From Selenomonas sputigena (GTDB lineage: Bacteria; Bacillota; Negativicutes; Selenomonadales; Selenomonadaceae), in the NCBI RefSeq assembly GCF_026015965.1, contig NZ_CP110383.1, forward strand, positions 653,808 to 717,807: a stretch of 64,000 bases of DNA, in the 5' to 3' direction. The notes under the pieces were generated by a model, which saw only the letters and a program-made list of their open reading frames with translations, was not told the DNA's origin and did not search any database. The position numbers and the translations under genes were made by a program. This document shows, one piece after another, positions 1 to 64,000 of this stretch. The first letter of the stretch is position 1. Every line of letters starts with the position of its first letter.

Positions 1-366
1 GGCATCGGGCTGATCCGCCACCTTGAGGCGCTGCACGCGGGCATGAAGGCGGAGGCGACGCGACTCACCGCGCAGGCGCGGTTTTTGAAGAACCGCATCG
101 ATTCTATCAAGATGTGGTACGCGAAGAATCTTGACGCGATGGGCAAGAGCAAGGTCGCGACGGAGTTCGGCACGATGCGCGTGCAGAACAATCCGCACTC
201 CTATCCGCACGAACTCTGGCAGCGCGACAAGATACCCCCAAAGTATTTCGACGTGGTGCCGGAGCACTTGGAGTTGAACATCGACCGCGTGAAGGATGAC
301 CTCAAGGCGAATGTTGAAGTGCCGGGCGCATGGCGTACGCAGACGAGGGGGCTGAGAATCCAGTGA
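1..366 (+). CDS. Phage Gp157-family protein, 5' partial
   Basis: The frame is open from base 1, so the start lies outside the window; 121 residues are visible. The N-terminal part is a charged helical stretch and the C-terminal part has the layout of the siphovirus Gp157 family (conserved MRVQNNPHS-like segment, then a short strand-rich tail). Gp157-like proteins sit at the start of phage recombination cassettes; their exact activity is poorly known. The stop codon overlaps the start of the ERF gene in a GTGA arrangement, which indicates translational coupling. Family assignment is from sequence pattern only. Confidence 0.7.
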   Translation, partial: GIGLIRHLEALHAGMKAEATRLTAQARFLKNRIDSIKMWYAKNLDAMGKSKVATEFGTMRVQNNPHSYPHELWQRDKIPPKYFDVVPEHLELNIDRVKDDLKANVEVPGAWRTQTRGLRIQ

Positions 367-1040
367 ACATCTATGAGAAGCTGCAGGCGGTGCGCGTGGA
401 GCTGGCAAAGCAAGGCATCAAGAAGGGCAAAAAGAACACCTATGCAGGCTACAGCTACTATGAGCTTGCGGACTTTCTGCCGCAGATTCAGGAGCTTTGC
501 CAAAAGCACAAGGTGACGCCAATTTTCACCGTGTCAAGTGACGGGACGTCGGCATTGCTGATAATCCAAGATACAGAGAAGCAGGATGCGAGCTTGGAGT
601 TTTCCATTCCGATGAGTCAGGCGCAGCTCAAGGCGTGTCATCCGGTTCAAAACCTCGGTGCGGTACTGACGTACGAGCGCCGCTATCTCTATATGATCGC
701 CTTCGAGCTTGTCGAGGCCGACGTATTGGAGGCGACAACAGGCGATCCGAAGCAGGCAGTGCAGCAGGCCGCGCCCAAAGGGCAGGAGACGCGGAGTTTC
801 GTTGTGAACACGGACGCCGACCCAAAGACGGAGCTTGAGCGGCTCTGGGCGTTCGTCGGCTGGGATACGAGCGGCATAGAGGAATATATCAACAGTTATG
901 CCGCCCGCAACAAGCGCCCGGCTAATTCCCTGCTCTACGAGAGGATTCTGCATGAGCAGGTTGCCTATATCAAGAGCGAGGCGGAAAAGGGAAATCCGCA
1001 GTATGCAGCAATGACACTTGATGATGGAATACCTTTTTGA
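363..1040 (+). CDS. ERF-family single-strand annealing recombinase
   Basis: This 225-residue protein belongs to the phage ERF annealases, which pair complementary single strands during phage recombination and replication. The N-terminal MNIYEKLQAVRVELA segment and the middle QNLGAVLTYERRYLYM segment are typical of the family. The GTG at 363 is preferred over the ATG at 330: it has a GAGGGGG ribosome site upstream, overlaps the previous stop (GTGA) and gives the usual family N-terminus. The protein ends in LDDGIPF, a tip normally found on SSB proteins, while the SSB encoded next lacks one. It is followed by ssb after 12 bp and belongs to the early operon. Confidence 0.88.
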   Translation: MNIYEKLQAVRVELAKQGIKKGKKNTYAGYSYYELADFLPQIQELCQKHKVTPIFTVSSDGTSALLIIQDTEKQDASLEFSIPMSQAQLKACHPVQNLGAVLTYERRYLYMIAFELVEADVLEATTGDPKQAVQQAAPKGQETRSFVVNTDADPKTELERLWAFVGWDTSGIEEYINSYAARNKRPANSLLYERILHEQVAYIKSEAEKGNPQYAAMTLDDGIPF

Positions 1041-1052
1041 GGAGGATGTAAA

Positions 1053-1601
1053 ATGAATGTTTCTTTTTTCGGCAGATTGACGCGCGATGCGGAGATCAAG
1101 ACAGGCAAGAGCGGTGCGAACTTCACGGCATTTACCGTGGCGACGAATGTGCGCGCCAAGGGAAATGACGGCAAGGCGAAGGCGGTCTTCGTCGATGTGA
1201 CGGCGTTCGGCAAGACGGGCGAGACGATCTGCCAGTATTTCCATAAGGGCAGCCGCATCGTCGTCCATGGCGAGGTGCAGGACATCTCGGCATGGCAGGG
1301 CAAGAACGACGGCAGTCTGCACGCGAATGTCAATGTGACGCTGAACGGCTTTGATTTTGTCGATACGCAGGCGGAGAGCCAGCAGCAGGCGCAGGGGAGT
1401 TATGCGCCGCCACAGCAGGCAGCGCCGCCTCAGCAGGGCGGCTATGCGTATCAGCCGCCCACGGCACCCGCAGGGTATGCCGGGCAGGCACCGCAGGCGC
1501 CGCCTCCTGCACAGGCACAGGCTGCAGCACCTTGGGGCGCACCTCCTGCAGCTGCCGCGATGCCGCCCGCTGCGCCACAGTATCAGTCGGTACCGTATTG
1601 A
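1053..1601 (+). CDS. ssb: Single-stranded DNA-binding protein
   Basis: A 182-residue phage SSB. Residues 1-105 form the OB fold (MNVSFFGRLTRDAEIK start, then FTVATNVRAKG and VDVTAFGKTGETICQYF). Residues 110-182 are a low-complexity linker rich in Gln, Pro, Ala and Gly. The acidic DDDIPF tip that recruits partner proteins is absent: the protein ends QYQSVPY. The ribosome site GAGGAGG lies just upstream of the ATG. It sits between the annealase and the helicase, as expected for a recombination-replication cassette. Confidence 0.93.
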   Translation: MNVSFFGRLTRDAEIKTGKSGANFTAFTVATNVRAKGNDGKAKAVFVDVTAFGKTGETICQYFHKGSRIVVHGEVQDISAWQGKNDGSLHANVNVTLNGFDFVDTQAESQQQAQGSYAPPQQAAPPQQGGYAYQPPTAPAGYAGQAPQAPPPAQAQAAAPWGAPPAAAAMPPAAPQYQSVPY

Positions 1602-1612
1602 GGTGAGTCGCA

Positions 1613-3013
1613 ATGTTCTCCCTGAGACCTTATCAGGAGCAGTGGATTGAAGATGTCGGCTACGAATTTTCTGCAGGACGGCGGCGCGTCTTGGCCGTCG
1701 CTCCCTGCGGCGCGGGCAAGACGGTCATGACGGGGTGGATGGCGCGCGGCACGGCACTTGCCGGACGGCGCGCCATCTTCATGGTGCATCGTCAGGAGCT
1801 TATCGAGCAGACGTCTAAGACATTTACGGCGCTCGGCATACGACATGGCATCATCGCAGCGGGAGTGGCGAAGGAGTACGCATTGCCGGTGCAGGTGGCG
1901 AGCGTTCAGACGCTCGTGCATCGCTTGGGCGAGGTGCCTGCACCGGATTTTCTCATCTGCGACGAATGCCACCACGTCATAGCCAATACCTACCTGCGCA
2001 TCCTCGGCGAGTGGCAGGGGGCGCAGGTGCTCGGCGTGACAGCGACGCCGGAGCGCATCGGCGGACGCGGGCTCGGCGATGTGTTTGAGTCGCTCGTGTT
2101 GGGGCCGAGCGTCAAGGAGTTGATCGGGCTGGGGAATCTCAGCCCGTATGTTTACTATGCACCGCCTTCGAAGTTCGACAGTTCGCGTGCCAAGGTGAAG
2201 TTCGGCGAGTTCGTCCAGAGCGACCTCATGGAGCAGATGGACTCGGCGGACATCATCGGCGGCATCGTCAAGAATTATCAGCAGTATGCACGGGACAAAC
2301 GCGCGATCTGCTACTGCATCAACCGCGCCCATTCGGAGCATATTGCACGGCTTTTTCGGGAGGCGGGCATCCGCGCCGTGCATGTGGACGGGGAAACGCC
2401 GCGCAGGGAGCGGGCACAGGCAATCGAGGATTTCCGTGCTGGCAGGATTCAGATTCTTACGAATGCGGAGCTTTTCGGCGAGGGGTTCGACGTGCCCAAG
2501 ATGGAGGCGGTCATACTCGCGCGGCCGACAGCGTCATTGACGCTCTATATCCAACAGGCGATGCGCGCCATGCGTCCCGATGCAGACAATCCGGAAAAGC
2601 GTGCCGTCATCATCGACCACGTGGGAAATGTGTTCCGTCACGGACTGCCCGACGAGGATCACGAATGGAGTCTGGAAGTCAAGAAGAAGAAACGTCAGAT
2701 GCGCGAGGCGCCGATCCGCGTCTGCCCCGCGTGCTTCGCGGCGATGCCCATAGGCTCGCGCACCTGCCCGCGCTGCGGCTGCGTCATGCAGGCGCCGGAG
2801 CGCACAATCAAAGAAAAAGAGGGCGAACTGGTCAAGATCGAAGAACTGCGGCGCAAAAAAAAGAGGCAGGAGGTCGGGCGTGCGCGGACAATCGCCGAGC
2901 TTGAGGAGATTGCAAGAAAGCGCGGCTATTCCATGCGCTGGGTCAGCCGCATGGCTGACATCAAACATATTGAGCGAGGAGCGGTAGAGAATGGCAAACA
3001 AAACCGAGCATGA
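1613..3013 (+). CDS. Phage DEAD/DEAH-box superfamily 2 helicase
   Basis: A 466-residue SF2 helicase. Motif I is APCGAGKTVM near residue 30, motif II is CDECHHV near residue 120, and motif VI lies in YIQQAMRAMRPD. Near residue 375 is a four-cysteine zinc ribbon (CPACFAAMPIGSRTCPRCGC), followed by a highly charged helix. Such helicases are usual next to VRR-NUC nucleases in Firmicute phages and probably remodel replication or recombination intermediates. The last 23 bp overlap the VRR-NUC gene. Confidence 0.88.
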   Translation: MFSLRPYQEQWIEDVGYEFSAGRRRVLAVAPCGAGKTVMTGWMARGTALAGRRAIFMVHRQELIEQTSKTFTALGIRHGIIAAGVAKEYALPVQVASVQTLVHRLGEVPAPDFLICDECHHVIANTYLRILGEWQGAQVLGVTATPERIGGRGLGDVFESLVLGPSVKELIGLGNLSPYVYYAPPSKFDSSRAKVKFGEFVQSDLMEQMDSADIIGGIVKNYQQYARDKRAICYCINRAHSEHIARLFREAGIRAVHVDGETPRRERAQAIEDFRAGRIQILTNAELFGEGFDVPKMEAVILARPTASLTLYIQQAMRAMRPDADNPEKRAVIIDHVGNVFRHGLPDEDHEWSLEVKKKKRQMREAPIRVCPACFAAMPIGSRTCPRCGCVMQAPERTIKEKEGELVKIEELRRKKKRQEVGRARTIAELEEIARKRGYSMRWVSRMADIKHIERGAVENGKQNRA

Positions 3014-3392
3014 GATACAAAATGAGATTCGTTTGGCCGTGACACGAAAAAGCAAGGCAACGACGCTTTTCCGCGCGAATGTCGGCAAGGCATGGACAGG
3101 GAAGAAGGTCGTCTGCTCGGACGACATGATCACGCTGCATGAAGCGCGTCCCTTTACGACGGGACTGCCCATCGGCTTTCCCGATCTCTTCGGACTGAAA
3201 AAGGTGAAGATCACGGAAGATATGGTCGGAAAGGAAGTCGCCATGTTCGTATTCCTCGAAGTGAAGCGCCCGGGCGGGCGTGTGATGAAGGCGCAGGAGC
3301 GCATGATCGAGCATCTGCAGAGTCTGGGTGCTCGCGGCGGCATCGTTCACTCTGCCGACGAGGCGATCGGCGTGCTTGAGGAAAAGCCTTGA
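2991..3392 (+). CDS. VRR-NUC domain nuclease
   Basis: This 133-residue protein is a stand-alone VRR-NUC nuclease of the PD-(D/E)XK superfamily. The catalytic elements can be seen: an N-terminal Glu (KTEHEIQNEIR), GFPDLFGL supplying the Asp, and VFLEVKRPGG supplying the E-x-K. Phage VRR-NUC proteins cut branched or flap DNA. The gene overlaps the helicase upstream, which suggests the two act together. Confidence 0.85.
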   Translation: MANKTEHEIQNEIRLAVTRKSKATTLFRANVGKAWTGKKVVCSDDMITLHEARPFTTGLPIGFPDLFGLKKVKITEDMVGKEVAMFVFLEVKRPGGRVMKAQERMIEHLQSLGARGGIVHSADEAIGVLEEKP

Positions 3393-3422
3393 ACTGCATG
3401 ATGGGCGAAAGGGGGCGAGGGG

Positions 3423-6359
3423 TTGGAGTCACGGGAGTTTTTGGAGCTGCTTTATCAAAGCGCCGAAGGGTATACCTATCTGTGGAAATTGCCGGAGAAG
3501 CAGACCGTCAGCTTTTCCCTGGATCAGCTGGACGCCATGACGCGGATGGCGCACGAAGAGGGTGCCGCCTACCGTCGGGACATGTTTTTCTCAGTCGGTA
3601 TATCTGCAGGAGAATATCCGTCGAATAAACGCGCGAAAAACGAGGACATCATCGCCATCCCTGCGCTCTGGGTAGACATCGACATCGCGGGCGCGGGACA
3701 TACCGCGAAGAACCTGCCGCCGGACTATGCGTCGGCGCGTGCGCTCCTGCCGGGCGCGATCGATCCGACGGCGATCGTCATGAGCGGGCACGGCATCCAC
3801 GCCTATTATGTCATGAGAGAGGCGATGCCGACGACGACGGATGCTGAGCGTTCCGAGGCAGTCGATCTCCTGCGCCGCCTGCAGTACGTCGTCCGCGCGA
3901 ATGCGGATGCGCATGGCTGGACGGTCGACAACACGACGGATCTCGCGCGCGTGCTGCGCCTGCCGGGAACGATGAATTTCAAGGGAGCGCCCGTGGCGTG
4001 CGAGGTTGTCGAATACGATGCGGCGCGACTCTACAATCCCGAGGATTTTGACATATTGCCGCCCGTCGAAGAAGCCGCATCGAAGGCTGTGCGCAAAACA
4101 AAATTCGAGCGGCGGCAGACTGACGGCGACGCGAAGCTGATGCTCGCAAACTGCGCCTTCCTGCAGCATTTCCAGCAAAACTATAAGACGCTCCCGGAGC
4201 CGGTCTGGAAGGCCGCCTGCACGAATCTCATGCGCGGCGTGGGCGGTGAGGATCTCATCGTGCCGCTCGTCAGGGATTGGCTCGGCGATAAGTACAATGA
4301 GCAAGAAACGCTGAAGAAGCTCACGCACTATCTTGATGACTGCCAACCGCAGACCTGCACGCATATCAAAACGGAACTGGGCTTTCAAGGCTGCTCCGAC
4401 TGCCCCGGCGTAAAATCGCCGTGCGCGTGGTCGCTCGGCAAGGTGCCGCAGGCGATCGCGAAGATTCGTGAAATTACGTTGCCGGATGTCGAAAACACGC
4501 TGAATGAGGAAATCCTTGGGGCGCTCGCGCTCGTCAATCGAGAAAACGGCTTGGAATATGCACGCTTCAAGGAACGCTGCAAGGGCAGGGTCAATCTGAA
4601 TGATTTGCAGCGCGAAGTGAAGCGTATGCAGGCGAAGCAGGCTGGGCTCTCAGTGGTCGAGGGCGGCGCCGCAGAAGCAGGGCAAAGGCTCGGCGATGTG
4701 ACGACGCGCTCGATCTTGCCGGACACGCCGCTCGATCTCATCGTGCCGCCGAATTTTTCCTACAGCGCGAACGGCATATACGAGGTGCGGATGACGGACG
4801 CGGGAGAGGTGCAGCGGCTCGCTGCAGGTGCTCCTGTCATCATCTCGGAAAAGCAGTACAACATCGACACGCAGGCGGAGAAGGTGCAGATTTCCTTCCG
4901 CTATTACGGCCGTTGGATGCACGCGGTATGCAAGCGTTCGGAGGTGTTTTCCGCACGCGGCATCCTTGCGCTCGCCGATCGCGGTCTCAATACGTCGAGC
5001 GAGGCGGCGAAATACCTGGTCAAATACCTGCAGGTGCTCGAAGCCGCCAACCCGGACATTCCGCTCGTCCATGCCGTGTCAAAGATTGGCTGGCGTCCCG
5101 ATGGATTGACCGAGTTTGTCATCCCTTCGTCGAGCAAGTACCGCGTCGACATGGACGACGACGGCGAGCTCTCTGCAGCATTCACGCAGGGCGGGACGCT
5201 TGACGAGTGGAAGCGGGCGGCCGAGGCGATCCGATTTCATCCGTTCGCCCGCTTCGCCTTGGCGGCGGCGTTCGCCGCTCCGCTCCTCAAGATCTGCAAG
5301 AACCGCAATTTCATGATTTATTTCTGGGGCACGTCGGGCGGCGGCAAGACGGCGGCGCAGCGCTTCGCGCTCTCGGTCTGGGGCAATCCGAAGCGACTCA
5401 TGAAATCGTTCTACGGGACGACGAACGGGCTTGAGCGCGCCGCCGAGTACAGCAACGATTTCCCGCTCGTCATCAATGAGCGCCAGGTCATGATGGGCAA
5501 CAACAAGCAGGAATCCTTGGAGAGTCTCGTCTATATGCTTGAGGGCGGTCATGGCAAGGTGCGTGCGAGCAAGTTCGGCATCCGCAAGACCGCCACATGG
5601 CGTACGATCGCGATGGCGTCGGGCGAGGAGCCGCTGTCAAAGGAGTCGAGCATCCAGGGCGTCAAGACGCGCCTCATTGAGCTGAACGTCTATCCCGTAC
5701 TGCCGGAGATGGTCGCCAAGATGGTCTATGCGATGGATGAGGAGCAGCACGGCACTGCCGGCAGGGCGTTTGTTGAGCGGCTTCTGCAGGAGGCGTCGAC
5801 GGCGTATGCGGAGATTCTTGCGGCGCGTCAGGCGCTGATCGCAAGGCTTCGGACGGATTATCCCGAGCACTTCGAGCCGCACATCGACAACGTGGCGACG
5901 GTCGCCATCGCGGACATGCTTTCGAGCCTGTGGCTTTTCGGCGAGCCGTCCGAGACGGCGCAGCAGGAGGCGTACGATATGGCTGCCGCCATCATGGCGG
6001 AGCTGCCGACGAGGATCGAGATATCCGATACGCAGCGTGCGTGGGACTTCGTGGAGGCGTGGCTTGTGAGTAACTGGCAGCATTTCAGCAATGACAACGG
6101 TTATGAAGCGCGCGCCAAACTGTCGCCGGAATACGGCTTCATCCGCAACGGCTATATCAACGTCTATCCGATATATCTGCGCGATGCGCTCGATGGGGCG
6201 GGGTTTGCGTCCAACAAGTTTTTAAAAGAGCTTGCCGAGACCGGGCTGATCTGCTCGACGCCCGAAAAGGGCAGGCGAAGATTTACGAAGAGGGTCAGCT
6301 ATGGTGGGGCGAAGATTCATGTCGTACAGATTCCACAAAGAGAGGAGCGCTTGTTATGA
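3423..6359 (+). CDS. Primase-helicase (PrimPol-like N-terminus with DUF927 helicase)
   Basis: A 978-residue replication protein. Residues 60-220 resemble an archaeo-eukaryotic primase fold: WVDIDIAG supplies metal-binding acids, MSGHGIHAYYV the conserved SGxGxH motif, and DLARVLRLPGTMNFK follows. Residues 320-340 hold a Cys cluster (CSDCPG). Residues 450-850 form a DUF927-type helicase with Walker A WGTSGGGKTAAQ near 635. The start is a TTG behind a GGGGCGAGGGG ribosome site. It is the main replication protein, with an iteron-rich origin-like region directly downstream. Confidence 0.85.
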   Translation: MESREFLELLYQSAEGYTYLWKLPEKQTVSFSLDQLDAMTRMAHEEGAAYRRDMFFSVGISAGEYPSNKRAKNEDIIAIPALWVDIDIAGAGHTAKNLPPDYASARALLPGAIDPTAIVMSGHGIHAYYVMREAMPTTTDAERSEAVDLLRRLQYVVRANADAHGWTVDNTTDLARVLRLPGTMNFKGAPVACEVVEYDAARLYNPEDFDILPPVEEAASKAVRKTKFERRQTDGDAKLMLANCAFLQHFQQNYKTLPEPVWKAACTNLMRGVGGEDLIVPLVRDWLGDKYNEQETLKKLTHYLDDCQPQTCTHIKTELGFQGCSDCPGVKSPCAWSLGKVPQAIAKIREITLPDVENTLNEEILGALALVNRENGLEYARFKERCKGRVNLNDLQREVKRMQAKQAGLSVVEGGAAEAGQRLGDVTTRSILPDTPLDLIVPPNFSYSANGIYEVRMTDAGEVQRLAAGAPVIISEKQYNIDTQAEKVQISFRYYGRWMHAVCKRSEVFSARGILALADRGLNTSSEAAKYLVKYLQVLEAANPDIPLVHAVSKIGWRPDGLTEFVIPSSSKYRVDMDDDGELSAAFTQGGTLDEWKRAAEAIRFHPFARFALAAAFAAPLLKICKNRNFMIYFWGTSGGGKTAAQRFALSVWGNPKRLMKSFYGTTNGLERAAEYSNDFPLVINERQVMMGNNKQESLESLVYMLEGGHGKVRASKFGIRKTATWRTIAMASGEEPLSKESSIQGVKTRLIELNVYPVLPEMVAKMVYAMDEEQHGTAGRAFVERLLQEASTAYAEILAARQALIARLRTDYPEHFEPHIDNVATVAIADMLSSLWLFGEPSETAQQEAYDMAAAIMAELPTRIEISDTQRAWDFVEAWLVSNWQHFSNDNGYEARAKLSPEYGFIRNGYINVYPIYLRDALDGAGFASNKFLKELAETGLICSTPEKGRRRFTKRVSYGGAKIHVVQIPQREERLL

Positions 6360-6690
6360 ATTTGCGGGAACTATGGGAACTCTGTGGGAACTCCTGTGGG
6401 AACTGGAAAAATCGAGGTTTTGCAAGGGTTTGCGGTATATATAAGAGAGAGTTCCCACAGTTCCCTCATAATATATATATACTAGATGCATACCCTTACC
6501 CTATGTATATATAGGGTATAAGGGGGGGTATAAAAATTTATATATATATGTCAAATTTTGTGGGAACTGTGGGAACTATTGCCCTCAAACCCTTGCGGCT
6601 CTAAGGCTCAAGCAGTTCCCGCAAGTGTCAAAAATCGCGGTACCGTCGCGGGAACTGTACGCTTTTTTGGGAACTCTTGTAAATTTGGAG
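6360..6690 (+). repeat. Origin-like region: 11 GGGAACT iterons around an AT-rich core
   Basis: There is no gene here. GGGAACT occurs at 6366, 6375, 6386, 6398, 6562, 6571, 6650 and 6669, and its complement AGTTCCC at 6450, 6459 and 6614; most are preceded by TGT or CG. The core between about 6466 and 6552 is almost pure A/T and contains the dyad TACCCTAT (6497-6504) / ATAGGGTA (6511-6518). Iterons flanking an AT-rich unwinding element next to the replicative helicase are the usual design of a phage replication origin. An operator array for the next gene is the main alternative. Confidence 0.6.
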
Positions 6691-6698
6691 GCGTTGAT

Positions 6699-7136
6699 AT
6701 GGGATATTTTGAGCACGTGCAGCGCAAGACGGAGGAAACGAAGCCGTATGCGTCTGTTGCGTCCATGGTTGAGCGCGTCGAGCGACGTGCGTATGAGGCG
6801 CTGAGTCCGAAGGAGCAGCAGGCGACGGAATATGCATGTGTTGATCCTTATGTCGTGATGAGTCCGCAGGATTCGGCGCTCTGGGTCGTGGCGCTGACCA
6901 AGGCGCGGGAAATGGACAAGGAATTTTATGTGCGGCTCTACTACATGCGCGGACTCGGCACGCAGCTCGTACGTCATCAGCGATGGGGGTATGTGCTGCG
7001 TCCGCTCATCACAGGAGACAGCGCGAACGGATGGCTGAATCAGGCGGCATACGAGGAGGAAAAACGATGCTTAGAGCCATACGCGCAGCAGCTCATACAG
7101 CTCTTGCAGATGTTGGCGTATGGCAGTGATGCATAA
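6699..7136 (+). CDS. Hypothetical phage protein
   Basis: The protein has 145 residues and starts MGYFEHVQRK; the ATG at 6699 has a TTGGAGG ribosome site. It appears soluble and mainly helical, with no cysteine cluster or catalytic motif I can name. The spacing before it is taken up by the iteron region, so it is the first gene of the transcription unit that carries the methyltransferase. It may be a regulator or replication accessory, but the sequence gives no direct support for that. Confidence 0.6.
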   Translation: MGYFEHVQRKTEETKPYASVASMVERVERRAYEALSPKEQQATEYACVDPYVVMSPQDSALWVVALTKAREMDKEFYVRLYYMRGLGTQLVRHQRWGYVLRPLITGDSANGWLNQAAYEEEKRCLEPYAQQLIQLLQMLAYGSDA

Positions 7137-7153
7137 GTGAGGAGGATGAACAG

Positions 7154-7300
7154 ATGCGACACGGAGGACAGAGGAGCAGGAGGTTTATGCGCCGGCTTAT
7201 GGAGCGTATGGCGCAAAAGCGATTGATTGCATTAGGGCGCGAGGTAGAGCGCCGCGAGAGGCAGAAGCGGGAGGTGCGCGATGGAGCTGATCGTAGATAA
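7154..7300 (+). CDS. Small Arg-rich phage protein
   Basis: A 48-residue frame with a good ribosome site (GAGGAGG, 7 bp before the ATG at 7154). About one third of its residues are Arg or Lys (for example RSRRFMRRLMERMAQKR). It fills the gap between its neighbours and overlaps the methyltransferase start by 20 bp, as is typical of small phage genes. The function is unknown; the charge suggests nucleic-acid binding. Confidence 0.5.
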   Translation: MRHGGQRSRRFMRRLMERMAQKRLIALGREVERRERQKREVRDGADRR

Positions 7301-8615
7301 TTTTGCTGGAGGTGGTGGTGCGTCGACAGGTATTGAGCTTGCGACGGGGCGGAACGTCGATATTGCCATCAACCACGACCCTGCCGCGATCGCAATGCAC
7401 AGAGCCAATCATCCTGCGTCAAAACATTACTGTGAGAATGTCTGGGATGTTGATCCGGTCGAGGCGTGCGGTGGCCGTCCTGTAGGATTGGCGTGGTTCT
7501 CGCCGGACTGCAAGCACTTTAGTAAGGCGAAGGGCGGCAAGCCTGTCGAGAAAGCCATCCGGGGGCTTGCGTGGGTGGCAATCCGATGGGCGAAATTGGT
7601 GCGGCCGCGCATCATCATCCTGGAAAACGTCGAGGAGTTTACGACATGGGGCCCGCTCGTTGATAATCGCCCTGACCCATCGCGCAAGGGGCAGACGTTT
7701 CGGCGGTTTGTCCATGCGCTCAAACGATACGGGTATCAGGTGGACTGGCGGGAGCTTAGAGCTTGCGACTATGGAGCGCCGACGATACGCAAGAGGTTTT
7801 TCCTTATTGCTCGATGCGATGGGCGGGCGATAAGATGGCCGGAGCCGACGCATGGGGATCCGTCTACACTGTTTGTGACGGGCGGGGCATTACGGCCATG
7901 GCGGACGGCGGCGGAAATCATTGACTGGTCTATCCCGTGCCCGAGTATCTTTACCCGCAAAAGGCCGCTTTGTGGCAACACGATGAGGCGCATTGCACGC
8001 GGGCTAAAAAAGTTTGTCCTCGACAATCCAGAACCGTACATCGTGGACAAGAGGCTGGCACCGCTGCTCATACAATATCACGGCGAGCAATCAGGCAAGG
8101 AGGTGCGAGGGCAGGCGATTGACCGTCCGCTTATGACGGCAGATGCGTCCAATCGTTACGGGCTGGTGACGGCATTTATCAGCAAGTATTTTGCAGGAGG
8201 CTACCAAAGCGCCGGGGCTGATGTAACGGTGCCTCTGCCGACAGTGACCAGCATAGATCATAATGCGCTTGTTGAGGCATTCTTGGTCAAATATTACGGT
8301 CAAGGCGAAGGGCAGTCTCTTACAGATCCGCTGCATACAATCACTGCAAAAGACCATTTCGGACTTGTCGTTGTGCGCGGAGAGATGTATCAGATCGTGG
8401 ATATCGGTATGCGGATGCTCACGCCGCGCGAGTTATTTAATGCGCAGGGATTTCCGCCGGACTACATCATCGACCGCGATGCAGATGGCAAGAGTTATCC
8501 AAAATCGGCGCAAGTCGCAAGGTGCGGCAATGCAGTCCCGCCGCCCTTTGCCGAGGCGCTTGTACGAGCTAATCTGCCGGAGATGTGCAATAAGAGCGAG
8601 TGCGTGAGTGCATAG
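7281..8615 (+). CDS. Phage DNA (cytosine-5-)-methyltransferase
   Basis: A 444-residue C5-MTase. Motif I (SAM binding) is FAGGGGASTGIELA at residues 7-20. The motif IV loop reads SPDCKHFSKAKGG, carrying the catalytic Cys in the phage variant of the usual PCQ. Motif VI is ILENVEEF, motif VIII RKRFFLIAR and motif X RCGNAVPPPFAEALV. No cognate endonuclease lies beside it, so it is probably a solitary phage methylase that protects phage DNA from host restriction or regulates genes. The target-recognition region is roughly residues 220-370. Confidence 0.92.
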   Translation: MELIVDNFAGGGGASTGIELATGRNVDIAINHDPAAIAMHRANHPASKHYCENVWDVDPVEACGGRPVGLAWFSPDCKHFSKAKGGKPVEKAIRGLAWVAIRWAKLVRPRIIILENVEEFTTWGPLVDNRPDPSRKGQTFRRFVHALKRYGYQVDWRELRACDYGAPTIRKRFFLIARCDGRAIRWPEPTHGDPSTLFVTGGALRPWRTAAEIIDWSIPCPSIFTRKRPLCGNTMRRIARGLKKFVLDNPEPYIVDKRLAPLLIQYHGEQSGKEVRGQAIDRPLMTADASNRYGLVTAFISKYFAGGYQSAGADVTVPLPTVTSIDHNALVEAFLVKYYGQGEGQSLTDPLHTITAKDHFGLVVVRGEMYQIVDIGMRMLTPRELFNAQGFPPDYIIDRDADGKSYPKSAQVARCGNAVPPPFAEALVRANLPEMCNKSECVSA

Positions 8616-8654
8616 ACTGGATGAGGCGGATGTGTGAGGAGGAGGAGGAGGAAG

Positions 8655-8888
8655 ATGAGCGAGGCGAATGCGAAATCCTATGAAAATCTAGCGAACGCCA
8701 TCATTTTGTTGGCAGTCAGTGACTACCGAGCCGCAAAGAAGAGACTGCGGGGATTTCCGACGAGTAGAGATGCGCTTGCAACGTGCAGAGAGGTGAGACG
8801 GTTTTTCCTGTCGGCGTATTTCGGAAATCTGACAAAACTGGATGGGAGATTGCTGCTGGAACAGCTGGACAAGGAGGCGGAAGCTTGA
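8655..8888 (+). CDS. Hypothetical phage protein
   Basis: A 77-residue protein starting at ATG 8655 behind an unusually long purine ribosome site (GGAGGAGGAGGAGGAAG). It is helical with a conserved-looking ADYRAAKKRL-type segment; similar short proteins often precede DUF1492 regulators in Firmicute phages. Its stop overlaps the TTG start of the next gene. No function can be assigned. Confidence 0.6.
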   Translation: MSEANAKSYENLANAIILLAVSDYRAAKKRLRGFPTSRDALATCREVRRFFLSAYFGNLTKLDGRLLLEQLDKEAEA

Positions 8889-9343
8889 ACGACACGAAAC
8901 AGGCGAAGGCGTATCTCTGGCGGGTGCGTGATGCGGAGCGCGAACTGAAACGTCTGGAAGAGGAGTACGAACAAGCCAAGTCAGATATTCTGCATCTCAA
9001 GGCGATGGAGTACGACAAGGACAAGGTCAGTAACTCGCGCATCGGAGACTTGTCGGACGCGATTGCGGCGTTGGAGGGATATGCGGAGCGCATCGCCAAG
9101 CAGTGGGACAAGCTGATCGCGTTGCGCGAGGATGCTAAGGCACGGATTGAGCAGATCGAGGACGGGCGATACCGTGATGTGCTGGTGCGTCGGTATTTGC
9201 AGGGGCAGTCCTGGGAGTGGATTGCAGCGGGGATGGGGTACGATTACCGATATACGCTGAAGCTGCACGGGCTGGCGCTGGCGGCATTCGCCACGACAAA
9301 GACACAGAAAGACATAGAAAGACACATGCGACCTGTGATATAG
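8885..9343 (+). CDS. DUF1492 / ArpU-like phage transcription regulator
   Basis: The protein has 152 residues. Residues 1-95 are a coiled coil (RDAERELKRLEEEYEQAK). Residues 105-145 form a sigma-70 region 4-like helix-turn-helix (YRDVLVRRYLQGQSWEWIAA, then a YDYRYTLKLHGLAL recognition helix). This layout fits the DUF1492/ArpU group, which switches on late genes in phages. The start is TTG, overlapping the previous stop. Its position immediately before the terminase genes and a terminator supports a late-gene activator. Confidence 0.75.
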   Translation: MNDTKQAKAYLWRVRDAERELKRLEEEYEQAKSDILHLKAMEYDKDKVSNSRIGDLSDAIAALEGYAERIAKQWDKLIALREDAKARIEQIEDGRYRDVLVRRYLQGQSWEWIAAGMGYDYRYTLKLHGLALAAFATTKTQKDIERHMRPVI

Positions 9344-9360
9344 TATAAGCTGAGAATCGA

Positions 9361-9387
9361 GGGTGCTGCAGGAGCGGCGCCCTTTTT
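9361..9387 (+). terminator. Rho-independent terminator closing the early/middle operon
   Basis: GGGTGC (9361-9366) pairs with GCGCCC (9377-9382) and is followed by TTTTT. It lies 17 bp after the stop of the DUF1492 regulator and separates it from the packaging genes. Confidence 0.7.
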
Positions 9388-9406
9388 ATATGCAGAGGTG
9401 AGGCGC

Positions 9407-9523
9407 ATGACGTTGAGAGACTATCTGCTTTGTCGCAGGGCGCAGAAGCAGTGTAGTACGCCAGTGCGTCCGAAGAAGAAACACAAGACAGGGAGTCGTA
9501 GGAAAAGCGTAAAAAGCAAATGA
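9407..9523 (+). CDS. Small Lys/Arg-rich phage protein
   Basis: A 38-residue frame at ATG 9407, with a GCAGAGGTGAGG ribosome site. It is strongly basic at the C-terminus (PKKKHKTGSRRKSVKSK). It stands between two hairpin terminators just before the terminase genes. It may be a real small gene; a decayed or non-coding stretch is also possible. Confidence 0.4.
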   Translation: MTLRDYLLCRRAQKQCSTPVRPKKKHKTGSRRKSVKSK

Positions 9524-9531
9524 ACCGCCTT

Positions 9532-9560
9532 GGGGCTGGTCTCCAGTCTAGTTTTTTTTG
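9532..9560 (+). terminator. Hairpin followed by eight T residues
   Basis: GGCTGG (9534-9539) pairs with CCAGTC (9543-9548, one G-T pair), followed by TAG and TTTTTTTT. It would stop transcripts entering the packaging genes from upstream. The stretch 9560-9700 after it holds no gene that I trust, but has several CGGG-containing repeats that could belong to a packaging (pac or cos) site. Confidence 0.45.
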
Positions 9561-9704
9561 TGGAAAGATACCCCCGGGGATGCAGGTACTACAAGGGTTC
9601 ACGGGCTACACGGGTCTGCGAGTCCCGAAAAGTGTCCCGATGAAAATGAAAAAAAGTATCCGTCAACCCGTTAAATGGAGGAGTGGTCAAAATGAGGTGA
9701 GCGT

Positions 9705-10193
9705 GTGGCGAAAGAGAATCCTGACAAATTTATTTACAGTACGCAGGATGCAGCAGAATTCTTCGGCGTCCATCGCGACACCATGACGGATTGGGCGAAC
9801 CATGGCGCTCCGAAAGAGGGGCGAGGAAAATGGAATATCAAGGCGGTCATGGAATGGCGATTCAAGACGGATTCGAGACCAGGCGAAGAGTCGGCTGTAA
9901 TCCGCAAACTGAAAGCCGAAGCAGACCTGAAAGAAATCAAGAAGCAGCAGGAAGCTATCCGCCTCGCCGTGCAGGAAGGGAAGTACATCTCGATTGAGCA
10001 GACGTCGCGCGACCTTGCACGGCTTTTTACGTCGCTCAAGAACAAGCTGCTTGCCATCGGGCATAAGGTTGCGGTGGAGGTAAATGGGCTGGATCCCGAG
10101 GTCGCCGCATTGGCAAACGGCGTTATCGAGGACTGTATCCGCGAAGCTTTGGAACAGCTTGCAGAAGGAGGCGTGTATGGCAGAAAGAAATAA
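9705..10193 (+). CDS. Terminase small subunit
   Basis: This 162-residue protein starts at GTG 9705 (AATGAGG ribosome site). Residues 8-55 form a winged helix-turn-helix (TQDAAEFFGVHRDTMTDWANHG), the DNA-recognition fold of Nu1/DUF1441-type small terminases. A helical oligomerisation segment follows. It overlaps the large subunit by 17 bp, and together they recognise and package the phage genome. Confidence 0.82.
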   Translation: MAKENPDKFIYSTQDAAEFFGVHRDTMTDWANHGAPKEGRGKWNIKAVMEWRFKTDSRPGEESAVIRKLKAEADLKEIKKQQEAIRLAVQEGKYISIEQTSRDLARLFTSLKNKLLAIGHKVAVEVNGLDPEVAALANGVIEDCIREALEQLAEGGVYGRKK

Positions 10194-11976
10194 GGCGTTT
10201 CCCGAATACATCCGGAAAGCCTTTGACGCTTTTCGCCCGCCGGAGCGCCTGACCGTTTCGGAGTGGGCGGACAAGTATCGCATCCTCTCCGAGAAAGACA
10301 GCGCTGCGCCGGGGTTGTGGCGCACGGATCGGACGCCGTATCTCAAGGAGCCGATGGATGCTTTCAACGACCGCGCTGTAAAAGACATCACATTCGTCGC
10401 CGGGACGCAGCTCGGCAAGACTGTCATGGAGCAGAACATGATCGGCTTTGCCATCGCACAAGACCCGGGACCGATGCTCATCGTTTACCCGACGGACAAA
10501 CTCGCCGAGTTTACGAGCGTGAACCGACTGCAGCCCATGCTTGAGCTGTCCGATCCGTTGCGCACGCGTTGGGACAAGCAGGGGAGTGAGCGGCTGGAAC
10601 TTCGATTCGAGCAGATGTATATCGCGCTCGTCGGGGCGAACAGCCCGTCGAACCTCGCGAGCCGCCCTGCCCGGTATGTGTTCTTCGATGAGATCGACAA
10701 ATTCCCGCGCTGGTCGGGAAATGAAGCGAGTCCGATCGCTCTTGCAGAGGAGCGCACGAAGACCTTTTGGAACAAGAAAATCGTTAAAGTGTCCTCTCCG
10801 ACGCTCAAGACGGGAAACATCTGGCAGAGCTGGGAGAATGCCGGCGCACAATATCGCTATTTTGTCCCCTGCCCGCACTGTGGCGCTTATCAGGAGTTCG
10901 TTTTCAGGCAGCTCAAATGGCCGGAGGGCGCTACGGCAGAAATGGCGCGCTATGCGACCTACTATGAATGCGTGCGTTGTAAGGAGCATATTGACGATCG
11001 CCATAAGATGCAGATGCTTCGTCAAGGAGAGTGGCGGCGCATCAATAAGGGTAGTGGCAAAGTGCAGAGCGTCGCGTATCATCTCAATTCGATTTATTCG
11101 CCGTGGGTGACATTCGGCGACGTGGCGGCCAAATTTCTTGGGGCGAAAGATTTCCCCGAAGAACTCATGAACTTTATCAACTCCTGGCTTGCCGAGCCAT
11201 GGGAAGGCAAGAGCGGCAAAATGAAATCCGATGTTGTCATGGAAAAGGCGCTGCCGTATGAACGCGGGCAGATGCCGGAGGCGGCGCAGCTCCTGACATG
11301 TGGAATCGACGTGCAGCTTGACCATTTCTGGTATGCCGTGCGGGCTTGGGGGCCACACTTGACGTCATGGCTTGTCGATTGGGGGCGTGTGGAGACGTGG
11401 GCAGACATCGAGACGGTCATCAACCGCAACTATGCGGACACAAACGGCGTCATCCGCAGCGTCAATCTCGCCTGCATTGACTCGGGATACAACACAGATG
11501 ACGTGTATAACTTCTGCGCGCAGCACATGGACGTCCTCGTGCCGACGAAAGGCTCCAGCTTTCCCCTGAAATCTCGCTATAACGTGACCATCCTCGACAA
11601 GCGAGCGGCGGGATTCGGTTTGCGGCTCTATATCATGGATCCGAACCAGATGAAGGATTTCATTGCCTCGCGCATGATGATTGACGCGGGAGCGCGCGGA
11701 AGCTGGAACGTCTGCCGCGATATCGAACGCGAGTACGCCGACCAGATTTGCGCAGAGCAGCGCGTCGAACAGCGTGATAAGAAGGGGCGCGTCTCTGTGG
11801 TCTGGAAGAAGATCAGCAGTCATGCAGCGAACCATCTGCTCGACTGCGAGACGAACAACACGCTTGCGGCGGAGATCATGGGCGTGCGCTACTTAATGGA
11901 GCAGGAAGATGAGCCGCAAGAGGAAACGAACGGGGAGAAAGACGATTGGATTGGCGCTGGAGAGAATTGGCTTTAA
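10177..11976 (+). CDS. Terminase large subunit, GpA family
   Basis: A 599-residue GpA-type (lambda-like) large terminase. Walker A-like VAGTQLGKTVMEQ is near residue 75, and FFDEIDKFPRWSGNE supplies Walker B near residue 170. A zinc-binding segment follows (CPHCGAYQEF and CVRCKEH). The nuclease half begins near residue 370 with GIDVQLDHFWYAV. It drives ATP-dependent DNA packaging and cleavage. The ATG at 10177 has a GGAGG ribosome site and gives the typical family start. Confidence 0.93.
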   Translation: MAERNKAFPEYIRKAFDAFRPPERLTVSEWADKYRILSEKDSAAPGLWRTDRTPYLKEPMDAFNDRAVKDITFVAGTQLGKTVMEQNMIGFAIAQDPGPMLIVYPTDKLAEFTSVNRLQPMLELSDPLRTRWDKQGSERLELRFEQMYIALVGANSPSNLASRPARYVFFDEIDKFPRWSGNEASPIALAEERTKTFWNKKIVKVSSPTLKTGNIWQSWENAGAQYRYFVPCPHCGAYQEFVFRQLKWPEGATAEMARYATYYECVRCKEHIDDRHKMQMLRQGEWRRINKGSGKVQSVAYHLNSIYSPWVTFGDVAAKFLGAKDFPEELMNFINSWLAEPWEGKSGKMKSDVVMEKALPYERGQMPEAAQLLTCGIDVQLDHFWYAVRAWGPHLTSWLVDWGRVETWADIETVINRNYADTNGVIRSVNLACIDSGYNTDDVYNFCAQHMDVLVPTKGSSFPLKSRYNVTILDKRAAGFGLRLYIMDPNQMKDFIASRMMIDAGARGSWNVCRDIEREYADQICAEQRVEQRDKKGRVSVVWKKISSHAANHLLDCETNNTLAAEIMGVRYLMEQEDEPQEETNGEKDDWIGAGENWL

Positions 11977-11998
11977 GGCTGAGAGGAGGTGAAACCAT

Positions 11999-12202
11999 TT
12001 GGACACGTTGGAAACACAGCTTGCTCATGTGCAGGAGGCGATTCGAGCGGTTGAGGGTGGGGCGCAGGAGTACAGTATCGCAAATCGGCGCCTTGTAAAA
12101 GCGAATCTCGCGACGTTGTATGCGCGTGAAAATGCGCTCAAGGCGGAAATTGCGCGGCGCGATGGCGGCGATTTGCGATTTGCTCAGATGGGGCGCTTAT
12201 GA
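11999..12202 (+). CDS. gpW-like head-tail joining protein
   Basis: A 67-residue protein with a TTG start behind GAGAGGAGGTG. The pattern of heptad-like helices, the two-strand middle (YSIANRRLVKAN) and the length match lambda gpW, which stabilises packaged heads and prepares them for tail joining. It lies between terminase and portal as in lambda-like phages, and the next gene overlaps its stop. Confidence 0.8.
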   Translation: MDTLETQLAHVQEAIRAVEGGAQEYSIANRRLVKANLATLYARENALKAEIARRDGGDLRFAQMGRL

Positions 12203-13758
12203 TCGGGCTTTTGGAAAAAGCAATCGCGGCAATCTCGCCGCAGTGGGCGTGCAAACGCGCCTTTTACGCTGAAAGCCTGCGTGCCTATGAGGCGGGCGAG
12301 GTGACGCGTTTTAACGACGGCTGGGTGCCTGTCAATGAGGACACAGAAAATGCGGACAAACCGCAGCGCGATCTCATCAAGGCGCGGGCGCGATACTTGG
12401 AGCGCAACAGCGACATCGCGGGCGCAGCTGTCGGCGGTATCGTGCGCAATGTTGTTGGAACAGGTATCAAGCCGCAGGCGCGTACGGGGAACGAAGAGCT
12501 GAACCGCCGCATTGAGTCGCTTTGGCGCGAGTGGACGGCGGCAGAGAACTGCGACATCACGGGACAGCAAACATTTGAGGAACTGCAGGCGATGCTCCTT
12601 CGGCGCAAAATTGTCGATGGGGAAATCCTCGTCAAGAAGGTGGTCGCGCGCAAGGGCAGGCATCCACTGAAACTCCAGGTCATCAAGGCCGACCTCCTCA
12701 GTAGTTTCATGATGTACGCCCCCAAAACGAGCAACATCATCCGCTCGGGCATCGAGCTCAACGACCACTTGCGGCCGCTTGCCTACTGGATCGATCGCAA
12801 AAGCCCCGACGGGTACATTGAATACAATCCCGATCGCATTCCCGCCGAGCAGATCATTCACCTTTGGACGCGTGCGCAGCCCGACCAGATCCGCGGCATT
12901 TCTGACCTTGCGCCCATCATCAAGCGGCTCAAGGATACGCAGGATTACCTTGACGCCGAGACGCTGACTGCGAGGATCGCGGCGTGCTTCTCGGTGTTCA
13001 TTACGACGCAGACGGGCGCACCGGGGACGATGCCCGGGCGCATAGGCAATGGTAGGAAAGACTCTGAGGGGAAGAAGCTGAGCGCGATCCGCCCGGGTAT
13101 GATCAAGTATCTTGCGCCCGGGGAAAGCGTCGAGACGGCGAATCCGTCGCGCGGTCTTGCCAATGCGCGGGATTATGTGGCGATACAGGAGCGGCTTGCG
13201 GGTGCAGGGCTCGGCCTGTCGTATGAGCTGATGAGTCGCGACTTCAATACATCGAGCTTTTCGAGTGCCCGGCAGGGGATGCTCGAAGACCGCAAGACCT
13301 TCGAGCCGATGCAGGTGTTCATGGCATCACACCTTTGTGCACCGATTTATCGCGAATGGATGGATTTATGCGTATTGTCCGGCAGTCTCGACATTCCCGA
13401 TTATTTTGAGCGCCGCGAGGCGTATCAATCGGTCGAATGGGTAACACCGGGCTGGTCATGGATTGATCCGCAGAAGGAAGTTCAGGCGGATATCGCCGCC
13501 ATACAGAACGGCGGCAAGACGCTCTCGCAGTGGTGCGCAGAGCGTGGCTATGACTGGCGCGAGCAGTTGGAGCAGATGGCGCTCGAAAAGGAGACCGCCG
13601 AGGCGATGGGGCTGACGCTCTCCGTACACACGCCGATCACGGTGCAGGCGGCGCAGAGCAATCACGTCGAGGGCGCGGGCGGAAGTGCAGACGCCAACGA
13701 CGACGAGGACGAGAAGGAGGATGCAGATGGCGAAGACAAAGACGAGAAACAAGAATGA
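12199..13758 (+). CDS. Portal protein, lambda family
   Basis: This 519-residue portal protein forms the ring at the head vertex through which DNA enters and leaves. The family features visible are an N-terminal RARYLERNSDIAGAAVGGI segment, the central RKIVDGEILVKKV, and LSYELMSRDFNTSSFSSARQ near residue 345. The C-terminus from residue 490 is extremely acidic (DANDDEDEKEDADGEDKDEK). The acidic tail overlaps the start of the protease-capsid gene by 32 bp. Confidence 0.9.
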   Translation: MIGLLEKAIAAISPQWACKRAFYAESLRAYEAGEVTRFNDGWVPVNEDTENADKPQRDLIKARARYLERNSDIAGAAVGGIVRNVVGTGIKPQARTGNEELNRRIESLWREWTAAENCDITGQQTFEELQAMLLRRKIVDGEILVKKVVARKGRHPLKLQVIKADLLSSFMMYAPKTSNIIRSGIELNDHLRPLAYWIDRKSPDGYIEYNPDRIPAEQIIHLWTRAQPDQIRGISDLAPIIKRLKDTQDYLDAETLTARIAACFSVFITTQTGAPGTMPGRIGNGRKDSEGKKLSAIRPGMIKYLAPGESVETANPSRGLANARDYVAIQERLAGAGLGLSYELMSRDFNTSSFSSARQGMLEDRKTFEPMQVFMASHLCAPIYREWMDLCVLSGSLDIPDYFERREAYQSVEWVTPGWSWIDPQKEVQADIAAIQNGGKTLSQWCAERGYDWREQLEQMALEKETAEAMGLTLSVHTPITVQAAQSNHVEGAGGSADANDDEDEKEDADGEDKDEKQE

Positions 13759-15622
13759 GCCGCAGCGGCGCTCGATGTACGAGGAAGCGATCATTTGCCG
13801 AACGGAAGGAGAGGACAGCCGCCAAGCGGAGCTTTCGCTGTCGAGTGAAGAGCCGTGCCGCCGTTGGTTCGGCAATGAAATCCTCTCGCACGATGCGGAG
13901 GCGGTTGATCTCAGCCGCCTGCAGGAGATCGGCGTGGTGCTTTTCAATCATAAACGTGACTGTGTGATCGGGCGCGTGCTCTCTGTCCGTTTGGATGAGG
14001 TGACACACAGGCTGCGTGCCGTCATCCAGTTTGACGAGGACGAAGAGAGCGAGCGCGTCTATCAAAAAGTCCGCAGCGGTACGCTCAAGGGCGTATCGGT
14101 CGGCTACTCGGTCGATGTGTGGGAAGAGGTCAAGGCGGGAGCGACAAGCACGAACGGACGCTTTACGGGTCCGTGTGAGGTCGCGACGCGGTGGATGCCC
14201 TACGAGCTGTCGATTGTGTCGGTACCGGCCGATGCGACCGTTGGCGTAGGAAGAAGTTTTGTAGAGAATGGAGATGGAACCATGGACGAAAAGGAAAAGG
14301 ATATCGTTGAAAGGGAGCAGGCGCCGGCTGTGCCGTTGCCGACGACAACGGAAAGCTCTGCCGCTCCCGATGCGGAGGCAATGCGCCAGGAGGCGGTGGC
14401 TGAGGAGCGTCAGCGCGTGCGCGAGATCGGCACGATGTGCCGTCAGTTCGGCGTTGACGATGCGAAGTTTATTGCTGACGGCATGAGCGTCGAAGGCGTT
14501 CGCGCAGCAATCCTGACGCAGCTCGCCGAGGAGCGTAAGGCGCAGGCGGTCACGGTGCAGGTGGACGAAATGGATAAGTTCCGCGCTGCCGCGACGGACG
14601 GTCTCGCACTGCGGGCAGGACTGGAGGTCGAGAAGAAGGCGGCAGGTGCGGACGAGTATCGCGGGAAGCGCATGCTGCGTCTCGCGGCGGAGTGTGTCGA
14701 GCGCGAGATGGGCAAGAGCACGCGCACGATGGACGATGAAACGATTGTGCGTGAGGCGCTGACGGGTACGGGAGCGTTCCCCGGCATCCTCTCTAACGTC
14801 GCACATAAGAGTATGGCACAGGCGTACCAGACCGCGCCGACGACGTATCAGCTTTGGGTCGCGCATGGGAGCAATTCCGACTTCAAGGACGCGACGCGCT
14901 ACCGCTTGAGTGAGGCGGATACGCTCGAAAAGCTCAATGAGAGCGGCGAGTTCAAGGCGAGCGGCGTATCTGAGAGCATGGCAAAGACGAGCATCGCGAC
15001 CTACGGGCGCATGTTCTCTATCACGCGTCAGGCAATCATCAACGATGACCTGGGCGCACTGCAGCAGCTCCCGGCGATCTATGGCGCAGCGGCGCGACGT
15101 ATGATTAACAAGATGGTCTACAAGACGTTGCAGGACAACCCGAAGGTCGAGGGCAAGGAGTTATTCCATGCCGATCGCAAGAATCTGCACGCAGAGAACA
15201 TCACAATCGATGGCCTGGCGAAGATGAAGGCAGCGATGGCGAAGCAGAAGAACATCGCGGGCTTGGAGTATCTGAACATCCAGCCGGCATTTCTGATTTG
15301 CCCTGTGGAGCTTGAGGTCACGGCCGCGCAGCTCATTAGTTCGATGGTTGACCCGACCAAGGCGAACGCGACACCGAACCCTTTTGCCAACAAGATGACG
15401 GTCGTATCGGAGCCGGAGCTTGAGGATGCAAAGGCGTTCTACCTCGCTGCAGCCGCAGGCGTCGCGCCGACGATCGAGGTGACGAGCCTCAACGGCAATC
15501 TGACGCCCGTTATGGAGCGCGCGGAGCAGTTCGACACGCTCGGTATCAAGTGGCGCATCTACATGGATGTCGGCGTCAATCTGCTCGATTACCGCGGCAT
15601 TCAGAAGAGCACGGGCAAGTAA
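13727..15622 (+). CDS. Fused prohead protease and major capsid protein
   Basis: The protein has 631 residues and joins two head proteins that are usually separate. Residues 20-190 are an HK97-type prohead protease (U35 family), with His in VVLFNHKRD and Ser in LKGVSVGYSV as probable catalytic residues. Residues 215-300 are a charged helical linker that may act as scaffold. Residues 330-631 resemble the Mu gpT-like major head subunit (ITRQAIINDDLGALQQLPAI). The ATG at 13727 is chosen for its GAGAAGGAGG ribosome site. Self-cleavage would release mature capsid protein. Confidence 0.87.
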   Translation: MAKTKTRNKNEPQRRSMYEEAIICRTEGEDSRQAELSLSSEEPCRRWFGNEILSHDAEAVDLSRLQEIGVVLFNHKRDCVIGRVLSVRLDEVTHRLRAVIQFDEDEESERVYQKVRSGTLKGVSVGYSVDVWEEVKAGATSTNGRFTGPCEVATRWMPYELSIVSVPADATVGVGRSFVENGDGTMDEKEKDIVEREQAPAVPLPTTTESSAAPDAEAMRQEAVAEERQRVREIGTMCRQFGVDDAKFIADGMSVEGVRAAILTQLAEERKAQAVTVQVDEMDKFRAAATDGLALRAGLEVEKKAAGADEYRGKRMLRLAAECVEREMGKSTRTMDDETIVREALTGTGAFPGILSNVAHKSMAQAYQTAPTTYQLWVAHGSNSDFKDATRYRLSEADTLEKLNESGEFKASGVSESMAKTSIATYGRMFSITRQAIINDDLGALQQLPAIYGAAARRMINKMVYKTLQDNPKVEGKELFHADRKNLHAENITIDGLAKMKAAMAKQKNIAGLEYLNIQPAFLICPVELEVTAAQLISSMVDPTKANATPNPFANKMTVVSEPELEDAKAFYLAAAAGVAPTIEVTSLNGNLTPVMERAEQFDTLGIKWRIYMDVGVNLLDYRGIQKSTGK

Positions 15623-15636
15623 GGAGGATCTGAATC

Positions 15637-15963
15637 ATGGCAAAAGCAGAATACATCCAGCGCGGCGACAACATCGACTACACGGCGGCGGCAAATATCG
15701 CCTACATGGAGGTCGTGCCGCTCGCCGCACGCATCGGCGTCGCTCTCGCCGAGATTCCGAAGGACGAGACAGGCGCGGTCACGCTCGTGGGGGCGTTTCG
15801 CTTTCCCGCAGCAACAGGCAAGATTGACGTTGGTGCGGAAGTCTACTGGGATAAGACGCAGAACGTCATTGTCGGCGCGTCGGGGGCGTCTACGGTGCGC
15901 GCGGGCCATCTGATTGCGCCGAAGGCACAGGCGGACACGACGGCGCTCGTCCGCATCGGCTGA
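15637..15963 (+). CDS. DUF2190-type capsid-associated protein
   Basis: A 108-residue protein that begins MAKAEYIQRGDNIDYTAAAN and has the GVALAEI and GKIDVGAEVYWD segments of the DUF2190 family. Members lie just after the capsid gene and are thought to decorate the head or act in head maturation. A strong AAGGAGG ribosome site precedes it, consistent with high expression. Its stop overlaps the next start by one base. Confidence 0.8.
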   Translation: MAKAEYIQRGDNIDYTAAANIAYMEVVPLAARIGVALAEIPKDETGAVTLVGAFRFPAATGKIDVGAEVYWDKTQNVIVGASGASTVRAGHLIAPKAQADTTALVRIG

Positions 15964-16301
15964 TGGGCTTCAAGGAGATGGTCGCGGCGGATATTTCCGC
16001 CGTGTTCCTGAATCCCGCGGAGTTTGGTGAACGTCATGATCTCAACGGAACGGAGTGCGTCTGCGTCGTGGAGGGCATGACGGCGCGGGAAGGATTCCAG
16101 CAGAGTGAGAAGTACGAAGGCTATGACGTCGTGCGTGGCGCAACGAACGTCGTGCACGTCAAGAAAGCCGACCTCGGCGAAATGCCCGTAGAGGGCGAAG
16201 TGTTCAAGCTCGACGGCGAAATTCATTATGTGCATTCGTGCGCGGAGAACATGGGGATGCTGAGCATCTGCCTCCGAGCCAATATCAGCGGATGGGGGTG
16301 A
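15963..16301 (+). CDS. Phage head-tail connector/completion protein
   Basis: A 112-residue, strand-rich protein (MGFKEMVAADISAVFLNPAEFG). Its length, the TxVVHVKKADLGEMPVEGE segment and its position between the capsid genes and the minor tail protein match connector proteins of the gpFII/head-tail joining type. The family call is by layout more than by motif. Confidence 0.6.
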   Translation: MGFKEMVAADISAVFLNPAEFGERHDLNGTECVCVVEGMTAREGFQQSEKYEGYDVVRGATNVVHVKKADLGEMPVEGEVFKLDGEIHYVHSCAENMGMLSICLRANISGWG

Positions 16302-16306
16302 GGACT

Positions 16307-16825
16307 TTGGTTGAAATCGGCATGTCGCGCGAGAGCATCAACAACATCGAAACAAGTCTCTCTTCCATGCGCGGAGACAAGCTGCACGCTGCTATGGGCA
16401 ACGCGGCGGCACGGGCAGCGTCAAGCGCAAGAACCGTTGGCAAGAAAAGCGTGCGGCAAATCTACACCGTCAAGCCCGCCGCGATCAAGAGTTCTATCAG
16501 CATCAAGCGCATACCGAAGGGCGCCGTTCTGCGCGTCGTCGGGTATCGGCTCAGCGCCAAGAATTACAAGGCGGCGAAGCGAAAGAAAGGCATTTTTGTT
16601 TCTGTCAAGAAAGGCTCGGGGGACATCGTGCCACGCTCTTTTTCCTACGGCGACAAGTTCATGCGACGAAAAGGCGCGGCAAGATTCCCCATCAAAGGGA
16701 TCACAAGCCCCGCCGTGCCGCAGCTCTTCGGCAATGCGGCGGTGCGCGAGGAAATGGCGAAGGAAGCTATGAAGAAGTACGAGGAACGGCTGCGCCATGA
16801 AGTCGGACGCATCATAGGAGGGTGA
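16307..16825 (+). CDS. Minor tail protein Z-like tail terminator
   Basis: A 172-residue basic protein that resembles lambda gpZ/minor tail protein Z: an N-terminal amphipathic helix (INNIETSLSSM), a helix rich in Ala and Arg (AARAASSARTVGKKSVRQIY) and a C-terminal strand region. The start is uncertain. TTG 16307 gives the family-like MVEIG start and lies just after GGTGAGG; ATG 16292 would overlap the previous gene. Proteins of this family cap or complete the tail before head joining. Confidence 0.65.
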   Translation: MVEIGMSRESINNIETSLSSMRGDKLHAAMGNAAARAASSARTVGKKSVRQIYTVKPAAIKSSISIKRIPKGAVLRVVGYRLSAKNYKAAKRKKGIFVSVKKGSGDIVPRSFSYGDKFMRRKGAARFPIKGITSPAVPQLFGNAAVREEMAKEAMKKYEERLRHEVGRIIGG

Positions 16826-16828
16826 CGC

Positions 16829-17308
16829 ATGGAAACACCGATGCAATGCGCGAAAGAGATTGCAGATTTTCTCAAAGAGAAGTTTCGCGAATATGGTGAG
16901 AAAGAGCCGGACACAGGCGCAGAATACAACGTCTATGCGGGCTTTCTGCCGCGCGAGGACAACCCGAAGAAGATGAGGACGCAATGCCCTGCCGTCGTTG
17001 TCCGTCCACTGCTGATTGAGGATAACGCGGAGGAAACCGTCACGAAGATGGCGGTTTACGCTGTCACGTATGACGATGACATGAAATTCGGCAGCGAATC
17101 CCTCTATCACGTCCTGCAATTCATCCGCTTCCATCTGCTCACGAACAATCCGATTCGAAAACGGTTTGAAATCAATCTCAGGGACAGCGAGACGATGGAG
17201 ACATACATTCCCGACGAACAGCCATATCCGTTTTGGCAGGGGCGGCTAGATTTCGCTGTTTATCTTGAGCAGCCGAGCCGCAGCCCGCTTGCCGGGAGAA
17301 CCATCTAG
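16829..17308 (+). CDS. Phage tail completion protein (putative)
   Basis: A 159-residue acidic protein without a catalytic motif. The order (Z-like protein, this gene, a small Glu-rich protein, sheath) is that of contractile-tail phages, where this position usually holds a tail terminator or completion protein. The visible pattern TQCPAVVVRPLLIEDNAEETVTKMAVYAVTY alternates strands in the way such proteins do. Function is inferred from position. Confidence 0.55.
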   Translation: METPMQCAKEIADFLKEKFREYGEKEPDTGAEYNVYAGFLPREDNPKKMRTQCPAVVVRPLLIEDNAEETVTKMAVYAVTYDDDMKFGSESLYHVLQFIRFHLLTNNPIRKRFEINLRDSETMETYIPDEQPYPFWQGRLDFAVYLEQPSRSPLAGRTI

Positions 17309-17318
17309 GAGGTGCATT

Positions 17319-17735
17319 ATGGCAAAAGCATGGAAAACGGACGACGAGCAGGAGAACACGCTTGTCGCTGAAAATGTAGAAACGCCCGAAGAAGCGGCGG
17401 ACGTTGATTCTTCCGTTCCGAATACGGAGGCGGCAAAAGAGTCGGTGAATCTCTCGCCAAAAGGCGAAACAGCAGACGCACCGAAAGAGTCGGCGAATCT
17501 TGCGGAAAAGGTCATCTATGTGGGACCGTCCGTGCGCGGCACGATGCTTCACACCTTCGCCGTCTTTTCCGACGGCGTTCCCGCAGAATATCGCGGGCAT
17601 CCGACGCTCAAGCATCTGTTCGTCGCGCCTGAGCGGCTGGACGAGACACGCGCGGAAATCGCCCGCACAGGCTCCTTGCGCAATACGTGTTACAAACGCG
17701 CAAGTGAAGAAATGAAATCGAAGGAGGCAGAATAA
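17319..17735 (+). CDS. Hypothetical phage structural-region protein
   Basis: The protein has 138 residues. Residues 1-70 are acidic and apparently disordered, with two near-repeats (AKESVNLSPKGE and PKESANLAEK). Residues 63-120 form a compact domain (VIYVGPSVRGTMLHTFAVF). Small proteins with a similar C-terminal domain commonly precede the sheath gene in Firmicute myophages. The ATG at 17319 has a TAGGAGG ribosome site. Confidence 0.6.
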   Translation: MAKAWKTDDEQENTLVAENVETPEEAADVDSSVPNTEAAKESVNLSPKGETADAPKESANLAEKVIYVGPSVRGTMLHTFAVFSDGVPAEYRGHPTLKHLFVAPERLDETRAEIARTGSLRNTCYKRASEEMKSKEAE

Positions 17736-17737
17736 TT

Positions 17738-19189
17738 ATGGCGTATTTTCATGGCGCAAAAGTCAGGGAAATCCCGACATCTATCATCCCGCCAGTCAAT
17801 ACCACGGCGGGACTTCCCGTTGTATGGGGCACGGCGCCCGTACATCTCACGAAAGACCCGCAGAAGAATGTCAACAAGCCCGTGATCTGCTACGACTGGG
17901 CAGAGGCGGTGCGTGCGTTCGGCTACAGCGCAGACTGGGACAGCTTCACGCTCTCCGAGGTCATGTACGCAGAGTTCAAGCTGTACGCTGTCAAGCCGAT
18001 CATCTTCATCAATGTGCTCGACCCGAAGAAGCACAAGGAGAGCAAGAAGGACACGGAAGGGCGCAAGGTGAACGGGGCGCATGAAGTCGTCATCGAAGAT
18101 ACCGTGCTCATCCCTACGCTCAAGGTCAAGGCGACGGCTCTTTCCGATCCCGCCAAGCTCGATACGGACTATGCGGCGGCCTACGACGACGACGGGCGGC
18201 TCATCATCACGCTGATCGAGGGCGGCGCACTCTTCGGCAAAACGGAAATCTTCACGGAGTATGACCGTGTGGATGCCACGAAGGTCAAGAAGGACGACAT
18301 CATCGGCGGCGTGTCGACAAGCGGAGAGATCAAAGGCTCGGAATGGGCAAGCTCCATCTACACGCTCTTTTCCCTTGTGCCCGGCATCCTTGCCGCTCCC
18401 GGCTGGACGGATGATCCGACGGTCGCCGCCGTCCTCAAGGCGAAGGCGCTGACGCTCTGCGGGCTTTTCCGCTGCATCGTCCTCACGGACGTGGACACGG
18501 GCGAAGTCAAGAGCTACGCCGATGTCAACGCATGGAAGAACAAGAACAACTATACGGGCGTCAATCAGGTCGTATGCTGGCCGTGCGTCAAGAACGGCGA
18601 TTACGTTTTCCGCATGTCCACGCATATCCTCGGCGTCATCGGCGTCATGGATGCTGCGAACGACGACGTACCGTATGAAAGCCCGTCGAATCTCTCTTTG
18701 CAGGCGACGGGGCTGTGCCTCAAAGATGGCACGGAAGTCAGCATCAGTTTTGAGCAGGCGAACATGCTCAACAGTCAGGGCGTCATGACGGGGCTGAACT
18801 TCAGCGGCGGTTGGAAGAGCTGGGGCAACTATACGGGCGCATACCCGTCTGTCACCGACACGAAAGACTGCTTCATCAGCGTGCGTCGCATGTTTGATTG
18901 GCAGTACCAGACGTTCATTCTGACGTATTGGCAGAAGGTGGACAGGCCGCTCACGCAGCGTCTCGTGCGCACGGTTGTCGACAGCGAATCCGTGCGGCTG
19001 AACGGGCTGGTGGCGCGTGGATTCCTCTTGGGGGCGAGCGTCCAATTCCTTGAAAGCGAGAACCCGCTGACTGATCTCCTGCAGGGCATTTTCCGTATCC
19101 ACAGCTACATCACGCCGCCCGTCCCCGCGCAGGAGATTGAGGACATCCTTGAGTACGACGTCAACAACTTCAAGACGCTCTTTGCGTAA
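17738..19189 (+). CDS. Contractile tail sheath protein
   Basis: A 483-residue sheath subunit of the P2 gpFI type. The N-terminal segment (GAKVREIPTSIIPPVNTTAGLPVVWGTAP) is the family start; the C-terminal domain contains RRMFDWQYQTFILTYWQKVDRPLTQRLV. The sheath surrounds the tube and contracts during injection, which makes this a myovirus-type phage. The next gene is the tube, as expected. Confidence 0.92.
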   Translation: MAYFHGAKVREIPTSIIPPVNTTAGLPVVWGTAPVHLTKDPQKNVNKPVICYDWAEAVRAFGYSADWDSFTLSEVMYAEFKLYAVKPIIFINVLDPKKHKESKKDTEGRKVNGAHEVVIEDTVLIPTLKVKATALSDPAKLDTDYAAAYDDDGRLIITLIEGGALFGKTEIFTEYDRVDATKVKKDDIIGGVSTSGEIKGSEWASSIYTLFSLVPGILAAPGWTDDPTVAAVLKAKALTLCGLFRCIVLTDVDTGEVKSYADVNAWKNKNNYTGVNQVVCWPCVKNGDYVFRMSTHILGVIGVMDAANDDVPYESPSNLSLQATGLCLKDGTEVSISFEQANMLNSQGVMTGLNFSGGWKSWGNYTGAYPSVTDTKDCFISVRRMFDWQYQTFILTYWQKVDRPLTQRLVRTVVDSESVRLNGLVARGFLLGASVQFLESENPLTDLLQGIFRIHSYITPPVPAQEIEDILEYDVNNFKTLFA

Positions 19190-19207
19190 GAGAGAGGAGG
19201 CTAAACC

Positions 19208-19738
19208 ATGGCAGTAAACAAAGTCCCCGAAATGGTGACAGATGCAAAGGTATACTGGGAAGGCGCCGACACGATGATCGGCGTCGCCAATATTGATCTG
19301 CCTGAGCTGTCGTCTATGACGACGTCCATCACGGGCGTCGGGCTTGCGGGCGAGATCGACGCGCCCGTGAAGGGGCATTTCCAGTCGCTGGAGCTGAAGA
19401 TCAACTGGCGCACGCCGCACGTCACGGCGCTTCAAATGTCGGGCGGCAAGCCTGTCAACCTCGAAATCTGGGCGAACATCCAGAACATGGACGGCGGCAA
19501 GAACGAGTATGACGACGACTGCCTGCGCATCGTCGCGCGCGGCAGGGCTAAGTCCTACGCGCCCGGTACGTTGGAGACGGGCAATACGACGGATAGCTCC
19601 AACACGATTGAAGTGCATTACTACAAGGTCGAGTACGAGGGCAAGACCATCGTCGAAATCGACAAGTACAACTACAAGGCGATCGTGAACGGCGTGGACT
19701 TCTTGGCACAGGTCAGGAAGAACATCGGCATGAACTGA
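19208..19738 (+). CDS. Major tail tube protein
   Basis: A 176-residue protein of the P2 gpFII tube family. The start (VPEMVTDAKVYWEGADTMIG), the IDAPVKGHFQSLELKINWRT segment and the C-terminal VHYYKVEYEGKTIVEIDKYN are family hallmarks. It forms the inner tube within the sheath. A GAGAGGAGG ribosome site precedes it. Confidence 0.92.
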   Translation: MAVNKVPEMVTDAKVYWEGADTMIGVANIDLPELSSMTTSITGVGLAGEIDAPVKGHFQSLELKINWRTPHVTALQMSGGKPVNLEIWANIQNMDGGKNEYDDDCLRIVARGRAKSYAPGTLETGNTTDSSNTIEVHYYKVEYEGKTIVEIDKYNYKAIVNGVDFLAQVRKNIGMN

Positions 19739-19752
19739 ATGGAGGCATAAAA

Positions 19753-20118
19753 ATGGCAACGGAAGAAAAGAAAATGGACGAAACCTCGGCGGCAGAGAAC
19801 ACCGTCGAGGTCGTAAAGGCGGAAGCGGAAGTCGTTGATGAAAGCAGCATCGTGCATTTGTCGAAGCCCCTGCGCGGCAAAGACGAGCTGATCTTCGACT
19901 TTGCAAAAATCAAGGGAAGCACTCTTTTGAAGTGTGAGAAGAAGGCGAAAGAGGTGGACAACTCCATCGTCGTGCCGCAGCTCTCCATGGCATTTCAGGC
20001 ACACGTCGCGGCAGCGGCGGCAGGCGTCAAGTACGATGAGATCATCAATCTTCCCGGCTTGGACTTCATGGCGGTCACATTGAAGGTGTCGCGTTTTTTA
20101 AGCGGTGCGGAGAGATAA
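19753..20118 (+). CDS. Tail assembly chaperone, short form (gpE-like)
   Basis: A 121-residue protein of the phage tail assembly chaperone group that holds the tape measure during tail assembly. Residues 1-30 are acidic and the core (HLSKPLRGKDELIFDFAKIKG) is typical of P2 gpE-like proteins. It ends a few codons after a T TTT TTA heptamer that lies in the correct frame for -1 slippage, giving the longer product described next. It lies between tube and tape measure, as in P2. Confidence 0.85.
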   Translation: MATEEKKMDETSAAENTVEVVKAEAEVVDESSIVHLSKPLRGKDELIFDFAKIKGSTLLKCEKKAKEVDNSIVVPQLSMAFQAHVAAAAAGVKYDEIINLPGLDFMAVTLKVSRFLSGAER

Positions 20119-20285
20119 GCCGACTCAGGCTTTCCGCGCTTCGCCTTGCCAAATACAGCAAATCGCCAATCGGCTACTTCCTTGATCTGCCGATTGGCGA
20201 TTTCTATGAATGGGTGAAGGTCATGAACGATGAGATGGACAGAGAAATCGCAGCGCAGAAACGTGCGGCGAAAAAGCACGGCTGA
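19753..20285 (+). CDS. Tail assembly chaperone, -1 frameshift product (gpE+E'-like)
   Basis: If ribosomes slip back one base at 20094-20100, translation continues in an uninterrupted frame to a TGA at 20283-20285. This adds about 61 residues (SRLRLSALRLAKYSKSPIGY, then FLDLPIGDFYEWVKVMND). That extension has no good start codon of its own and begins exactly at the overlap. P2-like and lambda-like tails both depend on such a long chaperone form (known for the family), so this is very likely functional. Confidence 0.8.
20094..20100 (+). promoter_or_regulatory. Programmed -1 ribosomal frameshift site T TTT TTA
   Basis: The heptamer TTTTTTA is phased X XXY YYZ in the zero frame (codons CGT TTT TTA) near the end of the short chaperone. 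After a one-base slip the new frame stays open for 61 codons. It is the classic slippery sequence used in tail chaperone genes. Confidence 0.8.
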
Positions 20286-20293
20286 AGGCAAAG

Positions 20294-20315
20294 AAAAACC
20301 GCCCGTTAAGGGCGG
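20294..20315 (-). terminator. Intrinsic terminator of the antisense gene
   Basis: On the minus strand CCGCCC pairs with GGGCGG across a five-base loop, followed by TTTTTC. It abuts the stop codon of the minus-strand gene at 20316. The T tract is on the minus strand only, so tail transcripts on the plus strand should pass. Confidence 0.65.
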
Positions 20316-20555
20316 CTAGGGAAGGCGCTTGGGGTCGAGCGACGGATAGGGCGTCAGGGAGTCAATAAGCTCCTGCGCTTTCGCTTTGAGCTCTTCGAGT
20401 TGTTTGCGCTCAACGTACAATCTGCCGATGTCGCAGCTGCCATAACGCGCATGATCGCAGTTTTCGCAGTCATGGTAGTGCGGGTGTCTCGTAGCACCCC
20501 AGTGACATGCCTGCCAGGGATCTCGATTTGTTGCCGCAAACACCCAGATTGGCAT
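20316..20555 (-). CDS. Small Cys/His-rich antisense phage protein (moron)
   Basis: A 79-residue gene lies on the strand opposite to all other phage genes, between the tail chaperone and the tape measure. The ATG at 20555 has a strong AAGGAGG ribosome site 8 bp upstream. Residues 18-45 hold a metal-site pattern (ACHWGATRHPHYHDCENCDH, then YGSC), and residues 50-70 form a charged helix (VERKQLEELKAKAQEL). It has its own promoter and terminator, the hallmarks of a moron expressed from the prophage. Function is unknown; zinc binding is inferred. Confidence 0.7.
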   Translation of the reverse strand: MPIWVFAATNRDPWQACHWGATRHPHYHDCENCDHARYGSCDIGRLYVERKQLEELKAKAQELIDSLTPYPSLDPKRLP

Positions 20556-20598
20556 GACACTCGCCTCCTTCGTACGCATACACCATTCTTTTTTCTTT

Positions 20599-20628
20599 AT
20601 TATATCATAAGCGAGGTGAATCAGACAA
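20599..20628 (-). promoter_or_regulatory. Promoter of the antisense gene
   Basis: Minus-strand -10 TATAAT at 20604-20599 and -35 TTGTCT at 20628-20623, with an 18-bp spacer. It lies over the ribosome site and first base of the tape-measure gene, so its activity could compete with tail-gene transcription. Confidence 0.6.
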
Positions 20629-23600
20629 TGGCGGGAAGACTGATGGAACTGGCAATCGCCATCAAGGGCAAGCTCGATGCCTCGTATACGGCGTCCATGC
20701 AGAAGGCGCTCACGGAGGCGGGAAACTTGCAGCGCAGGCTCGGCGATACGAGCCGCGCCATGCGCGACGCGCAGAAAGCCGTCGGCGGACAGTCCCTCGG
20801 CGGTTTCTCGCAAAATCAGCGGCAGCTCCTCGCACAGCTCGGTTCCTTGAATAAGGTGCAGTCGGACTTCCGCGCCTTTGCCGACCTCAAGCGCTCCGTA
20901 GGCGCTATGGGCGCGAGCTTTGACCAGGCGAAGGCGAAGACCGCCGCGCTTGCAGCGGAGTTCCGCAAGTCGCAGGCAAGTACGGCGCAGCTCAAAGCGC
21001 AGTTGGAGCAGGCGAAGAACGCCATGCAGCAGATGAAGGGGAAAGTGCCGGCGGCAGAATACCGCGCCGCGCGGGCGGCAGTCAAGGAACTGACGGTGGC
21101 GTATAAGGAGAGCCAAACGCAGACAAGGGCGCTCGGTGCAAGTTTCGAGGCGGCGAAGCGCAATGCAGCAGGCATGAAGGGAATGCTGAGCGAGCAGAGA
21201 GCCGCGCTTCAAGCCATGCGGGCGAGCCTTGCAAATGCCGGCTACTCGACGCAGAATCTCTCGCAGAATGAAATACGCTTGCGCAGCGAAATCCAGCGCA
21301 CGACACAAGCATTACGGCAGGCGGCGCGTGAGCAGGAAAGGCTTGCGGCGCAAAGAGATCGCCAAACGGCTCAACGAGAAAACCATCGTCACGCTCAGCA
21401 AAACCTTTTCAATGCGACAGCAAACTGGCAAGCCGGATTGGGCGCGGTGCAGACGGCAGTCTCGCCGCTGACGGGAGCAATAGAAACTGCCGCCAATTTC
21501 GAGCAGGCCATGGCAAAAGTTAAGGCCATTACGAGATCGAGCGACGTTGAGATGCAAAATCTCACAGCCACGGCCAGAGCCATGGGAGAAAAAACACAAT
21601 TCTCCGCATCGCAGGCCGCTGAAGCAATGAGCTATTTAGGCATGGCGGGGTGGAAATCTGAGCAGATCATCAGCGGCTTGCCGGGGCTTTTGGACTTGGC
21701 CGCCGCAGGCGGAACAGATCTGGCAAGGACGGCGGACATTATCTCCGACGACTTGACCGCTTTCGGCATGAGCGCAGATAAAGCGGGGCACATGGCAGAC
21801 GTTTTTGCCTACACCATCACCAACACGAATACGAATGTTGAGATGTTGGGCGAAACGATGAAATACGCCGCGCCTGTGGCGCATCTTTTTGGCGCATCGT
21901 TGGAAGAAACCGCTGCCCTTGCGGGATTGATGGCGAACAGCGGCATCAAGGCGAGCCAAGCGGGAACATCCTTGCGAGCGGGATTCCTACGCTTGGCAGG
22001 GCCGCCAAAGAAAGCGTCGAAAGAGCTGAACGCGCTCGGCGTAGACCTTGACTCGCTCTATACGGAGCAAAGAGAAGCCGCCGAAGGAATGAAAGCTCTC
22101 GGCATTGATATGGAGAAATTCGCGGACGGTCCCGGGAAAATGGGGAAAATCCTCACGGAGCTGAAAGAAAAGACCGCAGGCATGGGGCAGGAACAGAAAA
22201 TGGCAGCTCTTGGCGCTATTTTTGGTACGACTGCCGTCAGCGGCTGGCTTGCCGTCCTGCAATCTTCGCCGGAAGACTTCAATGCGTTTGTCAAGGCGCT
22301 TGAAAACTCCGACGGGGAAGCCGCAAGAATGGCGCAAATCATGCAGAATACGGCAAAGGGCGCACTGACGAGACTGAAATCCGCTGTGGAATCTGCCGCG
22401 ATCAGTATTGGCAGCGTATTCCTTCCTATGCTTGCGAACGCGGCTGATGCTGTGGCAAAGTGGGCGGGCGTGCTCTCCCAAGCCGCAGCCGAACACCCAA
22501 GACTTATCCAGATGCTCGGCATTTTGGCGGCGGCGCTTGCGACCGTCGTCATGACAGCGCTCACGATCAATGTCGCGACAGCGGCGTGGAGCCTTCTTAC
22601 ATCCACAGCGGCCATGGTCAAAGGCGCAGTGCTGGGCGCACAAACGGCATTCATGGCGTGGGCGGCCGCGCAAAGAGCTGCTGTAGTCTCTACGGCAGCC
22701 TCAATCGCCGCACAGAGAACTGCCGCCGCAACCGCAGTGGCGACGGCAGCCGTACAGCGGGGCGCCGCCACGGCTACGGGCTTGTGGACGGCGGCACAGT
22801 GGGCGCTTAATGCGGCGATGGCGGCAAACCCCGTAGGGCTTGTTGTTGTCGCCATCGTCGCCCTAATCGGCATCATCGCTTTGGCAGTTGCCAACATCGA
22901 CAGCTTGAAAGCGACGGCATCCATTACGTTCAACCACATCTCCGGCACAGTGAGCGCATGGGTGGCAACCATTCAGGCGAAATTCGCCGAAGCCCTGAAT
23001 AAAATAACCGAGGTATGGAACAGCATCACGGGACAGAGCCTACAATCCTCCGAGCTTATTGGAGCGATTTTCAACAATTTAGGCTTTGTGCTGGGAGCGG
23101 TTTTCGATGTTGCCGTGGGTATCATCGGCAATTCCATTTCTGTGATGATAAACTTGGTCACATCGCTGGCGCAAGTGATCGGCGGTGTAGTCAACATCGT
23201 CGTCGGATTGTTTACGGGCGATTGGGACAGGGCGTGGAAAGGCGCTGGGCAGGTCGTCGAGGGCACTCTAGGGGCGACGATCGGGACGCTCAAAACGATT
23301 GCCGGCAGTATCAGCGACGTTTTCGATACGCTCATGGGGAAATCTGCCGAAGTGCAGAAGCAGGCGGAGCAGGCAAAGGCAAGCCAAGACGTTGTCGCGG
23401 CGGGTAGGAACGCACTGCCGCAGATCAATGCGGACTACCTGCCCGACGAAGGCATGATGCAGACCGCTGCAGCTGCACAGCAGACCTCGCAGGCGACCGC
23501 CGAGGCGGCGACGCATGCGCAGGAGCTTTCTGCCAACGTCCAGCAGACGGGACAGGACACGCAAGCGACGACAGACTACATGAAGCAGCTTCAGACTGTC

Positions 23601-24431
23601 GTCGGGCAAGTCCCGGCGCAGGCGGGAGCGGCGTTCTCCGACATGGGCGAGCAGTCCGCAGCGGCGGCGCAGGCCATCAACACGAACATGCAGCAGATTC
23701 CTGCACAGACGCAAGCGACCTTTCAGCAGCTTCCGCCGATGGCACAGCAGGGAACGGACGGCATGGTGCAGGAGTTCTCACAGCTCGCTACGAAATGCCA
23801 GCCGGGCGGCAACGCCTTCGTGCAGGGAGCGAACGACTGGGGACAGAGAGCACATCAAGCCATTGCCACATGGGCGGAGCAGATGGCTTCCACCGTGGAA
23901 AACAAGCTGTCGAGCGCATGGGGGCGCATCTCGTCACAGTTCAACGCGGGATTGAATGTCAACGTGACCACGAGCGGCGGCGCGAGTATCGCCGCAAACG
24001 CTACAGGCGGCATCTACCGCAAGGGCGCGTTTCTCACGACGTTCGCCGAGGACAGCGCAGAGGCGGCGATTCCTTTAGACGGTTCAAGCCGCGCCATATC
24101 GCTCTGGCGGCAGGCAGGCGAGATGCTGGGCGTACTGCCGAAGAACATGCCGGGTATCCTGCCACCCGACATCAACACCACAGCAGAGCTCGCCGCGCCG
24201 CCGACAGAAGCGCAAGTGGCAGCCGCGCCCGTTGCGCGTGAACCGTACCGCGAGGCAAGCGACGTCAAGATCGAGTACAAACCGACGATCACCGTTCAGG
24301 GTGGTGCAGGGAGCGAAGTCGTGCATCAGATTCAAGATATCTTGCGTCAGGGCAAGGACGAGATGAAAGCCCTCGTCCTGCAAGTCCTGCGCGAGCAGAA
24401 AATAAAGGAGAGGAGGACGTCTTTTGCCTAG
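20628..24431 (+). CDS. Tail tape measure protein (TP901 type)
   Basis: A 1,267-residue tape measure that sets tail length and enters the cell envelope during injection. Residues 1-270 are long coiled coil (Gln/Ala/Arg rich). Residues 290-480 are the TP901 core (FEQAMAKVKAITRSSDVEMQ, AEAMSYLGMAGWKSEQI). Residues 640-820 are hydrophobic with two long Ala-rich membrane-like segments around AALATVVMTALTINVATAAW and VGLVVVAIVALIGIIALAVA. The ATG at 20628 has a GAGGTGA ribosome site. Confidence 0.9.
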   Translation: MAGRLMELAIAIKGKLDASYTASMQKALTEAGNLQRRLGDTSRAMRDAQKAVGGQSLGGFSQNQRQLLAQLGSLNKVQSDFRAFADLKRSVGAMGASFDQAKAKTAALAAEFRKSQASTAQLKAQLEQAKNAMQQMKGKVPAAEYRAARAAVKELTVAYKESQTQTRALGASFEAAKRNAAGMKGMLSEQRAALQAMRASLANAGYSTQNLSQNEIRLRSEIQRTTQALRQAAREQERLAAQRDRQTAQRENHRHAQQNLFNATANWQAGLGAVQTAVSPLTGAIETAANFEQAMAKVKAITRSSDVEMQNLTATARAMGEKTQFSASQAAEAMSYLGMAGWKSEQIISGLPGLLDLAAAGGTDLARTADIISDDLTAFGMSADKAGHMADVFAYTITNTNTNVEMLGETMKYAAPVAHLFGASLEETAALAGLMANSGIKASQAGTSLRAGFLRLAGPPKKASKELNALGVDLDSLYTEQREAAEGMKALGIDMEKFADGPGKMGKILTELKEKTAGMGQEQKMAALGAIFGTTAVSGWLAVLQSSPEDFNAFVKALENSDGEAARMAQIMQNTAKGALTRLKSAVESAAISIGSVFLPMLANAADAVAKWAGVLSQAAAEHPRLIQMLGILAAALATVVMTALTINVATAAWSLLTSTAAMVKGAVLGAQTAFMAWAAAQRAAVVSTAASIAAQRTAAATAVATAAVQRGAATATGLWTAAQWALNAAMAANPVGLVVVAIVALIGIIALAVANIDSLKATASITFNHISGTVSAWVATIQAKFAEALNKITEVWNSITGQSLQSSELIGAIFNNLGFVLGAVFDVAVGIIGNSISVMINLVTSLAQVIGGVVNIVVGLFTGDWDRAWKGAGQVVEGTLGATIGTLKTIAGSISDVFDTLMGKSAEVQKQAEQAKASQDVVAAGRNALPQINADYLPDEGMMQTAAAAQQTSQATAEAATHAQELSANVQQTGQDTQATTDYMKQLQTVVGQVPAQAGAAFSDMGEQSAAAAQAINTNMQQIPAQTQATFQQLPPMAQQGTDGMVQEFSQLATKCQPGGNAFVQGANDWGQRAHQAIATWAEQMASTVENKLSSAWGRISSQFNAGLNVNVTTSGGASIAANATGGIYRKGAFLTTFAEDSAEAAIPLDGSSRAISLWRQAGEMLGVLPKNMPGILPPDINTTAELAAPPTEAQVAAAPVAREPYREASDVKIEYKPTITVQGGAGSEVVHQIQDILRQGKDEMKALVLQVLREQKIKERRTSFA

Positions 24432-24627
24432 TATCTATACGACGATTCAGGGCGACACATGGGACATGATTGCCTACAAGGTCTACGGCAAGGAAGCCTG
24501 CATGGCGAAGCTTATCGAGGCGAACGACGACCTTGCCCATATCGCCGTCTTTTCTTCGGGTGTCAAGATCGTCTGCCCTTCACTTGAACCTCAAGCATCG
24601 AAGATTCTGCCACCATGGAGGAGATAG
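24424..24627 (+). CDS. Tail protein X, LysM-like
   Basis: A 67-residue single LysM-like domain (GDTWDMIAYKVYGKE, LIEANDDLAHIAVFSSGVKI), matching P2 gpX, a small baseplate/tail protein that probably contacts peptidoglycan or the tube end. It starts at TTG 24424, overlapping the tape-measure stop by 8 bp, with GAGAGGAGG upstream. Confidence 0.85.
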   Translation: MPSIYTTIQGDTWDMIAYKVYGKEACMAKLIEANDDLAHIAVFSSGVKIVCPSLEPQASKILPPWRR

Positions 24628-24630
24628 CTT

Positions 24631-25761
24631 ATGGCAGAGTATAAAAACCCGCTCGACGATTGGCTCAAGGAACTGCCGGAGAAAGCGGAGCTGTCGCGCC
24701 GCGCCTGGCTGGAAATCAAGTACACGCCTGCGGGAGAGGACGAGGAAACGGACATCTCCGAAGATGTCAGCAAATATCTCATTTCCATGTCCTACACGGA
24801 CAACCTCTCGGATGCGGCAGACGATGTGACGCTCAACCTCGAAGACAGGGCGCAGCTCTGGACGGAAGACTGGTTTCCCGAGGGCGAAGGCAACATGCTC
24901 GACATCACGATCCACACCTACAACCGCATCAGCTTGCAGGACGGCGAGACGGTCTTTCATGTCGGCAAGTTCGAAATCGACGAGGTGGAAATCACTGGCT
25001 ATCCGTCCACTGTACAGATCAAGGCGGTTTCCGTCCTCGGCGATTCGTCGCTTCGCGGCACGAAGAAAAATCAGACATGGGAAGAAATATCTGTCTGGAA
25101 ATGCGCCGCCGATATTTGCGAGCGCAACGGACTCTCGCTTCTCTGGGATTGCGACGAAAATCCGAACCTCGACCATGTGGAGCAGGCAGATGAGTCGGAC
25201 TTAGCCTTTCTCCTGAAAATCTGCAAAGACCACGGCATGAGTCTCAAGATCATGGCGGAGCAGATCGTCATTTTTGACGATGCGAAGTACGAGGCGCAGG
25301 CGCCCATCATCACGGTGTATAAGCCGGGCATAAAAGCTGAACTGGATGAGAATACGATGCCGCTGCGCTGGCTCACGGGCTACGGTCTGCGCTCCAAGAC
25401 GCGCGACACTTACTGGAAATGTCATGTGAAATACCAAAAAGGCGAGGAAAAGGAAGTCATCGAAGGGGAGTTTGCCGCACCCGACCGGGAGAAGGGGCGC
25501 GTCCTCTATGTGCGCGAACAGGTCGAGGATACGGCAGAAGCCGAACGTCTCGCGAAGAAGAAACTGCGCGATGCGAACAAGGAAGCCGTCACAGGCAGCT
25601 TCTCCACGCTCGGCAACACGAACTTTGCGGCGGGGACGGTTCTGCAGCTCAAGAACTTCGGCAAATTCGACGGCAAGTATCTTATGACGAAGGTGGAGCA
25701 CAGCGTCACGACGAGTTACACGACGACGGTCGATATCAGGAGGTGTCTGGATGGCTACTGA
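24631..25761 (+). CDS. Late control protein D / baseplate hub (P2 gpD-like)
   Basis: A 376-residue protein of the gpD/VgrG-core family that forms the trimeric baseplate hub below the tube. The family pattern is seen in DISEDVSKYLISMSYTDNLSD at the N-terminus, ISVWKCAADICERNGLSLLW in the middle, and the C-terminal GNTNFAAGTVLQLKNFGKFDGKY. It overlaps the spike gene by 11 bp. Confidence 0.88.
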   Translation: MAEYKNPLDDWLKELPEKAELSRRAWLEIKYTPAGEDEETDISEDVSKYLISMSYTDNLSDAADDVTLNLEDRAQLWTEDWFPEGEGNMLDITIHTYNRISLQDGETVFHVGKFEIDEVEITGYPSTVQIKAVSVLGDSSLRGTKKNQTWEEISVWKCAADICERNGLSLLWDCDENPNLDHVEQADESDLAFLLKICKDHGMSLKIMAEQIVIFDDAKYEAQAPIITVYKPGIKAELDENTMPLRWLTGYGLRSKTRDTYWKCHVKYQKGEEKEVIEGEFAAPDREKGRVLYVREQVEDTAEAERLAKKKLRDANKEAVTGSFSTLGNTNFAAGTVLQLKNFGKFDGKYLMTKVEHSVTTSYTTTVDIRRCLDGY

Positions 25762-26173
25762 AAGAAATGCGGGCAGCGCGGCACTCTCCGAGTGCATCTT
25801 TATCGGGCAGGTATCGGCGTACGGCAAGACACCGGGAACGGTCATCGTACGCCGTCCCGACAAGGACGACCGCACAACAGCTGAGCTTGCCGTGATGAGC
25901 CGCTGTACGAAGGAAACAAAGGATTACTGGATGCCCGACATAGACGAACAGGTGCTTTGCATCCTTCTGCCGAACGCCTCGGGCAAAGGCCCCGGCGCGG
26001 GCTTTGTCATCGGCGCGTTTTACAGCACGGCCGACCCGCCGAAGGAGCACGATACGAGCGTCCGGAGCATCCGCTACAAGGATGGCAGCTACATCGTGAA
26101 CAACAACGGCGCGATGGAAATTCATGCGTCGAAATCGCTCAAGATTACGGCGCCGCGCATTGATTTGAACTGA
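25751..26173 (+). CDS. Baseplate assembly protein V (tail spike)
   Basis: A 140-residue gpV-type central spike. An N-terminal OB-like domain (FIGQVSAYGKTPGTVIVRRP) contains the PDIDEQVLCILLPN motif, and a C-terminal strand repeat (YKDGSYIVNNNGAMEIHASK, then LKITAPRIDLN) is the beta-helical tip typical of membrane-piercing spikes. The PAAR gene follows, so the tip is probably capped by that protein. Confidence 0.88.
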   Translation: MATERNAGSAALSECIFIGQVSAYGKTPGTVIVRRPDKDDRTTAELAVMSRCTKETKDYWMPDIDEQVLCILLPNASGKGPGAGFVIGAFYSTADPPKEHDTSVRSIRYKDGSYIVNNNGAMEIHASKSLKITAPRIDLN

Positions 26174-26185
26174 GGAGGATTGAAG

Positions 26186-26476
26186 ATGCCTGCGGCAACA
26201 CGACATCATGACAATGACACAGGGCATGACGCCTGTCCGCCGCGAGGTCTAGCCTCGCACAGCGGCGACGTATTCATCAACGGCAGGGGCGCAGGTCGCG
26301 TCGGTGACACCTACCCGCCGCACGGCTGTCCTGTGCACGCGCCGCACAGCGGCAAGATCGCCGCAGGGAGTGCGACCGTATGGATCAATGGACGGCAGGC
26401 GGGGCGCATCGGTGATCCCGTTTCCTGCGGCGGCAGCGTCGCCGTAGGAAGCGCGGACGTGTTTATTGGCGGCTGA
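26186..26476 (+). CDS. PAAR-domain spike-tip protein
   Basis: A 96-residue PAAR protein with repeated GxxxVxINGRxAxRxGD units (VFINGRGAGRVGD, VWINGRQAGRIGD) and the His/Cys residues that hold the tip metal (H in RHHDNDTGH, HGCPVHAPH, and SCGG). PAAR proteins sharpen the spike. ATG 26186 follows a GAGGAGG site. Confidence 0.88.
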   Translation: MPAATRHHDNDTGHDACPPRGLASHSGDVFINGRGAGRVGDTYPPHGCPVHAPHSGKIAAGSATVWINGRQAGRIGDPVSCGGSVAVGSADVFIGG

Positions 26477-26497
26477 TAAACGGAAGGGGGATAAGCC

Positions 26498-26974
26498 GTG
26501 GAAGTCGGCTATATGGGCGATATTGTCTTTGTCTCGTCGGAAAGTCGCTTGCTCACGCCGACAAAATACGAGCGCGAGAGCACGGGGAGATGGGCAGAGC
26601 ATGAACTGCTCATGCGAAAGCCCGTCAGTCAATACGGCGGCCCCGGACTGGAAAAGCTCTCGTTCAGCATCATCCTCGACGTGGGGCACGGCATCGACGT
26701 GCAAGAGCAGCTCAAGAAGCTCCGTACCATGCGCGACACGGGCGCGGTTTTCCCGCTCATCCTCGGCGGCAAGCCCGTCACGCAGAGCTATTGGCGCATG
26801 GACAGCATCAAGGAGACGGAGCATTATTGGGCGACCGACGGCAAGCTCATCCAATGCCGCGCGGACATCGCGCTCACGGAATACAACGACAGAAACGAGG
26901 TCGAGGAAACGAGTCTGGAAAGCAAGTACGGCAAGAAGGCGGACGATGAGAACGGCACGGCAGGAGGCGGCTGA
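26498..26974 (+). CDS. Tail protein U-like (P2 gpU family)
   Basis: A 158-residue protein with the gpU pattern: an N-terminal MGDIVFVSSESRLLTPTKYE, WAEHELLMRKPVSQYGGPGLE and a central LILGGKPVTQSYWRMDSI. gpU belongs to the tail tip/terminator group. GTG 26498 is the likely start; ATG 26513 is an alternative. The C-terminus is charged and Gly-rich. Confidence 0.82.
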   Translation: MEVGYMGDIVFVSSESRLLTPTKYERESTGRWAEHELLMRKPVSQYGGPGLEKLSFSIILDVGHGIDVQEQLKKLRTMRDTGAVFPLILGGKPVTQSYWRMDSIKETEHYWATDGKLIQCRADIALTEYNDRNEVEETSLESKYGKKADDENGTAGGG

Positions 26975-26975
26975 T

Positions 26976-27287
26976 ATGGTCTATCTGATCAAGGGGAGCG
27001 TTGGGGCAGAAGTAGACTTCGCGCCCGCTACTGTCGTCGAGGAGGTTATTCAGAACGTCCGTACGCTCCTTGCGACGATGAAGTTTTCCGTGCCGATGGA
27101 TCGCGATTTTGGTATTGACGGTACAGTGATCGACCGCCCCATCAATCTTGCTAAGGCGAGGCTGAGCAGCGAGATATTTCGTGCCGTGCGCCGCTATGAG
27201 CCGAGGGCGATCGTTGAATCCATCGAGTTTGAAGGCGCGGAAAGCGGGCGGCTGACGCCGATCGTGAAGGTGAGCGTTCGCGCATAA
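26976..27287 (+). CDS. Baseplate wedge protein W (gp25-like)
   Basis: A 103-residue gp25-like wedge protein. LLATMKFSVPMDRDFGID is the conserved T4 gp25/P2 gpW motif; the C-terminus (EPRAIVESIEFEG) also fits. gp25-type proteins link the sheath to the baseplate wedge and start contraction. It is followed by J and I as in P2. Confidence 0.88.
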   Translation: MVYLIKGSVGAEVDFAPATVVEEVIQNVRTLLATMKFSVPMDRDFGIDGTVIDRPINLAKARLSSEIFRAVRRYEPRAIVESIEFEGAESGRLTPIVKVSVRA

Positions 27288-27308
27288 AATCTTGGGAGGT
27301 GAAGCGAA

Positions 27309-28427
27309 ATGAAAATCAAGGACTTGGCAAAACTGACATTCGTTGACGCCGATCCGCAGGAAATGGAAATCCACATCTTGACGACGGTCGAAGGCCTCTT
27401 GAAGCGGAAACTCGCGCGAGCCGATCCGCTGCGACTGTTCCTCTTGAGTGTTGAAGCGCTGCTCATTCAGCAGCGCCTTTTGTTTGACCAAATGGCGAAA
27501 ATGAACCTTTTGGCGTATACCAAAGGCGACTATCTTGACCATATCGGCATCCTCGTCGGCGCGAATCGTCTGCCTGCGAGTCCTGCCAAAGCGACGATGA
27601 AGCTCACGCTGTCGGCGGTGCGCGATCAGGCGGTGATTCTCCCGAAAGGCGCACGGATCACGGCAGGCGACAATATCTATTTCGCACTCGACGAAGCTGC
27701 CATCATTCCCGCAGGAAGCCTCGCTGTCAGGGCGGCGGCGACCTGCACGGAAGAAGGCGAAAAGGGAAACGGCTACCTGCCGGGCGAGATCAACAAGATC
27801 GTCGACCCTGTACCCTTCTGGGCGGCGGCAGAAAACGTGACGAAGAGCGAGGGCGGCGCGGATACGGAAAGCGACGAAGCATATCGCGAACGCATCCAAG
27901 AAGCGCCGGAAAAGTTCTCGACGGCAGGACCCGCGCTCGCCTACGAATATCATGCCAAGGCAGCTTCCGCGCTCATTGTGGATGTCAGCGTCGACAGCCC
28001 CGCACCCGGCGAGGTCATCGTCTATCCGCTTCTGAAGGGCGGCGTGATTCCGGGTAACGAAATCCTTACGCTTGTTGACAAGAAGCTCAACGATCGCAGC
28101 ATACGCCCGTTGACGGACAAAGTGAGCGTCAAAGCGCCCGAAAGCGTCAAGTATGATGTCGATGTCCTTTACTACATCGACCGCCGCGACGCGACCGAGG
28201 CGGCGCAGATTCAGGCGCGCGCTGAAAGCGCCGTGCAGGAATTTATCGCATGGCAAAAAGAGCGTTTGGGCAGGGACGTCAACCCGACGGAGCTCTACTA
28301 CCGTCTGCGGGCGGCAGGCGTGAAGCGGGCAGAAATCAAGCAGCCTGCATTTACTGCCATGAACAAGAAGCAAGTTGCCGTCGCCGAGAGCGTCAAAGCG
28401 TCGTTCGGAGGGCTGGAGGATGAGTAA
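27309..28427 (+). CDS. Baseplate protein J
   Basis: A 372-residue gpJ-type baseplate arm protein. Family features: YTKGDYLDHIGILVGANRLP near residue 80, VGADTESDEAYRERIQEAPE-like segment near residue 190 (here GGADTESDEAYRERI), and VYPLLKGGVIPGNEIL. It overlaps gene I by 8 bp. Confidence 0.9.
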   Translation: MKIKDLAKLTFVDADPQEMEIHILTTVEGLLKRKLARADPLRLFLLSVEALLIQQRLLFDQMAKMNLLAYTKGDYLDHIGILVGANRLPASPAKATMKLTLSAVRDQAVILPKGARITAGDNIYFALDEAAIIPAGSLAVRAAATCTEEGEKGNGYLPGEINKIVDPVPFWAAAENVTKSEGGADTESDEAYRERIQEAPEKFSTAGPALAYEYHAKAASALIVDVSVDSPAPGEVIVYPLLKGGVIPGNEILTLVDKKLNDRSIRPLTDKVSVKAPESVKYDVDVLYYIDRRDATEAAQIQARAESAVQEFIAWQKERLGRDVNPTELYYRLRAAGVKRAEIKQPAFTAMNKKQVAVAESVKASFGGLEDE

Positions 28428-29157
28428 GGAACTACGGCACACATCGCTCCTCGACATCCTGCCGCAAAATCTCTTGAGAGACGAGCAAATCAAGGCGGCA
28501 GCACAGGCGCTCGACGCGGAGCTGCAAAAAATCACGGAAGCGACGAAAGAAGCTCTGCTCCTGCCGCGCTTGGACGAACTGCAGGAAGCGGTCATTGACC
28601 TCTTGGCTTGGCAGTGGCACGTTGATTTTTATGAACCGAACATGAGCCTTGAGACGAAGCGTCAGCTCGTCCGCGAATCCATCGCATGGCATCGTCTCAA
28701 GGGCACGAAAGCCGCTGTCGAGAAGATGGTGCAAGCCGTGTTCAGGGGCGGCATCGTTACGGAATGGTTTGAGTACGGCGGCGAGCCCTATCATTTCCGC
28801 ATAGACATTCTATCCGCGCCGCAGATAACGGCAGAGAATACGGCACGTTTGCTCAATGTCATCAACGCCTCTAAAAATATCCGCTCATGGCTGGATGAAA
28901 TCACCTATAGGCGTGACTTGCAGGATTCGATCCACTACGCCGCCGCCCCTACACTTCACGCGACCTACGAAATTAACCCGATTGTAGCGCGTGATGCAGA
29001 TGCAACAGCGAACCTCCATGCGGGCGGATTGCCGAGCGTATGCACGGAATATGAAGTCTATCCCATGTCGGTGCAGGATGCGGCATTGTCGCCGCATGTC
29101 GTCATCGGGGCAGCGATGGCGCTCCATCAAGCACATGAAGTCACAGAAAGGAGTTAA
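28420..29157 (+). CDS. Tail protein I
   Basis: A 245-residue P2 gpI-like wedge protein: LLPRLDELQEAVIDLLAWQW and WHRLKGTKAAVEKMV are family motifs. The region after residue 165 (YRRDLQDSIHYAAAPTLHAT) looks like an extension used to attach fibres. ATG 28420 overlaps the end of gene J. Confidence 0.88.
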   Translation: MSKELRHTSLLDILPQNLLRDEQIKAAAQALDAELQKITEATKEALLLPRLDELQEAVIDLLAWQWHVDFYEPNMSLETKRQLVRESIAWHRLKGTKAAVEKMVQAVFRGGIVTEWFEYGGEPYHFRIDILSAPQITAENTARLLNVINASKNIRSWLDEITYRRDLQDSIHYAAAPTLHATYEINPIVARDADATANLHAGGLPSVCTEYEVYPMSVQDAALSPHVVIGAAMALHQAHEVTERS

Positions 29158-29159
29158 TC

Positions 29160-29948
29160 ATGGCAAACTGGCAAAGCGGGCAGCTCACGAAAGCGGGGCG
29201 CGACCTGCAAATCAAAGTGGAGGCGGGACAATGCAAGCTTGAACTGACGAAAATCAAGCTCGGCGACGGCACAGAGGACATCGGCGCGATTGACGCCCTG
29301 ACCGATCTCGTCGGGCCGAAAGCCGTTTTTGACATCAGCAGCGTCGTCGCGAAAGACGGCATGTGCACCGTGACGGGCGTCATCTCCTCGTCCAACGTCA
29401 CGGCGGCGTTTTATGCAAGGGAGTGGGGGCTTTTTGCCAAAGACCCCGACAAGGGTGAAATCCTCTACATGATCTCGCTCGACCCGAATCCCGAGAGCAT
29501 CCCGCCGAAGACCGCCGCCTTGAAACAAGCGGCGACGTACGCAATGAACATTGTCGTCTCCAATGCGACGCATATCGAGGTGCGCATCGACCCTGCGGGG
29601 CTGGTCAACGCCTCCATGCTCGCGAATGGCGCAGGACTCGTACAGCGCAGCACGCGCTACGAGATGGGCGACATCCTCTACGATACGCAGCTCACGCGGC
29701 ACGACCTGCGCCTTGAGTGCGTGCAGGCGGGCACGACGGCGGCGACACTGCAGGACCTGAGCGACGTGCATCTCGGGCAGAGCATCACCGATGGTACAGT
29801 CGTCTGGCGAGTTAAGCGTCTCTACACCATCGATGGCGACATGTTTGAAATTGACACAGACGGCGGCATCATGCCGACGGCAGAGCCGCACTACAGCGTC
29901 AACTATGAGCTGGATGAGGACGGAAATATCATGCCAAAGGCAATGTAA
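29160..29948 (+). CDS. Tail fibre protein, proximal (tail-collar/DUF3751-like)
   Basis: A 262-residue protein. Residues 1-140 match the tail-collar fibre N-terminal domain that binds the baseplate (LTKAGRDLQIKVEAGQCKLE, then VTGVISSSNVTAAFYAREWG and FAKDPDKGEILYMI). The C-terminal third carries a domain (YDTQLTRHDLRLECVQAGTT) shared with other fibre proteins. It is preceded by an AAAGGAG ribosome site and followed by the fibre tip gene. Confidence 0.85.
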   Translation: MANWQSGQLTKAGRDLQIKVEAGQCKLELTKIKLGDGTEDIGAIDALTDLVGPKAVFDISSVVAKDGMCTVTGVISSSNVTAAFYAREWGLFAKDPDKGEILYMISLDPNPESIPPKTAALKQAATYAMNIVVSNATHIEVRIDPAGLVNASMLANGAGLVQRSTRYEMGDILYDTQLTRHDLRLECVQAGTTAATLQDLSDVHLGQSITDGTVVWRVKRLYTIDGDMFEIDTDGGIMPTAEPHYSVNYELDEDGNIMPKAM

Positions 29949-29965
29949 GAAAGGATTGGTGACAC

Positions 29966-30496
29966 ATGGCAACAAGAAACTACGTCCCGCGTGCAAATGG
30001 GGAAGGCAGCATCGGGACGGAAAAGAAGCGCTGGGGAGCGATATTCGCCGAAAAGGTCGCAGTCAAGGCGCTCGAAGTAATCGGAGGTGGGACGGAGAAT
30101 GATGCGCAGCCTGCAACGGTCGGGTGGGTGAAACAAGGCTTTGAGAAGTTATTGAAGTCTACCATTGAAGCGTCTGGAATAAGAGTGATGGTCGGTCACA
30201 ATGCGAGCTATGTCTGCTTCGGAAATCTTTTCGGCAATCTGACCATCCAGTGGGGAACGCTGGGGTGGGATGTTGGGAAATTTTATAAAGATGTAGTGTA
30301 TCCTATATCCTATCGAAAATCGTGCAGGACAATCGTTGCAGATACCTCTTTCAACGTTGGAGAAAATGGTATTTCGGAATTAGATAAAAGCATACATCTC
30401 TTAATTGATGAAGGAAAATCTGACCTGACGAAATGTAGAATAACAAGCTCGATGACGGACGTTGGGGCATTTTCCTATTTATCTATTGGGCTCTGA
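29966..30496 (+). CDS. Tail fibre distal/receptor-binding protein
   Basis: A 176-residue protein. Residues 1-45 (GSIGTEKKRWGAIFAEKVAV) match the adaptor found on many Firmicute phage fibres. Residues 85-176 look like a gp53-type receptor-binding domain: LTIQWGTLGWDVGKFYKDVV, a beta-rich body and an aromatic end (FSYLSIGL). The 3' half is visibly richer in A/T than its neighbours, as expected of a swapped host-range tip. The function is inferred from layout. Confidence 0.7.
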   Translation: MATRNYVPRANGEGSIGTEKKRWGAIFAEKVAVKALEVIGGGTENDAQPATVGWVKQGFEKLLKSTIEASGIRVMVGHNASYVCFGNLFGNLTIQWGTLGWDVGKFYKDVVYPISYRKSCRTIVADTSFNVGENGISELDKSIHLLIDEGKSDLTKCRITSSMTDVGAFSYLSIGL

Positions 30497-30508
30497 GGAG
30501 GATGACAA

Positions 30509-30886
30509 ATGGCAGAGATTTTAGCCAAATTTGACGCACAAGGCAGACGCCTTGCCACAGTGCTCTTTGGCATTCACTACACGGCCGATGCAGAGCGGCA
30601 GACATACATCCATAACGGCTACATCCTCATCTCCGATGAGGACTACCAGCACTACATCGGTAATCGCGGAATGGGTGACAACGGTACGGGCTACATCCGC
30701 GACCCAAAGACGGGAAAGCCTGTCTCCGCGCCGCCCGCGCCGCCTGTGGAGGAAGAGCCACAAGAGCTGCCCGTCGACCAAGAACGCCTCGCCGTCTACG
30801 AGGCCATGGCTGCGCAGGAGGAACGTCTTGCGACGTATGCAGAGCGCATCGCAGCGCTCGAAGCGAAGGGGGGTGAAGGAAAATGA
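30509..30886 (+). CDS. Tail fibre-associated protein
   Basis: A 125-residue protein with an N-terminal globular part (FDAQGRRLATVLFGIHYTAD, DEDYQHYIG), a Pro-rich linker (PPAPPVEEEPQEL) and a C-terminal coiled coil (RLATYAERIAALEAK). The layout and position suggest a fibre assembly factor or a short fibre subunit. The stop overlaps the next start (ATGA). Confidence 0.6.
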   Translation: MAEILAKFDAQGRRLATVLFGIHYTADAERQTYIHNGYILISDEDYQHYIGNRGMGDNGTGYIRDPKTGKPVSAPPAPPVEEEPQELPVDQERLAVYEAMAAQEERLATYAERIAALEAKGGEGK

Positions 30887-31035
30887 AGAAGTGGGCTTAT
30901 ATGATTCCCATCTACGCCTACCTTGTACGGCGCAAAACGTGGGCAATCTCCGAAGAGGACAAACAGGAGGGGCAGAAGGTCGTACCCGAGGTCTACCGTG
31001 ACGACGTTGCCGCATACCTCGTCGAGCACGCGTAG
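30883..31035 (+). CDS. CD1375/XkdX-like small phage protein
   Basis: A 50-residue protein starting MKKWAYMIPIYAYLVRRKTW and ending DVAAYLVEHA. This matches the short proteins found between fibre and holin genes in Firmicute phages (XkdX/CD1375 type). The function is not known. The start overlaps the stop of the previous gene and a terminator follows. Confidence 0.7.
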   Translation: MKKWAYMIPIYAYLVRRKTWAISEEDKQEGQKVVPEVYRDDVAAYLVEHA

Positions 31036-31052
31036 GACGTGTGAGGATCAAG

Positions 31053-31087
31053 AAGAGCCGCTGTAGTGATACGGCGGCTCTTGTATT
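31053..31087 (+). terminator. Hairpin terminator between tail and lysis genes
   Basis: AAGAGCCGC (31053-31061) pairs with GCGGCTCTT (31074-31082), followed by GTATTT. The T tract is weak, so some read-through into the lysis genes is expected. Confidence 0.65.
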
Positions 31088-31109
31088 TGCAGAGAGGAGA
31101 GGGTAAAGA

Positions 31110-31556
31110 TTGAATGAAGTCATCGTGTTCCTGCGTGAGCTTATCCCAACACAGGTGCAGATTGAATGGGGGGCGATTGCCTCGGTGGTGGGGGCTGCCG
31201 TGTCGTATGCGCTCGGCTGGAACGGTGTTTTGGAAGCGCTCTTGTGCGCCATGGTACTAGATTACCTGTCCGGTTTGCTCGCGGCATACATCAATCCGCA
31301 CATGATGCTGGACAGCCGTCGAGGGTTTCGCGGCATTGGCAAGAAGATCATGATCCTGCTGCTCGTGTCCCTTGCGCATTTTGCGGATTACGCGACGGGG
31401 CAGACCATCGTGCAGACCATCGCCGTATGGTTCTTCCTCGGCAACGAGGGGCTGAGCATTTTGGAAAATGCCGCCAATGCGGGCGTGCCAGTGCCAGAGA
31501 AGCTGAAAAAGACACTCGAACAGCTCAAGAGCGAGAAGGGAGGACGCGAGAAATGA
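31110..31556 (+). CDS. Phage holin (toxin secretion/phage lysis holin family)
   Basis: A 148-residue membrane protein. Hydrophobic segments lie around AIASVVGAAVSYALGW, VLEALLCAMVLDYLSGLLAA and KKIMILLLVSLAHFADYATG. The DYLSGLLAAYINP motif and charged C-terminal tail (KKTLEQLKSEKGGREK) match this holin family. It forms the pores that release the amidase at lysis time. The start is TTG 31110 after AGAGGAGAGGG; the stop overlaps the next start. Confidence 0.85.
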   Translation: MNEVIVFLRELIPTQVQIEWGAIASVVGAAVSYALGWNGVLEALLCAMVLDYLSGLLAAYINPHMMLDSRRGFRGIGKKIMILLLVSLAHFADYATGQTIVQTIAVWFFLGNEGLSILENAANAGVPVPEKLKKTLEQLKSEKGGREK

Positions 31557-31693
31557 CGCGCGAGGAGTGGCAGGAGCTTTGGACAAGCTATTATGCGTTT
31601 CTCGCCATCGCCACGAGAGTAGGATTTTATAGCGACGAACTCAAGCGGATGGAGTCGTCCCTTTGGGCGTGTCGTCCGCTGAAGAAAGGATGA
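31553..31693 (+). CDS. Small lysis-cassette protein
   Basis: A 46-residue protein (MTREEWQELWTSYYAFLAIA at the start) tightly coupled on both sides: ATGA overlaps the holin stop and its own TGA overlaps the amidase start. No transmembrane segment is clear. It may modulate holin or amidase timing, which is only a guess from location. Confidence 0.6.
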   Translation: MTREEWQELWTSYYAFLAIATRVGFYSDELKRMESSLWACRPLKKG

Positions 31694-32226
31694 TTGAAGT
31701 GAAAGTGTTTTTGAACCCGGGGCATGCGCCGGACGGTAATCCCGATCCGGGTGCTTGCGGTTGCGGCCTCAGGGAGTGCGATGTGGCAAAGAGTGTCGCC
31801 GATCTCGTGGAGCACTATCTAGTAGGTGCGGGTGTCGAGGTCGTCGGCAATCTGCAGGATGACAGTCTCTATACGATCACAAGCACGGCCAACGAGAGCG
31901 AGGCGGATGTTTTTGTGTCGATCCACTGCAATGCCTTTAATGGAAATGCGAACGGCACGGAGAGCTGTGTTTATCCCGGCAGCACGCGCAGCGGTCGGCT
32001 CGGCAACTGCATCCAGCGGCAGATCGTGGACAGCCTTGACACTACAGATCGCGGGCTCAAGGATCGCCCCGGACTCTATGTCCTCAAGCACACTGACATG
32101 CCCGCCGTGCTCGTCGAGCTTGCCTTTATCGACAATGAGGACGATGCCGCGCTCCTGCGTGACAATCAGGACGACTTCGCCCGCGCCATCGCGCGAGGCG
32201 TGACGGACTACGAGCAGATGCTGTGA
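31690..32226 (+). CDS. N-acetylmuramoyl-L-alanine amidase (endolysin)
   Basis: A 178-residue Amidase_3 enzyme that cuts the amide bond between MurNAc and the stem peptide. Zinc ligands and the catalytic Glu are placed as in the family: His in FLNPGHAPDG, His in FVSIHCNAFNG and Glu in PAVLVELAFIDN. There is no signal peptide, so the holin is needed for access. ATG 31690 is chosen because it overlaps the upstream stop. Confidence 0.9.
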   Translation: MIEVKVFLNPGHAPDGNPDPGACGCGLRECDVAKSVADLVEHYLVGAGVEVVGNLQDDSLYTITSTANESEADVFVSIHCNAFNGNANGTESCVYPGSTRSGRLGNCIQRQIVDSLDTTDRGLKDRPGLYVLKHTDMPAVLVELAFIDNEDDAALLRDNQDDFARAIARGVTDYEQML

Positions 32227-32532
32227 GGCGACGGGCGAAAAAGGAGGCACGAGAGCCGCCCGAGCAAACGGAGTGGCACGACCTCGTGCGGTTGGACGCC
32301 ATGCAAGATTTTGCCGCATGGCTGTCCGAGCCGCGGCAGGGTTGGTCAATAGACGCCTGCAGAGGGAGAGCTGCTGCGGGCGCATCGGTATGGGCGGTGC
32401 ATCGTCGTCGCCTGGGACGAGCGCAGGGGAGCGACAGTCTGCCCAAGGGCGGTCATGGTGCTCTGGTATGCGTTTGTGTTTGATGCGTCGTTAAACCCTA
32501 ATAACGACAATTTTGAAACTTGTAACAAATAA
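32223..32532 (+). pseudogene. Phage protein broken by (or using) a +1 frameshift
   Basis: The frame from GTG 32223 (overlapping the amidase stop) reads sensibly to about residue 43 (EWHDLVRLDAMQDFAAWLSE). After about base 32,350 the sensible sequence continues in the +1 frame (ELLRAHRYGRCIVVAWDERR, then VMVLWYAFVFDAS) to a stop at 32530. One inserted base near 32,350 explains this. It could be a mutation, a sequencing error or true +1 frameshifting. No family is recognised. Confidence 0.5.
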
Positions 32533-32560
32533 TAACCAAATTATCGTTATTTTGGTTATT
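32531..32560 (+). promoter_or_regulatory. Inverted repeat upstream of the last phage gene
   Basis: AATAACCAAA (32531-32540) is the perfect complement of TTTGGTTATT (32551-32560), with a 10-bp A/T-rich spacer. No T run follows, so an operator is more likely than a terminator. It overlaps the end of the frameshifted gene and lies 80 bp before the next start. Confidence 0.45.
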
Positions 32561-32640
32561 GCAACCTGTAAGTATGTTTTACATGTTCACCGTAAAAGTT
32601 GAAAGTTTCAAGGGAAAGAACAGAGAGGAGTAAAAAAATC

Positions 32641-32928
32641 ATGAGCAAGTGGACGGACATCAGGGACAACATTGTCAAGGAGCTTAATGTTGATCGTGTC
32701 ACAGAGGACGTCAAGCAGCGTGTGACTCGCGCGATCTTGAGCGAGGGCGTGCCGCTGGTCGAGCAGGCCGTGGACAAGTTTGTGGCGCAGATCAAAGAGC
32801 AGTCCAAGGAGGAGCATGGCTGGTGCTACTGGCGTGACGCTGTAGTATTGCCGACGGTCATGCAGGGAGCAGTGTGGCTGGTCAAGATGGTTCTGACCAA
32901 GACGCTCGCGCCGACGGAACAGGCGTAA
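32641..32928 (+). CDS. Hypothetical phage protein
   Basis: A 95-residue protein starting MSKWTDIRDNIVKELNVDRV. It is amphipathic and helical, with a hydrophobic segment near the C-terminus (AVVLPTVMQGAVWLVKMVLT) that could insert into membrane. A good AGAGAGGAG ribosome site precedes ATG 32641. It is the last gene before a strong terminator. A lysis accessory role is possible but unproven. Confidence 0.6.
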   Translation: MSKWTDIRDNIVKELNVDRVTEDVKQRVTRAILSEGVPLVEQAVDKFVAQIKEQSKEEHGWCYWRDAVVLPTVMQGAVWLVKMVLTKTLAPTEQA

Positions 32929-32937
32929 GGCAATCGC

Positions 32938-32975
32938 AACGGCCCCGAGGCTTTGGCTTTGGGGCCGTTTTTTAT
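32938..32975 (+). terminator. Strong intrinsic terminator at the end of the phage late operon
   Basis: CGGCCCC (32940-32946) pairs with GGGGCCG (32961-32967) and is followed by TTTTTT. It separates the late operon from the accessory module. Confidence 0.85.
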
Positions 32976-32984
32976 TTGGGGTAG

Positions 32985-33013
32985 TTGACAGAATATTGAG
33001 ATTGGACTATAAT
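32985..33013 (+). promoter_or_regulatory. Perfect consensus sigma-70 promoter
   Basis: TTGACA at 32985-32990 and TATAAT at 33008-33013 with a 17-bp spacer: every base is consensus. Transcription should start near 33020 and produce the structured RNA that follows. Such a strong promoter is unusual within a prophage unless the product is made in the lysogen. Confidence 0.85.
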
Positions 33014-33019
33014 AAAAAT

Positions 33020-33188
33020 GCAAGACAGCTCGCCTAGAAGCGGGCTGGTCGCCTCGTAGAGGCGCGGATTAGAATAGCGAAATAAAAATGGTGTCTATTG
33101 CAAATGAGTGGGAACACTCAAACGGGCGGAGACGCCAGCAAAAATGGAGAGTGTCGAAAAGGCCTCTCCATTTTTGCTTTTTATTTTT
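33020..33188 (+). ncRNA. Structured non-coding RNA of unknown class
   Basis: A transcript of about 165 nt between a perfect promoter and an intrinsic terminator, without a convincing reading frame. Helix 1: AGCTCGC (33027-33033) with GCGGGCT (33040-33046), extended by GAC/GTC. Helix 2: GCCTC/GAGGC (33051-33063). Helix 3: TGAGTG/CACTCA (33105-33120) with a GGAA tetraloop. Helix 4: GGCG/CGCC (33126-33137) with a GAGA tetraloop. TTGC and GCAA close helices 3 and 4 into a three-way junction. Terminator: a 12-bp stem (33140-33151 with 33164-33175) plus a T-rich tail. I do not recognise the class. Confidence 0.7.
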
Positions 33189-33208
33189 ACAAAAAGTTAA
33201 AAAGCCTC

Positions 33209-33254
33209 TTGACATATCAATGATTTATATGCTAGCATATATATGCTAGCATAT
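33209..33254 (+). promoter_or_regulatory. Promoter with tandem palindromic operators, copy 1
   Basis: A TTGACA -35 box (33209-33214) is followed by two abutting perfect 14-bp palindromes ATATGCTAGCATAT (33227-33240 and 33241-33254) that cover the -10 region. A protein bound there would block RNA polymerase. The same arrangement recurs at 38170. The ribbon-helix-helix protein at 37982 is the likely binder. Confidence 0.75.
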
Positions 33255-33272
33255 AAATAGGGAGGGCTTAAG

Positions 33273-34376
33273 ATGGCAAAATATGATGTTGTTTGCAGCT
33301 GTGGGCACGAAGAAACTATCGTGCTTTACGGAAAGTCTTCAGAGCGTGAACGGAAAATTGAATGGCTGGAAAATTACGGGCTTTGCAGTGAATGTTACAA
33401 AGCCCAAATGCAGAAACATGAGGAGACCAGTAGAAAAGAACGCAAAGAAGCATTTAATCTTCCCACGCTTGAAGGGTCGCCCAAGCAAGTGGCTTGGGCG
33501 GAGAAGATTCGTGATGGTTTTTTTAAGGATTGGGAAAAGCTCGGGCCGCAAAAAGACCCGCGCGCTGAAAAATTCGTCAACTGGCTGAAAAACCAGACAG
33601 AAGCGAGGTTTTGGATTGATAATAGAGAGAAGTCAATCCGTGAATTGGTAAAAGAATGGGCGGAAAACGAAAGTAAAATATATGCTGTTGAAGAATCCAA
33701 AGAACTGGAAGCCGCCGCAAAAGAGGAGGCTTCCATATATCCGGAGAACGAGCAGACAAAAGATATAGCAGAGATCTGCCACAAGGGCGAGTTTATAGAA
33801 ATAAAATCGCCAAAAAACGACATTATCATAGAAACCGCAAGAGCGGCAGGATATAAATGGGACGGTGAGAAGGCTCGGTGGTGCATGAAAGTGACGGCGA
33901 CAAGGGGACGAGTAGAAGACCGCATCGCAGAAATCGGGAATCTCCTGCTGAATGCGGGCGTCCCTATCTGCATATATGATGAGGAAGTACGAGAGAAAGC
34001 CGTCAGGGGAGAGTTTGAGCCACAAAAACATAAGTGGATACTAAAGAGCGGGGATGAAGAAGTAGAGATATATTGGCGCACCAGAGAATATAGCCTCTAT
34101 GATGAGGCAAAGCGCCTGCCGCACGCGAAATATCGCGAAGGCACTATGCGCGTGCCATCACGGTATTTTGCGGAGATACGGGAGTTTGTGAAACTCTACG
34201 ATCTCGGAATCTCGGAAGCGGCAGAAGCCCTCCTTACCCAAGAGGAGAAAGCGTATAAAGAAAGGATTACCGTGTCGCCTAAAAAGACAGAGAGCGACAG
34301 CCAAAGAGGCGATAAGTTGAAAGAAATCCTGGAATCGTCCCGCGATGTTTTGGAGGATTTGAGGGATGAAGATTGA
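33273..34376 (+). CDS. Accessory-module protein with N-terminal zinc ribbon
   Basis: A 367-residue protein, first of the accessory operon. Residues 8-42 contain paired Cys motifs (VCSCGHEE and CSECYK) that should bind zinc. Residues 60-160 hold EGSPKQVAWAEKIRDGFFKD and a region rich in Glu/Lys; residues 170-320 look globular (FIEIKSPKNDIIIETARAAG, AGYKWDGEKARWCMKVTATR). The C-terminus is charged. I do not recognise the family. It overlaps the SNF2 gene by 11 bp, so the two are probably co-translated. Confidence 0.75.
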   Translation: MAKYDVVCSCGHEETIVLYGKSSERERKIEWLENYGLCSECYKAQMQKHEETSRKERKEAFNLPTLEGSPKQVAWAEKIRDGFFKDWEKLGPQKDPRAEKFVNWLKNQTEARFWIDNREKSIRELVKEWAENESKIYAVEESKELEAAAKEEASIYPENEQTKDIAEICHKGEFIEIKSPKNDIIIETARAAGYKWDGEKARWCMKVTATRGRVEDRIAEIGNLLLNAGVPICIYDEEVREKAVRGEFEPQKHKWILKSGDEEVEIYWRTREYSLYDEAKRLPHAKYREGTMRVPSRYFAEIREFVKLYDLGISEAAEALLTQEEKAYKERITVSPKKTESDSQRGDKLKEILESSRDVLEDLRDED

Positions 34377-36156
34377 TATCCCGCTCTTACCACATCAGGA
34401 AGAGGCCGTAAACAAGCTCAAAAAAATAAAAGTCGGTGCCTTGTATATGGAACAAGGCACCGGGAAAACACGGACGGCACTGGAACTCATCTCAGCGAGA
34501 TTGAACAGCGCAAAGGTGGACGCTGCACTCTGGCTTTGTCCGTGCAGCGTTAAAAGGAACTTGCGGGAAGACCTCGCTTATTACTGCGGGGAATTTCCGC
34601 AAGATATTATTGTGCGTGGGATAGAAAGTCTATCATCCGCCGACTTGCTCTACATGAAGCTGTTGGAGCTGGTAAAACGATACCGCGTGTTTTTGGTGGT
34701 GGATGAAAGCAATCTCACCAAAAATAAAGACGCGATCCGCACGCAGCGCGTCATCGAACTCGCCAGTCATTGCGAGTATAAGCTTATTTTGAATGGCACG
34801 CCGATCTCAAAGAATGAGGCGGACATGTTCGCTCAATGGTACATATTGGACTGGCGAATTCTTGGGTATCAAAGCTTTTATAGCTTTGCGGCAAACCATT
34901 TGGAATACCGAAGAATTCGATTGCCAAGTGGACGTGAGATCGTGGACTACAATCGAATCGAAGCGGTGCTGAATACAGACTACCTGTCAGAGAAAATAGC
35001 ACCGTATACTTATCAGGTAAAAAAGGCGGAATGCCTTGAATTACCTGATAAAAAATATTTTGGGGAACCATTTTCTTTAGATGAAACGCAGATGGAAGAG
35101 TATAGGGAGGTGAAACTGGCATATCTTGAATATGTCGATGAAATTCGCTCGGAAACAATATACAAGCTATTTGCGGCATTACAGCATATTGTATCTGGGC
35201 GGCGGATTCTGACCAGTCCGCAAGAACGGATGGTAACAGAAGCGATGATGCCTGATGAAGATAATCCTCGCCTTTGGGCATTGAAGAATCTGTTACAGAG
35301 AGAAATAGGGGATGAAAAGGTTCTGATTTTCTGCAAATACAGAACGGAGGCTACAAGTATTTGCAAGATGTTGACGCAGATGGGGCGAAGCAGCGTGTTG
35401 TTTACGGGTGAGATATCACAAAAGAAGCGACAGGAAAACAGAAAAAGGTTCCGGGATGATATGCAAGTCATGGTCGCAAATAAGGCTTGCGGCGCCTATG
35501 GCTTAAACCTGCAATTTTGCAGAAATATCATATTTTACAGCAATGACTTTGATCTTGCGACGCGGATGCAAGCAGAGGATCGCGTACATCGCATTGGTCA
35601 GACTGAGGAGGTGCGTATTTACGATATTTACTCTGTAGACACCATAGATGAGTTCATCATGCGTTGTTTGTGGCGAAAAGAAAGCCTCGTAGAAGAGTTT
35701 AAGAAGAATATTGAGAAATGGAGGGACGAAATGATAAAGTACAGACAAATTTCTTCAGGAATAATGCCGGAAGAATTTTACATCAAACTGGGACCGTTCC
35801 TCGGATCGAGGGATGTGCGCAAGGAGTTTGATGGATATCCGCTCAGCAATGCGGATGATTGGACGTGGATTGTCGCCGAAGATGGCGATGAAATTGTCGG
35901 CTTTGTGTCCATCGAGCCGAAAAACAAAGTACTGCAGTTCAGTGCCGGATATGTCATTCCGTCGCATCGCAGGAAAGGTGTATACAAGCGGCTCATAAAA
36001 GAGGCGGTTAAGTTTGCGGGCAATCGGGCAATGGACGTGACGACACGAGAGTATCTTGTGCCACTTTTTGAAAAGGCTGGCTTCCAGGCATTGAAAATGA
36101 AGGGAAAGAAATGGCGGCGTATGAGGAGAGTGCCCAATGAAAAAGGTGTATCTTAA
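34366..36156 (+). CDS. SNF2-family helicase fused to a GNAT acyltransferase
   Basis: A 596-residue fusion. Residues 1-455 are a SNF2-type ATPase: Walker A LYMEQGTGKTRTALELI, motif II VVDESNLTKN (DESN instead of DEAH), and motif VI in QAEDRVHRIGQTEEVRIYDI. Residues 475-596 resemble a GNAT domain: YIPSHRRKG-type acyl-CoA loop (VIPSHRRKGVYKRLIKEAVK) and the terminal YLVPLFEKAGFQAL. SNF2 proteins move along double-stranded DNA; a GNAT partner could acylate a protein or, as in phage Mu Mom, a base. It overlaps the IbrA-like gene by 20 bp. Confidence 0.85.
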   Translation: MKIDIPLLPHQEEAVNKLKKIKVGALYMEQGTGKTRTALELISARLNSAKVDAALWLCPCSVKRNLREDLAYYCGEFPQDIIVRGIESLSSADLLYMKLLELVKRYRVFLVVDESNLTKNKDAIRTQRVIELASHCEYKLILNGTPISKNEADMFAQWYILDWRILGYQSFYSFAANHLEYRRIRLPSGREIVDYNRIEAVLNTDYLSEKIAPYTYQVKKAECLELPDKKYFGEPFSLDETQMEEYREVKLAYLEYVDEIRSETIYKLFAALQHIVSGRRILTSPQERMVTEAMMPDEDNPRLWALKNLLQREIGDEKVLIFCKYRTEATSICKMLTQMGRSSVLFTGEISQKKRQENRKRFRDDMQVMVANKACGAYGLNLQFCRNIIFYSNDFDLATRMQAEDRVHRIGQTEEVRIYDIYSVDTIDEFIMRCLWRKESLVEEFKKNIEKWRDEMIKYRQISSGIMPEEFYIKLGPFLGSRDVRKEFDGYPLSNADDWTWIVAEDGDEIVGFVSIEPKNKVLQFSAGYVIPSHRRKGVYKRLIKEAVKFAGNRAMDVTTREYLVPLFEKAGFQALKMKGKKWRRMRRVPNEKGVS

Positions 36157-37441
36157 AGAAAATGTATATGAGGCCGCGCAGGCGCGGATGCGCTACATTT
36201 TCGACGAATTCGAGAAAGTGTTGATTTCTTTTTCAGGCGGCAAAGATAGTGGTGTCGTCTTAAACATGGCCATAGATATGGCACGTGAGCGAGGACGGAA
36301 AATAGGAGTACTGTTCATCGATCTTGAAGCATTCTATGAAAAGACAATTTCCTATGTCGAGAAGATGATTTCCGAGAATCTCGATGTGATCGAACCATAT
36401 TGGATATGTCTGCCAATGGAGAGTCCAAACAGTCTATCGTTTCTCGAACCAACATGGATATGGTGGCAGCCAGAGAAAGAGCCGATCTGGGTGCGCCCGA
36501 TGCCGAAGAATCCGTGGGTCATAAATTTGAACAATCAAACATTCCCGTGGTATCGGCAGAATATGCCCTTTGAGAAGTTTATTCTCCATTTCGCTGAATG
36601 GTATGCTCAAGGGAAGAAAACCGCGCAGCTCGTAGGCATACGGACAGATGAAAGCCTCAACCGATGGCGGGCAGTGGCTGCTGACAGCAGCCAGAAGAAT
36701 ATTTACAAAGATAAAGCATGGTCGGTCAAAATGGCGGAGGATGTATATAGTTTCTACCCCGTATACGACTGGTCGTCGGAAGACGACTGGATCTATTACG
36801 GAAAACACAATAAGCCGTATAATACACTATATGACCTGTTCTATCGAGCGGGAATATCCATCCATAAAATGAGAGTGGACGAGCCGTTTGGGAATGAGGC
36901 AAAAGCGGGATTGAGCTTGTTCCGTGTGATTGAGCCGGAGACGTGGGCACGGGTTGTTAATCGCGTGTCTGGCGCGAATTTCGGCAATATATACAGCGGG
37001 AAAAAAATTATGACCGCCGCGTACACGCTGCCAAAAGGTCACACATGGAAAAGTTTCTGTAAATTCCTGTTGACAACCTTGCCGGAGGAGACGGCAGACA
37101 ATTATCGGCGGAAATTCATAAAATTCATCCGGTACTGGAGAAAAACTGGATGCCCGGTGCTGGCAGATGCGATCGAGGAAATCGAGCGCACAGCTCCAGG
37201 AGCATACGAAAATACCCATAAACCAAGCAATAGGGGGAAAGGCGACAAGGACGTAATCAAGGCGCGGCGCGTACTGGATGAACTTCCGGGACTGGATAGT
37301 CGACAAGATTTATGCACTTGGAAGCGCATGGCCATGTGCATCATCAAGAACGATTACGTGTGCAAGGGACTGTGCTTTACGATTACAAAAGACCTGACCT
37401 TGCGACAAAAGGCAATCATTGAGAAATACAAGAACATTTAA
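36137..37441 (+). CDS. ibrA: IbrA/DndC-like PP-loop (PAPS reductase-type) protein, DUF3440
   Basis: A 434-residue protein. The PP-loop VLISFSGGKDSGVVLNMA (residues 29-46) binds ATP as in PAPS reductases, and DndC uses the same fold to activate sulfur chemistry. The middle (LVGIRTDESLNRWRAV, VYDWSSEDDWIYYGKHNKPY) and C-terminal half (GAYENTHKPSNRGK, WKRMAMCIIKND) match the IbrA/DUF3440 group. In E. coli, IbrA and IbrB act together as regulators of immunoglobulin-binding genes; their chemistry is unknown. Several Cys are present, but no clear iron-sulfur cluster motif. Confidence 0.85.
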   Translation: MKKVYLKENVYEAAQARMRYIFDEFEKVLISFSGGKDSGVVLNMAIDMARERGRKIGVLFIDLEAFYEKTISYVEKMISENLDVIEPYWICLPMESPNSLSFLEPTWIWWQPEKEPIWVRPMPKNPWVINLNNQTFPWYRQNMPFEKFILHFAEWYAQGKKTAQLVGIRTDESLNRWRAVAADSSQKNIYKDKAWSVKMAEDVYSFYPVYDWSSEDDWIYYGKHNKPYNTLYDLFYRAGISIHKMRVDEPFGNEAKAGLSLFRVIEPETWARVVNRVSGANFGNIYSGKKIMTAAYTLPKGHTWKSFCKFLLTTLPEETADNYRRKFIKFIRYWRKTGCPVLADAIEEIERTAPGAYENTHKPSNRGKGDKDVIKARRVLDELPGLDSRQDLCTWKRMAMCIIKNDYVCKGLCFTITKDLTLRQKAIIEKYKNI

Positions 37442-37456
37442 GGAAGGGTGATGGAA

Positions 37457-37966
37457 ATGGCATATCAGAGTCCAGTGTATGGCGTGAGAGCCGTACCGAT
37501 CGAAAAAATACGAGCAAACGAGTACAACCCCAACAGCGTGGCGCCGCCGGAAATGAAGCTTTTGTATGACAGCATTAAGGAGGACGGATACACGATGCCG
37601 ATTGTCTGCTATATGGCAGATGATGGCATGTATGAAATTGTCGATGGATTTCATAGATATTCCATTATGCTCAAGCATAAGGACATCTATGAGCGCGAGG
37701 GCGGGATGCTTCCTGTCTCAGTCATTAACAAGCCGATCGGTGAGCGGATGGCCAGCACGATACGCCACAATCGGGCGCGAGGATCGCATGACCTTGACCT
37801 GATGAGCAATATCGTGCGCGAACTCGTGGATATGGGTAAGAGCAACCGCTGGATCATGCAACACCTCGGCATGGATGCCGATGAGGTGATCCGTCTCAAG
37901 CAAATCACAGGGTTGGCAGCGCTGTTCAAGGACAAGAACTTTTCCCGCGCTTGGGAAGCAAAATAA
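37457..37966 (+). CDS. ibrB: IbrB-like ParB/sulfiredoxin-fold protein
   Basis: A 169-residue ParB-N/sulfiredoxin-fold protein. PIEKIRANEYNPNSVAPPEM and IVDGFHRYSIMLKHKDI are the family motifs, followed by HNRARGSHD, the nucleotide-binding box of ParB-like proteins, and a helix-turn-helix (MGKSNRWIMQHLGMDADEVI). Such proteins accompany IbrA. The start is ATG 37457, 8 bp after GGAAGGG; ATG 37451 is too close to that site. Confidence 0.85.
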   Translation: MAYQSPVYGVRAVPIEKIRANEYNPNSVAPPEMKLLYDSIKEDGYTMPIVCYMADDGMYEIVDGFHRYSIMLKHKDIYEREGGMLPVSVINKPIGERMASTIRHNRARGSHDLDLMSNIVRELVDMGKSNRWIMQHLGMDADEVIRLKQITGLAALFKDKNFSRAWEAK

Positions 37967-37981
37967 GGAGGTGCGTGTGCG

Positions 37982-38173
37982 ATGGCTTGGCAAGATAATG
38001 CAAAAAGATATATAAATAAATACAATAGTGAAAAATATGACCGTATTGCGATTCGCGTCCCTCAGGGTTTGAGGGACGCGATAAAAGACGCGGCCAATCA
38101 AGCAGGGCTTTCAATGGCTGCTTTTATCACAACGGCTGTGGAAGAAAAAATAAAATCTTTGAAAAAGACTTGA
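37982..38173 (+). CDS. Ribbon-helix-helix repressor (Arc/MetJ-like)
   Basis: A 63-residue protein. Residues 22-55 match a ribbon-helix-helix: strand RIAIRVPQ, helix GLRDAIKDAANQAG, turn, helix SMAAFITTAVEEKIK. Dimers of this fold bind palindromes through the strand. Its gene lies between the two copies of the tandem ATATGCTAGCATAT operator, and its stop codon overlaps the -35 box of the second. It is the obvious candidate for regulating both promoters. Confidence 0.85.
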   Translation: MAWQDNAKRYINKYNSEKYDRIAIRVPQGLRDAIKDAANQAGLSMAAFITTAVEEKIKSLKKT

Positions 38174-38215
38174 CGTATCGATAGTTTATATGCTAGCATA
38201 TATATGCTAGCATAT
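38170..38215 (+). promoter_or_regulatory. Promoter with tandem palindromic operators, copy 2
   Basis: TTGACG (38170-38175) and two abutting ATATGCTAGCATAT palindromes (38188-38201 and 38202-38215). The distance from the -35 box to the palindromes is 18 bp, exactly as in copy 1. It drives the last gene of the module. Confidence 0.75.
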
Positions 38216-38242
38216 AAACGACAACGAATAGGAGGAGTCAAG

Positions 38243-38698
38243 ATGGTAGAATTTGTTGTACACTACGGGGCCTGCAATGAGGGATGGAACGAATCATTCC
38301 AGTCTATCGATGAGGCCTTAGAGTTCGCCCGAGAAGTTACACCAGAAAGCACTTGGTGCTTTATTGATCTTCAAGGCGGCTTTGAGGGATTGCCCCGACC
38401 AAAATACGTTTTGTGCGAAGCAAGCAAAACGGGAGGGAAGTGGTACGTCGGCAAGATGCCAGCAACGGAAGCCGACGCAAAAAAGTTCCTTAAAGAATAT
38501 ATGGCCGTTGGACAGTCCAGAGAAAAGCGAGTGAGAGAGGCAATAGAGGAGGCGGAAAAAGACTTCCCCAAGACAGGAGATTTTTTGTATGATGCTTTAC
38601 TTCTACACCTTCCTGAGATTGATGTCCCTTTGACGGAAGAAGAGGCGAAGATGCAGGAGAAAATCCTTGCACTGTGCAAAGAAATGGAAGATGAATAA
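38243..38698 (+). CDS. Hypothetical acidic protein of the accessory module
   Basis: A 151-residue acidic protein (VVHYGACNEGWNESFQSIDE at the N-terminus; helical Glu-rich C-terminus with LTEEEAKMQEKILALCKEME). A GGAGGAG ribosome site precedes ATG 38243. It has its own copy of the module operator, so its dosage is probably tuned together with the helicase operon. The family is unknown; a host-factor mimic or inhibitor cannot be excluded. Confidence 0.65.
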   Translation: MVEFVVHYGACNEGWNESFQSIDEALEFAREVTPESTWCFIDLQGGFEGLPRPKYVLCEASKTGGKWYVGKMPATEADAKKFLKEYMAVGQSREKRVREAIEEAEKDFPKTGDFLYDALLLHLPEIDVPLTEEEAKMQEKILALCKEMEDE

Positions 38699-38700
38699 AG

Positions 38701-38742
38701 ATAAGCCCCGACAGTCTTCATACGAACTGTCGGGGCTTATTT
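38701..38742 (+). terminator. Terminator of the accessory module
   Basis: AAGCCCCGACAGT pairs with ACTGTCGGGGCTT across a short loop: a 13-bp stem. It ends the accessory module only a few bases after the last stop codon and may work in both directions. Confidence 0.8.
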
Positions 38743-38746
38743 CCCT

Positions 38747-38787
38747 GTCTCCCGTTTTACGTTATCGTCTCCCGTTCGTCTCCCATT
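38747..38787 (+). repeat. Direct repeats GTCTCCCGTT at the probable prophage right end
   Basis: GTCTCCCGTT at 38747-38756 and 38767-38776, and the variant GTCTCCCATT at 38778-38787. Short direct repeats beside the last phage gene and before a host core gene resemble the arm-type integrase sites around an attachment site. The attR core itself cannot be located without the left end of the prophage. Confidence 0.45.
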
Positions 38788-38910
38788 TATGGGTTTTTAC
38801 ACTAAAGTATGATATAGTATGGATAGCGATAAATCGTGATTTCTTTGTTTTGTACCTAGGCGCATGATGCAAGAACTCAGTAAAATCAAGGGTCGAAGGG
38901 AATATGTATA

Positions 38911-39819
38911 ATGATAAAAAATGATGTAGCGAGAGATATACCCATCATCCAGTGGTATCCGGGCCACATGAAGAAAGCACGGGAACTGGTGGAGGAGAAT
39001 TTGAAGCTTGTAGATGTCGTTGTCGAACTGCTTGACGCGCGGATTCCAGCGGCGAGCGCGAATCCCATGCTGCGGGAGATCGTCGGCGACAAGCCGCGCG
39101 TCGTGGCGCTCAACAAGAGGGATCTGGCGGACGAGAAGATGACGAAGTGTTGGCTGGAATATTTTCGTGCACAGAAGCTTCCGGCTGTCGCGCTCGATTC
39201 TGTGACGGGGAAGGGCATGCGGGAACTGTTGGTGCTCATTGAGAAGGCTGCGAAACATCGTACGGAAAGGTTGGTATCGAAAGGTGTTGCAGCACGCAAG
39301 GCGCGTGTGATGATCCTCGGCATACCGAACGTCGGAAAGTCGTCCCTGATCAACCGCTTGGCAGGCGCGGCGAAGGCGAAGACGGCGGACAAGCCAGGCG
39401 TCACGCGCGCGAAGCAGTGGATCCGCATCGGAGCGGACGTTGATCTCTTGGATACTCCGGGGATTCTTTGGCCGAAGTTTGAAGACCGCGCGGTTGGACT
39501 TAAGTTGGCGTTTACCGGCGCGGTCAACGATGAGATCTACGATTTGGAGAATGTGGCGCACTTGCTCCTTGCGGCTTTGCGGCGCGATCATCCGGAACGC
39601 TTGCAGGAGCGTTTCAAGTTCAAGGAGGCGCTTCCAGAGACTACGGAGGAACTGATGGAGGCGATTGGACGCAAGCGTGGCTGCCTTTTGAAGGGCGGAC
39701 GCATCGATTTCGAGAAGGTGCAGCATATCCTTCTGACGGAATTCCGCATGGGGAAGTTTGGCAAGATCAGCTTGGACGTGCCCCCGACGGAACCATCGGA
39801 GGAAGTGGACGGCGGTTAA
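38911..39819 (+). CDS. ylqF: Ribosome biogenesis GTPase YlqF/RbgA
   Basis: A 302-residue circularly permuted GTPase needed for late assembly of the 50S subunit. G4 is in ALNKRDLAD (residue 66), followed by G5-like VTGKGM; G1 is GIPNVGKSSLIN near residue 136 and G3 is DTPGILWPKF. The N-terminal QWYPGHMKKARELV is the family signature. It is the first host core gene after the prophage and overlaps rnhB by one base. Confidence 0.96.
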   Translation: MIKNDVARDIPIIQWYPGHMKKARELVEENLKLVDVVVELLDARIPAASANPMLREIVGDKPRVVALNKRDLADEKMTKCWLEYFRAQKLPAVALDSVTGKGMRELLVLIEKAAKHRTERLVSKGVAARKARVMILGIPNVGKSSLINRLAGAAKAKTADKPGVTRAKQWIRIGADVDLLDTPGILWPKFEDRAVGLKLAFTGAVNDEIYDLENVAHLLLAALRRDHPERLQERFKFKEALPETTEELMEAIGRKRGCLLKGGRIDFEKVQHILLTEFRMGKFGKISLDVPPTEPSEEVDGG

Positions 39820-40586
39820 TGGATAGGGAAGAAATGACGATAAGAGAACTGGAGTGCCTTTATCGCGCAGGGAAGTGGACTGAGGAGCTGCAGCGGCAGT
39901 GCCTGTCTGATTCCCGCACAGGTGTGCAGCGATTGGTGCGTCGATGGGAGCGAGATGCGCAGGAGCGCGCCCGCGTCGCAGCACTGTACCATTACGAATT
40001 TTTGGCACGTGAGAAGGGCTGTCTGCTTGTGGCAGGCGTCGATGAAGCCGGTCGTGGCCCTTTGGCGGGACCAGTTGTAGTCGCCGCAGTCATCTTGCCG
40101 CTGGGTCTTTTTCTGCCACATTTGAATGATTCGAAGAAATTATCTCCAGCCGTGCGCGAGGAACTTTTTTCTGCCATTATGGAAAGCGCTGTCGCTGTGG
40201 AAATCGTGAGCATTTCAGAGAAAATCATCGACGAAAAGAATATCTATCAAGCGACGAAGCAGGGGATGTACGAAGCTGTTTCCGCCTTGCGGCCGCAGCC
40301 GCAGCATGTCTTGCTCGATGCCGTGCCGTTGAAGCTTTCTATGACGTCTTCTCCCATTGTCCACGGGGATGCAAAGTCGGCGTCGATTGCGGCGGCATCG
40401 ATCGCGGCCAAAGTTACGAGGGATCGCCTGATGCTGAAATATGACGAGGAATATCCGCAGTATGGTTTCAAAAGGCACAAGGGCTATGGGACGGCGGAGC
40501 ATTTGGCGGCTTTACGGAAGTATGGGCCTTGTCCCATTCATCGAAGATCCTTCGAGCCGGTTCTTTCGATGGCGGTGAACCCTTGA
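39819..40586 (+). CDS. rnhB: Ribonuclease HII
   Basis: A 255-residue RNase HII, which removes RNA from RNA/DNA hybrids and single ribonucleotides. The active site is in GVDEAGRGPLAGPVV near residue 72, LNDSKKLSP, DAVPL (second Asp) and HGDAKSASIAAASIAAKVTR. An N-terminal 65-residue extension before the catalytic domain is normal for this family in Firmicutes. Its start overlaps the ylqF stop. Confidence 0.96.
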   Translation: MDREEMTIRELECLYRAGKWTEELQRQCLSDSRTGVQRLVRRWERDAQERARVAALYHYEFLAREKGCLLVAGVDEAGRGPLAGPVVVAAVILPLGLFLPHLNDSKKLSPAVREELFSAIMESAVAVEIVSISEKIIDEKNIYQATKQGMYEAVSALRPQPQHVLLDAVPLKLSMTSSPIVHGDAKSASIAAASIAAKVTRDRLMLKYDEEYPQYGFKRHKGYGTAEHLAALRKYGPCPIHRRSFEPVLSMAVNP

Positions 40587-40675
40587 GGCAAGGACGCGTT
40601 GATGAGGCCGGCATCAAACGGATGGATTTCATTTTAGCAGGTGTTCCTTAGAAGATTACACGGAGGATTCGTTTC

Positions 40676-42796
40676 ATGGCAATGGAAGCAAATGCCGCCA
40701 ATGCTGCGGGGTCTTTGCAGCGAATACAGCGGCCTCAGACGACAGGATCGACAGATGCCGTAACGCGGCGAGGGGACGGCACTTCGTCCTCCCCTTTTGC
40801 AAAGGAGACGAATGTCTCTATACGAAATTCCATTGCGGATTTGTCATCCGTCCTCGGGAGGATTTCCCAAGGACAGGAGGATTCGGTGGAGGTTCTGCCC
40901 GATCACCTGCAGAAGGTGATTCGTAATGTCATGGAAAGCGCTTTTTCGTTAAGTGCGACCTTGGAAGAGGGATTGGGCAGTACGACGGAGAGCCAGCGTT
41001 TTTCCTTGGAGCAGTTGGGCACGCTTTCGCGCATGCTCACACAGCTGGGTGCACTCGCGGAAAAGGGCGTGCAGGTCAGCGATTTCAGTGAGAGCATGCA
41101 GACGTTGCTGCGAAATCTGAAATCGCTTCTGACGGCGCAGGAGGGTGGAAACTCCTTGGAGCCAGCCCTCTTGAATAAGCTGTCCTTCCAACTGCTTGAC
41201 GCTAAGGCGCTGGAGGATTTGCCGGCAGCCTTGCAGCAGGCATTGACGGTTTTGGCACAGACGCAGCCGCAGCCGCAGCAGGGTGCGAGCGAGACAAGTT
41301 CTTTTGACTTTCTGAAGTCTCTTGTGCAATATTTCATGCCGCGGCTCGGAGAGGAGAGTGTGTCGCCGATCATGCAGGAGTCGGGGCAGACGATGCCCGA
41401 AGGCGACGCGGATGCTGAGACCAGTGCGAATCCACCGATGCGCGATATGAGTGAAGGCGGTGCGAAGGAAGTGCGGCAAGAGGCGGCAAGGCAGATGTCG
41501 GAAGCCGCCAATGAGGAGACGAACGCTGCGCAGAAGGAAGGTGAAGCGGTACTTGGGAAGGAGGCGGCGTTGAGAAAAGCGGCGACGCAACAGCCCCAAC
41601 GGAATGACGCCATTGTGCAGCAGAATGCCGAGGGAATGGAACCTGACTTGTTGCCAGACGCTGAGGATGGCGCTTCGGAAACAACACAGCAGCAGAAGGT
41701 TTCAGGGCAGGCAGAGACTACCGAGGGCAAGGGGCAGACGAAGACTCCTCAGGAGCAAAGCGGAGCACAGCAGCAAAAAGCCCTCGGACAGGGAAATGCT
41801 GCCGAGGGCAAAGGACAGTCGAGTGAGCAAATGCTGCGTGGTGCGCAGCAAGAGGGAAAGTCGACGGAATCAGCGGTATCGCGTCAGGATGAACAAAGTG
41901 TGAATCCGCAGTCGACAAGACAGGAAGGCACCAAACAGAATACAGCGCAGGAAAAGTCTCTGCTGCAGGGGCGGAATCCTGCCGGTCCATCGACTAACTC
42001 ATCGAGCAATACGCAGGGAGAGGCGAAAGCTTCTGCGCGTCAGATGCCCGTGATGCAGAATACGCCTCAGCTCATGCAGAGTCTGAAGGAGACGGCGTCA
42101 TTCATGCTGAAGAATATGCCGCTTACAGAGAAAGATGCCGCCTTGCTGCGCGACTTTATCAACAACGGGCAAAAACTCTTGCCGGACAAGGAAGCGAAGC
42201 AGCTGCAGCTTCTCCTGCGCCTCAGTCAGAATAATGTTCCTGCTGCCGTCAATCAGGCTGCCGTGCAGAAGAATCTCGGCGATCTGCCGCGTCTCTGGGC
42301 ATTTATGCAGCTCTGCGATATGACGGCGGTGAAGGACATGAAGGAGCAGCAGCTCAAGCGAGCGGGTAAGGATGTCGCGGAATTTGCCGCTTCGATGAAG
42401 CGTTCTATGGAAGGCGGCAGTCTTTTTCAGACGGATGGCAAGGGCAATGTGCATCGGTCACTGAATTTCATGTTGCCATTGTATATGGGGGAAGGCGAAA
42501 AACAGAGTTTCCCCGCGTATGCCAATGTCTATAACGAGGAGAAGTATTCGCCCGAGGATGGGAGCATGCACAAGGAAACGTGGCTCAGACTCTGCGTGCT
42601 TACAGACCATATTGGCGCCGTAGAGCTGACTTGCCAGGTGTACGACGCGAAGAGCCTCAACATGCGCGTGCTTTTCTCGGAGGCGTCCGCTGTGGAAGAG
42701 TTCAAGTCGTATATTCCTGAGTTCAAGGAATCATTTCGTACGATGGCATTGGAACTGACCGATCTCAAAGTCAGTATAGCGGGTAGTAAAGAATGA
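40676..42796 (+). CDS. FliK-like hook-length control domain protein (YlqG-like)
   Basis: A 706-residue protein. Residues 1-420 are low complexity (Gln, Glu, Ser, Thr, Ala) with degenerate repeats such as AEGKGQ and TEGKGQ. Residues 420-560 are helical. Residues 590-706 resemble the FliK C-terminal domain, which senses hook length (WLRLCVLTDHIGAVELTCQV, LFSEASAVEEFKSYIPEFKE). In Firmicutes a gene of this type lies between rnhB and the FlhB-like gene, as here. It is probably not a housekeeping FliK; the role remains unclear. Confidence 0.7.
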   Translation: MAMEANAANAAGSLQRIQRPQTTGSTDAVTRRGDGTSSSPFAKETNVSIRNSIADLSSVLGRISQGQEDSVEVLPDHLQKVIRNVMESAFSLSATLEEGLGSTTESQRFSLEQLGTLSRMLTQLGALAEKGVQVSDFSESMQTLLRNLKSLLTAQEGGNSLEPALLNKLSFQLLDAKALEDLPAALQQALTVLAQTQPQPQQGASETSSFDFLKSLVQYFMPRLGEESVSPIMQESGQTMPEGDADAETSANPPMRDMSEGGAKEVRQEAARQMSEAANEETNAAQKEGEAVLGKEAALRKAATQQPQRNDAIVQQNAEGMEPDLLPDAEDGASETTQQQKVSGQAETTEGKGQTKTPQEQSGAQQQKALGQGNAAEGKGQSSEQMLRGAQQEGKSTESAVSRQDEQSVNPQSTRQEGTKQNTAQEKSLLQGRNPAGPSTNSSSNTQGEAKASARQMPVMQNTPQLMQSLKETASFMLKNMPLTEKDAALLRDFINNGQKLLPDKEAKQLQLLLRLSQNNVPAAVNQAAVQKNLGDLPRLWAFMQLCDMTAVKDMKEQQLKRAGKDVAEFAASMKRSMEGGSLFQTDGKGNVHRSLNFMLPLYMGEGEKQSFPAYANVYNEEKYSPEDGSMHKETWLRLCVLTDHIGAVELTCQVYDAKSLNMRVLFSEASAVEEFKSYIPEFKESFRTMALELTDLKVSIAGSKE

Positions 42797-43122
42797 TGGA
42801 CACGAATATGGAAAATAAAGATTTGCCGCTGGAAGAGCGAGACGTTGCCAATCAAAGAGCTGTGGCTTTGCGTTATGAGCCGGAAAGGCAGCAAGCTCCG
42901 AAAGTCGTGGCGAAAGGACGCGGTTTCGTCGCGGAAAACATCCTCGCAGCGGCACAGAAAAACGCGATTCCTGTCTACCAGAACAAATCGCTTGTCAACA
43001 TGCTGATGGCCTTGGAACTCGACCGAGAGATTCCGCCGGAACTTTACCGTGTAGTTGCTGAGGTTCTCGCCTATGTCTATCGCATCGACAAACGCCATCA
43101 GAAGCCGGAGTTGCCGCGGTGA
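42793..43122 (+). CDS. FlhB C-terminal-like export switch protein (YlqH-like)
   Basis: A 109-residue protein similar to the cytoplasmic domain of FlhB/EscU export-switch proteins (AVALRYEPERQQAPKVVAKG, AEVLAYVYRIDK). It lacks the membrane part and the NPTH autocleavage site, and so cannot be a complete FlhB. Firmicutes such as Bacillus carry this short gene next to the FliK-like one. ATG 42793 overlaps the previous stop. Confidence 0.85.
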   Translation: MMDTNMENKDLPLEERDVANQRAVALRYEPERQQAPKVVAKGRGFVAENILAAAQKNAIPVYQNKSLVNMLMALELDREIPPELYRVVAEVLAYVYRIDKRHQKPELPR

Positions 43123-43484
43123 TAACGAAGAGACTTGGCGACCGAGGTGAGGAAGCGGCGGCGCTGTATCTGGAAAAGCGTGGCTGCCGCATATTAGAAC
43201 GGCAATTTCGCATGAAGACGGGTGAGATCGACATCATTGCTGAGGAAGATGGGACATTGCTCTTCATCGAGGTCAAGACGCGCCATCCGACGCGCTTCGG
43301 CACGCCGGCTCAGGCCGTAGGACGCACGAAACAGCGGCGTATTTTTCGTACAGCCTTTTTGTATATGCAGAAGCATGGGTTTGTGGAAAGAGCCTGTCGA
43401 TTTGATGTCATAGAAATCCTCGCGATGGACGAATCTTATGCGGTACGCCATTATGAGAACGCCTTTGAATTTGATGGTATTTAA
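43119..43484 (+). CDS. yraN: YraN family endonuclease-like protein (UPF0102)
   Basis: A 121-residue member of UPF0102, related to Holliday junction resolvase folds. The typical start (GDRGEEAAALYLEKRGCRIL) and GEIDIIAEEDGTLLFIEVKT, with catalytic-type E-x-D and E-x-K, are seen. It starts at GTG 43119, overlapping the FlhB-like stop. In related genomes comM usually follows; here ribosomal genes do. Confidence 0.93.
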   Translation: MITKRLGDRGEEAAALYLEKRGCRILERQFRMKTGEIDIIAEEDGTLLFIEVKTRHPTRFGTPAQAVGRTKQRRIFRTAFLYMQKHGFVERACRFDVIEILAMDESYAVRHYENAFEFDGI

Positions 43485-43763
43485 GGGAATTTGATAAATT
43501 CAGTGATTCCTGAAGGGTTTGGAGGGAAGGCGCCTTTGTCGTTTGCGGCTGCATAAGCTACCAAAGTTTGGCAGAACGATGCGACAATTAAACTTGCAAT
43601 CTGCCAAGCAGAGCAGCGGCAAGAAAAAATGCTTGACAAGCTGTGCCCTTTTGAATAGAATATTTCTGTATGAGTCGTAGCAAGCGCATCCATTAGCCCC
43701 GGAGCGCCAGCGGGCCATCATCTATGAAAATAATGCATTACAATAGGTTGAGGGAGGATTCGC
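43485..43763 (+). promoter_or_regulatory. Intergenic region with rplM promoter and probable L13 leader
   Basis: TTGACA (43633-43638) and TAGAAT (43656-43661), spaced by 17 bp, form a strong promoter. The stretch 43668-43760 is a GC-rich leader with pairing segments (CCGGAGCGCCAGCGGGCC) before the ribosome site GGGAGG. Firmicutes often regulate rplM-rpsI by an L13 leader, so autoregulation is likely. The first 140 bases (43485-43630) contain nothing I can identify. Confidence 0.6.
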
Positions 43764-44204
43764 ATGAAGACGACATTTATGGCGAATGCAGCGAATATCG
43801 AACGCAAGTGGTATGTTGTCGACGCTGCCGGCCAGACGGTAGGTCGCTTGGCGGCGGAAGTCGCCAAGGTGCTTCGCGGCAAGAACAAGCCGACCTTCAC
43901 GCCGCATGTTGATACGGGTGATTTCGTCATTGTGATCAACGCGGAGAAGGCAGTCTTTACAGGCAAGAAACTCACGGATAAGATGTATTTCCGTCATTCC
44001 GGATATCCGGGTGGCACGACGTTCACAGCGGCAGGAAAGCTCATGGAGAAAGCTCCGGAGAAGGTCATTGAGAAAGCGGTGCGCGGCATGTTGCCGAAAA
44101 ATCGCCTCGGTGCACAAATGTACCGCAAGCTCAATGTCTATGCTGGTTCGGAACACCCCCACGCAGCGCAGAAGCCCGAAGTGCTCGCGCTCGACATCCG
44201 TTGA
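43764..44204 (+). CDS. rplM: 50S ribosomal protein L13
   Basis: A 146-residue L13, an early assembly protein of the large subunit. The conserved [17 protein letters not shown] start, the [17 protein letters not shown] segment, FRHSGYPGG and the [18 protein letters not shown] signature are all present. It is followed by rpsI as in nearly all bacteria. Confidence 0.98.
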
Positions 44205-44229
44205 TTTCTGGAAGGAGGAGTTTTAATCC

Positions 44230-44622
44230 ATGGCATTAGTCAGCTATTACGGCACGGGTCGCAGGAAGACCTCGGTCGCTCGCGTTCGCTTGGTTCCCGG
44301 TGACGGCAAGGTCACGATCAACGGTCGCGATATGGAAGAGTATTTCGGTCTCAAGACGCTTGAGCTCATCGTTCGTCAGCCATTGAACCTCACCGATACG
44401 GTGGACAAGTACGATGTCATTGCTAACGTCAAGGGTGGTGGCGCCTCGGGCCAGGCAGGTGCGATTCGTCACGGCATCACGCGCGCCCTGATGGAGCTCG
44501 ATGGAGAGCTTCGCCCGGCGCTGAAAAAGGCTGGATTCGTCACGCGCGATCCGCGCGAGAAGGAGCGCCGCAAGTACGGTCTCAAAAAAGCTCGCAAGGC
44601 CTCTCAGTTCTCGAAGCGTTAA
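44230..44622 (+). CDS. rpsI: 30S ribosomal protein S9
   Basis: A 130-residue S9, whose C-terminal KR tail contacts P-site tRNA. The signature [19 protein letters not shown] and the [19 protein letters not shown] segment are present, and the protein ends in QFSKR. It is co-transcribed with rplM and closed by a terminator. Confidence 0.98.
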
Positions 44623-44648
44623 GCAGCAAGAACCGAATAGAAAGTTAC

Positions 44649-44684
44649 AAAAGCCCGCTATCCAAGAGATGGCGGGCTTTTTCG
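44649..44684 (+). terminator. Terminator of the rplM-rpsI operon
   Basis: AAAAGCCCGC pairs with GCGGGCTTTT, followed by a T tract. It closes the operon 27 bp after the rpsI stop. Confidence 0.9.
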
Positions 44685-44699
44685 GTTATGGGTCGTGAC

Positions 44700-45000
44700 C
44701 CAGTGTCGCATGCAAAGCATGCGACACAATAAACCATCTGCTATGCGGGTGGAAGATAAAGGGGTATGGTCAAGCGTTTTTGTAACGCGAGTGTCCAATC
44801 AACTTGTGTTGAATATCTCGATTAAAAGTCGGTGTGTAGAGGCAATGGACAGAATGGACAGTTTAGATGGTATGATTACATTTCGCGTGATGTAAAGAGA
44901 GGAGCGTTGCCGCTACGCAAATGATGACCGCTTTTAGAGGCGTTTTCCTTAAAGACTTGTTTCTTGGAGTACCAGAGTGACATTACGGAAGTTCCTGTGC
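44700..45000. other. Non-coding interval with a hairpin at its start
   Basis: GTGTCGCATG and CATGCGACAC (44703-44727) form a hairpin directly after the ribosomal terminator. The remaining bases have short frames without credible ribosome sites or families. This marks the border between conserved core genes and the accessory region. Confidence 0.4.
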
Positions 45001-45004
45001 CAAA

Positions 45005-45220
45005 CAAGTTTATTGTTCATTATTTGAATATCATGACGAGGTAGCATTTACATTCGCAAAGTTGCTGTGGGATTTACTTTGGAAATTTACCGTTGAATTC
45101 GGCGAGGATTTATGGGGCGGACTGCTTGATCATATCTGTGTTAAGATGGATGGGATGGCAGTTGTTGCTTTTAAAGGCGGGATTGAGGTTGGTGGTGGAC
45201 AATATGTTTGCTTTGCATGA
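45005..45220 (+). pseudogene. C-terminal remnant of a serine site-specific recombinase
   Basis: In the frame ending at 45218-45220 the translation runs LFEYHDEVAFTFAKLLWDLL, then KFTVEFGEDLWGGLLDHICV and KMDGMAVVAFKGGIEVGGG. The last part follows the common C-terminal pattern of large serine recombinases, F-DE-LW-ALV--V-V--DG---F-FK-G-EI. There is no start codon or catalytic domain upstream, and related sequence is scattered over other frames. It is a degenerate remnant of an integrase-like gene. Confidence 0.45.
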
Positions 45221-45489
45221 TTTTTATATAGTCATTTTTTCTCTAAAATCCTTTCACATAACAGACGAAGTCTTTTCCTACATTGAATTTCGATGGAGAA
45301 TGCGCGGCATTTATGGTAGAATGAACATCGAATGTACACCATCTCATGGTGGTCTTGGCAAAGGTGTTTTGCTGGAACGATTTTGTATGTTCGACTTTTT
45401 ATGTGTCCAATTTCATTTTACAATGGACTATTTCTTCTCTACACTTTTTGTTTTGAGTATTTCATACTTACCAATGAGGATAGATACGG
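45221..45489. other. AT-rich interval upstream of the LysR gene
   Basis: This contains no recognisable gene. It is AT rich and carries possible promoter elements for the LysR gene, without a clear consensus. Short repeats of TTTTCTCTA type are seen but not explained. Confidence 0.3.
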
Positions 45490-46431
45490 ATGGAGCTAAA
45501 AATATTCACGACGTTCAAGACAATTGTGCGCACGGGTAGTTTTACAAAGGCGGCGCGCCTCCTTAGCTACACGCCATCGACAATTACATTCCACGTTGCG
45601 CAGCTGGAAAAGCTCGTGGGTGTACCGCTTTTTGAGAAAAATGGACGGCACATGATCCTAACAAAGGCGGGCGAGGCACTGGTTCCATATGTGGACGAGG
45701 TGCTTGCTGCAGTGAAGAAAATCAAAAGCTTTCAATATGGCATCACCGCCTATCAGGGGACACTCACGGTCGGCGCACCGGAGTCACTGCTCTGCTTCCG
45801 TCTGCCACCCCTGCTCCAACGTCTTCATGCACATGCACCGCACGTCGATCTGCGCCTGCGTTCACTCACGAGCCGCGATGTTGTTGCGGCACTCAGTGAA
45901 GGGCAGATCGATGTCGGTCTCGCGTACACGATTCAGGAAAAAGATAAGGAAAGTCTTGCATTCTGGATGCTTGAGGAAAATTCCGTGCATTTCTATACCT
46001 CGGTTGATACAGCTGTATGGTGCCCAAACTTTCGTGAGAGGGAAATGGAGATTAACGAGATGCCATTAGTTATAATGCCGCGACCAGGTGAGATTCGTCA
46101 GATGGTGGATGATTATCTGCGGAAACAGTCGATCTCATTTACGAATATGATTGAACTGCGGAGCATACAGACCATCATCAATCTGGTTGAGAACAACATG
46201 GGAGTTGCGCCACTGCCAGATTATGCGGCACGACAGAGTGTCGCTCTCGGTCGATTGGCTGTAGCAAAGTCGGCTCCGATGGCCGTCACGTCATATTATG
46301 GAATACATCGGAATAAATGGCGCAGTCCTGCAATGAATCTTTTCCTCGAAATCCTTGAGGAGAATGGACACCCGGGCAGGGAGGAACTGCTGCGTTGCGA
46401 GGAGGATGCGGATGCAGCCAATCGTCGCTGA
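45490..46431 (+). CDS. LysR-family transcriptional regulator
   Basis: A 313-residue LysR regulator. The winged helix-turn-helix covers residues 3-62 (FKTIVRTGSFTKAARLLSYT, FHVAQLEKLVGVPLFEKNGR). The effector domain runs from residue 90 to 295 (GTLTVGAPESLLCFRLPPLL). It overlaps the nitrogenase-like gene by 20 bp, which is unusual for LysR genes, normally divergent, and suggests co-transcription with its target. Confidence 0.92.
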   Translation: MELKIFTTFKTIVRTGSFTKAARLLSYTPSTITFHVAQLEKLVGVPLFEKNGRHMILTKAGEALVPYVDEVLAAVKKIKSFQYGITAYQGTLTVGAPESLLCFRLPPLLQRLHAHAPHVDLRLRSLTSRDVVAALSEGQIDVGLAYTIQEKDKESLAFWMLEENSVHFYTSVDTAVWCPNFREREMEINEMPLVIMPRPGEIRQMVDDYLRKQSISFTNMIELRSIQTIINLVENNMGVAPLPDYAARQSVALGRLAVAKSAPMAVTSYYGIHRNKWRSPAMNLFLEILEENGHPGREELLRCEEDADAANRR

Positions 46432-47995
46432 GGAAATTAAAGACTTTGATACGAGCCTCGACCGACTGTGGGCACGACGCGATCTTGTTGTCGTTGCGGC
46501 AGGGGCACTCATCTGTTTTCGCTCCATCTACCGGCGCGCACTGCAGATCGGCGCACTTGAGAGGTTCCGCTATGTTGCTGTGCGAGCAGAGGATTATGTG
46601 TTGGGAACGGCGGAGGACGCGATCCGGGATGCAGTGTCGGATGCTGCACACCTTCCTGGCACACGTGCGGTCGTGATCTATCTCTCTTGCCTCGACATCC
46701 TCACGCGCCCAGATTTTGCAGACATCGAGCGCACACTCTCTGCGGAGACGGGCTGCGTCGTGCGCTGTTTCTTCCGCGGGCCACTGGCAAAGTCGGACGG
46801 CATTCGGCACGAGACTGTGGAAGAGCTCATTGCCTCATTGCCGCCAGAAGACGGCGTGATCACTGCAACAGCCCAGCTGCCGCCGCCGATGAGCGATGCG
46901 GCAGGCGTGTCGGATTTCCTGCAGGAAGATGGCGCAGCGCATGTTCTTGTCACGCCGTCGGGCTGTCGCAATGCGCTCGTACGCATGGATCTCATGTCGG
47001 GACGCAGCAATGTCTATGCGCTCATCCCGCAGGCGGAGGACTATATCTTCGGCATGGAGGAGACCGCTGCCGCAGAAACCAGTGCGCTTGCAGCAACGGG
47101 CGCATACCATACGGTGCATCTTCTCAGTTCTCCAGTGCCCTCTTTTATGGCGATGGAAGCCGCGCCGGTTCTGCAGGCTGCGGAAGAGCATGGTTGCCGC
47201 GCATGTGCATTACCAACAGACGGTTTTCATGACGCCGTGTACGGCACTGCAGAGGCGACACTTCGTCTTGTGCAGGAAGCGTCCGACGGATGGCTGGAAG
47301 GGGGGCGGACAGTCTTTATCCTCGGGTACAGCCCGCTGCTGTTTGGCGATATAGCACAGCTGAATATCCCAATTGATTTTCTCGCTGCGTACGGCTGCGA
47401 TGTGCGCATTGCAGGGCGCGATGCACTGACCGAATGCCCCGCGCTGGTCTGGCTGATATCTGCTGCCGGCACGTCTGCGGCGGAATGGCTGCACAAGGAA
47501 TACGGTGTGCCTGTTGTACGCAGCCTGCCGCTCGGGAATGCAGGTTGGGCCAGATGGCGGGCTGAAATCGCTGCGACACTTGATTTTCCCCCAGAGGATG
47601 CCGTTGTGGAGCAGACAGTGGAAGATGTACATACAGATAAAATCCTCATCATCGTTGATCCGATTGCTGCCGCAGCCATTGTTCATCTGCTTCGTGCATA
47701 CGGGTTTTGCAATATCTACAGCGCAGCCTATACGTGGGGCGAGGAAACTGCAGTACTGTATCGGCAGATAGCCGAGGCCGACGTACTCGTCTTTCGTACG
47801 GCTGCAGACCTGCAATCTGCATGGAATGCGGCAGATGTTGTCATTGCCGATCCTGCGTTGCTGCCTGCGATGGGGGAGAAGTGCCTCGTTCCGCTGCCGT
47901 CAGGCCTGCTCTCGGGCAGGGATGCCGCGGGAGAGGGGAGCGGCGTGCTTGGCGCGGAATTCGCTGCAGTACTGGACGCATTTTTGAGAGGTTGA
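46412..47995 (+). CDS. Stand-alone nitrogenase component 1-like protein
   Basis: A 527-residue protein with the fold of nitrogenase component 1 (NifD/NifK/NifE/NifN family). The N-terminal domain has VVVAAGALICFRSIYRRALQ, EDYVLGTAEDAIRDAVSDAA and VIYLSCLDILTRPDFADIER, matching the family pattern around cluster-ligand cysteines, though the spacing differs. A second domain starts near residue 270. No reductase partner (NifH type) lies nearby. Its place between a LysR regulator and a TonB/ABC uptake system suggests a role in metal or metallophore chemistry. ATG 46412 is chosen for its GAGGAGG site. Confidence 0.7.
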   Translation: MQPIVAEEIKDFDTSLDRLWARRDLVVVAAGALICFRSIYRRALQIGALERFRYVAVRAEDYVLGTAEDAIRDAVSDAAHLPGTRAVVIYLSCLDILTRPDFADIERTLSAETGCVVRCFFRGPLAKSDGIRHETVEELIASLPPEDGVITATAQLPPPMSDAAGVSDFLQEDGAAHVLVTPSGCRNALVRMDLMSGRSNVYALIPQAEDYIFGMEETAAAETSALAATGAYHTVHLLSSPVPSFMAMEAAPVLQAAEEHGCRACALPTDGFHDAVYGTAEATLRLVQEASDGWLEGGRTVFILGYSPLLFGDIAQLNIPIDFLAAYGCDVRIAGRDALTECPALVWLISAAGTSAAEWLHKEYGVPVVRSLPLGNAGWARWRAEIAATLDFPPEDAVVEQTVEDVHTDKILIIVDPIAAAAIVHLLRAYGFCNIYSAAYTWGEETAVLYRQIAEADVLVFRTAADLQSAWNAADVVIADPALLPAMGEKCLVPLPSGLLSGRDAAGEGSGVLGAEFAAVLDAFLRG

Positions 47996-48021
47996 TATTT
48001 TAAAAATATTGAACTATCGTT

Positions 48022-48077
48022 TTGAATCTATTCAATTGTATTTAATCGTAGACTATGATAGTCTTTCCAACGATTAA
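48022..48077 (+). promoter_or_regulatory. Nested palindromes upstream of the TonB receptor gene
   Basis: TTGAATCTATTCAA (48022-48035) is followed by TTAATCGT (48042-48049) and its complement ACGATTAA (48070-48077). These enclose the perfect palindrome GACTATGATAGTC (48051-48063). This looks like an operator for a metal-responsive or LysR-type regulator; it differs from the textbook Fur box. Confidence 0.55.
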
Positions 48078-48104
48078 TAGTTTCGATACAAAGGATGGTT
48101 CAAA

Positions 48105-50348
48105 ATGACACGAAAGAAGAAACTTGCTCTGCTCTTCGCATGTCTGACGGGCACGGGCATGATGAGCACTGCTGCTGCCGAGGAGCATCCGCAGACAGAG
48201 ACGGCAGAGGAGCATCCGCAGACGGAGGCGGCAGAGGGAATGAACACCTATGATCTGCCCGAGACAACGGTGATCGGAGTGCGCCGCCACGCAGGTACTC
48301 TTGCGCGTAGAAATCTGCCCGGTGGGTTTCATGCGAAACAGACGAATTTTGGTCTGATGGGTGATCGGGACGTAATGCAGGTGCCGTATACGGCGCAGAG
48401 CCTCACAACGAAGAATTTCGATACGTTTGCTGCGCCGTCGGGCGACGTGAATCAGGTCCTCTCGAATGTGTCGTCGTTGCGTGTTGGCACCTCGCTTATC
48501 AAGACGGACTTCTCCGCGCGCGGGATGCTTGCGAACGGTTCGGCAATGTATCTCAACAACGTGCCGGGTTTTTTCATCATGGCATCCGGTCCTGTGACGA
48601 ATACCATTGACCGCGCAGATGTGATGGTTGGTCCTGCGGCAACGCTTTCCGGCTCGGTGCAGTCGTATAACGGCCCTGACGGCGGACAGCCTGTCTCCGT
48701 CTATCTCTACACGAAGCGCCCGGAGAAGGACGACTTCACGCGCTATCGGCAGACAGTGGGCGGCTATGGGCACTACGGCAGCTATATCGACGTGAACCGC
48801 AGCGGTCTCGGCGATGGGACATTCGGCGTACGCGTCTACGGCGAGCACAGCGAGGGGAATTTCGCCGTAAGCGGTGCGGGACGACAAAAGACGAACCTCT
48901 TTGTCGATGTCAGCCGCGAGACGCCAAAGAGCACGACAAACTTCTTCGGCGGATACTACAAGGATCGTCTGCGCGGAACGGAGCGGCGCTTCCAGATCCA
49001 ACGTTCCGCACGACAGGTACCTGGCGCACCCGATGCGAGCCGCAGCTACGATGATCCGAACCTCATGCACAGTGACTGGGACGGCTATCAGATCACACTC
49101 AACCACGAGCAGAGGATCAATCCGCATACGAAGTGGTTCCTGAACGCGGGTATGAACGACATGACGAACCGCCGTTTCATCTACTGGGCGCAGGTCACGA
49201 TCGATGGGGACGGCAACCTGCGCGGCAATCGCGTCTGGTCGCAGTATTTCTACCTCAAGAGTCGCTATGGACAGATTGGCGTAAACCACAAGTTCCGCAC
49301 GGGTGCGGCGGAGCACGATGTGACGCTCGCCGTGGATCGCTCATGGCGCGTGCAGTACAACAATACGCGGCGCGATGGGGCAGGAGCGCAGGTGTCGGGC
49401 AATATCTACTCCGGCATCATCTACAAGCCGTCGATCTACAACTACGACATCTCCAGCAGCCTTGGTCGGAAGTTCCAGTATCAGGAGATGGATACGAGCA
49501 TCAACTTGATGGACAATGTAAAGATTGGTAAGTGGAATCTGCTCGCAGCCGTCGCGCGCCGCTATGGCAACTACCGCGGCGCTGCTGCTTGGAATCAGGT
49601 GTCCGACACGCAGTATGCGCCTACGTTCGGCATGACGTATGCGCCGACGGATCGCCTCTCGGTCTACGGCACGTATGCGAAAGCCACAACGCGCGGGCAG
49701 GTGGTTCCCAGCGGCTATGTCAACGAGGGAGAGATTGCAGAAGCGGTTAATGTGACGCAGAAGGAGCTCGGTGTCAAATATAAGTTCGGCAGCATGTATG
49801 CCGCGCTTGCATACTTCGATGTGAACCAGCCGAACTACGTCGATATTCCGAACCCCGCTGTTCCAGGGACGAAGTTCTACCGTCTCGACGGAGAGAACCG
49901 CTACCGCGGTCTTGACCTCAGCGTCACGGGCGCCACCGCGCCAAAGTGGAACGTATTCGGCGGGATTCAGTACATCCATGCGCGCCAGCAGCGGACGCAG
50001 GGAGGCGCAAACGACGGATTGCCGACGGACAGCTCGGCGCCGTGGAGCGCTGTTGTCGGGCTTGAGTATATGCCGAATGCGGACTGGACCATCACGGGGC
50101 GTCTGAACTACGTTTCGCGCGGCACGATCATCGGCACCGGCCGCCGCGAACTCTCCGTGCCGTCCTCGGCAGTATTTGATCTCTTTGCTAACTATCGGAC
50201 GAAAATTGGGACGACGCCGGTATCCGTTCAGGCATCCGTCTACAACGTATTCAACCGCAGCTACTGGATTCTGCAGCCAGGACAGGGGAGCAAGCTGTTG
50301 CTCTCGATGCCGCGGACGTTCATGCTCTCCGCGACATTTGATCTCTGA
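48105..50348 (+). CDS. TonB-dependent siderophore receptor
   Basis: A 747-residue outer-membrane beta-barrel receptor. A signal peptide occupies residues 1-26 (LALLFACLTGTGMMSTAAA). Two EHPQTEtAE-type repeats follow, then the plug domain (PYTAQSLTTKNFDTFAAPSG, VLSNVSSLRVGTSLIKTDFS). The barrel ends SMPRTFMLSATFDL. It imports ferric siderophores using TonB energy, and needs a diderm envelope. The adjacent ABC importer continues the pathway. Confidence 0.92.
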   Translation: MTRKKKLALLFACLTGTGMMSTAAAEEHPQTETAEEHPQTEAAEGMNTYDLPETTVIGVRRHAGTLARRNLPGGFHAKQTNFGLMGDRDVMQVPYTAQSLTTKNFDTFAAPSGDVNQVLSNVSSLRVGTSLIKTDFSARGMLANGSAMYLNNVPGFFIMASGPVTNTIDRADVMVGPAATLSGSVQSYNGPDGGQPVSVYLYTKRPEKDDFTRYRQTVGGYGHYGSYIDVNRSGLGDGTFGVRVYGEHSEGNFAVSGAGRQKTNLFVDVSRETPKSTTNFFGGYYKDRLRGTERRFQIQRSARQVPGAPDASRSYDDPNLMHSDWDGYQITLNHEQRINPHTKWFLNAGMNDMTNRRFIYWAQVTIDGDGNLRGNRVWSQYFYLKSRYGQIGVNHKFRTGAAEHDVTLAVDRSWRVQYNNTRRDGAGAQVSGNIYSGIIYKPSIYNYDISSSLGRKFQYQEMDTSINLMDNVKIGKWNLLAAVARRYGNYRGAAAWNQVSDTQYAPTFGMTYAPTDRLSVYGTYAKATTRGQVVPSGYVNEGEIAEAVNVTQKELGVKYKFGSMYAALAYFDVNQPNYVDIPNPAVPGTKFYRLDGENRYRGLDLSVTGATAPKWNVFGGIQYIHARQQRTQGGANDGLPTDSSAPWSAVVGLEYMPNADWTITGRLNYVSRGTIIGTGRRELSVPSSAVFDLFANYRTKIGTTPVSVQASVYNVFNRSYWILQPGQGSKLLLSMPRTFMLSATFDL

Positions 50349-50470
50349 CGGCGCTGCAGATAAACATACAAGAGAGGCTGCTCCGGGACTTTTACAAGCA
50401 TTTTGGGTGTGCCCCGTATTGTATTTATGCTATAATTTCAAATGAAAGTTTTGGGAATGGGAGGATGATC

Positions 50471-51535
50471 ATGACACATCGGTTTTCTCTTGGCGTTCTT
50501 GCGGCGCTGATACTCCTTTGCGCCGTGCTCGCAGGATGCGGACAGGAGCAGGCAGCGCCCGTAAAGGAGCGCGTTGTAATCGATCCCAAGGGAAGAGAGG
50601 TAAAGGTACCCGAAGAGGTAAAGAGCATCGCCGTTGTACCGATCCCATGGGCGTCCGTGGTTTATGCTGTGGACGGTTCGGCTGACCGCATCGCGGGGAT
50701 GCACCCGTCGGCGAAGGCGGCCTACGAGATATCCATGCTGAAAAAACTCGCGCCGGAGATGGAAAACATTTCGAGCGATTTCGTGGGAAAGGATTTCTCC
50801 ATCCAAATGGAGGAACTCGGCAAACTGAATCCGAGCGTTATCGCCGTCTGGCAGTGGCAGGATGATGAGATCAAACAGCTTGAGAAGCTGAACGTCCCGA
50901 CGATCGCACTCACGTACGGATCGATGGAAGCGCTGCAAAATGGTATACGCGTCATCGGCCAGGTACTCGGCAAGGAGGAGCGTGCAGAGTCCCTCATCGC
51001 GTTCCAGCAGGATACAATGGGATATTTTGACGGGAAAAAGGCGGCGCTTGAAGGACTGGAAAAACCGAAGGTGCTTTATTTTCACGATCCGTCAGATCTC
51101 AAGGTGTACGGCGGTGGGGCGCTCAATACGATGATGATCGAGACGGCAGGCGGCGTGAACGTGGCAAAGGATCTCTCGGGGGAGTCCATACCGGTCACGA
51201 TGGAGCAGATCGCCGCATGGGATCCAGATTTCGTCATCCTCAGCAATTTCTCGCCGGTTCAGCCGGACGATCTCTACGGTGACCATCTCGCAGGGCAGAA
51301 CTGGAAGAACATCAAGGCGGTGCGCGAAAGACATGTCTACAAGGCGCCGATCGGTATCTACCGCTGGGATGCGCCGTGCATCGAGACGCCGCTGATGATC
51401 AAATGGCTCGCGCAAAAGCTGCATCCAGAGGTCTTTAACGACTACCAGTTGGCGGATGATCTTCGCGCGTTCTATCAGAAATTCTTTTCCTATGCACTGA
51501 CGGACGATGACCTCAAGTCGATCCTGCATGAGTGA
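50471..51535 (+). CDS. ABC transporter substrate-binding lipoprotein (FecB/BtuF family)
   Basis: A 354-residue lipoprotein. The signal ends in a lipobox LAGC (residues 20-23, after GVLAALILLCAV). The mature part has the FecB/BtuF layout: VVIDPKGREVKVPEEVKSIA, IAVWQWQDDEIKQLEKLNVP and YRWDAPCIETPLMIKW. It binds a metal chelate in the periplasm. ATG 50471 is preferred to 50465 because of its spacing from GGGAGG. Confidence 0.88.
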   Translation: MTHRFSLGVLAALILLCAVLAGCGQEQAAPVKERVVIDPKGREVKVPEEVKSIAVVPIPWASVVYAVDGSADRIAGMHPSAKAAYEISMLKKLAPEMENISSDFVGKDFSIQMEELGKLNPSVIAVWQWQDDEIKQLEKLNVPTIALTYGSMEALQNGIRVIGQVLGKEERAESLIAFQQDTMGYFDGKKAALEGLEKPKVLYFHDPSDLKVYGGGALNTMMIETAGGVNVAKDLSGESIPVTMEQIAAWDPDFVILSNFSPVQPDDLYGDHLAGQNWKNIKAVRERHVYKAPIGIYRWDAPCIETPLMIKWLAQKLHPEVFNDYQLADDLRAFYQKFFSYALTDDDLKSILHE

Positions 51536-51543
51536 GGGCACGT

Positions 51544-52557
51544 ATGAAAAAGCGTAGTGCTCTCCTGTGGATTGCGTTCAGTGTTCTGCTGATGGCCGTC
51601 TTTTTCTTGTCGCTCGCGGCCGGACGCTTTGCGATCGCGCCCGGCGAAGTCTGTGATATTCTCATGCGTGCGGCCGGAGGTAATGCGGGGACGGATATGG
51701 CGTCGACCGTCGTCTTGGAGCTGCGCTTGCCGCGGACGCTCCTCGCCATGCTCGTCGGCGCAGCGCTCTCGCTCTCGGGCGCGGTCTACCAGGGCATTTT
51801 CCGCAATCCGCTCGTCAGCCCCGATGTGCTCGGCGTCTCGAGCGGTGCGGGCTTCGGCGCTGTGCTCGGCATCCTCCTCTGGGGGACAGGCACGGGGACC
51901 TCGGTCATCGCCTTTCTTTGTGGCATGGCAAGTGTCGGGCTCGCGTATTACTTCTCGCGCAGCCGCGGCTCCGTCTCGATGATGTCGCTCGTGCTCTCGG
52001 GCATCATCATCTCGTCGATCTTCTCCGCGCTCATCTCGCTGGTGAAATACTCAGCCGACCCCTACGACAAGCTGCCGGCCATTACCTACTGGTTGATGGG
52101 CAGTTTTGCCAAGGCAGACTTTGATAAAATCCAGATCATCGGGCTGCCCATGATTGTCGCAGGGGCGCTCCTGCTCGCGATCCGCTGGCGCATCAACATC
52201 CTCTCGCTCGGCGAGGAGGAGGCACGCAGCCTCGGAGTGAATCCCGCGCGCATCCGCAACATTGCCATTGTTGCGGCGACGGTTCTCACGGCGCTCTCGG
52301 TGACAGCCTGCGGCATTGTCGGATGGGTCGGGCTCGTCATCCCGCACATGTGCCGCCGCATGGTCGGCGTCGATCATGCGCGCCTCCTGCCCGCGGCGTG
52401 CTTCACGGGGGCGATCTTCCTCGCGCTCGTCGACATCTGCGCACGGAGTCTCCTTGCTGCAGAGCTGCCGATCGGTATTCTCACGGCACTCCTCGGCGCA
52501 CCGTTCTTTGCCTTTCTGCTGAAGCGTACGCGGGAGAAACAGGGGGACTGGTCATGA
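51544..52557 (+). CDS. FecCD-family ABC transporter permease
   Basis: A 337-residue membrane protein with about ten membrane spans. The family signatures LRLPRTLLAMLVGAALSLSG, VYQGIFRNPLVSPDVLGVSS and GWVGLVIPHMCRRMVG are clear. It forms the channel for the substrate delivered by the lipoprotein. The stop overlaps the ATPase start (ATGA). Confidence 0.95.
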   Translation: MKKRSALLWIAFSVLLMAVFFLSLAAGRFAIAPGEVCDILMRAAGGNAGTDMASTVVLELRLPRTLLAMLVGAALSLSGAVYQGIFRNPLVSPDVLGVSSGAGFGAVLGILLWGTGTGTSVIAFLCGMASVGLAYYFSRSRGSVSMMSLVLSGIIISSIFSALISLVKYSADPYDKLPAITYWLMGSFAKADFDKIQIIGLPMIVAGALLLAIRWRINILSLGEEEARSLGVNPARIRNIAIVAATVLTALSVTACGIVGWVGLVIPHMCRRMVGVDHARLLPAACFTGAIFLALVDICARSLLAAELPIGILTALLGAPFFAFLLKRTREKQGDWS

Positions 52558-53321
52558 TTACGGTGAAGAATGCCGCCTTTTCCTACGATGGCAGAAACGA
52601 ACTGTTCTCCGATCTCACATTCTCCCTCACGGCGGGTGAGATCCTTACCATTCTGGGGCGCAACGGAATCGGAAAGACTACGTTCCTGCGCTGCCTGCTC
52701 GGCATCCTGCCGTGGACGCGTGGGGAGTGCCTAGTGGACGGGCAGCGGCCCGATCCCGCCGTGGTCAGCGATGTGATCGGCTACGTGCCGCAGAGCCATA
52801 CGCCGGCCTTCCCTTATACTGTCTTTGAGATGGTCATGATGGGACGTGCGCGGCGTATTGGCCTCTTTCGGACACCTGTGGCGGCAGACCGTGCACGTGT
52901 TGCGGAGCTGCTCGATCTGGTCGGCATCCTGCCGCTTGCAGACCGTGCGACGACCGAGCTCAGCGGTGGGCAGCTGCAGATGGTCTACATCGCCCGTGCA
53001 CTTGCTGTCGAGCCGAAGCTGATAATCCTCGACGAGCCGGAAGCACATCTGGACTTTCATAACCAGCTGGTTGTTCTGCGCCTGTTGAAGAAACTGTCAA
53101 CCGAGCGGAATATGACCATTGTCATGAATACGCACTCGCCTGAGAATGCGCTCAAGATCTCGGACAAAAGTTTGCTTATGAGACGCGGGGAGCATCTCTT
53201 CGGGCCGACAGAAAACCTGCTCATTGAAGAGAACCTTCGTCGGTTCTACAACATCGATTGTCGTGTCACAGAAACACGTATCGGGGATACGTTGCATCGA
53301 GGTCTATTGACGTTGCTGTAA
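52554..53321 (+). CDS. ABC transporter ATPase (FecE type)
   Basis: A 255-residue ATPase. Walker A GRNGIGKTTFLR, the Q-loop VPQSHTPAFPY, signature ELSGGQLQM, Walker B LIILDEPEAHLD and the H-loop MNTHSPENAL are all in place. It powers the FecCD-type permease. It is the last gene of the uptake operon. Confidence 0.95.
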   Translation: MITVKNAAFSYDGRNELFSDLTFSLTAGEILTILGRNGIGKTTFLRCLLGILPWTRGECLVDGQRPDPAVVSDVIGYVPQSHTPAFPYTVFEMVMMGRARRIGLFRTPVAADRARVAELLDLVGILPLADRATTELSGGQLQMVYIARALAVEPKLIILDEPEAHLDFHNQLVVLRLLKKLSTERNMTIVMNTHSPENALKISDKSLLMRRGEHLFGPTENLLIEENLRRFYNIDCRVTETRIGDTLHRGLLTLL

Positions 53322-53348
53322 AAAATCAAAGGGATTATTAAACGGAGG

Positions 53349-53395
53349 AAAAAGAGATTTCATTCGCTCTACTTAGCGGGTGGAATCTCTTTTCT
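53349..53395 (+). terminator. Terminator, copy A of a repeated hairpin
   Basis: AAAAGAGATT pairs with AATCTCTTTT over a loop with ATTCG and TAGCG. The same hairpin recurs at 57089 and 58427. A longer shared stretch with the 58427 copy (AAGAATCAT, then TTATAATTTTCTTA around 53399-53450) points to a dispersed repeat family. Confidence 0.75.
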
Positions 53396-53514
53396 GTTAT
53401 AAAGAATCATTAACTATTTTCTCTTATCCTGGGTTATAATTTTCTTACTCAAACTTCGCAGATAAATAATGTGTTGTACTATGATGATGGTCTTGTCCTG
53501 TGTCAGCGCCTCGA
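53396..53514. promoter_or_regulatory. Repeat-derived promoter-like stretch
   Basis: Contains TTATAATTTTCTTA (about 53434-53447), also present after the copy at 58427. The rest is the 3' end region of the convergent MFS gene. No gene is seen. Confidence 0.35.
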
Positions 53515-54786
53515 TTATCTCTGCGTATTTTGCGTGGAGGCAGGGGTACGGCTGAGACAAACAGCGCAGCAGAGCGCAGCCGATGCGGCGCACACTTGAA
53601 GGGCGAGGCCGTCCACATAGGCCGCGGGCGAGGCAAGGGATGCGCCATCTCCCATGAGAAACTTGCCAGCGAATACAATTCCGAGCGCACCTGCAAGCTG
53701 CTGACCCGTCGTCAGGACGGCGCCGCCAACGCCCGCGTCCGCCATCGGCAGATAGCGCAGAACAATACCTGTCGAAATGGGAATCACCGTGCCGTTGCCA
53801 ATCCCGAGAACAAACAACGCGAAGAGGACAAAGGGAATTGCAGTAGACAGTCCTGTGATTGTGCCGAGCAGCACGGCGAGGATGCCCGTGCCCGTGCAGA
53901 GTGTTCCGCAGATAAGCACGCGCGGCGGCGAGTATCTTCGCATGAGCACAGGACCTGCAGAGGAGGCGAGGACGAATCCCGTGCCGACCGCCATAAAGAC
54001 AAGCCCCGCCATCTGCGGTGAGAGTTCACAGATGTTTTGCAGGTAGAGGCCGAGAATGACAAAGAAGGGGACAATGGCAGCGTACAGGCATACATTGAGA
54101 AAAATTCCGATTGTATAGCCACGATAACGAAAGAGTCGAAGAGGATTTCCGAGATGCTTTTGGTATGCCTCGTGTGCAGCTTTTAGATTCGGCGGAAGCG
54201 ACGTGCAGCCAATGGCGGCGATCAGGCAGATCGGCATGTTGGCAAGGAAAATCATGCGCCAACCGAGTCCAAGAAAATCCCATGCAGGAATCCAGCCGCC
54301 AAGTACCTGCCCCATGATCTGCCCGAGTCCAATGGACACGCCGAATGCGGATAGTGCCTGCACCCGTGCATTCTCTTCGTATGAGACACGAATCAGAGCG
54401 AGTACCTGCGGCACCATGACCGCGCCCGAAAGCCCCTGCAGAAGACGTGCGACAACAAGCTGCTGTGCCGTCTGAGCAGTACCGCAGAGCACCGAGGTCA
54501 CGGCAAAAAGAAAAAGCCCGAGACGGTAGATATGCCGCCGTCCGAAACGGTCGCCGAGGCGGCCGCCGATAATCAGGCCTACGCCGTAGACGAGTGCATA
54601 ACCGCTCATAATGCCCTCGAATTCTGCAGCCGACGGATGTAATGAGGAAATGATGGCGGGGGCGGCGACATTGATAACGAACTGGTCAAAGATGGACAGA
54701 AACGAGCCGACCAGGATAAAGGGCAGAATATAAAGTGAGACGGATACCGTTGCGCTCGTTGAAGCAATGCTGTTTTTCCTATCCAC
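53515..54786 (-). CDS. MFS drug exporter (DHA2/EmrB-QacA type)
   Basis: A 423-residue membrane transporter with about 12-14 spans. Conserved motifs: GRLGDRFGRRHIY (motif A loop) and RLLQGLSGAVMVPQVLALI (motif C-like). It is probably a proton-driven exporter of drugs or small molecules. The start is GTG 54786 (AGGAGAG at good spacing) or ATG 54792. It is transcribed divergently from the MocR gene with shared operator repeats between, so MocR probably regulates it. Confidence 0.88.
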   Translation of the reverse strand: MDRKNSIASTSATVSVSLYILPFILVGSFLSIFDQFVINVAAPAIISSLHPSAAEFEGIMSGYALVYGVGLIIGGRLGDRFGRRHIYRLGLFLFAVTSVLCGTAQTAQQLVVARLLQGLSGAVMVPQVLALIRVSYEENARVQALSAFGVSIGLGQIMGQVLGGWIPAWDFLGLGWRMIFLANMPICLIAAIGCTSLPPNLKAAHEAYQKHLGNPLRLFRYRGYTIGIFLNVCLYAAIVPFFVILGLYLQNICELSPQMAGLVFMAVGTGFVLASSAGPVLMRRYSPPRVLICGTLCTGTGILAVLLGTITGLSTAIPFVLFALFVLGIGNGTVIPISTGIVLRYLPMADAGVGGAVLTTGQQLAGALGIVFAGKFLMGDGASLASPAAYVDGLALQVCAASAALCCAVCLSRTPASTQNTQR

Positions 54787-54792
54787 TGTCAT

Positions 54793-54892
54793 CTCTCCTG
54801 TGATATAATGCATACAATTATTATGTTAGACTGCCTATTGTATGATTTCAACAGTAAAATTGTATGTATGACAATGTTGTAGGAGATGTCCT
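54793..54892. promoter_or_regulatory. Divergent promoter/operator region with MocR-type repeats
   Basis: CATACAAT (54811-54818) faces ATTGTATG (54837-54844), and a second ATTGTATG (54859-54866) follows in direct orientation 22 bp further. Direct repeats two helical turns apart with one inverted copy are the usual MocR/GntR site. The MFS exporter and the MocR gene diverge from here. Confidence 0.7.
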
Positions 54893-56299
54893 ATGCCCAT
54901 CAATTCGTTCGATAATTATCCTATGACGTGGCGTCCCGCACGCGCGGAGCTCCATCCTCCGTTCTATCGTGCACTTGCTGCTCAGCTCGAATACGACATC
55001 CTCAGCGGACGGCTGCTGCCACATACAAAACTTCCGCCGCAGCGGGAACTTGCCGACTTTCTGGATCTTAATCTGAGCACGGTGACGCGCGCCTTTCGTC
55101 TTTGCACGGACAAGGGGTTGATCTATGCGGTCATTGGGCGCGGGACGTTCGTCTCGCCGAATGCCGTGCTGCATGATACGATGGGAGGAACGGAAAAGTC
55201 AATCATCGAACTCGGCAGCATTCATCCATATGAGGAGTTCAACGAGATTCTTGCGGATACTGCACGGGATATCCTGCGCGGCAAGGATGCAGCGCGGCTC
55301 TTCGCGCTTAGTGGTGTGCAGGATGAGGATCGTCATGCGCGAACTGCGTGCAGCTGGCTTGCACGTTTTTCTCTCGCGGCAGAGCCGGCGAATCTCCTTC
55401 TTACTTCTGGCACGCAGAGTGCACTTGCAATCGTACTCACTGCGCTGTTTGATGCAGGAGATCGAATTGCGGTGGACGGATATACGTATGCGAATTTCAT
55501 CGGCCTTGCAAAACAGTTGAACATACGCCTCATCCCCATCGAGGGAGATGGGGATGGGATGCTGCCAGATGCGCTCGCACGGCAGCGTCAGCAGATAAAC
55601 ATCAAGGGTGTCTATCTTATGCCGTCCTGCGCGAATCCGACTGGCATCATCATGCCTGAGGAACGGCGCAGGAAGATTGCAGCGGTGCTGCGTAAGCACA
55701 ATATGCTTTTGATTGAGGACGATGCTTATGGCTTTACGGTACGCGAGAACGCTGTGCCTATGACCATGCTTCTCCCGCGGCAGTCCGTTTATCTGCACAG
55801 CCTGTCAAAACTTACCTGCCCCGGACTGCGCGTTGCATATATGCTTGTTCCCGCGCATCTCAGGCAACTCATTCGGAGAGCAGCGCGCAGCATTAGCATG
55901 GCGATCCCTCCGCTGAGTGCGGAGATCGTATCAGAGCTGATTGCCAGCGGCGCGGCAGAGTGTATAATGAGGGAGAAATGTCGGATGTCTGAGGAGCGCA
56001 ATCGCATCTTTCGAGGGATCTTCCCTGCACATACGAGGAATACACGCAGCTTCTTCCAATGGATGCCACTGCCTGTGGGATGCGGTGGGGCGAATTTCGA
56101 GGCACAGGCGCAGCATCGCGGTGTGCGTGTCCTCTCGTCGGATCGCTTTGCCGTCGGCGGGGAGGCGGAGCATTCCTTTATTCGCCTCGCCCTCTGCTCG
56201 CCGCCAACGAATGAGGAGCTGGCGTGCGGACTACGGATTGTTCATGATCTGATGGAGGAAAATACGATTCCGCCGCAGACGGAAACATTGATCCTTTAG
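54893..56299 (+). CDS. MocR-family regulator (GntR DNA-binding + aminotransferase)
   Basis: The protein has 468 residues. Residues 18-88 are a GntR winged helix (LAAQLEYDILSGRLLPHTKL, PPQRELADFLDLNLSTVTRA). Residues 100-468 form an aminotransferase class I fold; PLP would bind Lys in LHSLSKLTCPGLRVAY near residue 305, with SCANPTGIIMPEERRR before it. MocR proteins sense PLP-bound amino compounds. It faces the MFS gene across a shared operator. Confidence 0.9.
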   Translation: MPINSFDNYPMTWRPARAELHPPFYRALAAQLEYDILSGRLLPHTKLPPQRELADFLDLNLSTVTRAFRLCTDKGLIYAVIGRGTFVSPNAVLHDTMGGTEKSIIELGSIHPYEEFNEILADTARDILRGKDAARLFALSGVQDEDRHARTACSWLARFSLAAEPANLLLTSGTQSALAIVLTALFDAGDRIAVDGYTYANFIGLAKQLNIRLIPIEGDGDGMLPDALARQRQQINIKGVYLMPSCANPTGIIMPEERRRKIAAVLRKHNMLLIEDDAYGFTVRENAVPMTMLLPRQSVYLHSLSKLTCPGLRVAYMLVPAHLRQLIRRAARSISMAIPPLSAEIVSELIASGAAECIMREKCRMSEERNRIFRGIFPAHTRNTRSFFQWMPLPVGCGGANFEAQAQHRGVRVLSSDRFAVGGEAEHSFIRLALCSPPTNEELACGLRIVHDLMEENTIPPQTETLIL

Positions 56300-56392
56300 G
56301 AAGAATAAAGGCAGAGCGGGGTGAATTGTCCTCCCTACAATTTTTATCTTGTTATGACGGATGGGCGGTGCTATCGTAATGGCAGAGGTGAT

Positions 56393-57088
56393 ATGATGAA
56401 AACAATAGGGCTGATCGGTGGTATGAGTTGGGAAAGTACGGTGACATACTATCAGGTCATCAACGAAACGATTAAAAATCAGCTGGGTGGTCTGCACTCT
56501 GCAAAATGTATTCTATACAGTGTTGATTTTGATGAAATCGAGAAATATCAAGCGAGCGGGGAATGGGATAAGAGCGCAGCTGTTTTGTCTGAAGCCGCAC
56601 AAGCATTGGAACGGGCGGGGGCAGACTATATCGTAATCTGCACCAATACGATGCACAAGGTAGCGCCTAAAATCGGCAGGAGAATTCATATCCCCATCCT
56701 GCATATTGCAGACATGACCGCTGTACAGCTAAAGAAACAAGGCATCCGAAAAGTCGGCCTGCTCGGCACGAAATATACCATGCAGCAGGATTTCTATAAG
56801 AACGTTCTAATCAGACAAGGGATTGAGGTCATCATTCCGAACGATGATGATGTCGATGTCGTCAATCGCATTATTTACGATGAACTGTGTCTTGGGAAAA
56901 TCTTGGAGGAATCCAAAGCCGTATATCTGGACATTATTCATGAACTCGCACGGAACGGGGCACAGGGGATCATCCTGGGATGTACTGAAATCGGACTTCT
57001 TATCCAGCAATCCGATACCGATATTCCACTCTTTGATACCACACTCATTCATGCAGAACAAGCAGCACTCAAATCACTTGAGAGATAA
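56393..57088 (+). CDS. Aspartate/glutamate racemase family protein
   Basis: A 231-residue cofactor-independent racemase. The two catalytic cysteines are in ICTNTMHKVAP (near residue 82) and LGCTEIGLLIQ (near residue 197), and the N-terminus (KTIGLIGGMSWESTVTYYQV) is the family start. It converts L- and D-aspartate or glutamate for wall precursors. ATG 56393 is used with AGAGG upstream. Confidence 0.9.
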   Translation: MMKTIGLIGGMSWESTVTYYQVINETIKNQLGGLHSAKCILYSVDFDEIEKYQASGEWDKSAAVLSEAAQALERAGADYIVICTNTMHKVAPKIGRRIHIPILHIADMTAVQLKKQGIRKVGLLGTKYTMQQDFYKNVLIRQGIEVIIPNDDDVDVVNRIIYDELCLGKILEESKAVYLDIIHELARNGAQGIILGCTEIGLLIQQSDTDIPLFDTTLIHAEQAALKSLER

Positions 57089-57133
57089 AAAAAGAGATTC
57101 CATTCGTCTTATTGACGTTTGGAATCTCTTTTC
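57089..57133 (+). terminator. Terminator, copy B of the repeated hairpin
   Basis: AAAGAGATTCC pairs with GGAATCTCTTT, with CATTCG in the loop; it directly follows the racemase stop. It lacks the longer flanking similarity shared by copies A and C. Confidence 0.75.
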
Positions 57134-57217
57134 TACAGATCCCGATGCAGTAGTTATAATATGCAATATCAACAAGAGAAAGAGCATCCGTTATACGGAA
57201 ATGGAAAGGAATTTACT

Positions 57218-58398
57218 ATGCAGGAACCGAAACGCAGTCTGCCCTTTATGATGATCCTAAGTGCCTTTATGGCATTCGCCTCGCTGTCGACGGACATCTA
57301 CCTGCCCGCGATGCCTGCGATGCAGGATGACCTCGGTGGTGCAGTGGCCCTGACGATCACGAGCTTCCTCGTTGGCTTTGCCATTGCCCAGCTCGTCTGG
57401 GGACCGATCAGCGATCATATTGGTCGTCGCATTCCGCTCGCGATCGGTGCGCTGCTCTTTTTTATCGGATCGGTCGGCTGTGCACTAGCACCCTCGATGG
57501 AGGCCGTCATTGGATTCCGTGTGGTGCAGGCCGTCGGCGCATGTGTCGGCCCGATGCTCAGCCGCGCGATGGTGCGTGACCTCTACACAAGCAATCAGGC
57601 GGCAGCGATGCTCTCGACACTTGTCCTCATCATGGCGGCGGCGCCGATCGTGGGACCACTGCTCGGTGCATTTCTCATGGGCGTCGGTGGTTGGCGCATG
57701 GTTTTCTGGCTGATGGCTGCGATTGCCGTACTGCTCTTTTTCTCCGTGCATTTCCTGCCGGAAACGCTGCCGCACGAAAAACGCTCTGCCGAGAGGCTCG
57801 GTGCGGCATTCAAGAGCTATGGGAGGCTCGTACGGATGAAATCCTTCGTGATGAATACCCTCAGCGTGACGTTCTTCTATGTGGCGGTGTATGCCTTCAT
57901 TACGGAGTCGCCTGTCATCTACATCCGTCACTCGGTATTGATCCGCAGTACTATGGGCTGTTCTTCGGTGTCAACATCATCGGCGTTGCGGCGGTGAGCT
58001 ATTTCAACCGCATGTTTGTGACACGTTTCTCCCTCTCGCAACTGCTCAAGGCAGCAACGGGCATTGCCGCACTCTTTTCTCTCTGGCTGCTCGCGGATGG
58101 ACTGACGGGTATGCTCGGTTTGTGGGGGATCGCCATTCCCATGTTCTTGGTATGCAGTACAAATGGTATTATTACCGCGTGCTCCAATGCGGCGGCGCTC
58201 TCCAAAGTTCCGGATGAGATCACGGGTTCTGCGGCGGCACTCATCGGCGCACTCCAATACGGCAGCGGCATGATCTCCTCCGCTCTCCTCGCCGTGTTCT
58301 CGGGCGGCACGCCCGTCGCCATGTGCTGCATCATTACTGGCTTTGTTTTGCTCGCCGCTGTCTTTGCATTCGCGGCAGGAAAATTCGTGCGTGCATGA
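57218..58398 (+). pseudogene. Bcr/CflA-type MFS exporter with a frameshift
   Basis: The frame from ATG 57218 gives the first two thirds of a Bcr/CflA drug exporter (LPFMMILSAFMAFASLSTDI, YLPAMPAMQDDLGG, then GPISDHIGRRIPLAIGALLF). It ends wrongly after TESPVIYI. The rest (HPSLGIDPQYYGLFFGVNII to the C-terminus KFVRA) continues in the -1 frame up to 58398. Joining the two near 57,920 restores a normal protein of about 393 residues. One lost base explains it; a sequencing error is possible. Confidence 0.8.
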
Positions 58399-58426
58399 TG
58401 GGGATGCACCATTCTCCGGATAGGAT

Positions 58427-58471
58427 AGAGATTTCCATTCGCCTCACTTAGCGCTTGGAATCTCTTTTTTT
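58427..58471 (+). terminator. Terminator, copy C of the repeated hairpin
   Basis: AGAGATTTCC pairs with GGAATCTCT (one bulge), then TTTTTTT. The following bases (AAAGAATCAT, CCTATG, TTATAATTTTCTTA) repeat those after copy A. It closes the MFS gene. Confidence 0.75.
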
Positions 58472-58546
58472 GCAAAGAATCATCAGCCATCTTGCCCTAT
58501 CCTATGTTATAATTTTCTTATAGTTGAAACGTGGGAGGGAAAGGCG

Positions 58547-59301
58547 TTGCTTGCAAAGACCTATCAAGATATAAATAAAGAAACGATTGACCGATGGGGT
58601 GAAGAAGGGTGGATGTGGGGAAAATCTATGTCTCATGAGGAGTATCTCGAAGCGAAGCAGGGGAATTGGAATGTTTTACTGACGCCTACGGTTTGTGTTC
58701 CGCATGAATGGTTTGGTGATATAAAAGGGAAGAAGATTCTGGGATTGGCGTCAGGCGGCGGTCAGCAAATGCCGGTTTTTCATGCGTTGGGCGCGGAGTG
58801 TACCGTGCTTGATTATTCCTCGAAGCAGATAGAATTTGAATTGTTGGTAGCTGAGCGGGAAGGCTATCATATTGATGCGATTGAGGGGGACATGACAAAA
58901 AATTCCCTTTTCCAGATGACAGTTTTGATATTGTATTTCACCCTGTTTCAAACTGCTATGTGGAAGATGTGAAGTTTGTCTTTCGTGAAGCGTACAGAGT
59001 TTTGAAACAAGGCGGCATGTTGCTTGCTGGATTGAACAATGAAATCAATTATATGGTTGACAATGAAGAAAAAGAGATTGTTTGGAATATGCCGTTCAAT
59101 CCATTGAAAGATGAAAAAGCTAGGGCGTTCATGCTTGAGGAACGCTCCGGGATGCAGTTTTCTCATACGATGACCGAACAGATCGGGGGACAACTGAAAG
59201 CAGGATTTACGTTGCTTGATTTATATGAAGATACTAATGGTTTTGGCAGACTGCATGACATGAACATCAAAACCTATATTGCAACAAAATCTGTCAAATG
59301 A
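58547..59301 (+). pseudogene. SAM-dependent methyltransferase with a frameshift
   Basis: A class I methyltransferase interrupted by a frameshift. The first part (TTG 58547) has the SAM motif KILGLASGGGQQMPVFHALG. After an A6 run at 58897-58902 the sense passes to another frame (FPFPDDSFDIVFHPVSNCYV, then VKFVFREAYRVLKQGG) ending at 59301. One deleted A would be enough. The joined protein would have about 251 residues. Possible pseudogene or homopolymer error. Confidence 0.8.
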
Positions 59302-59516
59302 ATAATCCGTATGAAGGTAGATGATGAACAAGGATCGTCATGTTGTGCAAGGCGAGACAGAAGAGCACGAGGAGGGCATCAGGATATAGGCTCCTCGCAG
59401 GTAATAAGTTCATAATTTTATGTAAATTCCCATTAATAAGCAGGATTAAATCTCAGCAATGAAGAAAAGTAACAAACAAAAGAAACACCATACCAATCAA
59501 AAAGAGGGGCAGCCTT
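59302..59516. other. Intergenic stretch without recognisable features
   Basis: No frame with a credible start or family, and no clear hairpin. It appears to be decayed sequence between two damaged genes. Confidence 0.4.
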
Positions 59517-59752
59517 GTGTTTGCTAAATCGTATGGTGCGGTGACTTTCGGGGTCGATGAGAGGATCATCGATGTCGATGTCGATGTGTCTTATGGATTT
59601 CCTGCGTTCGACATCGTTGGCTTCTCGATACGGCGGTGAAGGAGTCGCGTGAGCGTGTGCGCACAGCGATCAAGAATACGGGCGTGAAGCTCAAGCCTGC
59701 GCAGGTGACGATCAATCTTGCGCCTGCGGACATACGAAAGGATAGTTCACGG
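59517..59752 (+). pseudogene. ComM/YifB N-terminal fragment, frameshifted
   Basis: From GTG 59517 the translation (FAKSYGAVTFGVDERIIDVD, then YGFPAFDIVGF) is the start of ComM, an Mg-chelatase-like AAA protein involved in natural transformation. A frameshift near 59,627 is followed by DTAVKESRERVRTAIKNTGV and INLAPADIRKDSS in the next frame, then it stops. Only about 80 of about 510 residues are left. An intact copy may exist elsewhere. Confidence 0.8.
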
Positions 59753-59870
59753 AAAGAATACCAATTTTCAAGGATTTTATGGCATTGATAGCATGGGGGT
59801 GTATATCCAAGAGTTAGGATAAAAAGAAGAGTGCATCTGGAACAGGACGTTCAAAGTGCAGAGCATATGA

Positions 59871-59876
59871 TATAAT
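59871..59876 (+). promoter_or_regulatory. Likely -10 box of the HEPN-MNT operon
   Basis: TATAAT lies 28 bp before the MNT start. The -35 is weak (TTCAAA 15 bp upstream, or CGTTCA at 17 bp). The gap 59,753-59,870 holds nothing else. Confidence 0.45.
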
Positions 59877-59903
59877 TACAATGAGTGAATGGGAGGGACT
59901 GTG

Positions 59904-60206
59904 ATGCAAAATCCTGTATTTACAATGGAACATATCGTTGCGATGGTAAAACCGCTTGCTGATAAATATCGTGTGAAAGAAATTTATTTATTCGGTTCGT
60001 ATGCGAGAGGTGAAGCGGACGAAAATAGCGATTTGGATTTTTTGGTTTTTGGTGGAGAAAAGTTTAAACGAACGATGATTTTTGCTTTGGCAGAGGATCT
60101 ACGAGAAGTTCTGAAGAAAAAAGTGGATGTTTTTGAAATCGGCGAAGTCAATCCGGACAGCAATTTTTATAAGAGGATCATGAAAGAAAAGGTTTTGGTG
60201 GCATGA
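59904..60206 (+). CDS. MNT-domain nucleotidyltransferase antitoxin (MntA-like)
   Basis: A 100-residue minimal nucleotidyltransferase. The active site GSYARGEADENSDLDFLV (residues 33-50) has the G-S and D-x-D pattern. In HepT-MntA pairs the MNT protein AMPylates the HEPN toxin and so blocks its RNase. ATG 59904 has GGGAGGG at 7 bp; ATG 59889 would put that site inside the gene. It overlaps the HEPN gene by 4 bp. Confidence 0.9.
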   Translation: MQNPVFTMEHIVAMVKPLADKYRVKEIYLFGSYARGEADENSDLDFLVFGGEKFKRTMIFALAEDLREVLKKKVDVFEIGEVNPDSNFYKRIMKEKVLVA

Positions 60207-60568
60207 AGTATTCAGATCGACAAAGGGTTGAGAAGATATATGACTATGCCGTTCGCTTGCAGGAATATATTCTAGAAAACCGCATTAAAAAAGAGGCGTT
60301 ACTGACACAGTTGCCGTTGCAGTGGCTTGTCACAACGCCGCTATATAATATGGGTGAGCATTGTCATAATCTGTCTGCAGCGTATAAAGTCAAACATGGT
60401 GAAATTCCATGGGCAATGATAGCAGGTTTACGACATCGCCTTGTACATGATTATGATGGAACAAATTGGAACATTATCTCAGATGTTGTTTTTGAAGAAC
60501 TGCCAATTTTGATAGAGCAGCTAAGGTTGCGTTTGACGGAAAACGAGAATACGGATGATGTAGGATGA
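60203..60568 (+). CDS. HEPN-domain RNase toxin (HepT-like)
   Basis: A 121-residue HEPN protein. The RNase motif R-x4-H-x-Y is seen as RHRLVHDY at residues 78-85, following helices of the usual HepT pattern (YNMGEHCHNLSAAYKVKH). HepT toxins cut RNA, and the Tyr is the residue AMPylated by MntA. Coupled by ATGA with the antitoxin. Confidence 0.92.
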   Translation: MKYSDRQRVEKIYDYAVRLQEYILENRIKKEALLTQLPLQWLVTTPLYNMGEHCHNLSAAYKVKHGEIPWAMIAGLRHRLVHDYDGTNWNIISDVVFEELPILIEQLRLRLTENENTDDVG

Positions 60569-60665
60569 CAAATCACCGTTTCAGCTTCAAAAGTTTCGTT
60601 TGATTGACGATACATGCTTTATACAACATCCGTAGATTGGTTTACTACTTTCTGCAATATAGCCA

Positions 60666-61043
60666 TTAAAACCTCCACCCGAGGGAGAAGCCGCAGGTCG
60701 CGTCCGGCGTGTGGAATACTTCGGGTTTTTCTATGGACGCGGCAGCGAAAACATCGTAGGAAATATCGTTGACCGTTCCGCGAACGCCGAGCGTTGCGCC
60801 TGCGAGCACATGCCCGTTGTAGAGATCGGCGCCGTAGCCATAGACGGCGCCGACATTGAGGCCGAGATAGAGTTCCGCCTTTTGTTTCGGGAACTGCAGC
60901 CGCTCCTGCCGTGCAGCCTCCTGCGCCCGCGACTGGTCGAGCTGCTCCTGCTGCGAGAGCGGAGCAGCTTGGGCGGGAGAGACGGATAAGGGGAGGATGG
61001 CTGCTGCGAGCAGGAGGGCGGATGGGAGTTTGTTTGGGATCAA
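60666..61043 (-). CDS. Small exported protein, possibly outer-membrane associated
   Basis: A 125-residue protein with a TTG start (GAGGTG ribosome site). A signal peptide (LPSALLLAAAILPLSVSPAQ, cleaved after AQA) is followed by a Gln/Arg-rich helix (QQEQLDQSRAQEAARQERLQ), then a beta-rich C-terminus ending in aromatic F (GATLGVRGTVNDISYDVFAA and CGFSLGWRF). The terminal aromatic residue fits an outer-membrane protein. It lies downstream of the CdiA immunity genes in the same direction; no family is recognised. Confidence 0.65.
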   Translation of the reverse strand: MIPNKLPSALLLAAAILPLSVSPAQAAPLSQQEQLDQSRAQEAARQERLQFPKQKAELYLGLNVGAVYGYGADLYNGHVLAGATLGVRGTVNDISYDVFAAASIEKPEVFHTPDATCGFSLGWRF

Positions 61044-61076
61044 ATGGATTCACCTCGAACTTCTTGGGTCGTAGCT

Positions 61077-61313
61077 TTATTCATCGAAGTCGTCGTCATC
61101 TTGGATAAAGCCTGTGTCCCAACCTCCGACATCTACGCGACACTTGTCGATGTAGAAACAGTCCATCGGGTAGTCTCGAAAGCCGGGCTTTTTGCTGTAC
61201 ATGATCAGTGCTCGTTCAGCTTTTTCTCTTGTTGAAAAAATGCCGAGCATCTTGAAGATATCAATGCCGCGTTCATTTTCATAGTAATGTCCCAATTCAT
61301 AACAGTATTCCAT
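61077..61313 (-). CDS. Probable immunity protein (second of two paralogues)
   Basis: A 78-residue protein with the same core as its neighbour: MLGIFSTREKAERAL, KPGFRDYPMDCFYIDKCRVD and GWDTGF. This matches the small DUF7336-like family found beside polymorphic toxins. It most likely protects the cell against the CdiA toxin or a related one. ATG 61313 has AAAGGAG 8 bp upstream, within the end of the upstream gene. Confidence 0.7.
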   Translation of the reverse strand: MEYCYELGHYYENERGIDIFKMLGIFSTREKAERALIMYSKKPGFRDYPMDCFYIDKCRVDVGGWDTGFIQDDDDFDE

Positions 61314-61318
61314 ACTCG

Positions 61319-61753
61319 TCACTCCTTTGCTTCCAGAATAATTTTGGCATATCGTACCAAGGCTCCGGATTCTTCAGAGAAGAATCTGCTTTTCGGTTTT
61401 TCGGATTTCCCGTGCTTTGCCAAGATTCTCTTGAGAAACTGCTTGGGACGCTCCCCTTTGCACATCTGTTCCTCGCTTGCCCAAAGGGGGATATCGCAGG
61501 AGATGTTCTGCGGGGTCATGCGGGCGATGAAGCCTTCCTGCCAGTAACAAGCATCGATTTCGTATTCAATCACGTGAAAACAAGAATACGGATAATCCCG
61601 GAAGCCTCCCAGCTTAAAGTATCTTGCTGCTTCATCCTGCGCATTTTTGCGGCTGCTGTAGATTCCGATTTTTTTTGCTTCTATGTTGTATCTGGCCAGA
61701 TCATAAACATGCAGCAGCATATAGACGACAGCCGGCTTATTTGTTTTTTCCAC
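61319..61753 (-). CDS. Probable immunity protein (first of two paralogues)
   Basis: A 144-residue protein. The N-terminal half has the same pattern as the next gene (KKIGIYSSRKNAQDEAARYF, GGFRDYPYSCFHVIEYEIDA, CYWQEGF). The C-terminal half is unique and basic (RPKQFLKRILAKHGKSEKPK). It starts at GTG 61753, inside the end of the toxin gene, and so is co-translated with the toxin. This is the expected layout of a CdiA toxin-immunity pair. Confidence 0.75.
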   Translation of the reverse strand: MEKTNKPAVVYMLLHVYDLARYNIEAKKIGIYSSRKNAQDEAARYFKLGGFRDYPYSCFHVIEYEIDACYWQEGFIARMTPQNISCDIPLWASEEQMCKGERPKQFLKRILAKHGKSEKPKSRFFSEESGALVRYAKIILEAKE

Positions 61754-63572
61754 CGCGATCCCCCCATTTCTTTAATCTGTTATAATCGCTACCTGGCCCT
61801 CTGTCATAATTCCCTTCGCCACAGCGCTCATCCATAACTCTTTTGGCAAATTCCTTTCCGCTTTCTCCGGGGTTCGGGCGTAATCCTTTCGCCCATGATG
61901 GCAGATCCGTCGATTTCTCCTTTTCAGACTTTCTCGTGAAGAATATGTTGTCATTCGGGAGATCCTTTGTCCATTCCTCTCTGAAAATGGACAAAGGATC
62001 TGTATAGGTTTCTCGGTTAGAGTCTGGTATGTAGGGATGAAGCATAAACGGGTATCCGGGAGTATCCCAAGGAGTCACTGTCGTTGAATCTAAGATGTAA
62101 TGCCTAGTATTGTCTGTCGACGATGAAGTGGAATAGGATATTCCAAGTTTTTGCAAAACAGCTTCTAGTGCCGAATCTGCTCTCTCAAGTATGCAATGTC
62201 CGTTTTCCTCTATTTTGGCTAGAGCTTCTTTTGTATCTGTATTTTGGATATACTGTACTCCGCTGGAAAAAACAATAGCATAGCTTATTCGAGGTAATGC
62301 TTCCTCTAAGAGTTGAACAATTCTGGGCGACTGTGATGAAACGGCAGCGGCAACTGCAGCAGCCGCTGCCGCATGATTGTTCTTCGTCCCACTAGTTGCC
62401 GAAGTCGCACCAGAACCCGCATTCCCACCGATCGCCTTAGCCGCCGCAGCTCCTACAATCGCACTGACGATCTGTGCGGTGCCGGGATCCTTGATCTTCT
62501 TGATCTCGCCGATGATCGCCTCGTTTACGCCTGCGCCAATGGCGCCAGAAGCAAACCCTGCGCCTGTGATCTGGCTCATGATGCCGCCGATGATGGCGTG
62601 GACGGCAACTTTTCTGCCGCTGCCGTCGTCGGGGAGGTTATGGGCAAGGCGGAAAGCTTCTTCGCCGAAGGCTTTGGCAAGTTCCTGTTGCTCTTCAATT
62701 TTTTGCTTGTCAAAGATGCGTCCAAGCTCATTCAAAGCGTTGTTCGTATCACGACTGAGGGCAGAGATGTCCTGCGTGGGATTCTTGCGAATGTCGATTG
62801 TTCCCGGTGCAACGGCAGAAGTTGTCGTGCTATTCGCATCGCCCTTGGCAGGCATGGAAAGGCTGGGGGAGAGGCCTATGGTGTTATAGACCTTGTTCTT
62901 CGCTTGTCGGCTCATCTTTTCATAGCTGCCGTAGTGGTGATACTCGGCGCCTATGCTCTTTGAACTGTAGTCCGCACCGTTCTTCAAATCGCTGAAAGAG
63001 AACGTCCCTGTCGAGAGGCGGTTCTTTCCCGCCTCCGCTTCGCTTGCGATGACCGCGCCCTTGAGGTTGGTGTTCTTTTCGACGTAGATGTCGAAGCCGC
63101 CTTTTCCAGCGAAGATGCCGGACTGGCCTCTGGCGCTTCTATAGTGGGAGTCGATCGTTCCCCTGCCCGCCGAAAGGCCGAACGTGGGCTTGGAGAATTT
63201 TCCCGCGCGAATATCCCACGAGAGATCGAAGCCTGCCGATGTGTTCTTCTCCTCGTAGGTTTCTTTTTCCTGCAAGGTCTCGATGTTGAGATTGCCGCCG
63301 ATCTTTGCCGTGACCTTATTGCCCTGCACTGTGCTGCCGAGGATGTTCGTATCCTTGCCGCTTTTGATCTGCAGGGTGTCTTTCGCAGCGATCTCCGTCG
63401 GGGTATAGGTCGAGGCATTTTCCTTGCTGTTTCCCTGTGCTTTGCTTGCACTTAGACTGAGTCCTGAGAGTCCTTGTGGGCTAAAGGAGACGCCGATGCC
63501 GGCGGAGCTTGCTTCGTTCTCGCTCGTCGTGCGGTTGCTGTTTTCTCCAGCGAGCAGCTCTATGTTTTTCAT
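61737..63572 (-). CDS. CdiA/filamentous haemagglutinin C-terminal toxin module, 5' truncated
   Basis: A 611-residue frame. Residues 1-220 are haemagglutinin-like beta repeats (GKDTNILGSTVQGNKVTAKI, GGNLNIETLQEKETYEEKN). Residues 220-430 are the pre-toxin region with Gly/Ala-rich segments (IIGEIKKIKDPGTAQIVSAI). The last 60 residues are the toxin domain (SWAKGLRPNPGESGKEFAKR, GPGSDYNRLKKWGDRGG). No signal peptide, TPS domain or long repeat region is upstream; an in-frame stop lies 24 bp before. It is an orphan or truncated cdiA-CT. Confidence 0.75.
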   Translation of the reverse strand: MKNIELLAGENSNRTTSENEASSAGIGVSFSPQGLSGLSLSASKAQGNSKENASTYTPTEIAAKDTLQIKSGKDTNILGSTVQGNKVTAKIGGNLNIETLQEKETYEEKNTSAGFDLSWDIRAGKFSKPTFGLSAGRGTIDSHYRSARGQSGIFAGKGGFDIYVEKNTNLKGAVIASEAEAGKNRLSTGTFSFSDLKNGADYSSKSIGAEYHHYGSYEKMSRQAKNKVYNTIGLSPSLSMPAKGDANSTTTSAVAPGTIDIRKNPTQDISALSRDTNNALNELGRIFDKQKIEEQQELAKAFGEEAFRLAHNLPDDGSGRKVAVHAIIGGIMSQITGAGFASGAIGAGVNEAIIGEIKKIKDPGTAQIVSAIVGAAAAKAIGGNAGSGATSATSGTKNNHAAAAAAVAAAVSSQSPRIVQLLEEALPRISYAIVFSSGVQYIQNTDTKEALAKIEENGHCILERADSALEAVLQKLGISYSTSSSTDNTRHYILDSTTVTPWDTPGYPFMLHPYIPDSNRETYTDPLSIFREEWTKDLPNDNIFFTRKSEKEKSTDLPSWAKGLRPNPGESGKEFAKRVMDERCGEGNYDRGPGSDYNRLKKWGDRGGKNK

Positions 63573-63651
63573 GATCCTAACAATACGGTATTAATTGAAA
63601 GGAGTTAGTGTATCACCGTTTATCGAATGATTTTGGCAATAAAGATGTTGT
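63573..63651. other. Short gap between minus-strand genes
   Basis: No gene. GAAAGGAGT on the plus strand (near 63597) resembles a ribosome site without a suitable frame. Confidence 0.3.
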
Positions 63652-64000
63652 TTAATTTTTATGAATTCCACAAATCAAATCTCGAAAGAGAGATAGGGGA
63701 AAGGATTGATCCAATGTTATTTTTTCTAGGGGTTCATGATCGTCTGAGGTGGTTTTTAATATTTGTTTTATGGTATATTTTAATGAATTTAGTCGGTTTT
63801 GAAAATGGGTGTTCTCTTGTGAACGATCCCATACTCTGCAGTATTTACCCCAATCAAACAATACATATATCTCTATATCGTTCCATTGTTGTTGTTGTTG
63901 TTGTTTGGCTTCGTGGAAAACAAGATTCTTTTTGATATGTAATTGAATCTCTTGAAGTGTGTGTATAACCTTTGTGAAATGATTATTTCCGAAGTTAATA
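63652..64000 (-). CDS. Hypothetical protein, 5' partial, with a Gln run
   Basis: An uninterrupted frame runs from the window edge to a stop at 63652; 115 residues are visible and the start lies beyond base 64,000. The sequence includes a (CAA)6 stretch encoding QQQQQQ, followed by WNDIEIYVLFDWGKYCRVWD and a helical C-terminus (FPLSLFRDLICGIHKN). It could be a further immunity or toxin-associated gene in the array of CdiA modules; the family is not recognised. Confidence 0.55.
   Translation of the reverse strand, partial: INFGNNHFTKVIHTLQEIQLHIKKNLVFHEAKQQQQQQWNDIEIYVLFDWGKYCRVWDRSQENTHFQNRLNSLKYTIKQILKTTSDDHEPLEKITLDQSFPLSLFRDLICGIHKN

Follow-up and report, generated by a model that had tools for sequence, protein, structure and literature searches.

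An RNA of a Selenomonas sputigena prophage that mimics the host type I-C CRISPR repeat is most likely an RNA anti-CRISPR, encoded beside a separate SNF2-IbrA-IbrB cassette

RacrIC1, a solitary repeat mimic in a Bifidobacterium prophage whose subtype is that of the host CRISPR-Cas system, restores phage growth under type I-C targeting, and RacrIF1 ties up Cas6f and Cas7f in a nonfunctional subcomplex (PMC10651486). The SRUFinder rule recognizes such elements only at 41.1 bits and an identity of 90% or more to a known repeat. Among protein anti-CRISPRs, AcrIF23 blocks cleavage by Cas2/3 (PMC13381967) and AcrIE7 covers the single strand displaced in the R-loop (PMC13131331). Degenerate ectopic repeats followed by pseudo-spacers are also known as crRNA-like regulators (PMC9458426). 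Self-targeting has previously led to anti-CRISPRs, including those of a type I-C host (PMC10810201). We describe here an RNA of a Selenomonas sputigena prophage that, judged from its sequence and predicted fold, mimics the type I-C repeat of its own host and is most likely an RNA anti-CRISPR.

The analysed window is a stretch of 64,000 nucleotides (bases 653808-717807) of a complete host genome of 2.61 Mb. The complete prophage comprises 45,852 bp flanked by 133-bp perfect direct att repeats, and encodes an integrase beside attL, a CI-like repressor, and terminase, portal, capsid, and tape-measure proteins. A cargo region lies at its right end, after the lysis genes and their terminator, and contains the following features in order (window coordinates).

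32938-32969, + strand: terminator of the lysis region, upstream boundary
32985-33013, + strand: RNA promoter, TTGACA-17-TATAAT, 12/12 consensus match, free of the RHH operator
33020-33187, + strand: structured noncoding RNA, predicted transcript, its start placed from the promoter
33026-33047, + strand: 5' hairpin, directly abutting the repeat mimic
33048-33075, + strand: degenerate type I-C repeat mimic GTCGCCTCGTAGAGGCGCGGATTAGAAT, with a 6-bp stem and an 11-nt handle
33138-33188, + strand: RNA terminator, a 17-bp interrupted stem and T-run, from the fold
33209-33253, + strand: promoter of the ORF1 operon, with the palindromic operator TATGCTAGCATA twice in tandem
33273-34376, + strand: ORF1, 367 aa
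34366-36156, + strand: SNF2 DNA translocase fused to a C-terminal GNAT acetyltransferase
36137-37441, + strand: IbrA, PP-loop PAPS-reductase-like with DUF3440
37448-37966, + strand: IbrB, a ParB/Srx-like protein
37982-38173, + strand: ribbon-helix-helix (RHH) regulator, YlcI/YnfO family
38170-38214, + strand: second promoter, with the same operator as the ORF1 promoter
38243-38698, + strand: ORF164, 151 aa if started at this ATG, an orphan gene behind the second operator
38701-38740, strand not assigned: terminator hairpin, downstream boundary
38819-38951: attR, 133-bp perfect repeat of attL (G000:C1:646907-647039)

The original prediction holds in part for this setting. All the open reading frames are present between the two bounding terminators; the region is AT-richer than its surroundings (GC 0.44-0.49 compared to 0.52-0.58); and attR just beyond it places it at the prophage right end. 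The domain calls were likewise confirmed, with SNF2/Helicase_C and GNAT, PAPS_reductase and DUF3440 in IbrA, ParB_N in IbrB, and an RHH protein that scores above the NCBIfam YlcI/YnfO cutoff. The view of the region as accessory prophage cargo tied to phage-host conflict, with genes that are DNA-acting by domain content, also stands. Three gene overlaps had been proposed, and those of SNF2 with ORF1 (34366-34376) and of IbrA with SNF2 (36137-36156) are real, but 33273 is a gene start at which nothing overlaps.

The consensus promoter and the terminator fold predict that the RNA is made as a small noncoding transcript. Positions 33014-33192 fold with -75.7 kcal/mol, compared to -45.2 kcal/mol for shuffled sequences (z = -7.4). 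The mimic has the plan of a type I-C repeat, that is, GU, a CGC...GCG stem, and an 11-nt handle. Compared to the host repeat, GTCGCGCCCCACGCGGGCGCGTGGATTGAAAT, its stem-loop is 4 nt shorter and its handle (CGGAUUAGAAU, host UGGAUUGAAAU) differs at 2-3 of 11 positions, where the C of the mimic also occurs in one host repeat. In the full fold, five of the six stem pairs have a probability of at least 0.98 and 10 of the 11 handle bases are unpaired. The mimic was the sole hit in the window, on either strand, of a descriptor that allows gaps in the stem, and the sole, weak hit (12.7 bits, E = 1.5) of a covariance model built from 11 related I-C repeats. It is solitary, with no second repeat hit in the window, and the RNA lies at 0.69 Mb, far from the cas locus at ≈2.58 Mb.

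That this is an ordinary phage small RNA whose resemblance to a I-C repeat arose by chance is highly improbable. Such a reading is favored by the lack of sequence relatives and by a covariance score that, taken alone, is weak. Against it, a descriptor requiring exact GTCGC, a stem of at least 6 bp, and a handle with at most 2 mismatches gave a random rate of 2 per 60 Mb, or ≈6e-6 for the RNA, rates that are after the fact because the resemblance was first spotted by eye, before testing. Moreover, the subtype of the mimic matches that of the host system, the fold presents the structure correctly, and the prophage is self-targeted. Sequence searches returned no homologous RNA for a covariation test, and a scan of the RNA against Rfam gave nothing at the gathering score and only chance-level matches (E = 0.17-5). 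Several partial matches were set aside: the RNA matches dnaE of genome G095 at 24/25 positions by coincidence, and the host lacks such a site even by a degenerate pattern; matches of 33039-33062 in genomes G135 and G085 are, read by eye, codons of the ABC-transporter D-loop; and a 19-nt match to the 5' hairpin in a relative with the cassette (L009) is borderline and without the structure.

We found that the host I-C locus is complete (cas3-5c-8c-7c-4-1-2 and a short array), with every cas gene full length and at 89-99% identity to its counterpart in a same-genus genome (G141), and with intact Cas3 motifs. Two of the eight host I-C spacers match the prophage, and the G141 array matches the cargo region itself, at the following sites.

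17991-18024, - strand: protospacer of host I-C spacer 5, 33/34, mismatch at position 12, PAM TTC
30376-30409, - strand: protospacer of host I-C spacer 1, 33/34, mismatch at position 13, PAM TTC
34449-34502, - strand: two overlapping protospacers in SNF2, 34/34, PAM TTC, matched by G141 spacers

Both mismatches of the host spacers lie outside the seed; type I complexes flip out every sixth position, so that the one at position 12 should cost little. No spacer of two further host arrays, which have other repeats and one of which is near a second cas1 (L155, L156), matches the prophage. The G141 array also holds diverged spacers against IbrA and IbrB, which implies that I-C immunity in the genus does target phages carrying this cassette. 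Self-targeting of the prophage by the spacers of its own host implies that an inhibitor is needed, and with two spacers held against the prophage, the RNA is probably a decoy that spares it from destruction, although another prophage gene could be the inhibitor instead. The host array, short and with uneven repeats, is perhaps poorly expressed, in which case self-targeting could also be harmless. If the RNA does protect a self-targeted prophage from an apparently intact I-C system, its loss should expose the host's own chromosome to attack. As a separate observation, the host array (L064:11760-12410) is odd: a half-repeat in inverted orientation precedes spacer 1, repeat length varies over 31-34 nt, and the array may be decaying.

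Type I-C repeats are processed by Cas5. Under the preferred reading of the RNA as an anti-CRISPR, Cas5c would bind the mimic hairpin and perhaps cleave it at 33064/33065, and the handle would capture Cas5c and Cas7c in a dead subcomplex around an RNA unable to guide; the prophage would thereby survive self-targeting. The RNA thus proposed resembles RacrIC1 in being a solitary prophage repeat mimic of the host's subtype that adjoins a gene with an anti-CRISPR-like domain, but unlike RacrIC1 its stem-loop is shortened (28 compared to 32 nt), its handle is altered, and the mimic sits inside a strongly folded RNA of ≈170 nt (PMC10651486). In short BLAST against 14 I-C repeats, the best score was 18.3 bits, and the mimic falls below SRUFinder's limits for both identity and bit score; we therefore describe the mimic as a Racr-like degenerate variant and not as a catalogued SRU. 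If our reading is correct, repeat-mimic RNAs are more degenerate and commoner than is implied by the published catalogue demanding 90% identity.

A degenerate repeat outside an array, with unstructured sequence 3' of it, also recalls the CreA and CreR type of regulator, in which the host Cascade would use the repeat and the following sequence as a partial guide that represses a gene. We consider this role very unlikely for the prophage RNA. A scan of the host I-C locus, cas promoters included, gave no seed match with a PAM for the 35 nt that follow the handle, and the best match in the window (11/12, PAM TGA) lies inside phage coding sequence. Here, different from those regulators, no toxin gene is adjacent, and the I-C locus and the window yielded no toxin target for the post-handle sequence.

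The more serious question is whether a protein encoded in the prophage, by ORF1, ORF164, or another gene, blocks the I-C system while the RNA has some other role. ORF1 combines a CxCGH/CxxC zinc-ribbon-like region, an AcrIF23/AcrIE7-like domain at residues ≈52-138, and UvsW-N/XPB-DRD-like modules at residues 162-236 and 252-318. Residues ≈52-154 are homologous to AcrIF23 (E = 3.9e-7 with three sequences and 6.9e-7 with eight sequences; Z = 6.1 and rmsd 2.6 over 77 residues for the ORF1 model, a fold score that alone is modest), and the next match, AcrIE7, is weaker (E = 0.023; Z = 4.8, likewise modest alone). The model was built from only three sequences, with mean pLDDT 75.9 and pTM 0.45. The two remaining modules resemble the N-terminal DNA-binding domains of T4 UvsW and XPB at Z = 5-6.8, values that chance arrangements also reach; these equally modest matches replaced an early guess of a HARP domain. 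A search of viral contigs with ORF1 gave no match.

AcrIF23 and AcrIE7 both stop the Cas3 cleavage step, the shared sequence and fold extend to ORF1, and genes for protein and RNA anti-CRISPRs often cluster, all of which speak for a protein inhibitor. Yet unlike AcrIF23 and AcrIE7, ORF1 adds the zinc-ribbon-like N terminus and the two UvsW/XPB-like modules, so that the domain lies within a larger DNA-binding protein tied to SNF2 and may merely bind single-stranded DNA. Furthermore, no curated Acr model matched among the prophage proteins scanned against NCBIfam, and a protein inhibitor leaves the repeat mimic of the RNA unexplained. We therefore judge it unlikely that a protein takes the place of the RNA. 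The simplest reading makes ORF1 a partner of the SNF2 translocase that binds DNA and employs a domain shared with anti-CRISPRs, although it could add protein anti-CRISPR activity. Its composition suggests that AcrIF23 and AcrIE7 may derive from an accessory domain for DNA binding that accompanies the SNF2 translocases of phages. ORF164, which is under the same operator as ORF1, is an anti-CRISPR candidate worth a test; its predicted structure is too poor for use (pLDDT 54).

The original prediction placed all of these elements, including a dedicated RNA, in one regulon and suggested that it may modify DNA, sense DNA, or keep out other phages. The protein genes lend themselves to such a role, since they include a SNF2 translocase, the DNA-binding ORF1, and PP-loop and ParB/Srx proteins, and there is a precedent for a ParB-like protein in DNA modification in DpdB, a ParB-like ATPase that aids the insertion of modified bases in DNA (PMC12839542). 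The promoters point to a different arrangement. The tandem palindrome TATGCTAGCATA(TA)TATGCTAGCATA occurs at 33228-33253 in the ORF1 promoter and at 38189-38214 in the ORF164 promoter, within an operator of 34 bp that is identical at the two sites and fits autoregulation by the RHH protein, which judged from sequence is likely the repressor at both. No copy of this operator is found at the RNA promoter, and the RNA is absent from every relative of the protein cassette examined, including two that have both ORF1 and SNF2-GNAT and no trace of it (L009, L010). Together, the operator-free RNA promoter and the absence of the RNA from cassette relatives imply two units, a cassette that moves independently and an RNA adjacent to it. 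Neither the single regulon nor the dedication of the RNA to the protein genes survives these results, and we regard the combined reading as quite unlikely. In L010 and L021, the cassettes have a palindromic operator that differs from that of the prophage. There (L010:3304-3450 and 4020-4080; L021:4600-4660 and 5280-5340), this other operator, ACCGTTTTCGGT...ACCGAAAACGGT, surrounds the -35 box; it precedes two genes in L021, and in L010 an RHH gene is nearby.

ORF1, SNF2-GNAT, IbrA, and IbrB are thus a phage cassette separate from the RNA, which would comprise a SNF2 translocase with a DNA-binding partner in trans, a PP-loop ATP pyrophosphatase, and a ParB/Srx NTPase. We compared 97 IbrA loci from bacterial genomes and phages: IbrB is next to IbrA in 95, SNF2 is present in 55, and all three occur together in 54, where SNF2 lies just upstream of the IbrA-IbrB pair. 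By contrast, tblastn detected ORF1 in 8 of these loci, the GNAT fusion in 6, a prophage-type RHH gene in 1, and ORF164 in none; these are the best-scoring loci fetched and no random sample, and tblastn can miss remote homologues. The SNF2-IbrA-IbrB core is therefore an already recurrent combination, and the co-occurrence proposed as a check is borne out for that core but seldom extends to the GNAT fusion; the RNA, RHH, and ORF164 elements do not co-travel with it. The cassette is often found behind lysis genes in Streptococcus and Lactobacillus phages. The prophage genes have the same domains and order as the IbrA/IbrB phage genes (phrog_2302, phrog_2159), which have SNF2 directly upstream in about half of the loci examined; in the prophage, by contrast, SNF2 has a GNAT domain at its C terminus and follows ORF1. 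In L021 (5600-7050), what appears by eye to be a transposon of the IS200/IS605-TnpB type interrupts the ORF1-SNF2-IbrA cassette.

IbrA shares the PP-loop ATP pyrophosphatase domain of DndC and other phosphorothioation enzymes and keeps the PP-loop motif SGGKDS. DndC is expected to have a conserved cysteine set for an Fe-S cluster. Across 14 homologues, C91 is the sole invariant cysteine of IbrA, which scores 25.6 bits against the DndC model (cutoff 290.4 bits), and no other Dnd gene is present in the module. The single invariant cysteine and the low score imply that the DNA sulphuration suggested in the original prediction is not supported.

We also searched viral contigs for short-stem I-C mimics and obtained 35 stretches, compared to 0 when the handle was permuted as a control. 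Of these stretches, ≈15 fall within coding sequence and ≈20 are apparently intergenic, some of them just behind good promoters (L130, L132, L139). It is possible, though doubtful, that these form a class of short-stem I-C mimics that is widespread in phages, is missed by published rules, and sometimes occurs in tandem or beside a I-E mimic; in the prophage described here, such an RNA would block Cascade assembly while the AcrIF23-like protein would block Cas3 cleavage. In L130 (≈5069-5260, - strand) and L132 (3588-3700), tandem non-identical I-C-like repeats lie directly behind a promoter, like a mimic array. In L127 (≈1490-1556, - strand) and L151 (11700-11800), a short-stem I-C mimic and a type I-E-like repeat lie no more than ≈12-40 nt apart, as though a single RNA were directed at both subtypes.
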